Below are positions 1 to 64,000 of a DNA stretch of 64,000 nt, piece after piece; the stretch's first letter is position 1; each line of letters begins with the position of its first letter. A model generated the notes under the pieces. It searched no databases. It was given only the letters and a program-made list of their open reading frames with translations, and was not told where the DNA came from. The translations under genes and the position numbers were made by a program. This stretch comes from Ophiocordyceps camponoti-saundersi (nom. inval.) (taxonomy: Eukaryota; Ascomycota; Sordariomycetes; Hypocreales; Ophiocordycipitaceae), in contig PDHQ01000111.1 in NCBI GenBank assembly GCA_003339415.1, positions 41,682 through 105,681 on the forward strand. The letters run 5' to 3'.

Positions 1-365
1 AATTAGGGGGGAAATTATATAGCTTTATTATAAAAGCGCTAGCTATAGAATAGTTTAAATATTTAAAAGTTATTACCGAAGCTTATAGGGCTACCTCTCT
101 TTATTATATTAAAATAGAAGCTTTTATCTCCCCCCTTAACTTATACCTTATTTACTAGATAGCTTATACTTATTACTATTTTTAATATACTAATATAGTA
201 AACTTTATCTATACCGCGGTAAAGAAGGCTACTAAGTAGGTTAGATATAAGCGTAAAAAGCGCCCTTATTAATAAAGATATTAAATATTATAAAACTTAA
301 AGGAATTTTATAAAATATAAACTAGACCTAAATTAAAGGCTAGACGTATATAACGCGATTTTAAT
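1..365. other. RIP-mutated AT-rich remnant, unassigned
   Basis: No open frame survives. CA and TG dinucleotides are almost absent while TA, CG and CC remain, which is the RIP pattern of the whole window. This block and 6673-7592 were contiguous before the intact copia element inserted, because the 5-bp duplication attag lies at the join on both sides (366-370 and 6668-6672). I could not assign it to a repeat family. Confidence 0.6.
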
Positions 366-370
366 ATTAG

Positions 371-780
371 TGTTGGACTTGCGCAAGAATGACTGAAATC
401 CACACGGGTGTGGAACAAGATCCACACATGCTCAGGATAGGGGGAAAAAGGGGTGCAGTGCGCAGGACGCATTGAAGGACTCAGGCAACAAGAAGTGAGG
501 CAAGTTTCGATTGTGTTTTCATCATGGCATTTCAGACAGGAGCTTCAACAGACTCCTGGTCGATATCGGATTGGTTTCGGGAAGAGATTGGATCATGCTC
601 GATCCAACATCGAGCATGGAAGAAGAGAGCACACGCAAGGACATTTCATGTATAAGTAGACGTAGAATTCCCTTCGTTTTAGAGAAGACACAGACGAACA
701 TTGTGAACCAGAAGAATCATACCTTTAGTACCAGTGATCGCTGTCAACTCCCGTGTGCGCACCACGAAGGCCAACCAACA
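371..780 (+). repeat. 5' LTR of intact copia element
   Basis: 410 bp, starts TGTTGGACTT and ends CCAACCAACA. It contains a 6-bp hairpin (400-405 with 408-413) and a perfect 10-bp hairpin (594-603 with 609-618, 5-nt loop). A TATA-like box precedes the probable transcript start. Small frames inside it (453-659, 511-795) recur only because the LTR is repeated and show no sign of being genes. Confidence 0.96.
651..658 (+). promoter_or_regulatory. Putative TATA box in copia 5' LTR
   Basis: TATAAGTA lies about 120 bp before the LTR end, a usual distance for a U3 promoter. The same box at 6538-6545 in the 3' LTR could drive read-through transcription out of the element. Inferred from motif and position only. 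Confidence 0.5.
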
Positions 781-790
781 CTGATCAGTG
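779..790 (+). other. Candidate primer-binding region: 12-bp palindrome at LTR/leader junction
   Basis: The sequence cactgatcagtg spans the LTR end and the first internal bases and is a perfect palindrome. The same 12 bp occurs at the same place in the unrelated-looking element at 50685-54255 (51188-51199). It is where a minus-strand primer should bind. I could not match it confidently to the 3' end of initiator tRNA-Met, so the primer (a tRNA fragment or self-priming) is open. Confidence 0.5.
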
Positions 791-999
791 GTTGAAATTT
801 GGTCAACCACAGATTGGCAAGGACGGAACAATCGACCCTGACAGCAGACTCTTGCGAAAGTGACCGCACAGAGGTAAGCCGTGATCGATTAAAGAGTTAA
901 CAAAGGGCTGCGCAGGACCCCCTCCAGAACTCTTGAAGAAGCCAACCCGAACACTTCACGATATCTATCTGAAGCCGGTTCGAAAACTTGCTTATAACT

Positions 1000-3900
1000 A
1001 TGAGCACCCCTCCCGAAGACAGAATGGAACTCCTTGAACACCATGACCAGCTAACCCAGGAAGCATTTGGACATACCAAGATCCCGAAACGATATTGGAA
1101 TCAGTTCAACTTGGATCGCTGGGACGATGATGTACCAGGAGACTGCGAGAACGCAGAGATGATCGAACTGGCGATGGCGAGATTTATCTCGTTCGTCGAA
1201 AGTGACAAGCAACTCTCTGGTCTCGCTTTGTTTGACCTCTTCCAACGACACTTTGACGGCTGGAAATCGAAGACGTGGGAAACAGGACGAGTATTCATGA
1301 GAGACCTTACCCGAAGCCTCCTCACAAGACGAGGAATTTATGTCGGCAGATCTAAGGAACCCGCCCCGAAGGAACTCGAAAAACTTCTGAACATGGACGA
1401 ACCTCCTGTATGGCCGGCCCAGGCATATAGCAAAACCTCTTTTGAACCAGGACTCGTGATCCCTGTGGGATTAATGCCAGAAACTGAGACGGACACCCAA
1501 ACCACTGCCGCGCCCACCTCACAACAGCAAACAGCACCCCAACCAGGGCCCGGCTCGGACGCCAGGAACGTCCAAATCCAAATCATCCCCGACCCTCAGG
1601 TGTCACAATCAGACGCATCATCTCAAAACCCACCAGTTCAACTCACCCAGCAACCGACAACATACCGATTCCAGGACCCTCAAGCTGCCGCTCGAAGAAC
1701 ACAGTCCCTACCAGATGCACCTGTTAAAGAACTATCAGCAAGCATGGCTAGACTTGATATTAATGGCCAAGGTCCTCACTCAGATACCGATATGGAACTT
1801 CATCGATATCGACGAGGACTCTCATCGAAAACACCTCGATTTCAGGACGAACCTATGCCGGACGCTTCTGCTTTCTCTACACTGCCCCCGATTGAATTTC
1901 CTAATACACATGTTAATTCAGAAACAATCACTCGATTCACCAAAGTCTGGGATAAGAACACCATGTACTCAGGCGAGCCTTATGACCTCTTGGATGATAA
2001 GGTCCGCATCTTTATGAACACCTGCTTCACACTGGAGATTCACCCATCTTGTTTTCATGCGATTTTTCCACGCATTCTTTCAGGCCGAGCGAGACGGTAT
2101 TATCTCGATCATATTAACTGGTCTTCCACCTTCCGCGATATGTATCTTCAAATGCAGAAGCATTTTGATACAGACGTTAACCACTCTCATTATTACACGG
2201 ATTGGACATCCACTACTTACCAAACGGTTCGGACTTCGTACCCTGAGAGCAAACCGCACGAAGTCCTACAGAAACTTTTTGATAAATTAGATCTCTGTCA
2301 GCGTGCTCTCGGTTCCGATTATGCTGGCAACGCCCCTTTGCGAACGACCCTCATTAATGCTTGCCGAGGCGTCCCTGAATTGGAATTTGCACTCTTTAGA
2401 CCCGCGAAAGACACGGAGACGCTCATGTCCGACCTCCGTTCCTCTCTAGAAACAGCCCTAACTCGTCAATCTGGTGGCTCGCAGTATGTTCAAAGCTCTC
2501 ACCTGTCACCACCTCCTCCCAACGCTCCAAGCCCCGATGCTTTCTACCTTGATCGCCGATATCAGAAGACCTTCGACCGGCCCTCGAACCGATATCGCAA
2601 CGACGGCGGAAGTAACTCTACTCGCAACCCGAGGGCCGACACCTCGTGGAACCGCAAGTGCTTCATTTGCGGCAAGACTGGATGCTGGTCCTCTAAACAC
2701 ACGGAAGAGGAACGCAAAGCATTCAAACGTTCATTTCTGGCCCATTGTGCTTTTACCGGCACGAAGGTCGACTTCGACGCTTATCTCACAGACTTCGAAG
2801 GGACAGAAAAAGTGCCAGAGGAGGATAGCGACGACGGATGGGCACTCCCATCTCATGAACCCACCGAAACTCTGTACTATGCTTCATCGTTCATGCAATC
2901 AACTCAAACATTTCATACACCCCGAATCACGGAACAAACGGAAGACTCACCATCGACATCACCCCAGGTAGCTGAAATACTGTGCCAGTCAGCATACATG
3001 CACTTCCTGACGGGAGACAACCCCCATGAGCCCGCACCCGTCACAGCTCCCGCCACTCATTTTACCTTAACAGACCGCTATTCCCAGACGACGTTCCAAG
3101 GTATTCTGATCGATACCGGTGCGGCATCCGTGTCGACATCGGGTCGATCTCAGTTCGAAGCATTGCGGCTTCTCATGCCATCACTATCCCTTGACGAGTC
3201 TACCGCCGGCCAAGTGTCTATCAAATTCGGTGAAGGTCAAATCGTCACCTCCCTTGGCTCTGTTCGAGTTACGACCCCGGTAGGCAAGATCACATTCCAT
3301 GTCCTGCCCTCTCAAACCCCGTTCCTCTTGTGCCTAGCAGACATGGATCGACTGGGGATATTCTTCCGCAACACTTCAAATCACCTCATCTGCGGAACGA
3401 CCAAGATCCCTGTCATACGCAAATGGGGTCATCCTTGGTTCTTCCTTTCACCCTCGGAAGAAGCAGTATCGTATCTTACCGAGCAGGAGATACGCCAAAT
3501 TCATAGACGGTTTGGACACCCCAGCGTGTCCCGTCTGCACCGACTGCTCACTCGGGCCGGACATGACACCGACGTCCAAGCTATTAAGGCTGTTTCTGAG
3601 GTCTGTCGTCAGTGCCAGTTAAATAGCCCCGCGCCCCAACGGTTCAAATTCAGGCTGGAGGACGACCGCGATTTCAACTTTGAGGTTATCGTGGATGTTC
3701 TCTATATTGACCAAAGAGCCGTCCTACACGCTGTCGACCAGGCCACAGCTTTCCAAGCTGCCCGGTTTCTCCCATCTCTCTCCGCGAAGGATACTTGGAA
3801 CACCCTTCGCATGATCTGGATCGATACCTACCTTGGACCCCCTGACATCATTCGTCATGATGCTGGAAAGAACTTCGACTCTCAGGAGTTCCGTTCCGAG

Positions 3901-6279
3901 GCCGCCACCTTAGGCATCACATGCACCCAGGTCCCCGTCGAGGCACATTGGTCAGTTGGGAAGGTTGAACGATACCATGCCCCCCTTCGACGCGCCTACG
4001 AGGTGATCTCGGCCGAACTTCGACCCGATGTCGGTCGGGATTCTGTCCTGCAAATGGCTGTGAAAGCAGTCAACGACACAGCAGGACCTGATGGACTCGT
4101 CCCAACCCTTTTGGTTTTTGGAGCCTACCCACGTGTACATCCCGACTCGGCTCCGACCCCTTCCACCTTGCGACGGGCTGCCGCTGTCCAGAAGGCCATG
4201 ACTGAACTCCGGAAATACCATGCCCAACGGATGGTCCGCGACGCTCTGTCCATGCGAAACGGCCCCGACGTCTCCGACGTTCTGCGGCTGCCTCTGAACA
4301 GCCAAGTTCGCGTTTGGCGCGAACCCGGCAAATGGACGGGACCATACACCCTTCTCTCTATCGACGGCCACAACGTTACCGTCGATCTCCCACACGGACC
4401 TCGTTCTTTCCGGTCTACGTGTGTCCGCCCCTTTCTGACACCTCCGCACAAAGGCCCCGAATCAATGCCGACTCTGCCTCCTTCTGATGTCGACTCAACT
4501 TCGGCACCATCCCGAGCAACGCCCCGTCCGAGGATTGCCATGCGTATTCCTCGAAATCTCTCCACGGACGACGCCTTCATAACGCAGAAGGAAAAGGACA
4601 ACATGTCGCTATCCCTCAAGCTTCGGGCTGAAGGAAAGATCACGACGGCTGGCCGACCTTTTGAGGCCTCGGATGCCCAGGAGATCAATGACCTCGTTGG
4701 CCGCGGTGTCTTTTCCTTTGAAAAGTATGATACCGTTAAGTACCGTGGCGTTCGCGTTTTCAGAGCACGCATGGTCCGAGAAATTAAGGGGACGGGCACC
4801 GACTGCCCGTACGAAAAATCCAGGCTCATTATCGCAGGTCATAGCGATAAGGGTAAGGATGCAATCCTCACCCAGTCCCCGACGATACAACGGGTCAGCC
4901 AGCGGCTTATTCTCGCTCTTGCCCCGGCTGCCCTTCAATCGGGCTTTGAACTGGCCCTACGTGACATCACCCAGGCGTACCCGCAGTCACGATCTGACCT
5001 TGAACGGACCATCATCGCCACGCTCCCCCCTGAGATGAAGGACCGGTACCCTCCGGATACTGTGATCCGCGTTATCAAGCCGCTGTACGGTATTGCGGAG
5101 GCCGGTGTCCACTGGTTTCGGACCTACCAAGACCACCATCTTCAACAGCTGCGGATGCGGACGTCGACCTTCGATGCCTGCCTCCTCGTTAAGTATGGCG
5201 ATCGAGCGCGTTTTGGGCTCGTTGGTCTGCAGACCGACGATACTCTTATGCTCGGCACAAAGGCCTTTGGACAACTGGAGGACGAGCAGATGACCGCCGC
5301 TCAGTTCCGCACCAAACCTAAGACTGTCCTCCGGGCCGGGGACACTGCGGACTTCAATGGATCTCGGATCGACCTCGCCCCGAGTTCGATCTCCCTTCGA
5401 CAAAAGGGCCAAGCGGCCAAGATTCGACCCGTCGACTGCTCCGCCCCGGATTACGCTCAGCAGTACCTCGAACAACGTGCCCGAGGTGCTTATGTCGCCT
5501 CCATCTGTCAACCCGAAGCCGCCTATGATCTTTCCGTCGCTGCCCAGCGGCAGTCTCCGGACAGAAAAGACTGCGAGAAGCTCAATAAAAGGCTACGATG
5601 GCAGCAAGAGCACCAAAACCGAGGACTGCGATACATCCCTGTGCCGCTGGACGGCATGAAGCTCTACATTTTCACCGACGGTTCTTTTGCGAATAACTCC
5701 GACCTATCCTCACAAATCGGATACGTCATTGTGCTTGGACAGGAGACCGGCGGCAAAGACAAGTTCACGCTCTCCGGGAACATCATCCACTGGAGCTCGA
5801 CGAAGTGCAAAAGGGTGACACGGTCCGTACTAGCGTCCGAAATATACGGGATGTCGGCTGGCTTCGACATCGGTATCTCCATCGGCTCGACATTGACAAG
5901 AATTCGGTCCGAACTCGGATCAAGCGCGATCCAGACCATTGTCTGCACTGACTCATACTCGCTGTATGAATGTCTGGTGAAGCTTGGGACCACAAAAGAA
6001 AAGAGGTTGATGATTGACATTATGTCAATGAGAGAATCCTATGAGAACCGGGAAGTCGAGGAAATCAGATGGATAAATGGTTTGGACAACCCTGCAGACG
6101 CCATGACCAAGGACAATCCGAACAAGGCGCTGGAACGCCTGATCGACACCAACACCCTTGATATCCGAGTCCAAGGCTTTGTGACCCGGAAGGAGAAACG
6201 CCTAGACTCGGCACGGGCCGAGGAATCGACCCTTCCCGAAAAAGAAAAAGTTGCCGGTGTTGGACTTGCGCAAGAATGA
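1000..6279 (+). CDS. Copia-type Gag-Pol polyprotein, intact
   Basis: The start is the ATG at 1000 (MSTPPEDRM), giving 1759 residues; an in-frame TTG at 988 is not a credible fungal start. Gag (about 1-600) ends with the variant zinc knuckle CFICGKTGCWSSKH (Cys554, 557, 562, His567; CCCH rather than CCHC). Protease has DTGA at Asp705. The integrase has a His835/His840/Cys869/Cys872 zinc site and catalytic Asp899, Asp954 and Glu990 (GKVERYH, D-35-E spacing). Reverse transcriptase has Asp1322 (RDITQAY) and QTDD at Asp1413-1414. RNase H has Asp1560, Glu1614, Asp1651 and Asp1700. No stop or frameshift separates Gag from Pol, so the Gag:Pol ratio must be set by other means. The frame runs 22 bp into the 3' LTR before its TGA. 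All key catalytic residues are present, so the protein is probably functional. Confidence 0.96.
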   Translation: MSTPPEDRMELLEHHDQLTQEAFGHTKIPKRYWNQFNLDRWDDDVPGDCENAEMIELAMARFISFVESDKQLSGLALFDLFQRHFDGWKSKTWETGRVFMRDLTRSLLTRRGIYVGRSKEPAPKELEKLLNMDEPPVWPAQAYSKTSFEPGLVIPVGLMPETETDTQTTAAPTSQQQTAPQPGPGSDARNVQIQIIPDPQVSQSDASSQNPPVQLTQQPTTYRFQDPQAAARRTQSLPDAPVKELSASMARLDINGQGPHSDTDMELHRYRRGLSSKTPRFQDEPMPDASAFSTLPPIEFPNTHVNSETITRFTKVWDKNTMYSGEPYDLLDDKVRIFMNTCFTLEIHPSCFHAIFPRILSGRARRYYLDHINWSSTFRDMYLQMQKHFDTDVNHSHYYTDWTSTTYQTVRTSYPESKPHEVLQKLFDKLDLCQRALGSDYAGNAPLRTTLINACRGVPELEFALFRPAKDTETLMSDLRSSLETALTRQSGGSQYVQSSHLSPPPPNAPSPDAFYLDRRYQKTFDRPSNRYRNDGGSNSTRNPRADTSWNRKCFICGKTGCWSSKHTEEERKAFKRSFLAHCAFTGTKVDFDAYLTDFEGTEKVPEEDSDDGWALPSHEPTETLYYASSFMQSTQTFHTPRITEQTEDSPSTSPQVAEILCQSAYMHFLTGDNPHEPAPVTAPATHFTLTDRYSQTTFQGILIDTGAASVSTSGRSQFEALRLLMPSLSLDESTAGQVSIKFGEGQIVTSLGSVRVTTPVGKITFHVLPSQTPFLLCLADMDRLGIFFRNTSNHLICGTTKIPVIRKWGHPWFFLSPSEEAVSYLTEQEIRQIHRRFGHPSVSRLHRLLTRAGHDTDVQAIKAVSEVCRQCQLNSPAPQRFKFRLEDDRDFNFEVIVDVLYIDQRAVLHAVDQATAFQAARFLPSLSAKDTWNTLRMIWIDTYLGPPDIIRHDAGKNFDSQEFRSEAATLGITCTQVPVEAHWSVGKVERYHAPLRRAYEVISAELRPDVGRDSVLQMAVKAVNDTAGPDGLVPTLLVFGAYPRVHPDSAPTPSTLRRAAAVQKAMTELRKYHAQRMVRDALSMRNGPDVSDVLRLPLNSQVRVWREPGKWTGPYTLLSIDGHNVTVDLPHGPRSFRSTCVRPFLTPPHKGPESMPTLPPSDVDSTSAPSRATPRPRIAMRIPRNLSTDDAFITQKEKDNMSLSLKLRAEGKITTAGRPFEASDAQEINDLVGRGVFSFEKYDTVKYRGVRVFRARMVREIKGTGTDCPYEKSRLIIAGHSDKGKDAILTQSPTIQRVSQRLILALAPAALQSGFELALRDITQAYPQSRSDLERTIIATLPPEMKDRYPPDTVIRVIKPLYGIAEAGVHWFRTYQDHHLQQLRMRTSTFDACLLVKYGDRARFGLVGLQTDDTLMLGTKAFGQLEDEQMTAAQFRTKPKTVLRAGDTADFNGSRIDLAPSSISLRQKGQAAKIRPVDCSAPDYAQQYLEQRARGAYVASICQPEAAYDLSVAAQRQSPDRKDCEKLNKRLRWQQEHQNRGLRYIPVPLDGMKLYIFTDGSFANNSDLSSQIGYVIVLGQETGGKDKFTLSGNIIHWSSTKCKRVTRSVLASEIYGMSAGFDIGISIGSTLTRIRSELGSSAIQTIVCTDSYSLYECLVKLGTTKEKRLMIDIMSMRESYENREVEEIRWINGLDNPADAMTKDNPNKALERLIDTNTLDIRVQGFVTRKEKRLDSARAEESTLPEKEKVAGVGLAQE
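6238..6257 (+). other. Polypurine tract and pre-LTR motif (copia)
   Basis: A purine run (6238-6250) followed by ttgccgg sits directly before the 3' LTR and should prime plus-strand DNA. It overlaps the 3' end of the polyprotein frame. The arrangement purine run + TTGCC(G/A)G + TGTTGGA recurs at 53733-53757 in the non-autonomous element. Confidence 0.65.
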
Positions 6280-6667
6280 CTGAAATCCACACGGGTGTGG
6301 AACAAGATCCACACATGCTCAGGATAGGGGGAAAAAGGGGTGCAGTGCGCAGGACGCATTGAAGGACTCAGGCAACAAGAAGTGAGGCAAGTTTCGATTG
6401 TGTTTTCATCATGGCATTTCAGACAGGAGCTTCAACAGACTCCTGGTCGATATCGGATTGGTTTCGGGAAGAGATTGGATCATGCTCGATCCAACATCGA
6501 GCATGGAAGAAGAGAGCACACGCAAGGACATTTCATGTATAAGTAGACGTAGAATTCCCTTCGTTTTAGAGAAGACACAGACGAACATTGTGAACCAGAA
6601 GAATCATACCTTTAGTACCAGTGATCGCTGTCAACTCCCGTGTGCGCACCACGAAGGCCAACCAACA
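6258..6667 (+). repeat. 3' LTR of intact copia element
   Basis: 410 bp, read as identical to the 5' LTR, followed by the target duplication attag (6668-6672). The last 22 bp of the polyprotein frame, with its TGA, lie inside this LTR. Confidence 0.96.
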
Positions 6668-6672
6668 ATTAG

Positions 6673-7587
6673 ATTTTAAAAAGAGTAGCTTTTTTAATAA
6701 TATTCCTAAGAAAGTAAGCTTAAAAAGTATAAGTAATCTTATAGCTACCTTATTAATAAACCGCTATAGCTTAAGGCTAGGACCGCCTTATATATTTATA
6801 AAAGATTTCCTAAGTTTATTAGTATAGTATTTATATAATTTTAAATTAGATATATTAAACTTAATTTCTTTCTCTAAGCTTATAAGGTCCTTAAGGTAGT
6901 TTTAAGGCGGTGCCTTTATAATAGCGGGGATAAAATAATATTATATATTTTTCTTAACTATACTTTTACTTATAAAAATAAGCTACTCCTTAATATTAAC
7001 TAATAACTAATATAAGATTAGCGTAACCTTACTAAAGCGCTTAATAACTCTTAATTTATAGCTAGATTTATATATTAGTTTCTTTCGCTTAAATAATTAT
7101 ATTAATTTAACCTTATAATATTACTTTATAAAAATAAAATAAATAAAGGAGATAAAGCCTTTAGCCTCGTAATAAATATATAAAGGCCGCTTTATAGCGA
7201 TAACTTTATTATTTATCTTATTAGCTATTTAAGCTAAACTATCTTAATTATATATAAGGTATTAACTTAACCGCGTAAAGCGTAGGACTAACCGCGCTTA
7301 TTATAGCCGCGGCCTTAGCTATAGCCCTAACCTTAATTATAATTATAAGTATAAATTAAAGCTACTTACTCCTTTTTTATTACTAGCTTCTCTTTCTTAT
7401 TAAATATAATATAATTATTAACTAATATTATAAAATTTTTATTACTAAATATATTATTAATTAGATTATTTTAAATAAAATTAAGAATCTCCTTATAAAA
7501 AGGTAGCGTAATTATAATATAAGCGCTAATAATATCCTCTTTAATAGCGGGGGTAACCTTAACGCTTAAGGTAAAAATAATCTTAAG
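6673..7587. other. RIP-mutated remnant between copia copies
   Basis: AT-rich, CpA-depleted, no usable frame. A short frame near 6621-6827 runs out of the LTR by chance. I see no recognisable domain. It continues the sequence at 1-370 across the copia insertion. Confidence 0.5.
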
Positions 7588-7592
7588 CTTAC

Positions 7593-10500
7593 TATTAGTT
7601 AGCCTTCGTAGTGCGCACACGGGAGTTAATAGCGATTACTAGTACTAAAGGTATAATTCTTCTAGTTTATAATATTCGTCTATATCTTCTCTAAAACGAA
7701 GGGAATTCTACGTTTACTTATATATAAAATATCCTTACGTATACTCTCTTCTTCTATACTCGATATTAGATTAAGTATAATCTAATCTTTTCCCGAAACT
7801 AATCCGATATCGACTAAGAGTCTATTAAAGCTCCTATCTAAAATACTATAATAAAAATATAATCGAAACTTACCTTACTTTTTATTACTTAAGTCCTTTT
7901 AATATATCTTACGTAATATACCCCTTTTCCCCTTATCTTAAGTATATATAGATCTTATTCTATATCTATATAGATTTTAGTTATTCTTATATAAGTCTAA
8001 TACCGGTAACTTTTTCTTTTTTAGGAAAGGGCGATTTTTTAGCTTATACTAAGTTTAAGTATTTTTCCTTTTAGGTTATAAAGCCTTAGACTTAGATATT
8101 AAAGGTATTAATATTAATTAGGCGTTCTAACGCCTTATTCGGATTATCTTTAATTATAACGTTTATAAAATTATCTAAACTATTTATCTATCTAATTTCC
8201 TTAACTTCCTAATTTTTATAAGACTCTCTTATTAATATAATATTAATTATTAACCTCTTTTCTTTCGTAGTTCTAAGCTTTATTAGATATTTATATAGTA
8301 AGTATAAGTTAGTATAGATAATAGTCTAGATTACGCTTAATCTAAGTTCGGACCGAATTCTTATTAATATTAAGCTAATAAAGATACTAATATCGAAGCT
8401 AGCTAATATCCTATATATTTTAGATATTAATACGGACTATATTACCTTTTTATACTTTATTAAGCTTTAGTAGATAATATTCCTAGAAAGCGTAAACTTA
8501 TCTTTACCGCTAATCTCTTATCTAAATATAATAACGTATCCGATTTATAAAAATAAGTTAGAATTATTCGTAAAAGAACTATTAGTAAAAATATAAAGCT
8601 TTATACTATTTAGTAATATAGGGATATATTATAATCCTTAGTTTTAGTATTTTTACTATTATTATAGCTTTTTATTAAGCTTCTTATAATCTTTTCTATC
8701 TAGAGATTATTTTTAAGTAATAACGGAAAAATTATAAGTAGCTTTAAGTTAATAGATAGAGGCGATATAGGCACCTTAAGTATATTATTCGAGGTATTAC
8801 TAAGCGTAATCCGGGGTAGAGTAGTCGATAGGTTAAATCTTAGCCGCCTAGCCCTTTTATCGAAGGGAGATTAAACTTAAGGTAAGGTTAATCTAAGATT
8901 TATTAAAATCTATAATATCTCTAGCTCGGAGGATAGTCTTAAATTTAGTACGGAACTAAGTAGCGGTTATTTACTTATCTTCTAATTATCTAAACGCTTT
9001 TATACCGAGTATAAGAGTATTATTAGTTTATAAACTAATAAGCTTAAAACGCGCTTAGTTACTATATATAATAAGGAGGTAAATATCGAAAGTTAATATC
9101 CGTATTTATAGCTATTAAAAATAATAATCTTAGTAAGTCCGAAATTAATAAATACTAGCTTTTATAATACCGTATAGTAGCTTAATAATATAGATTATAA
9201 TATCTAAAAAGTATTAGTTTTTTATCTTAAGAGAAAGCGTAGCGATAATAGTCCTTTTAAAGTTAAATTATAACTACGGGTATACTTAGGTAATATTATA
9301 TAAGGCTAGTTTAAAGCCTAATTAAAAGGTAATAGGGGTAAGAGTAAGAATAAGCCGCTAGCTAACTTATTATATTATTAGGGATTAGGTAAAAATAGTA
9401 TCCTTACCTTTATCGCTATAACTTATAATAATAAGCTTAGATTTTTTATATAAGTAGTTAGTACTTATCCCCTTAATTTCCTAAACTATATAAGCTCTAA
9501 AAACGCGAACGCTATAATACTTAATAATATTATACTTTTTAAAGGAAAAGATACCGCGGCTAATAAGGTTATTAATCTCCTAAATATCCGAGGCTTTAAA
9601 AAATTAGCTAGCTATCGTAATTTTCCCTTTAGCTTAAAGCTTAAGGGATAACGATATATTATCTTTTTCTTTTTATATTATAAAGGCGTTATCTATAAAA
9701 AGATTTCGAGGAATACGTATAGTAATCCTCGAATAGGGCGTTACTTAAGATAATACCGAAGTTAAGTTAATATTAAGAGGAGGTAAAGTTAGTATCGATT
9801 CGGGGCCTTTATATAGAGGTATTAGAAAAAGGCGGATATACGTAGACCGGAAAAAACGAGGTCCGTATAGGAGATCGATAGTAATATTATAACTATTAAT
9901 AAAAAGAAAGGTATATAATCCCGTCTATTTGCTAAGTTCGCGCTAAACGCGAACTTAGCTATTTAAAGGTAGCTATAGAATATCGGAGATATCGGGGCTA
10001 TTTTATATAAATAAAGCGTCGCGGACTATCCGTTAAGTATAATATTTCCGGAGTTTAGTTATAGCTTTCTAGATAGCGGTAGCTTATTATAAGGTAAAAG
10101 GGGTCGAAGCTAAGTTAGGGTATATACGTAGATAAGCTTTAAAAACTAAAAAGGTTAGGATAAGTTTATTAGGTTTTACTATATTATTAATTACTTTTAT
10201 AGCTATTTATAGGATAAAATCTCGACTAATATTAGGTTAAAGTTTAGCCGAGATTACCTTATAAGCGCGTCGAAAAGGGGTATAATATCGTTTAACTTTC
10301 TTAACTAACTAATATACCTTAACGGGGACCTAAATATATATAATACCTAAAATAGCGGCCTTAGAATAAAACTCCTAAAAGTCGAAGTTTTTTCTAATAT
10401 TATAATAAATAATATTAGGGGGTTTAAGGTAAATATCGATTTAAATTATACGAAAGGTATTCTAAGTATTTTTCGCAAAAAGAGATAGGAGGAACCGGGT

Positions 10501-13500
10501 AGCTTAGAAAGCTATAGCCTAGTCGATAGTATATAAGATAGCTTATTAGTTAATATAAAGAATATTTACGATAACCTTAAAGTTAAAATTACGGTTATCT
10601 TTTAGCTTAAATTTAAACTATTAGGGCGCGGGGCTATTTAGTTAGTATTAATAATAAACTTTAAAGATAGCCTTAATAGCTTAGATATCGGTATTATATC
10701 TAGCCCGAGTAAGTAGTTAGTATAGACGGGATATACTAGGGTACCCGAATTATTTATAAATTTAGCGTATCTTTTACTTAGTAAGATACGATATTACTTC
10801 TTCTAAAGGTAAAAGAAAAAACTAAGGATAACTTTATTTATATATAATAAAGATTTTAGTTATACCGTAAATAAGGTAATTTAAAATATTATAGAAGAAT
10901 ATCCCTAATCGATCTATATCTACTAAGTATAAGAGGAATAAGGTTTAACTAAGTAAGATATAGAATATAATCTTACTTACCGGGGTTATAACTTAAATAA
11001 AGCTAAGGGAGGTAATAATTTAACTTTTACCGAATTTAATAAATACTTAGCTAGCAGTAAACTTATTAAGGGATAGTAAAAGTATAAGGAGCCGTAATAC
11101 TTTAAACTAAGATTAACCCGATATTAATATAGATACCGTACTAATATCGATTAGAATACCTTAAAACGTTATCTAAGAATAGCGGTCTATTAAGGTAAAA
11201 TAAGTAGCGGGAGCTATAATAAGTACGGGCTCGTAAAAGTTATCTCCTATTAAGAAATATATATATACTAACTAGTATAGTATTTTAGCTACTTAAGGTA
11301 ATATTAATAGTAAGTTTTCCGTTAATTTCGTAATTTAAGGTATATAAAATACTTAAGTTAATTATATAAATAATAAAATATAGTATAAAATTTCGGTAAG
11401 TTTATAAGATTAGAATACTTATCCGTTATCGCTATCCTCCTTTAATATTCTTTCTATCCTTTTAAAGTCTACGAGATAAGCGTCGAAGTTAACTTATATG
11501 CTAGTAAAAATATAATAAGCTAGAAATAAACGTCTAAACGCTTTACGTTCCTCTTCCGTATATTTAGAGGACTAGTATCTAATCTTACTATAAACGAAGT
11601 ACTTACGGTTTTACGAGGTATCGGCCTTTAAGTTACGAGTAAAGTTACTTCCGCTATCGTTATAATATCGGTTCGAGGGCTAGTTAGAAGTTTTCTAATA
11701 TTAGCGATTAAGGTAGAAAATATTAGAGCTTAGAGTATTAAGAGGAGGTAATAATAAGTAAGAGCTTTAAATATATTATAAGCTATTAGATTAACGAGTT
11801 AGGGCTATTTTTAGAAAGGAATAGAGGTTAGATATAAGCGTCTTCGTATTTTTCGCAGGTTTAAAAAGTATAAATTCTAATTTAAGGACGCTTTAGTAAG
11901 CGTTAATAAGGGTTATCCGTAAAAAGGCGTTACTAATATAATCGGAACTAAGAGCACGTTAATAGAGATCTAATTTATTAAAAAGTTTCTATAAAATTTC
12001 GTATAATTTACTTTTAGGATACGAAGTCTAAACTATCTAGTAAGTAGTAGATATCTAATTTATATAATAATAAAAGTAATTAACGTTTATATTAAAATAC
12101 TTCTATATTTAAAAATATATATCGCGAAAAGTAAAAAATTAGTTAATATAATTAAGATAATACCGTCTTACTTAGCCTAAAAGAATATATAGAAAGATTA
12201 TATAAAAATAAAATAGGTAAATCTCTAATATAAAGTAAGTATTTATAAAAATACGGACCTTATTATCTAAAAGGTTATAAAGTTTACCTAAATATATAAT
12301 ATTCTTATCTTAGATTTTAGTAAATTAAGTAATTATTTCTAAATTAATATATATATTAGGAAATTTAATTAGGGGTAATATAGAGAAAGTAAAAATATCT
12401 AGCATAAGTTTATCCTAAAATCGAGGTATTTTCGATAAAAGTCCTCGTCGATATTAATAAAGTTCTATATCGATATCTAAATAAGGACCTTAGCTATTAA
12501 TATTAAGTTTAGCTATACTCGCTAATAGTTCTTTAATAAGTATATCTAATAGGGACTATATTTTTTAAGTAGTAGCTTAAGGGTTTTAGAATCGGTATAT
12601 TATCGGTTACTAAGTAAGTTAAACTAGTAAATTTTAAGATAATATATCTAATTATAATACCTAAGGGTTAGGGATAATTTAGATTTAGGCGTTCCTAATA
12701 TCTAAGCTAGGCCTTAGTTAAGGTATTATTTACTATTATAAGGTAAGCGCGGTAATAGTTTAGGTATCTATCTTAGTTTCTAGTATTAATCTTATAAAGA
12801 TTATAAGTTCTAGTTTAAAAAAGGTTTTGCTATATATTTAAGCTAGCTATATAGGAAGTTTATCTATATTTAGAAGTTTTTTAAGTTCCTTTAGGGTAGG
12901 TTCCTTAGATTTACTAATATAAATTCCTTATCTTATAAGAAAGCTTTAGGTAAGGTTTCTTATAAATACTTATCCTATTTCTTACGTCTTCGATTTCTAG
13001 CTATTAAAATATTATTAGAAGAGGTTAAATAAAGCGAAACTAAAAAGTTACTTATCGCTTTCGACGAATAAGATAAATCTCGCTATTACTAATTTAATTA
13101 TCTTTACGTTTTTATAATCTCCTAATATATTATCGTCCTAGCGATCTAAGTTAAACTAATTCTAATATTATTTTAAAATCTTAGTATATCTAAATATTTC
13201 CTAAGTTAGCTAGTTATAGTATTTAAGGAGTTCTATTCTATTTTTAGGAGAGGTGCTTATAATTATAAGTAAGTTTTCGAACCGGCTTTAGATAGATATT
13301 ATAAAGTATTTAGGTTAGCTTCTTTAAGAGTTCTAAAAGGGGTCCTACGTAGCCTTTTATTAACTCTTTAATCGATTATAGCTTACCTTTATATAGTTAC
13401 TTTCGTAAGAGTCTACTATTAGGGTTAATTATTCTATCCTTACTAATCTATAGTTAATTAAATTTTAACTACTAATTAGTATTAATTAGCTTTTATAGTA

Positions 13501-13889
13501 CGTATACGGGAGTTAATAGCGATTACTAGTACTAAAAGTATAATTCTTTTAGTTTATAATATTTATCTATATTTTCTCTAAAATAAAGGGAATTCTACGT
13601 TTACTTATATATAAAATATCCTTACGTATACTCTTTTCTTCTATACTCGATATTAGATTAAGTATAATCTAATCTCTTCCCGAAACTAATCCGATATTAA
13701 CTAGGAGTTTATTAAAGCTCCTATCTAAAATACTATAATAAAAATATAATCGAAACTTACCTTATTTCTTATTGCCTAAGTCCTTTTAATACGTCCTGCG
13801 TAATATACCCCTTTTCCCCCTATCCTAAGCATATATAGATCTTATTCTATACCCGTATAGATTTTAGTTATTCTTATGCAAGTCTAACA
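7593..13889 (-). mobile_element. RIP-destroyed full-length copia copy (minus strand)
   Basis: This is the reverse complement of the intact element with C-to-T/G-to-A changes. LTRs are 7593-8002 and 13480-13889, each 410 bp. Total length is 6297 bp, the same as the intact copy, so damage is essentially only transitions plus a few small compensating indels (each LTR has one extra base in one run and one fewer in another). The target duplication is cttac (7588-7592) and cttat (13890-13894), differing by one RIP-type change. It gives a clean unoccupied reference for the gypsy and SINE insertions found in the fourth copia copy. Confidence 0.94.
7981..13260 (-). pseudogene. Dead copia Gag-Pol
   Basis: It maps position by position onto the intact polyprotein (start near 13260, end near 7981) and is broken by many stops created by CAG/CAA-to-TAG/TAA and TGG-to-TAG changes. 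No part could be expressed as protein. Blocks such as the integrase and reverse transcriptase regions can still be aligned by eye to the intact copy. Confidence 0.9.
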
Positions 13890-13894
13890 CTTAT

Positions 13895-14639
13895 TAAGCT
13901 TATTAGCCTTTAATTTAAACTTAGACTTAATAAGTATTAAGGCGGAAGCGGAATTAGTAATAAGAGGTGGAGTATAAAGGATAGGAGGATAATTAGTAAG
14001 AAATAAGCTTTCTTATAAGCGTATATTATTCTTAATAGCGCGGTAAATATAGCGTAGCTTCTTAGTTAACTACTTAAAATAGTTAATTACTTATATATAA
14101 AAAATACGCTATTTTTATATTTAGGCTAATATAATAGCGATAAGTTAGTTAGCGCTAGTTAGACTTTTAATCGCCTTATTATTATTATTATAGTACTTTA
14201 AAAGCTATAAAAATAGCTGCTAGAACCTCGGTAATAAGTTAAGTAGGAAAAACCCTTTTAAAAGAGGTAAAACCCCCCGCTATATAATAGGACCGCGTCT
14301 AGCTTAAGGCTAGGCTAGGCGCTTTACGTATATAAAGAAAGTAACTATTAGTTATAATAGTACTATATAATATAAGGAAAGATAAGGAAAGATAGATAAG
14401 ATAAGGAAAAGATAATAGTAGCGGCAGTATATACTACCTATATATACTAGTATATACCTCCCTAGCTTTTAAGTATATATTACTTAACCCTTAAGTATAT
14501 AGCTACGTACCTTTTCTATATATAGTATATATTTAGGTATATACCCCTTTTTTAAGCCTTCCTAATCGGGAAGCTTTCCTAATTAAGAAGTTAGTCTTTA
14601 TAAATTAGTAACTTAAAGCTTAAAAGTATATAAAAGAAG
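13895..14639. other. RIP-mutated remnant, possibly old LTR or leader
   Basis: AT-rich and CpA-depleted. It contains purine-rich stretches (14370-14415) and pyrimidine/TA-rich stretches (14430-14560) that could be the 5' LTR/leader of the gypsy element starting around 14.6 kb. It does not match the 197-bp gypsy LTR seen at 42073 and 55350, so this assignment is unproven. Confidence 0.35.
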
Positions 14640-14719
14640 GGGGGGTCGCTCTTACTAGTATAAGTAAGCTATTATTATCTTATTATTTTTTTTTAATAAT
14701 TTTAACTATATAAGTAATC

Positions 14720-17700
14720 TTTAGCGCGCGTAACTAAATAAGTTTAAGGAGGTAAACTTAGTTATAAAGAGCACCCTTATTATAGAAATATATAAGTTTA
14801 GTTATAAGAAAGGAGAATCGCTAGCTAATTATACGAAATAAGCGGAGGCTCTTTATAGCCGAGTAAAATTAGAGACTCGATAGATTTTACTTACTAACTT
14901 TTTAAATTAGATAACTAAAAACGCCGAGAAAGATAAATAATATAAGCGAGCTATTATTAAGCGCTTTTACGTTAATAGTAAATAGAAGTTATTAATAGTA
15001 ACGGTAAGCTTAATATAGTTTAATATTTAACTTATTATATATAACCTACGTAATATAGTATCTAAAAAGATTAAGAGAGATACTAATAAAGTACTAGCTA
15101 TAAAGATAAATCCGTAAAAAGTAATAGCTAAGTAATAGGAGACGATAACTAAAATAGCTAAATTAATAGAATAATCTAATATTATAGTAGCAAGTAAGTT
15201 AAGTAAGTGCTTATAAAACTTAGGAGGCCGTCTTATTAGCGGATATTCGAGTATATAAGGTATACTTAGATAAACTAATACTTATATATAAAATTAGGAA
15301 CGTTTATTATAGAATTTTTCGAATATATTATAATAGTAACCCTAAGCCCTTAGACTACTAGGTATAGGACTTAGATACTAACCTCTTAACCCGGATTTAT
15401 AATAGTATTTTTAATATAGCGAATAAAGCTATATAAGCTATAATTATTTATCTATAGCTTTATTTAATAGAGAAGCGTTCTAGTAGCGGAAAGCTTATTA
15501 GGAAACTTACGTAAAGGAGATAAAAGAATAAAAACGCTAGTAACTACGTTAAAGTACTAGCCTTAAATTATTAGTAAAAAATTTAATAATTATTAGTTTA
15601 AATATAAATATTCGATTACTAATAGGATATATAACTAAGATATTACTAGCGCTACTTATAATAAAAAGTCTAAATAAAAAAGCTTTAGATCTTACCGCGC
15701 CCGATATTAATTTTATATAGGGATAAACTTATGCCGCCTAGAGACTTAATATTTAAACCTCTTATTAGAAAGAAAAGATAGTCCCGACTCCTTAACTTAC
15801 GTAAGGCCGCGTAACTAAACCGCGCCTTAGAGTAGAATTTAACTTAGATAATTTAGATAAACTATAATAAGATAAATTAGAGTAGGAAATTCGTCGCCGA
15901 TTAGTTATATTAAGTATAAAGTCTAATAATAATATTAGGGAAGGCCCGGCTCTAAGAGATATATCGACTCTAACTATTCTTATCCTAAGACTAACTGCTT
16001 AGTTACTACTTTTAGAAGTAGAAGTTTAGACTTACCCTTAAGAGCCTAAGCTAGCTAAAAAACGATACGAGTTAGAGAAAATCCGAGCTATAGAAGAATA
16101 TAATATTCCGCTATTTAAACTAGGAGATAGGTTAAAAAATACCCTAGTAATATTAAGTATCCTTTAATTATTTTAGGTTATATTATTAATTCGTACGTAA
16201 CTTAATAGACTAATATAATATCGGAAGAAAATTAAGTTCCTGAAAGGTAAGGACTAAGGAGGTTATTACGAATCTTATTTAACTATTCGAATTATAAAAC
16301 CTATTAGTAGATATTCTATCCTATAATACGCTTAATTAGGTAGTTTAGAGAGATATTATAATACTAGCTAAAGCTATCTTATCGATATTAAAATATATTA
16401 AAAGCTATATTAAAAGTTATCGGTATATTATTATTATATTAAATAAAGGCTCTATAATTAATTTAATTAATAAGGCCTTTATAGCTATTAACGCCCTCCC
16501 CGTAATCTAGTTACCTTAACTAAGTATAGTTAAAATAGCGAATAATAAACTTACGATTATTAAAAAGGTTACTTACCTTTAGGTAATTATAATAAGAATC
16601 CTAGCTAATATAAAGGTATATATATTAGGAGACTACGACGATTAGGATATTCTATTAAGCCGCGTATAGCTAAGACGCGTTAAGGCTATAGAATATTATA
16701 TAAAGGAATAGCTAAAGATTACTAGCTTAGAAAATATTATTTAGATTATTCCGATTTTCCTAGCACTTAATTTATTTAAGCTAGATAGGAAAACGCCGCG
16801 AGCCCCTAAATATCTAAAAGCCGTTACTAACGATAAAAATAAAATTATATTTATCGAAAATAATAGGCTTATTTTAGAAAAAGTTAAGGATATTTTATCT
16901 ACTATTACTAAATAACTAGCCTTTTAAGTAAAGTAAGACTCTCTAAAAAACTAATAGCTACTTCTCGTAAGGGCTAAATAGCGGGATAGCTAAAGATAGT
17001 ATAAAAAAAGGTAGATAAAATATTATAGCCCTAAATCTAGCGAAAGCTAGTAATATCTATTAGTAAGTAGGTAAAAATAATATTACCTAAGTCTATATAG
17101 AAAAAAATATATAAGGTTATAAGTTTTAAATAGATAGTAGAGAAACCGGAGTTAATAAATAGATAGTTACTTAAGTATTTAAGATAGCTTAGAGGAGTAA
17201 AAAAGTTATTAGAAATAGAATTAGCTAACTTAAAAGAAAATAAGATAGCTAGGGAAAAGAGTAATATAGAAAAGGTAATCCGCAACCACGATAAGCTAAA
17301 TATAATAAACCTTCTAAAATATCCCCGATATTAGATAGACTAAAAGAAAATAAGTAATAAGGATAATACTAACTACGTATTATATCTCGGATAAGTAAGT
17401 ATTATAATAATAAGTATTTTAAGATCTATATCTTATAAAGATATTACTTTAAACTTAATTATTTATCCTTTATTAGATACTCTAATTAGGGAAATTAACG
17501 CGTAGTTTAAATAAAGCCTTATTACGCTAGGAGATTATATTAAGATAGAAAAATAGAGAGAGAGGGTTATAAGATTATATTTTACTTATAAGGACTATTT
17601 TATTTCTACTCTTAAGAAGATTCGGCTTATATAACTAATTACCTATTAAATTAAATTAAAGGAGGGAGTAACGCTAGCCGTATTTAAATAAATAAGGTAT

Positions 17701-20700
17701 AGTAAGCTTAAATAAATCTTTATAAGTAAGGTATTCCTAATAATAGAAAAAGTAAATATTATTTAACTTATCGGCGATAATACGGAATAGGTAGCTAGAA
17801 CTTTATTTATTAAGAAGTACCTTTTAGACTTAGCGGCCTAAAAAATAGTTTACGATTACTACGATATTAATAGGAATACGGTAAAATTAGGATATCCGTA
17901 TTATAACTTAGAGGTTAATTTAAACTAAGTATATATTAGATAACCGATAGTTTTCTCTTAGCTAGATATATTTAATAAGTTTTAGTTAATCTTAATATAG
18001 CTGGAGGATATATATAAGATAGGCTTTACCGCCCTTAATAATATATAGGAATATATTAATATATTATAAAGACTAATAGGCGCCCCCTCTATATACGTAA
18101 GGTATAGAGATATCGCGTTTAGCAAATTAATATTAGCGGATAAAGTTAAATATTAAATATTATTAAGTTTTACTATAAAATACTTAACGTTAATATTCGT
18201 TTATATCGATAATTATAACCTTAGTAGCGAAACTTTTAATAGATATTTTAATTTCCTCCGATATTAGTACTTCCCTAAAATAATATAGGCGTTAATTAGT
18301 CTTATAGGTAAGAAAATAAAGCTATTTAATAGTATAGCTAAATTAGTTAGGTTTAAATTAGAAGTAGGACGATTTCGTCTAAAAACTAAGTATTAATAGA
18401 GATTTACGTAGTTAGGAGACTATTTCTAATAATATCCCCCTTAATCTTAGGAAGAAGTTTAAATAGTGCTATAGCTAACCCCGTTCCTTCGTTATTTTAT
18501 ATTAAGGAGAGTAGATAAGGCTAGACTTATTAAGGAAGCGTTTTTTAAAGAAATAAATAAGGTAACTTTATTAGGATATTAATCTATATAACTAAAAGCA
18601 CGATATCGAGATAAACTTATTTAAACGCTAAAAGCGGTAAAAGCTTTATAATTCCTATACTAAGCTATTTAGAATAACGTAATATTTAGAATATAGATAA
18701 ATATATAATTTTACCTAGTAATAGATATATCTAATATTAAGATTAGGGCCGTTTTTTACTAACTTAATAACTATCCTAATAGAATATTTATTAGAGATTC
18801 TAATTTTTAAGATATAAAAATTATTATATAGATATTATTTCGGCTAAGTAATTTAAAGTAGCGATATTTTATACTTAAAAAAAAATATTAGCTATTATTT
18901 ACGCGATTAAGGAATACTAATAAATAGTAAATATATCCTTATATCCTCTTAAGATTTATATAAATTATAAAGGTATTATCGACTTAATAATAAATATAGC
19001 GGAAATATATAATAAAGTTATAAGGTAAATTAACGTTTTTTAAAAATAAGATATTAAATATATTTACCGCCTAAATATAATAAAGATTATTAAAATTATA
19101 GATAATATATCTAAATTATATAATATTTTAAAAAGCGACGCTTTAGATATAAAGGGCTATATTATATTAGCGCTAGATATTATTAAGGCTACTTAACTCC
19201 TATTAAGTAAACTGCTAATAAGTAGAGAGGTATCTTACCTCTAGGCGGCTATATCCCCTTAGCTAGGAGACCCGTAATATACGGAAATCGTGCTCTTTCT
19301 CGTTAATAAAATATAAGTACTACTAAACGATAGATATCGCTATATTTAGAAGATAGCTACTAGATATCGAGTTTAAAATAAGATCTTATATTATATCGAA
19401 TCGAATAAATAGTAAGCTAAGTATTATCTATAGTTAAATATCTAGTTAAAGTTATAGAGTGCTTATAATATATTAGGCTATTTCTCTAAGGAAAAAACTC
19501 TAGCGAATTTAAGAAGAATCTTATAGTAGCTAACTTATTAATTAGATATTACCTATTATTATATATTTTATATAGCCCTTCTACCGTAGTAGTTAAGCGT
19601 CTAGAGATATTAGTCTCCTATAAGAGAGGTAGTCGGTTCGAATCTGGCGGAGGGCACGGGTATTTTTTACCCTAACTATATAGCCGGGGTACGGTCCGAC
19701 CCCGGCATAACCCCGGTAGGAGTAATAACCCTGCCGGGCTCCTTTCCTCCCTTAGCAGGAGTAGTAACCGGGCCGAGGCTTAGGTAAGGCACGGGGGTAA
19801 GGGTATAATTAGATAACGTAAGTTATTAGAGGAATAGGTCCCTTTTAATAGCGACTATAATCTAATAATAAAGTACGATTACGAAGTAAAAACTATCTTC
19901 GCTACGATATCTGCCGATATATATACCGGAATTACTTAGAACTTAGATAAGATATGCGATAAGAAGTATAGGTACCTTTCGCTTAGGACTAGCGTAATTT
20001 CGGATACTTCCTATAACGATTAAGCTTTCCGATACGACGAAGTTAGCCTATAAGCTAGCCGAATATATTAAGTAAGGGGTTTTTCCCTAGGCACTCCGGT
20101 TTTTCCTCTCTATTAAATAATTATATACTTAGATACCTATATAGGTTACTAGAGTAATATAATATATATATATATCTTATATAATTTACTAGTAAACTGC
20201 ACTATACTTACTTAAGTTAAATTATAGATAAATTATAATATATAAGCTATAGGAAATAGTAGTTATTAACTTCCTAAAACTTATTATACTTATTAGTACT
20301 TATAGATATTAATATATTTTAATAGTTATAGATTATATAACGCGTTTTCTATTAACTTAAGTATACGAAAATATAACTAGCTTAGAGGTAGCAGATATAT
20401 AATAATATTACTAAAGTTTAGTATTTAGCTAGCTTAAAGCTATTTACTTAGATAACGGACGCTATTTCGCTAATACTATTATAGAAAATATAGCTAAGCG
20501 ATATAGGGTTAAATAGAAGTTCGGCCCGGTCTTATACCCTTAGAGTATTAAACTAGCGGAGAGGTATATCTAATTAGTAAAAAACTAATTACGAAAATAA
20601 AGTCTTAAGCGGTCCGGTATCTCCCTAAAAGCGTAGAATAAAGCGTTACTTTAGATTACTAATATGCTAAATTCTTAAAAAGTTAAGACTTTAGGGGTAA

Positions 20701-21290
20701 CTCTAGTAAAGGCTATATTAGGATTTAACCCCGTAATTATATATTAAAATAAAGATATACTTAGAGCTAAATAATCTAACTTTAACTATTTTAATCGGGA
20801 TAATTAGATAGTCCGCGATTTAGTATTAGCTATAATAGAAGAAAAGGATATAATTTAGGATATTTTAGCTAACTTTAATATAACTAAATATAATACTAAG
20901 CCGCGACGTGCCCTATAAGTATAACTATAAGTTAGTAACTTCGTATAGGAAAGGTAAGATAAGGTAAATATATCGTATAGGAAGTTTATAACTACGTAGG
21001 ATAACCTATCTATTATCGTTAAGGTTATCTTATTTATTATATATCTAATCCGTAGCGTTATCGGACGTTAAGTTTTGCGAAAGCTTTACGTAAATAATTT
21101 TAAACTATTTATACTATATAAGGCATATTTAATACCCTTACGGCGGGTAATATAGGATATAGCTACCTAATAGGGCTATAAACTAGGCGAAGGAATAGAT
21201 AAGCTTTAAAGTAAAGACCCTTACGCTTATAGGAACTCGCTATTATAAGAAGTTCGGGGTAGGGAAACGCGTAAGGTTAAGTAAAAATAG
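14720..21290 (+). pseudogene. Dead gypsy gag-pol (copy A)
   Basis: Reading through RIP stops, the following are visible. The protease-like [D/N]GGSI stretch is near 16440-16470. The RT box FVYIDNYNL is at 18196-18222, with the second Asp of YIDD changed to Asn. An RNase H start of the type D-x-S-D...GAVFYQL is near 18720-18770. The integrase core has LIVIDYITRF with Asp at 20331-20333 and DNGRYFA at 20451-20471. The frame is split at 19575-20169 by a SINE. It retains about 125 bp after the RT box and about 170 bp near 20.65 kb that copy B has lost. No functional product is possible. Confidence 0.8.
19575..20169 (+). mobile_element. tRNA-derived SINE, copy 1 (595 bp)
   Basis: It starts gcccttctaccgtag, the RIPed form of GCCCTCCTAGCGTAG, and has a tRNA-like head ending ggcggagggca. 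The first seven bases can pair with the GGAGGGC at 5' head end, like an acceptor stem. A box-like (tagt agttaagcg) and B box (ggttcgaatct) pol III promoters are present. A GC-rich body follows, then a 3' tail of TA repeats. The 14-bp target duplication is atatattttatata (19561-19574) and atatatcttatata (20170-20183). The unoccupied site exists in gypsy copy B near 47935. It has no coding capacity. Confidence 0.85.
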
Positions 21291-21299
21291 ACTAAGAAT

Positions 21300-22009
21300 A
21301 ATAACTTACTACGGTAAATATTAAGTTACTACGGTAAGTATTAGTAAGTATTTATAGTAATTATTAATAGCTATTAGCTAGCTAAGGGGCTAAGGATCGC
21401 TAATAGTTATTTATATTTATTTTACTTATTATCTTTCTCTTTTATTTTCTATTTTAGTATATTATACCTTATATACCTTTAACCTCGTATACCTTCGCAG
21501 GTTTTATATACCCGATTATATCTTCGTTCGTGCATCTAATTATATTACTATGCACCCTATTTTCTTTTAACTATTCTCTTATTTAACTTACCTCTTCTTC
21601 TTACTTATATATACTTCTTTTAACTTATCGGATATTAGTCTATATATAACCTCTTCTTCTTACCTATATGCACCTTTTCTAACTTATCGGTATATACGAT
21701 TTCGTATCCCTTTTCTCTCTCTTTATCTTACTAAGTATTAACGCTATCGTTTTCTTATCGTACGCTCCTTTTCCTAATTTCTTTTTTTATTATATATTAC
21801 GATCTATTATCGCGTATTTTCTTCTCCTTACCGTATACTCGTTTCTCTTATTATATACTTATTTTTCTCGTATTTTCTTCTCCTTATCGTGTACTTATTT
21901 CTCTTATTATATACTTATTTTTCTTATTATATACTACTATCTTTATATATATTATACCTATATATATTATCCGTTTCCTATTTCCTACGGTTACCTTATA
22001 TAAGTATAT
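21300..22009 (+). other. Spacer after gypsy pol, pyrimidine-rich
   Basis: After pol there is a repeated acggtaagta-type stretch (21310-21360), then about 500 bp rich in T and C. Gypsy copy B has the same arrangement at 48890-49370. The sequence resembles a leader or promoter for the ORF that follows, but no motif proves it. Confidence 0.4.
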
Positions 22010-22568
22010 AAGATTATAGATTACCTAATAAAAGAAGAAATTAACCTTAAGAAGAACCTTACTATTTATAAATAGTATAAGAGTATATGCTAGGAGTTTA
22101 AATAATATTAGGAAATATTCTATAAATAAATAAGGGAAAGCTAGAAATTTAAAGTTTCTAAAAACTTAAAAATCTCTCCTATTATAAGCACTCTATATAG
22201 CTACGTTTTAGCTAAATAAGTAGCTAAAGGAGATTAGGTAGCTTAGTACTTTACTAAGGTTATATAAAATAAATTAATACTCTTAATAGTTATAGTAAAT
22301 ATTTAAAAGTTCTAGGTCCCGGAATAAGATATTATAATAGATATATTACCGAAAAATTAGCTTATAAAGCTAAACGAGCTTTAAAGGTTATATAAGATAG
22401 CGTATAATTTCGCTAATACTAAGGTTAAAAAGGGTAAAGATAGCAAATTTCCTCTAATAATAAAGATTATTATAATAATAAAAAATATATAGAAACGGAT
22501 CCTATTTACTACTAGCGGATCTTTCTCTAAAATAGCTTAGCGTTTATATAATTATATAATCGTTAATA
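22010..22568 (+). pseudogene. Relic of gypsy downstream ORF (copy A), truncated
   Basis: It aligns with 49380-49950 of gypsy copy B, for example around cgttttagctaaataa here and cgttctagctaaatag there. Similarity of two diverged copies outside pol argues that this was coding. It is cut by the LINE at 22569. I do not recognise the protein; alternatives are an envelope-like or accessory ORF of the gypsy element. Confidence 0.5.
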
Positions 22569-25330
22569 CTCCGGAGGGGGCCGCCCCGCTGCTAAGACGT
22601 AGGTAATTAAGGATACCCCCGAGGCAATAAGACGCTTTATCTAACGGGCCCGGAGTGCCTCCCTCCCCTAAGATATAGATAGCGTCCTGCCTATATAAAC
22701 TATCGACGAACTAGCTCTATTACTAGTTTAACTTAACCTTACTATCCGAGAGAGCGTAGAAGCACTAATTACCCTAGCCCTAGCCCGGACCTAGATAAGA
22801 TCTATAACTAAGCTATAGAGAAATTATAGCGAAGAAACTAATACTATTATAATTATTTCCTTATATTTATAAAAGTTCTTTTTTAAAATATAAATAAGCG
22901 TACCGAGCTAGCTAAGCTAATACTTAGTAGTAAATCGGATTATAATATTATTACTTTCTAGGAAACCGTTAGCTATTTTAGCGCCGAGCCTCCTCCGCTT
23001 AGGACTTTACTTTACCGCTTCGTATATAGTAGCAGCCGTGCTTTAGTCTATATCTATAAAAGATACGATATATTTACTTAGTTCCTGGAAATAAGGGAGG
23101 ATTAGATAAGTATTACTTTCTATTCCGGACTTTAGTTTATTTTTATCTACTCTCCCCCTAATACCCCCCGTAGCGGTAACCTCTTAATTTTTTAAAACCT
23201 TCCCCTAAACCCTAACCGCGTCTTAGTCGGCGATTTTAACTTATATTACCCGCTTTAAGACCGTTATAAGAAGCTCTCTAATAACTTAAATTAGCTAATT
23301 TATAAAATAATTAAGCTATAACTTTAACTTTTTACCCTAAAGGGAGAATATACCTAAATTTTCTATAAATATAAGGATAGTATACTAGACTTAGTTTAGG
23401 CTATAGCGAACTCGTATACTCGTTATATTAGTCCGGACCTTAACTTTACTAGATCCGACTACGTTCCCTAATCTCTTATAGCTAGTATCCTTATACTTAT
23501 AGTAGCGCGTATACCGCGCTTATAGTAAAGATAAGCGAACCCGGACCTAGTTTACTACGAGTCCCTAGCTAAGATTACCCTCTTACTTTCCCCTTTTATT
23601 AACCTAATAGAGATCGATAACGCCCTTAACTAACTTTACTAAGAGCTATAACTTATTATTAACCGGATAGTGCCGTTTATCGCCCTTTCCTATTCTTATA
23701 AGGTAACGTAGTTTACCCCGGCCGTGGCCTCGGCTACTCGAGCAGCTAAGCAGGCCCGGCGTAAATATAGGTCCCTCCCTTCGGACTCCTCTTAGTAATA
23801 GCTTCGCTTTAATAATAAGATTTCGAAACTATATTAGATTAAAACTAAAATTCCTTAAAGTTCGCTACTCTCTGCTATTTTATTTATTTTATATATAGCC
23901 CTATTTTATAACTAGCTAATATATAAAGAAAGAATATAAATAATTAGTTTTACGGATAATATAAACTTCCTTAATATTAAGCTTAATTTTAAGATAATTA
24001 TAAAATAGCTTTAAGCTATATAGGTAATATACGAATAATAAGCGCGTAATTATAGTATAGAATTTAGGCCGGAGAAAAGCAAGCTTATATATTTTTCCCG
24101 GAAATATACTCCGGAGATAATCTTAGTTTAACTAAGGGATTATTAAGTTTACCTTATTTTTAAGGTAAGACTCCTAAGCGTTTAAATCTATTAGCGGCTA
24201 TAATAGAAACTTTATTTATAAATTATATATATTAAGCTCCTCCGCTAAAACTTTACTTTTTCTTTTTTATTTACTTTTACTTAAAGTTACCCCCTCGCCT
24301 AAGCTTATAAACTTTATATAAAAATTATCCAGTTACTTATTATATATATTATTATTATATTCTATATTATTATTTTTATAAGCGGAAACTTATTAAGCTT
24401 AGCTAAAACCTTAAAATTAGAATAGTTATAATATTTTAAAATAATACTTAAAGCTTATAAAGCTATATTTATTTATTACCTTAAGGCTAAGTTCTAAGTT
24501 CCCCTATTTAATCTTTACTTAAATAAAAGGAAGATTAATACCCTCCGCTACTTAGAAGATATAATAATATTAGATAAGATCTAAACCGCTTTTAAAAATA
24601 TTTTAAAATTCCTATTATATTTCCCCCTTTATTAACTAATAAGATAATAAAAAGCTAAGTAGCTATTAGAGGAATATATATATTAAGTCTAAATATAGAT
24701 AAGATATAATATACTACCCCTTAATAAGAAGTTTATAATAAACTTTCTCCGCTAGGATTAGAAAGTACGATAAGAGGACTCCGAAAACTAGCTATATATA
24801 AGATATTCTAAGCTTACCTTATTTTTTTTTAACTTCCTACCTTATTTTAATAAGGCGAAGTTACTTAAAAGATATAGAGATTTACCGAAATATATTAATA
24901 TTATAATTACGTAACTTTATATAAGTAAAATTAGTTTTAGAAAGTTCCTTTTTTATAAGTATATATTAAAAATAGTCTTTTTTTTATATTAGTATAATAT
25001 TAGATTAGAGAATACTTACTATTTACTTTTTTAATACTTTTAATTAGTTAAATAGCGTTATAAATTACCTTAGCTTATCTCCTTTAATACTAGACTATAA
25101 TTAAAGCTTAACTATTACTTATTAGTAACTATAATCGCGAAATAAATACTCTAATATACTAACTTATATTAATTCTAGCTTACTAATATTTTTTACGCTA
25201 ATATTTTTAAGTCTAACTAAAGCTAGATATAGCCTTATCTTATATAAATTATTATAACTATATTATTATTAATTTACTTATTTTATTTACGATTTACTTT
25301 ATATCTCGAAAAAATCTATATTTACTAAGT
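22569..25330 (+). mobile_element. Dead, 5'-truncated LINE relic (copy 1)
   Basis: Begins at ctccggaggggg, the same point where homology with the minus-strand LINE copy ends (34544). It lacks ORF1, as expected of a 5'-truncated non-LTR insertion. Apurinic endonuclease and reverse transcriptase segments are readable through RIP stops. The distance between the endonuclease motif and the RT box is only about 720 bp, so part of the RT fingers/palm is probably deleted. Family is likely Tad1/I-like from the endonuclease type; the 3' end is not defined and 25.3 kb is approximate. Confidence 0.7.
22690..25200 (+). pseudogene. Dead LINE ORF2 (AP endonuclease - reverse transcriptase)
   Basis: The endonuclease signature VGDFNL is at 23226-23243, followed by tat tac ccg where the family has HHP. 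A second endonuclease stretch, ISPDLNFTRSDYVP, is near 23430-23470. The RT box reads FTDNINFL at 23949-23972, a RIPed FxDDINFL. The thumb motif KSKLIYFSRKY is near 24075-24110. In life this enzyme nicks the target and reverse transcribes LINE (and SINE) RNA. Many Gln and Trp codons have become stops. Confidence 0.72.
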
Positions 25331-27240
25331 TTAAGTTATTATCTCCTCCCTTATCTAATAACTCCTCTATTTTTCTAGCTACCTTATTAGTAGAAGTAAC
25401 CGCGGACTAATACCGGCCTTATAACGCGAGTTTACTTAGCGTAAAGCTACTAAAACTTAAGGTAAGGCGTATCTTACTTAGAGTTACTATTAGCGCGGTA
25501 GCTTATAATAAGTTTAGCGTAATAGTTAGCTATAAAGCGGTTACCTATTACTATAATAAGCTTAAAATAATAACTAGCTTAGGTAAAGTTATTTATTACT
25601 AAGATAGGCTTAAAGTAATAATAGGATCCGGCATAGTAGCGGGCCGCGTACTACTAGGGGTAATTATTATTAGCGTTAGTTTATTATCTTTATTAAGGAA
25701 TAACTTATTTAACTTTAGGATTTTTAGATATTTTAGTAATAGCTTATAATTATAGAGCCCCCCGCGCCTCCTTAATACTCCGCTAAGGTATAGCTTAAGT
25801 TTATACCTTTTTAGTAATTTTAAATTAATAAAAGGTAAGTTATATTAGAGACTAACTAACTAGAACTCCTAGCTAATAAGTAGGGCGACTTTAAGTATTA
25901 GAGGGATATAAGACTCGGCTAAATCTATTCTTATTATAATAGTGCTATAGTTTACCGTAGCCGCGTAAGTATTAGTAGCTGCTATAGCGGCCGCCGCCTT
26001 AACTAAGGTCTCCTTTACCGTAGGCGACCTAGCTACCCCTTTACTAGTTAAGCTTATTTTTACTATATTTAGCGCTAATATAGCCTCTAACCTTAGAACT
26101 TTATTATTACTAAAACTAACTTAGCGTAAGCTCCCTCCCTCGCTCTTTTTAAGGTATACCTTAGTAAGATATAAATACTTTAAATTAATAATAAAAATAG
26201 GTAATAAGTTATTATTATTATTATCTATATTTAGTATAATTATAGGAGTTTTAGGCGCGGCGCGGGCCTTCTTTTTAGTAAGGCGTATTTAGACTATAAT
26301 AGGAAATATTTATTTTTTACCTTTACTTTTTAAAAGCGCTATAAGCGCCGCCTTAGTAAGCTTCGTTATCGCTAGTTTACGCGTTCTACTTATTTTATAA
26401 ATTATATTTACCCTTACCTTAAGCGGAGCTTAAGCTAGCCCTCTTAGCTTCTTAAGTATTACCGCTACTTTCTTACTTAAGTTTAATATATTATAAGCTA
26501 TATTTTTAAAGCCTAAAGTTTATTAATTAATATAAGCGTTAACTTTTATTTTAAGGTAGCGTAAATTAACTTAAGCACGGAGATAGATATCTCCCCCCCC
26601 TCTCCTTTTACCTCTTTCCCCTCTTTTATAACCTTAGTATAAATACCCCTTAAGGCGTTCCTTATCTTAACTATATTCTTATAAGTATAGCTTTAGCTTA
26701 AATCCTAAATTAAGGCGAGATCCTCCTTAGCTATAGCCTATACCCCTCTAAATTTTTATTACTTATTATAATACTTAGCTTATATAATATATAGCTTAAT
26801 AGCGTTATTTTTAAGCTAAGGATATATAAGTATATAAGTAAAATTCGTCTAAGTATAAGTAACGTATATACGCGTATTTATAGCTATTAAAAATTAGCTT
26901 AATCTTATTAATATATAGCCTAAATAAGGCGTAATTTACTTAGCTAATCTTAATAGCTAGCGTATAAATAGTAAATATAATCCTAAGTAAGTTTAAAAAT
27001 ATAACTATTATAAAGCGTAGCTTATTTATTATTAGTTTTTATATTATAATTATAAGCTATTATTATTATAATAAAGGAAGTTAAGGTTAATATTATTTAT
27101 AAAAAAAAGGGCCCTACGCTATATAAGCTATAAGATTTTATACTTTACGGTAGCTTACTTACTAATTATAAGGCGCTACGGTATATATTAGTATATACTT
27201 TTTTACTTTAGGGCGGTATATACCTCCTTCCCCTACTAAA
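25331..27240. other. RIP-mutated sequence, unassigned
   Basis: CpA-depleted, with no open frame. It may include the LINE 3' region and another old element; reading on either strand gave no domain I could name. A C-run (26591-26598) and a small GC-richer patch at 25625-25660 are the only local features. Confidence 0.4.
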
Positions 27241-27521
27241 GTTCTAGCCTATATTTGCCCTCCCGCGGCTAAGGTTCGTAGCCGCTTTTATCTTAGTAAC
27301 CCCTAGACCCCGGCTTATTCTACCTTAAACCCGCTATTATAACTTAGCGGACTAGCACGAGGCCCGCTATAGTACCCTCTCCCTACTTACTATTCTTACC
27401 TTACTAGCTACCGATTACTTAGTAAGGGGTTTTCCCCCGGGCCTAGCCCGGTTTTTCCCCTCTTCCTACCCTTTATATACTTAGATACTTTATAAGTTCT
27501 TAGAGTAATATAATATATATA
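27241..27521 (+). mobile_element. SINE-like element sharing the SINE 3' tail
   Basis: From about 27410 it matches the 3' ~120 bp of the SINE family (agtaaggggtttt, ccggtttttcc, tatacttagata, then TA repeats). The head (27241-27400) is GC-richer and unlike the tRNA-like head. It may be a second family with the same LINE-recognised tail, or a chimera. Its 5' end and target duplication are not resolved. Confidence 0.45.
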
Positions 27522-27836
27522 TATATATCTTATAAATTAGCTAATCTAAGTTATCGGAGAGCTTTTTATAATAGTTTTAAAATAAGTAATATAAGTTAAA
27601 GTCGCTAACTAAGACGCGGTTAGAGTTTAGGGGAAGGACTTAAAAAATAGAGAGGCTGCCGCTACGGGGGGTATTAGGGGGAGAGTAAATAGAAATAAAC
27701 TAAAATCCGAAATAGAAAGTAATATTCGTTTAGTCCTCCCCTATTTCCGGGAACTAAGTAAATAAAATATAGCCGCTATTATAAATAAGGCGGTAAGGTA
27801 AAGTCCTAGGCGGAGGAGGCTTAGCGCTAAGGTAGC

Positions 27837-30800
27837 TATTAGACTTGCATAAGAATAACTAAAATCTATATATATATAGAATAAGATCTATATATACTTA
27901 GGATAGGGGGAAAAGGGGTATATTACGCAGGACGTATTAAAGGGACTTAGGTAATAAAAAGTAAGGTAAGTTTCGATTATATTTTTATTATAGTATTTTA
28001 GATAGGAGCTTTAATAGACTCCTAGTCGATATCGGATTAGTTTCGGGAAGAGATTAGATTATACTTAATCTAATATCGAGTATAGAAAAAGAGAGTATAT
28101 ATAAGGATATTTTATATATAAGTAAACGTAGAATTCCCTTCGTTTTAGAGAAGATATAAACGAATATTATAAACTAGAAAAATTATACCTTTAGTATTAG
28201 TAATCGCTATTAACTCCCGTATATATACTATAAAGGCTAACTAATACTAATTAGTAGTTAAAATTTAGTTAACTATAAATTAGTAAAGATAGAATAATTA
28301 ACTCTAATAGTAAACTTTTACGAAAGTAACCGTATAAAGGTAAGCTATAATCGATTAAAAAGTTAATAAAGGGCTATATAAAACCCCTTTTAGAACTCTT
28401 AAAGAAGCTAACCTAAATACTTTACGATATTTATCTAAAGCTAGTTTAAAAACTTACTTATAACTATAAATACCCCTCCCGAAAATAGAATAGAACTCCT
28501 TAAATATTATAACTAGCTAACCTAGAAAGTATTTAGATATACTAAGATCCTAAAACGATATTAGAATTAGTTTAACTTAGATCGCTAAGATAATAATATA
28601 TTAAGAGACTACGAGAATATAGAGATAATTAAACTAGTAATAGCGAGATTTATCTTATTCGTTAAAAGTAATAAGTAACTTTTTAGTCTCGCTTTATTTA
28701 ACCTCTTCTAACGATATTTTAACGGCTAGAAATTAAAAATATAGGAAATAGGATAAGTATTTATAAGAGACCTTACCCGAAGCTTTCTTATAAAATAAGG
28801 AATTTATATTAATAGATCTAAGAAACCTATCCCGAAGGAACTCGAAAAACTTCTAAATATAAACGAACCTCTTATATAGCTAGCTTAGGTATATAGTAAA
28901 ACCTTTTTTAAATTAGGACTTATAATCCCTATTAGATTAATATTAGAAACTAAGACGGAAACCTAAACTATTACTATACTTACCTTATAATAATAGATAA
29001 TACCTTAACTAAAGCTTAGCTTAGATATTAAAAACGCCTAAATTTAAATTATCCCTAACCCTTAAGTATTATAATTAGATATATTATCTTAAAACTTACC
29101 GGTTTAACTTACCTAGTAACCGATAATATACTAATTCTAGGACCCTTAAGTTACCGCTCGAAGAATATAGTCCTTACTAAATATACCTATTAAAAAACTA
29201 TTAGCAAGTATAGCTAAATTTAATATTAATAGCTAAGGTCCTTATTTAGATATTAATATAGAACTTTATTAATATCGATAAGGACTCTTATCGAAAATAC
29301 CTCGATTTTAAGATAAACTTATACCGGACGCTTTTACTTTTTTTATACTACCCCCGATTAAATTTCCTAATATATATATTAATTTAAAAATAATTACTTA
29401 ATTTACTAAAGTTTAGGATAAGAATATTATATATTTAGGCGAACTTTATAATTTCTTAGATAATAAGGTTTATATCTTTATAAATACTTACTTTATATTA
29501 GAGATTTACCTATCTTATTTTTATATAATTTTTCTACGTATTCTTTTAAGCTAAGCGAGATAGTATTATCTTAATTATATTAACTAGTTTTCTACTTTTC
29601 GTAATATATATTTTTAAATATAAAAGTATTTTAATATAGATATTAACTATTCTTATTATTATATAAATTAGATATCTATTACTTATTAGATAGTTCGGAC
29701 TTTATATCCTAAGAGTAAATTATATAAAGTTTTATAGAAACTCTTTAATAAATTAGATCTTTATTAGTATACTCTTAGTTCCGATTATACTAGTAACGCC
29801 TTTTTACGAATAACCCTTATTAACGCTTACCGAGGCGTCCCTAAATTAGAATTTATACTTTTTAAACCCGCGAAAAATATAGAGACGCTTATATTTAACC
29901 TCCGTTCCTCTCTAAAAATAGCTTTAACTTATTAATTTAGTAGCTTATAATATATTTAAAGCTCTTACTTACTATTACCTCCTCTTAATACTTTAAGCCT
30001 TAATATTTTCTACTTTAATCGCCGATATTAGAAAACCTCTAACTAGCCCTTAAATTAATATTATAATAATAGCGGAAGTAATTTTACTCGTAACTTAAGG
30101 GCCGATACCTTATAGAACCGTAAGTACTTTATTTACGGTAAGACTAAATACTAATCCTCTAAATATATAAAAAAGGAACGTAAAGTATTTTAATATTTAT
30201 TTCTAGCTTATTATACTTTTACCGGTATATAGGTTAACTTTAACGCCTATCTCGTAGATTTCGAAGGGATAGAAAAAATACTAGAGGAGGATAGCGATAA
30301 CGGATAGGCACTCTAATCTTATAAACTTACCGAAACTCTATACTATATTTTATTATTTATATAATTAACTTAAGTATTTTATATACCCTAAATTATAGAA
30401 CTAATAGAAAATTTACTATTAATATTACCTTAGGTAGCTAAAATATTATATTAGTTAGTATATATATATTTCTTAATAGGAGATAACCCTTACGAGCCCG
30501 TACTTTTTATAGCTCCTATTACTTATTTTACCTTAATAAACCGCTATTCTTAGATAACGTTCTAAGGTATTCTAATCGATACCGGTATAGTATCTATATT
30601 AATATTAGGTTAATCTTAGTTCGAAATATTATAGCTCCTTATACCCTTACTATCCCTTAATAAGTTTACTACTAGCTAAGTATCTATTAAATTTAGTAAA
30701 GGTTAAATTATTACCTTTTTTAGCTTTATTTAAGTTATAACTTTAGTAAGTAAGATTATATTCTATATCTTACTTAGTTAAACTCTATTCCTTTTATACC

Positions 30801-33800
30801 TAGTAAATATAGATTTTAATTAGGGATATTCTTCTATAATATTTTAAATTACCTTATCTATAATATAACTAAGATCCTTATTATATATAAATAAGGTTAT
30901 CTTTAGTTTTTCCTTTTACTTTTAGAAGAAATAATATCGTATTTTACTAAGTAAGAGATACGCTAAATTTATAGATAATTCGGGCACCTTAGCGTATCCT
31001 ATCTATACTAATTACTTACTCGGGCCGGATATAATACTAATATCTAAGCTATTAAAGCTATCTCTAAAGTTTATCGTTAATACTAACTAAATAGCCCTAC
31101 GCCCTAATAGTTTAAATTTAAGCTAGAAGATAACCGTAATTTTAACTTTAAAGTTATCGTAGATATTTTCTATATTAACTAATAAGCTATCCTATATACT
31201 ATTAACTAAGCTATAGCTTTCTAAGCTACTTAGTTTCTCCTATCTCTTTTTATAAAAGATATTTAAAATACCTTTCGTATAATCTAGATTAATACTTACC
31301 TTAAACCCCTTAATATTATTTATTATAATATTAGAAAAAACTTCGACTTTTAGGAGTTCTATTCCGAGGCCGCTACCTTAGGTATTATATATACCTAAAT
31401 CCCCGTTAAGGTATATTAGTTAGTTAGGAAAGTTAAATAATACTATACCCCTTTTTAATACGCTTATAAGGTAATCTTAGCTAAACTTTAACTTAATATC
31501 GGTTAGGATTCTATCTTATAAATAGCTATAAAAGTAGTTAACGATATAATAAAACCTAATAAACTTATCCTAACTTTTTTAGTTTTTAAAGCTTACTTAC
31601 GTATATACCTTAACTTAGCTCTAACCTTATTTATTTTATAATAAGCTACCGCTATCTAAAAAGCTATAATTAAATTTTAGAAATATTATACTTAATAAAT
31701 AATCCGTAACGCTTTATTTATATAAAATAGCCCCGATATTTCTAATATTCTATAGCTACCTTTAAATAGCTAAGTTCGCGTTTAGCGTAAACTTAGTAAA
31801 TAGATAAAACTATATACTCTTTTCTCTATTAACGGCTATAATATTACTATTAATCTCTTATATAAATTTTATTTTTTCTAATTTACGTATATCCGCCTTT
31901 TTCTAATACCTTTATATAAAAGCCCCGAATCGATACTAACTTTGCCTTCTCCTAATATCGACTTAATTTCGGCACTATCCTAAGTAACGCCCTATCTAAG
32001 AATTACTATATATATTCCTTAAAATCTTTTTATAAATAACGCTTTTATAATATAAAAGGAAAAAGATAATATATCGTTATCCCTTAAGCTTTAAGCTAAA
32101 GAAAAGATTACGATAGCTAGCTAACTTTTTAAAGCCTTAAATATTTCGAAAATTAATAACCTTATTAGCCGCGGTATCTTTTCCTTTAAAAAATATAATA
32201 CTATTAAGTATTATAGCGTTCGCGTTTTTAAAGCTTATATAGTCTAGGAAATTAAGGGGATAGGCACTAATTACCTATATAAAAAATCTAAGCTTATTAT
32301 CGTAAGTTATAGCGATAAGGGTAAAGATACTATTTTTACCTAATCCCTAATAATATAATAAGTTAGCTAGCAGCTTATTCTCGCTCTTACCCCCGCTACC
32401 TTTCTATTAAGCTTTAAATTAGCTTTATATAATATTACCTAAGCGTACTTATAGTTATAATCTAACTTTAAAAAGATTATTATCGCTACGCTTCCCCTTA
32501 AAATAAAAAACCGGTATTTTTTAGATATTATAATCCGTATTATTAAGCTACTATATAATATTACGGAGGCTAGTATCTACTAGTTTTAAACCTATTAAAA
32601 TTACTATTTTTAATAACTACGAATATAGATATTAACTTTTAATATTTACCTCCTTATTAAATATAATAATCGAGTATATTTTAAGCTTATTAGTTTATAA
32701 ACTAATAATACTTTTATATTCGGTATAAAAGCTTTTAGATAACTAAAAAATAAGTAGATAACTGCCGCTTAGTTCCGCACTAAACTTAAGATTATTCTCT
32801 AAGCTAGGGATATTATAAACTTTAATAGATTTTAGATTAACCTCGCCCTAAGTTCGATCTCCTTTCGATAAAAGGGCTAGGCGGCTAAGATTTAACCTAT
32901 TAACTACTCTATACTAGATTACGCTTAATAATACCTTAAATAATATACCTAAGGTACCTATATTACTTTTATCTATTAACCCGAAGCCGCTTATAATCTT
33001 TCCGTTACTATTTAGAAATAATCTCTAAATAAAAAAAACTATAAAAAGCTTAATAAAAGGCTACGATAATAATAAGAATACTAAAACCGAGGACTACGAT
33101 ATATCCCTATATTACTAAATAATATAAAGCTTTATATTTTTACTAATAGTTTTTTTGCGAATAACTCTAACTTATCTTTATAAATTAGATATATTATTAT
33201 ACTTAGATAAGAAACTAGCGATAAAGAGAAATTTACGCTCTCCGGGAATATTATCTATTAGAGCTTAATAAAGTATAAAAAGGTAATATAGTTTATACTA
33301 ATATCTAAAATATACGGGATATTAGCTAGCTTCGATATCGGTATCTTTATTAGCTTAATATTAATAAGAATTCGGTTTAAATTTAGATTAAGCGTAATCT
33401 AAACTATTATCTATACTAACTTATACTTACTATATAAATATCTAGTAAAGCTTAGGATTACGAAAGAAAAAAGGTTAATAATTAATATTATATTAATAAG
33501 AGAGTTTTATAAAAACCGGGAAATTAAGGAAATTAGATAGATAAATAGTTTAGATAACCTTATAAACGCTATAATTAAGGATAATCCGAATAAGGCGTTA
33601 GAACGCCTAATCGATATTAATATTTTTAATATCTAAGTCTAAGGCTTTATAACTTAGAAGGAGAAATACCTAAACTCGGCATAAGCCGAGGAATCGCCCC
33701 TTCCCGAAAAAGAAAAAGTTACCGGTATTAGACTTATATAAGAATAACTAAAATTTATATATATATAAAATAAGATCTATATATACTTAGGATAGGGGGA

Positions 33801-34135
33801 AAAGGGGTATATTACGTAGAATATATTAAAGGGACTTAGGTAATAAGAAGTAAGGTAAGTTTCGATTATATTTTTATTATAGTATTTTAGATAGGAGCTT
33901 TAATAAACTTCTAGTCGATATTAGATTAGTTTTAGGAAAAGATTAGATTATACTCGATCTAATATCGAGTATAGAAGAAGAGAGTATACGTAAGGATATT
34001 TTATATATAAATAGACGTAGAATTCCCTTTATTTTAGAGAAGATATAGATAAATATTATAAACTAGAAGAATTATACCTTTAGTACTAGTAATCGCTATT
34101 AACTCCTATATGCGCACTACGAAGGCTAACTAATA
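27837..34135 (+). mobile_element. RIP-destroyed full-length copia copy 3 (plus strand)
   Basis: LTRs are 27837-28246 and 33726-34135 (410 bp each), total 6299 bp. The target duplication gtagc is intact (27832-27836, 34136-34140). The insertion is within LINE copy 2. Alignment to the intact element is nearly indel-free, with CpA- and CpT-type transitions and retained CpG. Confidence 0.94.
28466..33747 (+). pseudogene. Dead copia Gag-Pol, copy 3
   Basis: Maps directly on the intact polyprotein. The start ATG has become ATA (28466-28468) and the TGA stop TAA (33745-33747). The body is interrupted by many TAA/TAG codons where the intact copy has Gln or Trp. No protein is possible. Confidence 0.9.
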
Positions 34136-34603
34136 GTAGCTAATAGTTTCCTAGAAAATAATAATATTATAATTTAATTTACTACTAAGTGCTAGCTTAG
34201 CTAGCTTAGTATACTTATTTATATTCTAAAAAAGGATTTTTATAGATATAAGGAAATAGTTATAATAATATTAGTTTCTTCGTTATAATTTCTTTATAGC
34301 TTAGTTATAAATCTTATCTAAGTCCGGGCTAAAGCTAGGGTAATTAGTACTTTTACGCTCTCTTAGATAGTAAAGTTAAGTTAAATTAAAGATAAAGCTA
34401 GTTTATTAATAGTTTATATAAATAGGACGCTATCTATATCTTAGGGGAGGGAGGCACTCTAGGCCCGTTAGATAAAGCGTTTTATTACTTTAAGAGTATC
34501 CTTAATTACTTATATTTTAGTAGCGGGGCGGCCCCCTCCGGAGCCTAAAAGTTATTTATATTTTCTTTTAGTAACAAATTAGCTTAGGGATATACTATAT
34601 ATA

Positions 34604-35201
34604 TATATATATTATATTACTCTAATAACCTATATAAATATCTAAGTATATAATCGTTTAATAGAGAGGAAAAACCGGAGTGCTTAAGGGAAAACCCCTT
34701 ACTTAATATGTTCGGCTAGCTTATAAGCTAATTACGTCGTATCGGAAAGCTTAATCGTTATAGGAAATATCTAAAGTTACGCTAGTCCTAAGTAAGAGGT
34801 ACCTATATTTCTTATCGTATATCTTATCTAAGTTCTAAGTAATTCCGGTACGTATATCGGCAAATACTATAGCGAAAATATATTACTTTATAATCGTACT
34901 CTATTACCGAATTATAGTCGCTATTAAAGGGGACCTATTCCTCTAATAACCTACGTTATCTAACTATACCCTTACCCCGCGCCCTACCTTACCTAAGCCT
35001 TAGCCGGGTTACTACTCCTACCGAGGGAGGGAAGGAGCCCGGTAGGGTTACTACTCCTGCCGGGGTTATGCCGGGGTCGGACCGTACCCCGGCTATATAG
35101 TTAGGGTAAAAAATACCCGTGCCCTCTGCCAGATTCGAACCGACTACCTCTCTTATAGGAGACTAATATCTCTAAACGCTTAACTATTACGCTAGGAGGG
35201 C
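34604..35201 (-). mobile_element. tRNA-derived SINE, copy 2 (598 bp)
   Basis: Minus strand; the 5' head gccctcctagcg is at 35201 and the TA tail at 34604. The 15-bp target duplication gatatactatatata is at 34589-34603 and 35202-35216. B box complement gattcgaacc is near 35131-35140. It lies between ORF1 and ORF2 of LINE copy 2. It is less RIP-damaged than its surroundings in the GC-rich body (35030-35100). Confidence 0.87.
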
Positions 35202-35216
35202 GATATACTATATATA

Positions 35217-36560
35217 ATAATATCCTTAGTTATTATTAATTTCGTTAATTATAAGATAAACTATAAGCTAAGCTTAGCAAATCTAACTAGTTATCTCTTA
35301 TAGTAAGCTCTTACCCGATCTTAGTACTTAATAGTAATAAGGTAAAGCTTAAACTATATAAGGTAGTCCCCGCTATAAGAAATATAATAAAATAAGTATC
35401 CTTCGATTTTAGTATAGTAATTATCCTTATTTTTATAATCGGTCGCTTTATACTTACTATAAAGCTTAAGGTATTTATATATTTTAGTAATATACTTAAA
35501 ATAATAATAATTATAATATCGCTAGGGGCGGACTATATTCGAGAATAGCTCTATATAAAAAATCTAAGCGTTAATAGCTAGCTTATTATCGTAAAGTTTA
35601 TTAATATTAATTAGTAATTTAAGGCTAATAATAACCGCTATCTTAGTAGATCTAAGTTAGGGCTTAAGCGCTCGTAAATAAGCTACGGTTATTTTATTAA
35701 CTTATATTATCTTATTAAAGAGGTTATCGCGTTCCCTAATAGCGAAGTTTAAAGGAAATCTCTTAGTAATAATATTATAAATCCTATCCGCGATAGTTAC
35801 CTTATTACCGAAGATAAGCGTAACCTAGCTTAGGTTCTAAGTAAAGGTAGCTATATCCTTATTAAAAGTAAATTTAATATCCTTATTATTAAGGCGGCAT
35901 ATAGCTAAGTATAAGTTAAAGCGAATAGCGGTATTAATAGCTTATATAATATCGTATACTATCTTATTTATAATATTATTTATTATATCCGCTAAGCGAA
36001 TAATAATTTCCTTCTTATAACGTAGGGGAAGTTTCTTTTCTAAGTTATATAATAAAGTTAGAGTAGATATAACTTATACCTATATTCGGTATCTTCCCTA
36101 TTTCGTTATCTCTAAATATAATAATTTACGAAAGGTAATAGTAATAATATCTTTAATTTCCTTACGTATAATATAATTAGTCTAAGTCCGGATTTAGTCT
36201 AATTTAAGTTCCTTATAAGCTACTATTACGGCCTAAGCCGTGCAAAACGCGTTAGCTAATATAATACCTAATAGTTAATAATATAGTTTTTTCTTATTCC
36301 TATTAACTAGGACTTATAGTAGTTCTTAGTTATATCTAATATATTTTCTATTAAGGTTAGTATTTTTAGACCGGTATATAGACGAATCTAACCTATATTC
36401 GGAGCGCGTTATAACTTTAGTTCCTTTACGAAAATTTCTTCCTCCTCTGCTACGGTCGCGACCACCCCCGGCTAGAACTTAGCTAGGTATACCCCTACTC
36501 CGAATTAAATAGCGAATCCGACGCCGCTAACGTCTTACCTTTTTCTTTTAGATCGCGCCT
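35217..36560 (-). pseudogene. Dead LINE ORF1 with zinc-knuckle remains
   Basis: Read on the minus strand, long stretches are open apart from RIP-type stops. Near 35530-35420 it reads RPQRYYNYYYFKYITK, which fits RPQRCYNCQ.FGHITK with Cys-to-Tyr changes (TGC/TGT to TAC/TAT), then K.KATDYKNK, like a second knuckle. This is the usual gag-like nucleic-acid-binding ORF1 of Tad/I-type LINEs. Position upstream of ORF2 on the same strand supports this. N-terminal limit is approximate. Confidence 0.6.
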
Positions 36561-36794
36561 TATACTAGGCGCATATCGAGTTTTTTTTTAAGTTAATTAA
36601 ACCGATAAATAAATAGGAAAAAGATAAATCGGATAGTTATACTTTAGTTTCCGTAAATAGAATTAATAATAAGGACGAACGGCGTTTGTTAATAGATAAT
36701 ATATTTACGAAGACGCTAATAAAAACGCTAACGAAATTAACGCTAGCTAAGCTAATAACCCTAAGTTCTGCTAAGGCGATATCTATTCCGATAA

Positions 36795-36902
36795 GCTAAC
36801 CGATTCCCCCTTAAACGACCCCGTCAGGCAGCTAACCGATTCCCCCTTAAACGACCTCGTTAGGCAGCTAACCGATTCCCTCTTAAACAACCCCGTTAGG
36901 CC
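36795..36902 (+). repeat. 36-bp tandem repeat x3
   Basis: Three units at 36795-36830, 36831-36866 and 36867-36902, each beginning gctaaccgattcc, differing mainly by C-to-T or G-to-A. One frame gives a 12-residue unit, LTDSPLNDPVRQ. Confidence 0.9.
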
Positions 36903-36939
36903 TATTATAGAAATCCGTTAGATAGGGATAGATAAAGAC

Positions 36940-37139
36940 GACCCCTACCTCTAGTTTTACTACCTAGGTTCTAATAAAGAAAGTTATTACGACCCCTACT
37001 TTTAGTTTCACTACCTAGGTTTTAATAAAGAAAGTCGTTATAACCCCTACCTCTAGTTTCACTACTTAGGTTCTAATAAAGAAAGTCGTTATAACCCTTA
37101 CCTCTAGTTTTACTACCTAGGTTCTAATAATTATTACCT
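36940..37139 (+). repeat. 51-bp tandem repeat x4
   Basis: Units start at about 36940, 36991, 37042 and 37093 (acccctac at 36941, 36992, 37043; acccttac at 37094). One frame gives a 17-residue unit, DPYL-x-FHYLGSNKESRY, where x is a TAG that was probably Gln or Trp. The last unit is incomplete. Confidence 0.88.
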
Positions 37140-38166
37140 CCGAGGCTACTACCTTTACCGTAATAGCTCTAGGAAAGATAGTTACTTTATAGATATCTAT
37201 TCTTATAGAAATAGCTATTCTATAAATCCCTATATTAGCGGCGACGATCCCGCCTATACCTAAATAGCTATAAGCTGCTTAGATTATCTATATAATAATT
37301 ATAAACTCGAATATTTATAAAAGAGAGATATAGACTATATTAATAACTAAGTAATAAGCTAAGATAAAAGCTTTTACGAATATAATAAGCGCTAAGATAG
37401 AAACGCTTATAACTATTATAAATAAATAGAAAGTTAGATAAATAACCGAATAACGAATTATAATAAACGAATAGAAAGATTAATAAATAACTAAGATAAA
37501 AAAAATTATTTACTATAAACGCGCGGAATTTTAGTTAGTAATAAAAATAAAGTAAGGTATTAGATAGATAATATCTATAGAAGAGAATAAGAGAATAATC
37601 TTTATAGTTTATAACGAATTAACGAGGATACTTAATTAGATATTGCTCTAATTAAAGAAACTCCTAATAGATATAACCGATCTTACCTAATTATAAGGGG
37701 CTATTAAGGAAGTATTATAAGATATTTTCTAGTCGATATTAATCTAGGAGGTTATTAAAAAAGTAATATACGATATTTTTTAATTTACGTTAATCTAAGA
37801 TATTATCTAAACCCCTTTAAGTATAGTTATTAAGTTAATATTACGCTAGGTAATAGAAGCGTCCTTCGAAAAGTTTAATAAATAAACGATATCGGACCTA
37901 TTTATATAGTATTCTAACTAAATACCTAAGTTAAAGAGGCCTATTACCGCTACCTAGTTAGGTAATAGAGTAGTTAAAAAGGTAAAGCTATCGGACTAAG
38001 GATAAGAAGAGAGGTCTCCTACTAAGTTAAGTAGGTTAACGGAAATTAGGGGTATACCGCCCTAATCTAAGCTATTCCGATCTAAGCTATTTAAGGAGGG
38101 TTATAATAGAGAGGTTTAGATAGAGAAGGTGGTCGTAGGCGACTATAATAAAGATACCCCTTACTT

Positions 38167-38364
38167 TATTAGGCAGGCGTTAGAAGATAAGGCATAAGGG
38201 GATAAGGGATAAGAGGATAAGAAAAGGGGACTTAGAGGAATTATTATTATTATTAGATTTGCTATTAAACTAATATAAAAGAAATTACGACTACTAATAC
38301 CTTAACGTATAATACTATATAATCTAATCTAATCCTATAATCTAAGACCGATTAAGGGATTTTA
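38167..38364 (+). repeat. RIPed gypsy LTR (3' LTR of copy A')
   Basis: About 198 bp, similar along its length to the LTRs at 42073-42269 and 55350-55546 (shared ttattattattatta, cgatctaatcta-type and gaccgattaagg blocks). The sequence upstream matches the internal 3' end of gypsy copy B; the sequence downstream does not match an internal start, so this is a 3' LTR. Confidence 0.75.
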
Positions 38365-38792
38365 ATAGTTAATTAACTTTTATAACTAGGCGATAAATAA
38401 GTTACGCTATATCCGCTATATAGCTAAGAATAAGGTAATATTATAAGGGATACTATCGCCTTATAACCGCCCCCTTATCTTTACTATTTCTCCGCTTATT
38501 ATTAAAACCTTTACCGCCTTAGCGCCTATTAAGTCTAAGCTAGAGTTAGAGGCTAATAAATTTATCGCTCCTAATATTACTCCCGCCCCCGCTATAAAGG
38601 AAGCTCCCGCTATTGTTAAGGGTATTATAAGCGCCTATAACGCTACCGCGCCGCCTCCTTATAAGGAGATTTCTAATCTTATTTAAAATAATCTTATTAA
38701 TAAGCGTTTTAATAATAAGAATTTTATAACGCTAAATAGTAGCTATACCGCGTTTAGTATAAGAAAGTAAAAGCTAGTAATAATTACTCTAA
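38365..38792. other. RIP-mutated remnant flanking copia copy 4
   Basis: CpA-depleted with a Pro/Ala-coding-like stretch (38570-38680, repeated gct/ccc codons), but no assignable domain. It was contiguous with 59804 onward before copia copy 4 inserted (TSD gttat at 38793-38797 and 59799-59803). Confidence 0.4.
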
Positions 38793-41700
38793 GTTATTAT
38801 TAGTTAGCCTTCGTAATACGTATACGGGAGTTAATAGCGATTACTAGTACTAAAAATATAATTCTTCTAATTTATAATATTTATTTATATCTTCTCTAAA
38901 ATAAAGGGAATTCTTCGTTTACTTATATATAAAATATCCTTATATATACTCTCTTTTTCTATACTTAATATTAAATCGAGTATAATCTAATCTTTTCCCG
39001 AAACTAATCTAATATTAACTAGGAGTTTATTAAAGCTCCTATTTAAAATATTATAATAAAAATATAATCGAAATTTACCTTACTTCTTATTACCTAAATC
39101 CCTCTAATATATCTTATATAATATACCCCTTTTCCCCCTATCTTAAGTATATATAAATCTTATTCTATACTTATATAGATTTTAGTTATTTTTATATAAG
39201 TTTAATACCGGTAACTTTTTCTTTTTCGGGAAAGGGCGATTTCTTAGCTTATACCGAGTTTAGGCGTTTCTCTTTCTAAGTTATAAAGCCTTAAACTTAG
39301 ATATTAAAAATATTAATATTAATTAAGCGTTCTAGCGCCTTATTTAGATTATCCTTAATTATAGCGTTTATAAAGTTATTTAAATTATTTATTTATTTAA
39401 TTTCCTTAACTTTTTAGTTTTTATAAGACTTTTTTATTAATATAATATTAATTATTAACCTTTTTTCTTTTATAGTCCTAAGCTTTATTAGATATTTATA
39501 TAGCGAGTATAAGTTAATATAGATAATAGTCTAAATTACGCTTAATCTAAGTTTAGACCGAATTCTTATTAATATTAAGCTAATAAAGATATTAATATCG
39601 AAGCTAGCTAATATCTTATATATTTCGGACGCTAATACGGACTATATTACCTTTTTATATTTTATTAAGCTTTAGTAAATAATATTCCCGGAGAGCGTAA
39701 ACTTATTTTTACCGCTAGCTTTTTATTTAAATATAATAATATATCTAATTTATAAGGATAAGTTAAAGTTATTCGTAAAAAAACTATTAGTAAAAATATA
39801 AAGCTTTATATTATTTAGTAATATAGGGATATATTATAGTTCTCGGTTTTAGTATTTTTATTATTATTATAGCTTTTTATTAAGCTTCTTATAGTTTTTT
39901 CTATCTAAAGATTATTTCTAAGTAATAATAGAAAAATTATAAGCGGCTTTAAGTTAATAGATAGAGGTAATATAGGCACCTTAGGTATATTACTTAAGGT
40001 ATTACTAAGCATAATCTAAGGCGGAGTAGTTAATAAGTTAAATTTTAGTCGCTTAGCCTTTTTATTAAAAAAAGATTAAACTTAAGGTAAGGTTAATCTA
40101 AAATTTATTAAAATCTATAATATCCCTAGCTTAGAGGATAATCTTAAGTTTAGTATAAAACTAAGTAGCGGTTATTTACTTATCTTTTAATTATCTAAAA
40201 GCTTTTATACCGAATATAAAAGTATTATTAGTTTATAAACTAATAAGCTTAAAATATACTTAATCGCTATATTTAATAAGGAGGTAGGTATTAAAAGTTA
40301 ATATTTATATCCGTAACTATTAAAGATAATAGTCTTAGTAGGTCCGAAATTAGTAAATACTAGCCTCCGTAATACTATATAGCGGCTTAATAATATAAAT
40401 TATAATATTTAAAAAATACTAGTCTTTTATCTTAAAAGGAAGCGTAGCGATAATAGTCCTTTTAAGGTTAGATTATAACTATAAGTACGCTTAGGTAATA
40501 TTATATAAAGCTAGTTTAAAGCCTAATTAAAAAATAGCTAAGGTAAAAATAAAAATAAGCTATTAGCTAACTTATTATATTATCGGGGATTAGGTAAAGA
40601 TAATATCTTTACCCTTATCGCTATAACTTATAATAATAAGCTTAGATTTTTTATATAAATAGTTAGTGCCTATCCCTTTAATTTCCTAAACTATATAAGC
40701 TTTAAAAACGTAAACGCTACGATACTTAACGGTATTATACTTTTTAAAGGAAAAGATACCGCGGCTAATAAGGTTATTAATTTCCTAAATATCTAAGGCC
40801 TTAAAAAGTTAGCTAGCTATTATAATCTTTCTTTTAGCTTAAAGCTTAAGAGATAACGATATATTATCTTTTTCCTTTTATATTATAAAAGCGTTATCTA
40901 TAAAAAGATTTTAAGGAATATATATAGTAATCCTTAGATAAGGCGTTACTCGGGATATTACCGAAATTAAGTTAATATTAAAAAAAAATAAAGTTAATAT
41001 TAATTTAGGGCCTTTATATAAAGGTATTAAAAAAAGGTAAATATATATAAACTAAAAAGAATAAAATCCGTATAAGAGATCGATAATAATATTATAGCTA
41101 TTAATAAAAAGAAAAGTATATAATCCTATCTATTTACTAAATTCGCGCTAAATATAAACTTAGCTATTTAAAAATAGCTATAAAATATTAAAGATATTAG
41201 GGCCGTTTTATATAAATAAAGCGTTATAAACTATCTATTAGGTATAATATTTCTAGAGTTTAGTTATAGCTTTCTAAATAGTAGTAGCTAATTATAAAAT
41301 AAAAGGAGTCGGAGCTAAGTTAGGGTATATATATAAGTAGGCTTTAAAAACTAAAAAAGTTAAGATAAGTCTATTAGGTCTTATTATATTGTTAACTACT
41401 TTTATAGCTATTTATAAGATAGAATCCTAACTAATATTAAGTTAAAATTTAGTTAAGATTACCTTATAAGCGCGTTAAAAGGGGGTATAATATCGTTTAA
41501 CTTTCCTAACTAACTAATATACCTTAACGGGGACTTAGGTATATATAATACCTAAGGTAGCGGCCTTAGAACGGAACTCTTAAAAGTCGAAGTTTTTTCT
41601 AGTATTATAATAAATAATATTAGGGGGTCTAAGGTAAGTATTAATCTAAATTATACGAATAATATTCTAAATATCTTTCGTAGAGAGAGATAGGAAAAAC

Positions 41701-42072
41701 TAAGTAGCTTAGAAAGCTATAGCTTAATTAATAGCGTATAGGATAGCTTATTAGTTAATATAGAGAATATCTATAATAACTTTAAAATTAAAATTACGGT
41801 TATCTTCTAGCTTAAATTTAAACTATTAGGGGGCGGGGCTATTTAATTAGTACTAATAATAGATTTTAAAAATAGCCTTAATAGCTTAGATATTAGTATT
41901 ATATCTAGCCCGAGTAAGTAGTTAGTATAGATAAGATACGCTAGAGTATCTAAATCGTTTATAAATTTAGCGTATTTTTTACTTAGTAAAATACGATATT
42001 ACTTTTTCTAAGGGTAAAAAGAAGAACTAAGGATAACCTTATTTATATATAATAGGGATTTTAGTTATACTA

Positions 42073-42269
42073 TGTTAGATAGGTATTAGAGGATAAGGTA
42101 TTAGAGAATAAGGAATAGGAGGAAAAAGGGAAGAACTTAGGGGAATTATTATTATTATTAGACTTACTATTAGACTAATATAAAAAGGATTACGACTACT
42201 AATACCCTAACGTATAACCCTATACGATCTAATCTAATCTTATAATTTAAGACCGATTAAGGAATTTTA
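42073..42269 (+). repeat. 5' LTR of gypsy copy B
   Basis: 197 bp, tgttagatagg...ggaatttta, followed by tagtaataaaatt. That fits a RIPed TGGTA-type primer-binding site immediately inside the LTR. Confidence 0.82.
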
Positions 42270-43229
42270 TAGTAATAAAATTAGGATTTAGCGCGTTACT
42301 ATATAAGCTGCAGAATTAATACGATAATATCGTCTAGTAACGATAGCTAAGTATTTAAGGATTTTAGCAGATTACTAAATTAGGAAGCGAAGTAAGTTCT
42401 AATTAAGTTAAGCGGGAGCTACCTAGAGTAAGTTTAGCTATAGCTGCCTATTATTACCGGAAGAGCGGCCCTATAGTAAGTAAGGTAGGAAGGACTATAT
42501 AAGCGAGAATAAGGGGGGAAAGAGGATAAGAGAATATAAGAAAACCCCGTAAGTGCGGATAGTTTTCCCTTTTTTTTTCCTTCTTTATTATCGCCGAAAA
42601 TAGTTAAGATAAGAAGAATATCGGGATAAGTAAGTGAAAAAGATTAGGGGCGTATAATCTTCCTAGATAGATTAACGCTAGAAATCTTTTAATTCGAAGA
42701 AACGGATATACTTAATAAAAGAAGACTTAGTTCTACTAGATATTTAGTAGTTATAAGTATTATAAGTAGAGGTAAGTTATTAGAGTATACCTAAAGAGTG
42801 CCTTAAGGTAGAAAATTAGAAAATAATATTAGATATAGATATAGGTTTATTATAAGGTTTGCCTAATTTATTAGAAAGTTTGCTATATTATCTTTTTTAT
42901 CCCTTTCCCCTAGCGGATTAGATCGGTTTAATAATTATATATCTCGTACCGATATAAGAGAGTATTACTAGACCTAAGTATAAATATTACGTTATAATAG
43001 CGTTAACTTTACTATTAGGGCTTAAGCTATTTACTAAATACCTGAAGGACGTCTTAGCTAAAAGGTACCTCGATTAGTATAATACTAATATAGTACTATT
43101 AAGTATCTAAGGAGAGATATATAATATTATCGTTAGGGAGATCTTCTCTTCGGGTCTTCGTAGTAAGGCTACTAACTAATATAATAAGTTAGATAATAAA
43201 GATCGCACTTAGTCTAAGTTAGTAACTTT

Positions 43230-46200
43230 ATTTATAAATAAGTTTAAGGAGGTAAACCTAGTTATAGAGAGCACCCTTATTATAGAAGCGTATAAGTTCG
43301 GTCGTAAGAAAGGAGAATTACTAGCTAATTATACGAAATAAGCAGAGGCTTTTTATAGCCGAGTAAAATTAAAAACTCGACGGATTTTACTTACTAACTT
43401 TTTAAATCGGATAATTAAAAACGCTAAGAAGGATAAATAGTATAAGCGGGCTATTATTAAGCGCCTTTATATTAATAGTAAGTAGAAATTATTAATAGTA
43501 ATAGTAAGCTTAATATAGTTTAATATTTAACTTATTATATATAACTTACGTAATATAGTATCTAAAAAGATTAAGAGAGATACTAATAGAGTGCTAGCCG
43601 TAAAGATAGATCCGTAGAGAGTAATAGCTAAGTAATAGGAGACGATAACTAAGATAGCTAAGTTAATAGAATAATCTAATATTATAATAGTAAGTAAATT
43701 AAGTAAGTGCTTATAAAACTTAGGAGGCTATCTTACTAGCGGATATTCGAGTATATAAGGTATACTTAAATAAACTAATACCTAAGTATAGAATTAGGGA
43801 TATCCGTTATAGAATTCTTCGAATATATTATAATAATAACCCTAAGCCCCTAAATTACTAGGTATAGGACCTAAATACTAACCTCCTAACCCGGATTTAT
43901 AATAGTATTTTAAATATAGCGAATAAGGCTATATAGGCTATAATTATCTATTTATAGCTCTATTTAATAGAGAAGCGTTCTAGTAGCGGAAAGCTTATTA
44001 GGAAACTTACGCGGAGGAGATAAAGGAATAGAGACGCTAGTAATTACGTTAAGGTACTAGCCCTAAACTATTAGTAAAGAATTTAACAGTTATTAGTTTA
44101 GATATAAGTATTTAACTACTAATAGAATATATAATTAAGATATTACCGGTATTATTTATAATAAAGAGTTTAGATAGAAAAGCTTTAGATCTTACTACGC
44201 CCGATATTAATTCTATATAGGGATAAACTTATACCGCTTAGAAACTTAATATTTAAACCTCTTATTAGAAAGAAAAGACGGTGCTGATTTCTTAACTTAC
44301 GCGAGGCCGCGTAACTAAACCGCGCCCTAGAGTAAAATTTAACTTAGATAACTTAGATAAACTATAACGGGATAAATTAGAGTAGGAAATTTATCGCCGA
44401 TCGGTTATACTAAGTACGGAACCTAATAATAACGCTAGGGAAGGCCCGGCTTTAAGAGACGTACCGACTCTAATTATTCCTAGGCCTATCTTAAGACTAA
44501 CTACTTAGTTATTACCCCTAGAAGTGGAAGTTTAGACTTACCCTTAAGAGCCTAAGCTAGCTAAAAAATAATATAAGTTAGAGAAAATCCGAGCTATAGA
44601 AGAATATAATATTCCGCTATTTAAACTAGGAGATAAGTTAAAAAATACCCTAGTAATATTAAATATCCTTTAATTACTCTAGGTCGTACTATCGATTTAT
44701 ATATAACTTAATAGATTAATATAGTATCGGAAGAAGATTAAGTCCCCGAAAGGTAAGGAGGTTATTATAAATCTCGTTTAACTATTCGAATTATAAAACC
44801 TATTAGCGGATATTCTATCTTATAATACGCTTAATTAGGTAATCTAAAAAGATATTATAGCGCTAGCTAAAGCTATCCTATTAATATTAGAGTATATCGA
44901 AAGCTACGTTAAAAGTTATCGGTATATTACTATTATATTAAACGGAGGCTCTATAGTTAATCTAGTTAATAAGGCTTTTATAGCTAATAACGCCCTCCCC
45001 GTAATCTAGTTACCTTAACTAAGTATAGTTAAAATAGCGAATAACGAATTTACGATTATTAAAAAGGTTACCTACCTTTAGGTAATTATAGTAGGAATCT
45101 TAGCTAATATAAAGGTATATATACTAGGAGACTACGATAATTAGGATATTCTATTAGGCCGCGTATAGCTAAGACGCGTTAAGGCCGTAGAATACTACGT
45201 AAAGGAATAGCTAGAGATTACTAGCTTAGAAGGTATTACTTAGATTATTCCGATTTTTCTAGCACCTAATTTATTTAAGCTAAATAGGAAAACGCCGCGA
45301 GCTCTTAAATATCTAAAAGTAGTTACTAATAATAAAGATAAAATTATATTTATCGAAGATAATAAGCTTATTTTAGAAAAAGTTAAGGATATTTTATCCG
45401 CTATTACTAAATAACTAGCCTCTTAGGTAAAGTAAGACTCTCTAAAAAACTAATAGCTACCTCCCGTAAGAGCTAGATAGCAGGGTAGCTAAAGATAATA
45501 TAGAAGAAAGTAGATAAGGTATTATAGCCCTAAATCTAGCGAAAGCTAGTAATATCTATTAGTAAGTAGGTAAAAGTAATACTACTTAAGTTTATATAGA
45601 AGAAAATATATAAGGTAATAAGTTTTAAATAAGCGGTAGAGAAACCGGAGTCGATAAATAGACGGTTACTTAAGTATTTAAGATAGCTTAGAGGAGTGGA
45701 AAAATTACTAAAAATAGAATTAGCTAACCCGAAAGAAAATAAGGTAGCTAGGAATAAGAGTAATATAGAAAAGGTAATCCGCGACTATAATAAACTAAAT
45801 ATAATAAACCTTTTAAAGTATCCCCGATATTAGATAAACTAGGAGAAAATAAGTAATAAGGACGATACTAACTACGTATTATATCTTAGATAAGTAAGTA
45901 CTATAATAATAAGTACTTTAAGACTTATATCTTATAAAAGTACTACCCCGGACCTAGTTATTCGTCCTCTATCGGATACCCCGATTAGGGAAGTTAATAT
46001 ATAGTTTAAATAAAGTCTTATTACGCTAAGAGATTATATTAAGATAGAAAAATAGAGAGAGAGGGTTATAAGATTATATTTTACTTATAAGGATTACTTT
46101 ATTTCTACTCTTAAGAAGATTCGGCCTACTTAACTAATTACCTATCGAATTAAATTAAAGGAGGGAGTAACGCTAGCCGTATTTAAATAAATAAGGTATA

Positions 46201-48870
46201 GTAGGCCTAAATAGATTTTTACGGGTAAGGTATTCCTAACGATAAAAGAAGTAAATATTATTCGACCTATCGGCGATAATACGGAATAGGTAACTAGAAC
46301 TTTATTCGTTAAGAAGTACTTACTAGACCCGGCGGCCTAAAGAATAGTTTACGATTACCGTAATATTAATAGGAATACGGTAAAACTAGGATATCCGTAT
46401 TATAACCTAAAGGTCGATTTAGATTAAGTATATATTAGATAACTAATAGTTTTCTCTTAGCTAGATACGTTTAATAGGTTCTAGTTAATCCTAATATAGC
46501 TAGAGGATATATATAAGATAGGCTTTACCGCCCCTAATAATATATAGGAATATATTAATATACCGTAAGGACTAATAGGCGCCCCCTCTACGTACGCGAG
46601 GTACGGGGATATCGCGTTTAGCAGATTAATATTAGCGGATAAGGTTAAATACTAAATATTACTAAGTTTTACTATAAAGTACTTAATATTAATATTTGTT
46701 TATGTTAACGATTATAACCTTAGAAGTGAAACCTTTAATAGATATTTTCTAGGAACTAAGTATCGGCAGAGATTTGCGCAGTTAGGAGACTATTTCTAAC
46801 AATATCCCCCTTAATCTTAGGAAGAAGTTTAAACGGTGCTATAGCTAACCCCGTTCCTTCGTCGTTTTATATTAGGGAGAGCAGATAAGGCTAGACTTAT
46901 TAAGGAAGCGTTTTTTAAAGAAGTAAATAAGGTAACTCTATTAGGATACTAATCTATATAACTAGAGGTATAATATCGAGACGAACTAATCTAGACGCTA
47001 GAGGCGGTAGAAGCTTTATAATTCCTATACTAGGCCGTTTAGAATAACGTAATATTCGAAGTATAAACGAATATATAATTTTACTTAGTAATAGATATAT
47101 CCGATACTAGGACTGGGGCCGTTTTTTACTAACTTAATAACTATCCTAACGGAACGTCTATTAAAGACTCTAACTTCTAAAATATAAAAATTATTATATA
47201 GATATTATTTCGGCTAAGTAATTTAGAATAGCGATACTCTATACTTAAAAAAGAAATATTAGCTATTATTTACGCGATTAAGGAATATTAGTAAATAATA
47301 GATATATCCCTATATCTCCTTAAGATCTATATAGATTATAAAAATATTATCGACTTAATAACGAATATAGCGGAAACGTATAGTAAAATTACGAGGTAAA
47401 TTAACGTTTTTTAAGAATAGGATATTAAATATATTTACTACCTGAATACGATAAAGATTATTAAAATCGCAGATAGTATATCTAGGTTATATAATACTTT
47501 AAAAAGTAACGCTTTAGATATAAAGGGCCGTATTATATTAGCGCTAGATACTATTAAGGCTACTCGACTCCTATTAGGTAAACCGCTAGTAAGTAGAGAG
47601 GTATCTTACCTTCGGGCGGCTATATCCCCTTAGCTAGGAGACCCGTAGTATACGGAAATCGTGCTCTTTCTTATTAATAAAATATAAGTACTACTAAATA
47701 ATAGATATTACTATATCTAGAGGTTAGCTATTAGATATCGAGTTTAGAATAAGATTTTATATTATATCGAATCGAATAAATAGTAAGCTAAGTATTATCT
47801 ATAGTTAAATATCCGGTTAAAGTTATAGAGTGCTTATAACGTATTAAGCTATTTCTTTAAGGAAAAGACTCTAGCGAATTTAAGAGGAATCTTATAATAG
47901 CTAACTTATCGATCGGATATTACCTATTATTATATATCTTATATAATTTACTAGTAAACCGCACTACGCTTACCTAAGTTAAAATATAGATAGATTACGA
48001 TATATAAGCCGTAGGAAATAATAGTCGTTAACTTTCTAGGACCTATTACGCTTATTAGCGCTTATAGGTATTAATATATTCTAATAGCCGTAGATTATAT
48101 AACGCGTTTTCTATTAACTTAAGTATATAAAAATATAACTAGCCCGGAGGTAATAGACGTATAGTAATATTACTAGAGTCTAGTATTTAGCTAGCCTAAA
48201 GCTATTTACTCGGATAATAGACGCTATTTCGCTAATACTATTATGGAAGATATAGCTAAGCGATATAAGGTTAAATAGAAGTTCGGCCCGGTCTTATACC
48301 TTTAGAGCACTAGACTAGCGGAGAGGTACGTCCGATTAGTAAAAGACTAACTGTGAAAATAGAGTCTTAAGCGGTCCGGCATATCCCTAGAAGCGTGGAA
48401 TAAAGCGTTACCCTAGATTATTTAGTGTTAGCTATAGTGGAAGAAAAGGATATAATCCGGGATACTTTAGCTAACTTTAATACGACTAAATATAATACTA
48501 AGCTACGACGTGCCCTACGAGTTAGTAACTTCGTGTAGGAAAGGTAGGATAAGGTAAATATATCGTATAGGAAGTTCGTAACTACGTAGGATAACCTATC
48601 TATTATTATTAAGGTCGTCTTATCTATTATATATCTAATCCGCAGCGTTATCGAATATTAAGTTTTACGAAAGCTTTACGTGGACGATCTTAAACTATTT
48701 ATACCACGTAAGGTATATTTAATACCCCTACGGCGGGTAATATAAGATATAGCTACCTAGTAGGGCTATAAACTAGGCGAAGGAACGGATAAGCTTTAGG
48801 GTAAAAACCTTTACGCTTATAGGAACTCGCTATTATAAGAAGTTAGGGGGGGGAAACGTAAGGTTAAGTA
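43230..48870 (+). pseudogene. Dead gypsy gag-pol (copy B)
   Basis: Parallel to copy A. A protease-like LNGGSIVNLV is near 44938-44967 and the RT box FVYVNDYNL at 46695-46721 (first Asp of YVDD changed to Asn). The RNase H start VIDISDTRTGAVFYQL is near 47090-47137. The integrase core has YILIAVDYITRFLLT near 48070-48115 and a SDNRRYFA block (DNG with G changed to R) near 48222-48245. The deletions after the RT box and after integrase mean it was already defective or decayed. RIP stops are throughout. Confidence 0.8.
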
Positions 48871-48889
48871 GGAAGACTAAAAATAAGAA

Positions 48890-49370
48890 AGATAACTTAC
48901 TATAGTAGATATTAAGTTACTATAGTAAGTATTAATAGTAATTAATAGTAATTATTAATAGCTATTAGTTAGCTAAAGAGTCGCTAATAGTCCGTTTACT
49001 TATTCGCACGTTTACTTTACTTTATTTTCTATTCTCTTTACGTTTATTCTTTTTAAGTATACCTCGTATATACCTTTACTACCGTATATCTTATATCTTC
49101 GTATACCGCACTATTACTATTTTCCTTTCCTTACTTATTAAATCTTTCTTAATTAGATTATCGTCGTATATTATTATTATCTTCTTTCTTATATACCTTA
49201 TATTTATCTCCTTCTTCCTTACGCACGACTAACTATTATATATTACTATTATTAACGTATAGTTATCTCCTTTTATACGTACCTTTATTTCGCACCTTTA
49301 TTTCGTATATTATTATCGTTTTTCGTTTAATTTCCTCTTATATCGCTATAGCTATTCGAGATAACTACCT
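48890..49370 (+). other. Pyrimidine-rich spacer between gypsy pol and downstream ORF
   Basis: Begins with repeats of ctatagtaagtatta type, then a T/C-rich tract. The same arrangement follows pol in copy A (21300-22009). Conservation in two copies suggests an untranslated or promoter function for the next ORF. Confidence 0.4.
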
Positions 49371-50684
49371 AACTCTTAAAAACGTAAACCCCTTAAAAAA
49401 CGAGACGATTAACGTTTAGTATTAGAAAATTCGTACGGAATACGAAAAATACTAAGGTTTTTTTACTTAGACGATAAAGATAAACTAGAAGGCGAAGGTT
49501 ACTAAGAACTTTAAGATTACTATAACGACCGGAACTCCTTATAGTTACGTTCTAGCTAAATAGGCCGTAAAAGGGGATTAGCTATTATAGTATATCGCTA
49601 GAGTAATATAGGAGGAAACCGCTTTAGTAATAGTATCTTAAAATATTTAAAAGTTCTAAACTACCGATAAGAATATTATAGAAGATATCTTACCGCGTAA
49701 TTAGCTAATCCCGTAACCGGAGTTATAATAACTATATACTATAATATACTACTTCGCGAACTATACGGTAAAGAAAGATAATAAAGGTAATCTTCCCCCT
49801 ATATTAGAGATTATTACTAATATAAGGAAGATAAAAGAAGCTATCCTACCTAATATTACGGATTCGTTTTCTATTATTATATAGAAATTATAAAAGCGAA
49901 TAATCCTTAGTATTAACCGAATAGTATACGATAAGCTACCGGGCATAATAGATACTAATATATTAGGGGTAGCTTTATTAAAATTAGCTCTTAAAGGCTA
50001 AGGCTATTATAACTAAGATATTACTATTATTACTTATAGGTCTAAGGCGGGATTTTAGGACGTAAAAAGAGTGTTAAAATTTAACGTAAATTAGGTTATT
50101 CGCCGGGTATTAGGCTAACGGGCCGACTAGCTTACGCTACCTTAATTATTAATAAAACTATCGAATAAAATAGCTAACGATAAGGTAAAAGATTCGTTAG
50201 ATAGATATACCCTTATATCGGTATCTAAAATTAAGAATAAGGATATAGTTAAACTTATAACTACGATAACTCCTTTAAAAAGGAATAAGGATATAGTTAA
50301 ACTTATAATTACGATAACTCCCTTAAAAACGCCTTAAGGCCTTAAGACTATACCGCCTATCCCTAGTTAGAAGAATACGGGTTAAGGTTAGCTTAAATTA
50401 CCGGAGTAAGCCCTAAAAGCGAGGTTAGTATAACCTATAGTTAGGATAAAGCTATAATCTTCTATCGTAGAAATATTAGCTACTACTAGCCCGAAGCGAT
50501 CTTCTTCTTTTATTATATAGCCTTCGGTTAAAATATCGGCTACTGCTAGCCCGAAATATCCTCCGTCTTCTATTATACGGCCCTCGGTTACTACTAACCC
50601 GAAACCTTCTATCGTATAAGCCTTACCTATTATAAAGATACCGACTTTAACGCTTATATCCTTATTCCCGAAATCTTCTATTAT

Positions 50685-51189
50685 TGTTGGAATACACATA
50701 GTGCTGGCTGCTTGGGAACATGACACGCGTCAAACACGCGTGGCACGCGTCGCAGAGATCACCATCTCTGCATAAACAAAGCAGGAGGTCAGAGGCACGC
50801 ATGAAGAGGAGTCGAACTCGAGATGATACCGATCCGAGACCAGTGCAATGTCAATGCAAAGCACGTCGTCAATGCGATGGGAATCGAGAGGAGGAGGGAG
50901 TGTAGCCTGGACGTGTATATAATGAGTTGTTGTTCCCGCACTTTTGTTTGAGAGGGCAGTTATGAACAGAGTTGTTAAGATCAATCATTCGTGACTCATT
51001 CTGCCGGAGCACTATGGACGGGAGACGTAACATTCCTTCAGCCATGTGATCCGGTGGAGATACCCGAACCCAGTTGTCTAGGTCGATGTGTGTACGCGGT
51101 TCCTTTGGTCGTGGCTGTCAAAACATCACGATGAGAGCGGAGCACGACACCAGCCTCCTTTTCGGCTTGGGAAGGATGCCCAACCGACA
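50685..51189 (+). repeat. 5' LTR of non-autonomous element
   Basis: 505 bp with three ACGCGT boxes (50725-50730, 50736-50741, 50745-50750), a perfect 8-bp hairpin (50752-50759 with 50764-50771, loop cacc) and a TATA-like box TATATAA at 50916-50922. Confidence 0.94.
50725..50750 (+). promoter_or_regulatory. Three ACGCGT boxes in LTR
   Basis: ACGCGT occurs three times within 26 bp; in fungi this is the MCB site bound by the MBF G1/S factor (established for yeasts). All three boxes survive in the RIPed relative at 60034-60059. The copy at 53791-53816 is in the 3' LTR. Function here is inference. Confidence 0.5.
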
Positions 51190-51199
51190 CTGATCAGTG
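51188..51199 (+). other. 12-bp palindrome at LTR/interior junction (candidate primer site)
   Basis: cactgatcagtg, identical in sequence and position to 779-790 of the intact copia element. The bases after it differ (atgaggctggg versus gttgaaatttgg), so the shared part is limited to the junction. Confidence 0.55.
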
Positions 51200-51655
51200 A
51201 TGAGGCTGGGTCGTTTTTATAACGATCATCTCTCATCACTCTAGGTGCTTTCGGATTTGGAAGAGCAATCCTGATAGTGGCGATTGTCAAAGTGCCGACA
51301 CATTAGAAGCTATGGTTGCTATTTCGACAAGTTGCAGATACACTTTAACTAGTGTCTGGTCAGCATTCAACAATTCGGACATCCTGGTACTCGGTGACAA
51401 CCTACCACAAGTTGATGTCGTTCACTCTTTTTCTCTTTTTCGACTTTGGTCCGAGACTCACAAGAACTTACTTCGATGTCGACTCGAGCTCCTGTCAGTC
51501 CCGGACCAGTCTCAGCAATTACTTGGCACACTTCATTTCACAATGCTTCACAAAGGTCAGAAAGAAAGTCTCTTGCAAGGAAATCAATTCAGCAAGCTGC
51601 AAGAGATAAAAACAACAAAAACGAAAAATATAAACAACAAAAACAAAAATGAGCG
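51190..51655 (+). other. 5' interior of non-autonomous element, no gene
   Basis: Shared with the RIPed relative at 62400-62900. It ends in an A-rich stretch (51603-51652, repeated aacaaaaac). Small frames here (51312-51878 and overlapping) have no domain and cross into the antisense gene. It is probably leader/packaging sequence. Confidence 0.5.
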
Positions 51656-51659
51656 CCGA

Positions 51660-52498
51660 CTATTTTTTGCGCGGGGGCCCGGCCTTGCGACGGTCGCCGT
51701 TGGCCTTGCGCGCAATATTGAGGTGCTGTCGATGTCAGTCAGATATCGGTCTGAACTTGTTCAGGGTTCAAATCATTGTCAACATACCTCGGCCTCCTGG
51801 TCGGACTCCAAAGGCCAATTGTCGGCCACGAAAACGGCAATCGCCTTGGCCGACTCCTCAGCCGCCGGGAGAGTCTAGCATTCCCAAGTCAGTCACAAAC
51901 TCGACAAACCACCACTATGAAGCAGGAAGACATACCGGATCGCAACGACACCCCGCCGCCGCACAGGCGTGACATGCGCGCGCTGTCCTGGAATGCTGAT
52001 ACTAGCAGGCATCCACTGACGGCGGCCATTGTGTCAGGCGCCCCACGCACTGGTAGCATGGGACCGGCCAGCGTGCATCACCACGCTCACACCCGCGCTT
52101 CGGTTTCGCGGGCGTATCGCCGTCGGACCCAAGCATATCGACGTGGCGGGCGCGCTTCGGCGTGCTCTTGGTCGTGGACGCGGGACGCGACGAAGTCTTC
52201 CTGCCCGACTTGGGAGGAGTGGAGGTGGCCCCAGAGGTGGCCGCAGCTATCACAGGTTGAAACATGTCAGCAGGCGGGTCGAGATCGACACGAACTTTGA
52301 ACGAAGTTGGTACTCACCCGCACGACTCTCAAGGACGCGACGAGCATTGGGAGGCAAGGCGAGCTCGTCTTCGTCGTCGTCGTCGTCGTCGTCGCCCTCG
52401 TCGCCAGAGGCGACGAGGTTCTCCTCGGCCATGGCGCGTTCAGAAGGCAAAACAGTCTTGCGCGCCGACGGACGGGGAGCAGAGCGCTGAACAGGCAT
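51660..52498 (-). CDS. Four-exon cargo gene, Cys-rich basic protein, one in-frame stop
   Basis: Exons on the minus strand are 52498-52318, 52246-51936, 51874-51788 and 51725-51660; introns are 52317-52247, 51935-51875 and 51787-51726 (71, 61 and 62 bp). Donors are GTGAGT, GTATGT and GTATGT; CTGAC branch sites and TAG/CAG acceptors are present. All junction phases agree, giving 215 codons including the final TAG. Codon 142 is TAG (52002-52004), so as read the product is 141 residues. The N-terminal third has a run of seven Asp in an acidic patch (about 33-45). The middle is Lys/Arg/Ser/Thr-rich (73-111). A Cys cluster follows: Cys113, CxxC 124-127, Cys141, then beyond the stop CxxC 152-155, Cys160 and Cys162. 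The C-terminus is basic (GPPRKK). Coding pattern continues past codon 142, so this is a recent nonsense change, a read-through site or a sequencing error. Likely nuclear and metal- or nucleic-acid-binding; family not recognised. Confidence 0.8.
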
Positions 52499-52506
52499 GA
52501 AGGCAA

Positions 52507-52567
52507 CTACGATTCGAAGTCAGCATGATGCACCATGAACTTCGATTCGAGTTCGGGCCAAGCTCAC
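52507..52567 (-). other. 5'-UTR intron of the cargo gene
   Basis: 61 bp with donor GTGAGC after AAG, a branch-like TGCTGACT (52518-52525 complement) and acceptor CGTAG, nine bases before the ATG at 52498. The same size and signals as the three coding introns support it. Confidence 0.7.
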
Positions 52568-52660
52568 CTTGATAGCTGTATGAAGACGATGGTGATGATG
52601 AAGACGGTCGGCACGAGGGAGGAAGGAAGAAGAAAGGAATGCGGAGCTCGGGCGCGGGGC

Positions 52661-52669
52661 AATTTATAG
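52661..52669 (-). promoter_or_regulatory. TATA box of the cargo gene
   Basis: CTATAAATT on the minus strand. It is followed on that strand by a CT-rich stretch (52646-52600) typical of fungal transcription starts, then the 5'-UTR intron. It makes the gene independent of the LTR promoter, which points the other way. Confidence 0.65.
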
Positions 52670-52706
52670 GTGGGGTTGCTGACTCACTGATTTGCCCCTC
52701 CATATA

Positions 52707-52804
52707 GGTACGTACCCTATCTCACGAACACGGTACGTACCTCTGTGGCAGTCTGGTACGTACCTACAGTCTATCACAATCGAGGTTAGCTACCGGTACG
52801 TACC
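52707..52804. promoter_or_regulatory. Four copies of palindrome GGTACGTACC
   Basis: Identical 10-bp palindromes at 52707-52716, 52732-52741, 52755-52764 and 52795-52804, 40-140 bp upstream of the cargo-gene TATA box (minus strand). Being self-complementary, they suit a homodimeric DNA-binding factor. Sequences between them are not repeated. The bound factor is unknown. Confidence 0.7.
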
Positions 52805-52999
52805 TCTCGGCCATAAAATGCCTCTCCCCCCCTCTCTGAAAAGTTTTTTTTTCTCTTCCTTTTTCTATTTATTTTTCGACGTTTTCGTTGTCTGTTTTTC
52901 ACGGACCGCCCACACGATTCCTTACTGGGTGTGTCCTTCTTTTGTTTTGCGCGTTCTGTCTTCAGCCCTCTGGTCTCTGGACCAGCAGAGAGAAGCTGC
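52805..52999. other. Pyrimidine-rich segment upstream of the cargo promoter
   Basis: Includes a T/C-rich run (52836-52880). Frames across it (for example 52692-53063 and 52786-53217) lack domains and overlap promoter and hairpins, so I do not call them genes. Confidence 0.4.
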
Positions 53000-53444
53000 C
53001 AGGGGATTACAGCTCCCCTGCCATACTCCCGGGGGCGCGACGAGAAGAACGCGCCCGTCATAGTGGCGTCAACCGCCCCGGGGGTATGGCAACAACAACC
53101 AACAGCGAAGACAAGGCTAGGGATACTAAGACCGAGGCCAAGCATCCTGCGGCATAGGAACGGATAGTGCTGCAGGAAGAAGACGACCCTCGCCGGCTGC
53201 GGGGGTCCACCGGTCAATGGGGGAGATTCCCCCTCGCAGGACCGGTGTTTACCGGGGGTCTCCGAGTGAGACGCCCCGGTAGTATCCCCGTAGCCGGCTC
53301 ACATCAACTTCAGGGGAGTTGACTGCCGGTCCCGTGGCTCCGCCAGCCAGAAGCCACCGAGCCACGGGATCGGCTAACCAGACTCGGACGTCCTGTACCG
53401 GCGTCGGGCTGCCTTTTCTCAGCGACGAAGCCCGGCGCCGGTAC
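53000..53444. other. GC-rich array of seven hairpins (structured RNA/DNA domain)
   Basis: Stems seen: 53000-53006/53014-53020 (7 bp); 53033-53039/53050-53056 (7 bp, GC-only); 53208-53215/53240-53247 (8 bp) enclosing 53219-53224/53228-53233 (6 bp); 53251-53262/53268-53280 (12 bp, one bulge); 53304-53309/53317-53322 (6 bp); 53325-53340/53359-53374 (16 bp, one G-U); 53395-53410/53429-53444 (16 bp, one G-U). This density is unlikely by chance. It could be a packaging or dimerisation domain, or the structured 5' end of a captured non-LTR element. I recognise no ribozyme core. Confidence 0.65.
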
Positions 53445-53732
53445 CACAACACCATACCCCTCATCCACCTTTCGACGACGTGACGGGGTGACGCGAAACA
53501 CAGTTCAACACGCGTCGCCTCGAGAAGCAACACTGGAATCGGCAAGAAAACAATCGGATATCGACACGATATCGACCCAAACTCATCAACAGATCAGCAA
53601 GGCAAAGGGCATCCACAAGACCCCAAACCACACAAGTCCTTGGAGGCAGAGAAACAATTCGATCTACGGCAGCCACCAAGGAACCTGATCACACCTCGAC
53701 CACCTGCACGTCAACCCACATGTTCCCAACCA
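53445..53732 (+). other. 3' interior of non-autonomous element
   Basis: Unstructured, moderately AT sequence with no gene, including several gatatcga-type short repeats at 53556-53575. Frames here are short and without domains. Confidence 0.4.
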
Positions 53733-53750
53733 GGAAAGAAAAGTTGCCAG
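53733..53750 (+). other. Polypurine tract and pre-LTR motif (non-autonomous element)
   Basis: A purine run (53733-53743) followed by ttgccag, then TGTTGGA of the LTR. This is the same layout and nearly the same bases as copia 6238-6264, supporting shared replication machinery. Confidence 0.65.
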
Positions 53751-54255
53751 TGTTGGAATACACATAGTGCTGGCTGCTTGGGAACATGACACGCGTCAAA
53801 CACGCGTGGCACGCGTCGCAGAGATCACCATCTCTGCATAAACAAAGCAGGAGGTCAGAGGCACGCATGAAGAGGAGTCGAACTCGAGATGATACCGATC
53901 CGAGACCAGTGCAATGTCAATGCAAAGCACGTCGTCAATGCGATGGGAATCGAGAGGAGGAGGGAGTGTAGCCTGGACGTGTATATAATGAGTTGTTGTT
54001 CCCGCACTTTTGTTTGAGAGGGCAGTTATGAACAGAGTTGTTAAGATCAATCATTCGTGACTCATTCTGCCGGAGCACTATGGACGGGAGACGTAACATT
54101 CCTTCAGCCATGTGATCCGGTGGAGATACCCGAACCCAGTTGTCTAGGTCGATGTGTGTACGCGGTTCCTTTGGTCGTGGCTGTCAAAACATCACGATGA
54201 GAGCGGAGCACGACACCAGCCTCCTTTTCGGCTTGGGAAGGATGCCCAACCGACA
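53751..54255 (+). repeat. 3' LTR of non-autonomous element
   Basis: 505 bp, read as identical to 50685-51189, and followed by the target duplication attat (54256-54260). Confidence 0.95.
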
Positions 54256-55349
54256 ATTATATAAGCCTTACCTGCTATAAAGATGCCGACTTTAACGCTT
54301 ATATCCTTAAATATCCCTATAGTAGTAGAGAGGATATATCCCGCTTCGACGCTTATATTTACTATATCGCTATCTTTTATTACTTTAGCGGTTTATACGC
54401 TTTCGGCTACCCCTAGGATTTATAATACGCCCGCGCTAATTTAGGCACTTTCGGCCACCCCTATAATTTAGAACGTAACTATATCGATTTAGGTACCTAA
54501 AGATAAGGCTATCTCTAATATTACCTACGTTATAACTATAGGAGCCTCTACTACCCTCTATTAGAAGGAAGCGTTCGAATTATTATTAGCTAAGTAGCGA
54601 AGTCTAATAGCGCGGTAGTTAGAGAAGAATAAGATATAGATAGAAGAATAACGGTCTATTACGAAAGATTAAAAAAAGTAATAGGAAGCTAATTATAAGA
54701 CTCTTCTTAAGTACTAACGAAAGGAATTTTAGCGAGTTATATAAGTAGAACAATTAATTACGCTTACTAAGAGAGCTATTAGATAGATAATAGCTATTAA
54801 AAATATAGAGAGAATTATCTTACTTATTCGTAATAAGCTAACCCGTATTCTAAATAAGTCTTCGATATAACTAAAGCGGCCTATTTCTACGGATATTAAA
54901 GAATATAATATATATCCGATAAAAGATACTATTAGAGCGGCGCTATAAGAGGTATTTTAATCTATAACGATAGACGATATTATCCGACTACTACTAAATA
55001 GAGCTATTAAGATAATACTACGCTAAGTTATTAAGGTAAACTTTAAGGATTTCGATTAACTTATATTATAACCTATATCGGACCCCCTTCTATAGCTATC
55101 TAACTAAGGGTTAATATCCGATATATTATCGCCGCGACCTAAGAGGCTTAGTATAGCCGATTAGTCTAATAAAAGATCGATTAAGAAAGCGAGGCTATCG
55201 AGCTAAGGAAATTAGGAGACTAGCTCGAATAAAATCGGGGGGATACCCCTAGGACTAGATAACGATAAGCTATTTACGGAGGATTATAGTAAAGAGGTTT
55301 AGGTAAAGAAGGTGGTCGTAGGCGACTATAATAAAGATACCCCCTACTT

Positions 55350-55546
55350 TATTAGATAGGTATTAGAGGATAAGGTATTAGAGGATAAGGAATAGGAGGA
55401 AAAAGGGAAGAACTTAGGGGAATTATTATTATTATTAGACTTACTATTAGACTAATATAAAAGGGATTATAACTACTAATACCCTAACGTATAACCCTAT
55501 ACGATCTAATCTAATCCTATAATTTGAGACCGATTAAGGAATTTTA
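55350..55546 (+). repeat. 3' LTR of gypsy copy B
   Basis: 197 bp, the same length as and nearly identical to 42073-42269 apart from transitions. It is followed by the copia copy 4 continuation. Confidence 0.82.
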
Positions 55547-57492
55547 ACTATAAATAAAGTAATTTAAAATATTACGGAAGAATATCCTTAGTTAATTTAT
55601 ATTTACTAAGTATAAGAGGAACGGGGTTTAAGTAAGTAAGATATAAAATATAATCTTACCTACTAGGGTTATAATTTAAATAGAGCTAAGGAAAGTAATA
55701 GTTTAACTTTTACCGAATTTAATAGATACTTATTTAGCGGTAAACTTATTAAGGGATAGTAAAGGTATAAGAAGCTATAATACTTTAAACTAAGATTAAC
55801 CTAATATTAATATAGATACCGTATTAGTATTAATTAGAATATTTTAGAATATTATTTAGGAATAGTAGTTTATTAAAATAAAATAAGTAGCGGGAGCTAT
55901 AATAAGTATAGGCTTATAAAAGTTATCTCCTATTAGGAAATATATATATACTAACTAATATAATATTTTAGCTACTTAAGGTAATATTAATAGTAAGTTT
56001 TCTATTAATTCTATAATTTAAAGTATATAAAATACTTAAGTTAATTATATAAATAATAAAATATAATATAGAGTTTTAGTAAGTTTATAAGATAAGAGTA
56101 AATATTTATCTATTATCGCTATCCTCCTCTAATATTTTTTCTATCTTTTCGAAATTTATAAGATAAGCGTTAAAGTTAACTTTTATACTAGTAAAAGTAT
56201 AATAAGCTAGAAACGAATATCTAGATATTTTATATTCCTTTTCTATATATTTAGAGGACTAATATCTAATTTTACTATAAATAAAATACTTATAGTTTTA
56301 TAAGGTATTAGCTTTTAAATTACGAGTAAAGTTACTTCCGTTATTATTATAATATTAGTTCGAAGGCCGGTTAAAGGTTTTTTAATATCGGCGATTAAGG
56401 TAGAAAATATCGGGGCTTATAGCGTTAGGAGGAGGTAATAGTAAGTAAAAGCTTTAAATATATTACGAGCTATTAGATTAATAAGTTAGGGCTATTTCTA
56501 AAGAGGAACGGAGGTTAGATATAAGTATCTCCGTATTTTTCGTAAGTTTAAAAAATATAAATTTTAATTTAAGGACGCCTTAGTAAGCGTTAATAAGGGT
56601 TATTTATAAAAAGGCGTTACTAATATAATTAGAACTAAGAGTACGCTAATAGAGATTTAATTTATTAAAGAGTTTCTATAAAACTTCGTACGGTTTACTT
56701 TTAAGGTATAAAGTCTAAATTATTTAGTAAGTAGTAAATATCTAATCTATATAATAATAAGAGTAGTTATAATTTATATTAAAATACTTTTATATTTAAA
56801 AATATATATTATAGAAAGTAGAAGATTAGTTAATATAATTAAGATAATATTATCTCGCTTAGCTTAAGAGAATATATTAAAAAATCGTATAAAAATAAAA
56901 TAGGTAAATCTTTAATATAAAGTAGGTATTTTTAAAAATATAAACCTTATTATCTAAAAGGTTATAAAGTTTGCTTAAATATATAGTATTCTTATCTTAG
57001 ATTTTAGTAAATTAAGTAATTATTTCTAAATTAATATATATATTAGGAAATTTAATTAGGGGTAGTATAAAGAAAGTAGAAGCGTTTAGTATAAGTTTAT
57101 CTTAAAATCGAGGTATTTTCGATAAAAATCTTTATTATTATTAATAAAATTCTATATTAGTATCTAAATAAGGACCTTAGCTATTAATATTAAGTTTAGC
57201 TATACTTACTAATAGTTTTTTAATAGGTATATTTAATAAGGACTATATTCTTTAAGCGGTAGCTTAAGGGTCTTAGAATAGGTATATTATTAGTTACTAG
57301 GTAAGTTAAATTAGTAAGTTTTAAGATAATATATCTAATTATAATATCTAAGGGTTAGGGATAATTTAAATTTAAACGTTTCTAATATCTAAGCTAAGCC
57401 CTAGTTAGGCTACTATCTACTATTATAAGGTAAGTATAGTAGTAATTTAAGTTTCTATCTTAGTTTTTAATATTAATCTTATAAGGATTATA

Positions 57493-58086
57493 TATATATA
57501 TTATATTACTCTAGTAACCTATATAGGTATCTAAGTATATAATCGTTTAATAGAGAGGAAAAACCGGAGTACCCCGGGGAAAAACCCCTTACTTAATATA
57601 TTCGGCTAGCTTATAAGCTAATTATATCGTATTAGAGAGCTTAATTATTATAGAAAATATCTAAAGTTACGCTAGTCCTAAGCGAGAGGTATTTATATTT
57701 CTTATCGTATATCTTATCTAAGTTCTAAGTAATTCTAGTATATATATTAGTAGATACTATAGCGAAGATATATTACTTTATAATTATACTTTATTACTAG
57801 ATTATAGTTACTATTAAAAGGGACCTATTTTTTTAATAACTTACGTTATCTAACTATACCCTCGCGCCTTACCTTACTTAAGCCTCGGCCGGGTTACTAC
57901 TCCTACTAAGGGAGGAAAGGAGCCCGGCAGGGTTACTACTCCTGCCGGGGTTATGCTAGGGTCGGACCGTACCCCGGCTATATAGTTAGGGTAAAAAATA
58001 CCCGTGCCCTCCGCCGGATTCGAACCGACTGCCTCTTTTATAAGAGACTAATATCTCTAAACGCTTAACTACTACGCTAGGAGGGC
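57493..58086 (-). mobile_element. tRNA-derived SINE, copy 3 (594 bp)
   Basis: Minus strand; the head gccctcctagcg ends at 58086. The 13-bp target duplication tataaggattata is at 57480-57492 and 58087-58099. It is inserted in copia copy 4; the empty site is visible in copia copy 2 around 12790-12806. The B box complement is ggattcgaacc near 58017-58027. Confidence 0.9.
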
Positions 58087-58652
58087 TATAAGGATTATAA
58101 GTTTTAGTTTAAAAGAGGTTTTATTATATACTTAGGCTAGCTATATAAAAGGTTTATTTATATTTAGAAGTTTTTTAAGTTTTTTTAGGGCGGGTTTTTT
58201 AGATTTACTAATATAAATTCTTTATCTTATAAGAAAGCTTTAAGTAAGGTCTCTTATAAATACTTATCCTATTTCTTATATTTTTATTTTCTAGCTATTA
58301 AAATATTATTAGAAGAGGTTAAATAAAGCGAGATTAGAAAGTTACTTATTACTTTTAATAAATAAGATAAATCTCGCTATCGCTAGTTTAATTATTTTTA
58401 TATTCTTATAATCTCCTAGTATATTATTATCCTAGTAATCTAAGTTAAACTAATTCTAATATCGTTTTAAGATCTTAGTATATTTAAATATTTCTTAGGT
58501 TAGCTAATTATAATATTTAAAGAGTTCTATTCTATTTTTAGGAGGGGTGCTTATAGTTATAAGTAAATTTTTAAACTAGCTTTAGATAGATATTATAAAA
58601 TATTTAAGTTAGCTTTTTTAAGAGTTTTAGAGGGGGTCTTATATAGCCTTTT

Positions 58653-59250
58653 ACCCTCCTAGCGTAGTAGTTAAGCGTTTAGAGATATTAGTCTCCTATA
58701 AAAGAGGTAATCGGTTCGAATCCGGCGGAGGGCACGGGTATTTTTTACCCTAATTATATAGCCGGGGTACGGTCCGACCTTAGCATAACCCTAGTAGGAG
58801 TAGTAACCCTGCCGGGCTCCTTCCCTCCCTCGGTAGGAGTAGTAACCCGGCTAAGGCTTAGGTAAAGTAAGGCGCGGAGTAAGAGTATAGTTAGATAACG
58901 TAGGTTATTAGAGGAATAGGTCCCCTTTAATAGCGACTATAATCTAGTAATAAAATACGATTATAAAGTAATATATCTTTATTATAGTATCTGCTAATAT
59001 ACGTACCGGAACTACTTAGAACTTAGATAAGATATGCGATAAGAAGTATAAGTACCTCTCGCTTAGGACCGGCGTAACTTCGGATATTTTCTATAACGAT
59101 TAAGCTTTCCGATATAATATAATTAGCTTATAAGCTAGCCGAATATATTAAGTAAAGGGTTTTCCCCTAAGTACTCCGGTTTTTCCTCTCTATTAAATAA
59201 TTATATACTTAGATACCTATATAAGTTACTAGAGTAATATAATATATATA
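58653..59250 (+). mobile_element. tRNA-derived SINE, copy 4 (598 bp)
   Basis: The head begins accctcctagcgtag (first G lost to RIP). The 13-bp target duplication tatatagcctttt is at 58640-58652 and 59251-59263. The empty site is in copia copy 2 near 13345. The head carries A-box-like and B-box (ggttcgaatcc) motifs and the pairing 5' end/GGAGGGC typical of a tRNA acceptor stem; the tail is TA-rich. Confidence 0.9.
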
Positions 59251-59798
59251 TATATAGCCTTTTATTAACTTTTTAATCGATTATAGCTTACTTTTATATA
59301 GTTACTTTCGTAAAAGTTTATTATTAAGGTTAATTATTCTATCTTTACTAATTTATAATTAACTAAATTTTATTTATTAATTAGTATTAGTTAGCTTTTA
59401 TAATATATATACGGGAGTTAATAGCGATTATTAATATTAAAAGTATAATTTTTTAAATTTATAATATTTATCTATATTTTCTCTAAAACGAAGGGAATTC
59501 TTTATTTACTTATATATAAAATATCTTTATATATACTCTTTTCTTCTATACTCGATATTAGATTAAGTATAATCTAATCTCTTCCTAAAACTAATCTAAT
59601 ATTAACTAAGAGTTTATTAAAGCTCCTATCTAAAATACTATAATAAAAATATAATCGAAACTTACCTTACTTCTTTCTTATTACCTAAGTCCCTCTAATA
59701 CGTCTTACGTAATATACCCCTTTTCCCCCTATCCTAAGCATATATAGATCTTATTCTATACCCGTATAAATTTTAGTTATTCTTATATAAGTCTAATA

Positions 59799-59992
59799 GT
59801 TATAGTTATAATTATAATTATAGCTATAGCTATAGCTATAACTATAGTAATTATAGTTATCCCCGCGCCTTATATAGTTAAATTAGTTTTTTATATCTAA
59901 TTAAAGTAATCGAAACTTAAAACTAGGTAAGCGGTTAGTAAAGTAATAAATAATAGTATATTACCGTATAATAACTATTACGTGTTTATACT
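59799..59992. other. RIPed spacer with TATAGC hexamer repeat
   Basis: Begins with the copia copy 4 target duplication gttat, followed by a degenerate (tatagc)/(tatagt) repeat at about 59800-59860. It continues the sequence at 38365-38797. No gene is seen. Confidence 0.55.
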
Positions 59993-62900
59993 TATTAGAA
60001 TATATATATCGCTAGCTGCTTAGGAATATAATACGCGTTAAATACGCGTGGCACGCGTCGCAGAGATAATTATCTCTATATAAATAAAGTAAGAGGTTAG
60101 GGATACGTATAAAAAGGAGTTAAACTTAAGATAATACCGATCTAAGACTAATATAATATTAATATAATATATAAAGTTAATATAGGAGGAGGATAAGGAG
60201 GTAGTTAGTAAGAGGAGGAACGTATATATAATATATTTATTTTTCTATACTATTTAAAAGAGAGATAAATTATAAGTAAAGTTATTATTTAATCTTTTAT
60301 AACTTTATTAGCTAAAATATATTATATAGTAAATATAATATTCTTATATATTATATAATCTAAATAAGTTACCTAAACTTTATTATTTAAGTTAATATAA
60401 TATAACTTCCTTAATATAAATATAACTCTTATATATTCTACGGATCCCGCGCTTATAGCGACGCGGATACGGACTTCTTATTTTTATATTATAAGCGGAC
60501 TCCGCTTTTTCCGTTACCCCGTAATAATAGCCTCGAGCTACGCCCGGAGCGACTCTAAGGGGGAGGGTAACGCTATATAAGTTAATCGTAACCGCGAAAA
60601 TTTTTTACCCGGAATATAGCTCTACTCTAAATCGTAATAAACTCGGACTTAAAAATTTACTATACCTTTTACCTTATTAGAAGCTAAAGCGAGTATTAGT
60701 AAGATTATTTTAGGGGACGCCTTAATCTCCGTATAAGTAATTATCGAATAAGTAGCGGAGTTTAAGAGGGTCCGGGGAGGCGCCCCCCCTACTTTAACTT
60801 TATTAATTAATAGTATTTCCTCGGCTATTACGGCCGCGATTTCCTCTCTTTTTTATAGCTTTAGGGGGAGCGGAACTCCTTTAATATAAGCTATAATTAT
60901 AGCTAAAGCGCTAGAGAAAATTATTAAAAAATAGGTTTCCGGGTAATATAAGCGTTAGCTTATAATTCGCTCTAACTTTATTATTACTCCGCTCTAAATC
61001 TAAGGCCTTAAAATAACTATAATAAGTATTAATTATAAACTCCGTAAGTAAAGCTAAGCTTTTATAATAAGGAAATTACCTAATAGTAATATTATAATAA
61101 TATTCTAAAACGCTATTTATAAGCTTTAGTCTAATCTAAGGTAACTTTATACCGCTTTCGGAGAAAAGGTATACCTTATTAGCGGAGGTTATACTCTTAT
61201 TATAAAAAAGGTATTAGCGTAAGCTTTATAATAAAGTAATAAGGAAGCTTTTTAAAAAAAGATTAAGTTATCGAATAAAGTTTTAGTAATATAATTATAC
61301 GCGAAAAGATATTATTTAAGGATTTAGCGGAGCTCCTTTATAATTATTATTAATAGCGTAATAAATATAAATTAAATTTATAATAAGGGTATAATAATAT
61401 AAGCGGAGATCTTTAATATAAAACCTTATAAGCTAAAAGTTTAACCTTAATAATATTTTAAGTACTATTAGCTTAGATATATTACTAAATACTATATAGC
61501 GAAATTATAATATAGCTAATATTCCGCCTTTTCGTATATAGAGGGTAAGTTAGCTTACCTTATAGCGTACGGAAAGAGACTATATTATTACCCTTTTTAT
61601 CGGGGAACTTACTCTAAGTAAAGTTAACTTTACCTTAAAATAAGAGTAACGTAAGACCGGGCGAAGGATACTTATATTTCCTAACCTTAGAGATTTATAG
61701 ACTAGAACTCTATATATACCGCCCCTCCTCCCTTTTTAGCGCTAACCGGAGTCTAGTAATAGCTAGGGCGGAAACGCTAAAAAGCGAATATAGTAGCTCC
61801 GCCTCTAACCCCCTTTCTAAACTTATTTATAGCTTTACCGCGATAATCTAGCTACTTTTTAAGATTAGCTATTATAAGGTTTATTATAAGCTAGTAAAAC
61901 CTCTATATATTTTTTAATCGCGTTAATAAAGCTTTAATCGAATAGATTATTTAGGATATTATAATTAAGTACGGAGATTTAGTTTATAGTAATAATAACG
62001 CTTAGGAAAATAAGTAACTATATAGACTCTATATTAAACCTAGACTACGCGTACTCTTATTACCGCGGACTTTACTCCGGAGGAAATATCGGCTTCCTAA
62101 TTACTTATTATTACCGGACTTATTTAAGATATAGAGTACTAGGTACGGACCTAGTCCGGCCTTAAACTAAGGTAACGCTTAAGGGGAGGGTTTTACTCTA
62201 AGTTCTCCGGTTTTTCCCACTCTTAGAATATATATAGGATAGTTCTAAGCTAAATTAAGTATATTAGCGTACGAATATTATTATTATAAGTTAATATAGT
62301 ATATATATTCTAAGTTTAATCTATTAATATCTTTACTATAAAAAGTTTATAATATAACTTTAGCTACTTATTTAGCTTAGGAAAAATACTTAATTAATAC
62401 TAATTAGTAATAAAGCTAGGTTATATTATAAACTTAATTACTTTTTATTACTTAAAATTTAGTTAACTAATATAAGCTAAAGTATTAGCTTTATTATTAT
62501 TTAACCTTAGTTTAAATTAGAAATAAAAGAATAATTTAAATAGTAAATATTTATTAAAATACTAACTCCTAGGAAATTATAATTATTATTTCGGTAATAT
62601 ATAAATATATTTTAACTAATATCTAGTTAGTAACTTAATAATTCGGATATCCTAATACTTAGCGATAACTTACTATAAGTTAATATTATTTATTTTTTCT
62701 TTTTTTTACTTTTAGTTTAGGATTTTTAGGAACTTATTTCGATTTCGACTTAAAATCTTATTAATTTTAAATTAATTTTAATAGTTACTCCGTAATTATT
62801 ATTTACTAAGTTTTTATAAATTTAGTACTAGAAGTTTCTTATAATTAAGTTAATTTAGTAATATATAAGAGATAAAAATAATAAAAAATAAAAATAATAA
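59993..62900 (+). mobile_element. RIPed relative of the non-autonomous element, interrupted
   Basis: The start tattagaatatatata matches the RIPed LTR start of 50685. The ACGCGT boxes and following hairpin region are recognisable (60031-60070). LTR similarity runs to about 60415 and resumes about 62340. It ends at 62399 (taattaata), followed by ctaattag, the RIPed palindrome. Interior similarity to 51190-51650 continues to about 62900, then stops, just before where the cargo gene begins in the intact copy. The other LTR would lie beyond the window or has been lost. Confidence 0.78.
60416..62340. other. Insertion inside the RIPed LTR, unclassified
   Basis: About 1.9 kb that separates the two LTR parts. 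It is GC-richer at both ends (60440-60560, 61720-61760, 62080-62220). Near 62175-62220 it shares a tail-like motif (aaggggagggtttt, ccggtttttccc) with the SINEs. It may be a LINE or SINE-related element. No domain is recognised; borders are approximate. Confidence 0.45.

Positions 62901-64000
<1,100 letters not shown>

Follow-up and report, generated by a model that had tools for sequence, protein, structure and literature searches.

Two questions are raised by a small LTR element lying in the window, by which we mean the whole stretch of 64,000 nucleotides analysed here: how a gene with a promoter and introns of its own can persist on the antisense strand of a retrotransposon, and how that gene could give its full protein when a stop codon interrupts its frame. 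The preliminary description of this DNA had dealt with the first question, proposing that a complete host-like gene had been captured together with its promoter and that the antisense arrangement had preserved its introns. The second question arises from a codon which that description had overlooked, namely an in-frame TAG at codon 142, and it is this codon that occupies most of what follows.

The small LTR element and its antisense gene

The host genome assembly comprises 45.7 Mb in 733 contigs. The window is AT-rich from about 7 kb onwards to its end and has almost no CpA/TpG there, with the exception of 50.7-54.3 kb; judging from base composition, this depletion is the mark of RIP. The exception, an island in the RIPed block, is the LTR element, and its CpA index is 0.92-1.18 over window positions 51001-54000 compared to 0.00-0.14 in the block at 7-50 kb. 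Taken gene by gene, the index is 1.12 in the window copy, 1.14 in a sister element that we call C724 and 0.13 in a RIPed sister, L012; the window gene is free of the C-to-T/G-to-A changes in CpA context that make up the RIP signature.

The small element has LTR ends TG...CA, a 5-bp target duplication and an interior of 2561 bp (Table 1). Judged by frame length, no frame of gag-pol size is present in 44-60 kb, where 13 frames reach at least 100 codons and the longest stop-to-stop frame has 224 codons. The window also holds an autonomous Ty1/copia-type element with 410-bp LTRs and the target duplication ATTAG, and the two elements have several termini in common: the LTR start TGTTGGA and end CCAACCRACA, CTGATCAGTG directly behind the 5' LTR, and a purine tract with GTTGCCRG directly before the 3' LTR. 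Because these termini are shared with an element that bears gag-pol, the sense of the small element is + and its minus-strand gene lies antisense to the genomic RNA, in agreement with the preliminary description. By its anatomy, the small element is a non-autonomous Ty1/copia-type derivative of + sense, and the copia element is a possible source of the machinery that it would need in trans. Two features had suggested the opposite orientation as a possibility, namely the lack of a tRNA-type TGG primer site after the 5' LTR and the position of a structured segment towards the 3' side, but that orientation was dropped once the copia element in the window proved to have the same ends with gag-pol on the + strand. 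Reverse-transcriptase matches placed beside LTR matches were of no help on orientation among the matches listed. The copia element itself looks intact, stands at the edge of the RIPed block and has its best protein matches in Hirsutella.

Table 1. Positions of the features described in the text, numbered from the first letter of the window.
Feature	Position	Strand	Remarks
Autonomous Ty1/copia-type element	371..6667	+	LTRs 371-780 and 6258-6667, 410/410 identical
Copia element, stop-free frame of 1768 codons	973-6276	+	RVT_2 above cut-off
Target-site duplication ATTAT, left copy	50680..50684		right copy 54256-54260
5' LTR, TGTTGGAAT...CCAACCGACA, 505 bp	50685..51189	+	TATATAA inside, + strand
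Primer-binding side CTGATCAGTG	51190..51199	+	common to copia element (781-790) and C724 element
Coding exon 4, basic tail	51660..51725	-	terminal TAG 51662-51660
Coding intron 3, 62 nt, phase 0	51726..51787	-	
Coding exon 3	51788..51874	-	
Coding intron 2, 61 nt, phase 0	51875..51935	-	
Coding exon 2, contains Cys-rich domain	51936..52246	-	
Predicted hairpin, UAG in loop	51985..52020	-	weak in window copy; strong in C724 and some others
In-frame TAG, codon 142	52002..52004	-	between the two halves of the Cys cluster, directly after third Cys
Coding intron 1, 71 nt, phase 1	52247..52317	-	
Coding exon 1, acidic stretch	52318..52498	-	ATG 52498
5'UTR intron	52507..52567	-	
TATAAA of antisense gene	52663..52668	-	within conserved block 52622-52716
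TGAGTCA	52680..52686	-	TGACTCA at same place in C724
Four GTACGTAC palindromes, upstream of antisense gene	52708..52803		starts 52708, 52733, 52756, 52796
Strongly structured RNA segment (predicted)	53144..53390	+	~90% identical to C724 over 230 bp
Purine tract AGGAAAGAAAAG preceding 3' LTR	53732..53743	+	copia counterpart GAAAAAGAAAAAG, equivalent position
3' LTR	53751..54255	+	505/505 identical to 5' LTR
Second-member remnant, LTR-like stretch	59995-60148		
Second-member remnant, C724-type antisense gene	63599-62946		

The TATA box, the 5'UTR intron and the three coding introns of the preliminary description are all found on the minus strand. Judged by eye, the four predicted introns have GT...AG ends and a CTGAC branch-like motif. 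The C724 element carries the same TATA block and a gene whose protein is 44% identical to the window product, with three coding introns at the same places and in the same phases (1, 0, 0). Upstream of the gene stand four GTACGTAC boxes in the window element and three similar ones in the C724 element, counts that were reached by 1 of 100 and 0 of 200 shuffles for a motif chosen after it had been seen, and a TGAGTCA which we take to be an AP-1/Gcn4-like site. Outside the gene, two stretches are conserved best among RIPed copies: the TATA block (75-83%) and the structured segment near the 3' LTR. The latter segment is predicted to form a very stable multi-branched RNA fold (z -8.0, and -7.7 for its C724 counterpart), and the wider stretch around it is 72.7% alike between the window and C724. 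A search of the segment against Rfam gave nothing beyond one weak, chance-level match. It may serve the non-autonomous element as a packaging signal or as some other cis-acting signal.

Exon phases had been said to agree over 215 codons in a complete gene; the register does hold, over 214 codons, but it does so across the TAG, which interrupts the frame and leaves the gene short of complete. The Cys-rich domain has the layout C-x2-C ... C-TAG ... C-x2-C ... C. Pfam searches with the products gave nothing above cut-off, with Zn_clus at E 0.096 for the C724 product. The acidic stretch, the basic tail and the Cys cluster with this sub-threshold Zn_clus match suggest nucleic-acid binding, which is a guess. 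A protein search with the spliced product, in a database that includes fungi, found no homologue outside the host genome at E <= 1, and a four-sequence profile compared with the 7996 candidates sharing most words also found none outside the host genome at E <= 1. One scan of viral contigs revealed no homologue of the antisense-gene product.

The preliminary description had called for a count of element copies with the same cargo. The gene is antisense in all eight LTR-paired elements whose layout was determined (the window element, L011-L013, L019, L021, L023 and L024), and a C724-type protein has at least 172 exon-level matches in the genome at E <= 1; the gene therefore has the appearance of a long-standing component of the element across its family. 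The idea that introns persist through RNA-mediated copying is borne out by two C724 copies that retain their introns; 2 differences separate them over 3208 aligned bases, at least one of their flanks is not the same, and the second copy ends at a contig end. On this comparison, copying with introns kept is recent. A different fate has met L012, a full-length sister of the window element: 489 of its 490 differences are C>T or G>A, 424 of them in CpA context, and by these changes it is plainly dead through RIP.

Some further features of the RIPed DNA and of related repeats are worth recording. At 57489-59254 there are three pairs of long imperfect inverted repeats (303, 239 and 98 nt; 86-93% complementary), and 59987-63600 holds a RIPed remnant of a second member of the non-autonomous family, in which about 2 kb of additional DNA separate LTR from gene. 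A ribosomal DNA copy at L060 900-2700 is, judged by eye, itself RIP-mutated. L017 3237-3746 and its relatives belong to a repeat family of more than 6-9 kb whose copies are about 90-93% alike and which carries the 5' part of a related gene; at one fixed site within it stands a solo LTR or a full non-autonomous element, with an apparent empty site in L022.

A conserved UAG within a frame under selection

In the C724 gene a TAG occupies the same codon as in the window. Across 15 homologous paralogous places, all little-RIPed and all in one genome, the codon is TAG in 13, TGG (Trp) in one (L062) and TTG in one (L058), many of the 15 being short relics rather than independent genes. Nine of them were read over 181-301 bp, and L055, which is not homologous at the site, was dropped. 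RIP marks are absent from 14 of the 15 (CpA index 0.72-1.62). The remaining one, L056, is RIPed in part, with an index of 0.53 around the gene, and leaving it out gives TAG in 12 of 14. L056 and L059 have a further in-frame TAG nearby. RIPed copies are uninformative on the codon because RIP makes TAG from CAG or TGG, and a large repeat family (L009, L011, L015-L018, L020, L022 and L024; also in L010) is silent on it because its related gene reaches only just before the TAG in the seven copies read. A scan for more sites with a 20-nt motif returned 22 matches with up to two mismatches compared to 15 in a reversed control, so that most of the weaker matches are chance; the places used were those with an exact or one-mismatch match, plus a relic inside L059. 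This relic, at C2:41922, has TGG in a decayed frame, and a one-mismatch TAG place at C111:243384 is a motif match only.

A single intron replacing intron 2 was tried as a means of removing the TAG. All GT/AG pairs of 37-250 nt were scanned singly, and the 18 open models that resulted (151-187 aa, from introns of 142-250 nt) all had poor donors and were rejected.

The protein is best conserved behind the stop. When the window product is compared with that of C724, 37% of residues are identical in exon 1, 31% in the linker and 48% in the Cys stretch that precedes the TAG; the 72 codons after the TAG reach 56%, and there pN is 0.34 and pS 0.69, compared to 0.50/0.66 in exon 1. In pairs compared over at most 22 codons behind the TAG, pN/pS was 0.04/0.65 for C724-L056, 0.09/1.01 for L057-L059, 0.07/0.82 for L057-L066 and 0.22/0.61 for L057-L063; constraint was weaker in the pairs with L068 (L057-L068 0.31/0.58, C724-L068 0.41/0.62). 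Before the TAG the values were 0.00/0.22 (L057-L059) and 0.13/0.45 (C724-L056). Two of the three coding introns are also located behind the TAG, at conserved places. We read the stretch behind the TAG as sequence that has evolved as translated protein under purifying selection, and simple decay seems a poor account of the TAG.

In many copies the sequence of the site is GCN TGY TAG GAR CAR GCN. In predicted 61-nt folds, 10 of the 13 TAG copies place the A of the UAG in a hairpin loop, the exceptions being L066, L067 and L068. Synonymous shuffles, which keep the peptide around the site, still give a hairpin in 64-98% of cases, and the presence of a hairpin therefore proves little by itself. Over the whole gene span, 5 of 13 U-A sites in the window and 8 of 18 in C724 fall in hairpin loops, the candidate editing site included. 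Only C724, L056, L057, L058 and L059 have a 61-nt fold that surpasses 99.6% or more of 500 shuffles; the window-copy hairpin has a z of -0.34 and is equalled by 17-19% of synonymous shuffles. In 14 of the 15 copies (all but L067, and with the TGG and TTG copies among them), paired cells make up 85.7% of the hairpin alignment compared to 75.9% when shuffled, and covariation is 0.366 compared to 0.199; 0 of 500 shuffles reach the observed pairing or covariation, in a comparison where related sequences can exceed such shuffles without structure. When the hairpin partners are slid by 1-3 columns, covariation is 0.01-0.17. Two pairs are left free by the encoded amino acids: at the Cys3-Glu3 wobble pair there is covariation (p 0.007 by permutation, from 15 non-independent copies), and the Ala3-Gln3 wobble pair shows no significant covariation (p 0.11-0.155).

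Proposed recoding by editing and its alternatives

Our reading, to which we give a probability of roughly 0.57, is that we are dealing with an accessory gene, antisense and family-wide, of a non-autonomous copia element and that its full-length protein needs recoding of the UAG, most likely by A-to-I editing. The element carries its accessory gene, with promoter and four introns, antisense, and since the gene lies antisense to the genomic RNA, these introns would be invisible to splicing of the + RNA and would survive retrotransposition, as its anatomy suggests. Once inserted, the element would be transcribed from its minus-strand promoter into an mRNA whose unedited form ends translation at codon 142, yielding 141 aa and half of the Cys cluster; only when the UAG is recoded would a 214-residue protein with both Cys halves and the basic tail appear. 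The most likely route is A-to-I editing by the Tad2-Tad3-Ame1 tRNA deaminase, which would turn UAG into UGG (Trp) within the hairpin loop. As editing in Sordariomycetes takes place mainly in sexual development, when RIP also acts, the accessory protein would be switched on at that time. We put at about even odds the more specific proposal that the retrotransposon gene is locked by its conserved UAG and opened only by sexual-stage mRNA editing of the host, the full Cys-rich protein being timed to germline copying and RIP.

Fungal A-to-I editing is described as preferring sites in hairpin loops and sites that have U at -1 and a purine at +1 and at +3 (PMC11156358). All 13 TAG copies have U at -1, G at +1 and A at +3, as UAGUA in the window and UAGGA in the other 12. 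This editing is attributed to tRNA deaminases acting in the sexual stage and changes UAG to UGG in about 70 Fusarium graminearum genes, including FgRID (PMC11156358, PMC4817773). In FgAme1, M500-V501 is reported to be essential, the M-V pair enabling Tad3 binding and ancestors having K-N, and Tad2-Tad3-Ame1 is reported to carry out editing in yeasts as well (PMC11087585). Of the three DUF726 (Ame1 family) genes in the host genome, the one located at C8:89043-90101 shows I-V in the position of M500-V501, with the equivalents of S531, D589 and H629 in register; the other two have S-L and A-R there. The first may encode an Ame1-like editing cofactor and is our candidate for that role. RID-type DNA methyltransferase, looked at as another gene that might bear witness to stop editing, gave matches in two places, with no stop inside the matched stretches, and is uninformative on the point. 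Among the papers listed, titles and abstract openings yielded no transposon gene with an edited stop. Because the site agrees with the sequence preferences of editing, a paralogue carries TGG and the host has a candidate Ame1-like gene, we take editing as the leading explanation and readthrough as its main rival.

In programmed readthrough the UAG would be passed at some rate, for example with Gln, and both the short and the long protein would be made at all stages. Retroelements elsewhere use UAG readthrough, and it predicts a conserved UAG with a selected frame behind it as well as editing does. Against it stand the position of the stop, which in 10 of 13 copies is inside the hairpin loop and not ahead of a structure, and the edited codon TGG in L062 and in the decayed relic; moreover, the base after the stop varies, being T in the window and G in the other 12 TAG copies. 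We regard readthrough as unlikely. A plain pseudogene, that is, a nonsense-mutated gene of the host or of the element whose dead copy was spread by transposition, would fit the single in-frame stop of the window copy and the death of its sister L012 through RIP. Such a history is hard to square with a TAG kept in 13 of 15 places even though the families differ at over half of their residues (42-44% identity to the window product), with purifying selection behind the stop, or with window and C724 genes that lack RIP and sit in elements with identical LTRs, and we consider it quite unlikely.

Fungal introns can end in TAG, and codon 142 could be the 3' splice site of an alternative intron, an upstream donor being joined to an exon that starts right behind it. 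In line with this, the homologous stretch in L064-L067 starts at the site or a few codons earlier, and L063 offers, at -99, an in-frame donor that agrees with the consensus at 5 of 6 bases; in FgBUD14, editing and splicing of a stop-containing intron both occur (PMC11156358). Yet the seven copies tested have no conserved in-frame consensus donor, which makes splicing at the TAG unlikely. The commonest in-frame GT (at -45 in 6 of 7, absent from L056) belongs to a conserved Val codon and matches GTRAGT at 3-4 of 6 bases, the stretch before the TAG is under protein-level constraint in L057-L059 and C724-L056, and L062 with its TGG and L058 with its TTG would be left without a splice site. This makes the alternative intron less probable still. 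Finally, the capture favoured by the preliminary description would make the gene a recently acquired, expressed host gene carried as antisense passenger cargo. The gene's own promoter and introns would fit, as would related Cys-rich fragments in non-RIPed contigs, but the antisense placement in all eight LTR-paired elements and the many exon-level matches speak against recent capture, and the intron-bearing host paralog that was to be sought by protein search did not appear: among the matches listed, of which few places were read, there was no full-length stop-free host copy. Recent capture is therefore highly improbable.

Relation to known systems

The gene brtn in Boty-like elements of Botrytis cinerea (Zhao et al. 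2011; via PMC8365987, PMC7264820, PMC4227169) is likewise an extra antisense gene in a fungal LTR retrotransposon. Elements of the Boty type encode gag-pol that includes a chromodomain (PMC4227169) and are listed as BcGypsy1 (PMC8365987), whereas the small element is non-autonomous and has copia-type ends, which sets it apart from the autonomous Ty3/gypsy, gag-pol-bearing host element of brtn. The passages on brtn in these sources mention no stop-codon recoding. A conserved antisense gene is likewise present in maize Grande (gene23), RIRE2, Retand and PvRetro13, that of Grande having its own promoter and encoding a nuclear protein whose role is given as unknown (PMC7264820). Unlike the small element, these plant elements have gag-pol, and no conserved in-frame stop is described for them in the part of that source consulted (PMC7264820). 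Antisense accessory genes of LTR elements are a known kind, with their function unexplained.

As regards the stop codon, PUK1, CHE1, FgRID and AMD1 of Fusarium and Neurospora likewise have an in-frame UAG with U at -1; theirs lies in a hairpin loop, as is predicted for most TAG copies here (PMC4817773, PMC11169179, PMC11156358). The UAG of PUK1 and of CHE1 is described as conserved in relatives, and CHE1 also encodes a zinc-finger protein (PMC11169179). These are host genes with RNA evidence, whereas here a retrotransposon gene is concerned and editing is predicted from sequence. The Neurospora spore-killer genes rfk-1 and Spk-1 are, likewise, selfish genes with edited mRNA (PMC8092558); they are not transposon genes, however, and the edit in Spk-1 changes a Tyr codon to Cys with no stop involved (PMC8092558). 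In the sources consulted, then, fungal A-to-I stop correction is described for host genes and editing is also reported in spore killers. If our reading is correct, the conserved, hairpin-borne UAG would link these two phenomena in a mobile element that relies on RNA editing by its host to switch a gene developmentally, and genes of this type may be dismissed as pseudogenes or given false introns by annotation. Beside a fragment at C711:442.5k, L070 shows by eye an additional Cys motif, CTYCEVNELDC, hinting at a wider family of such domains in the host genome.
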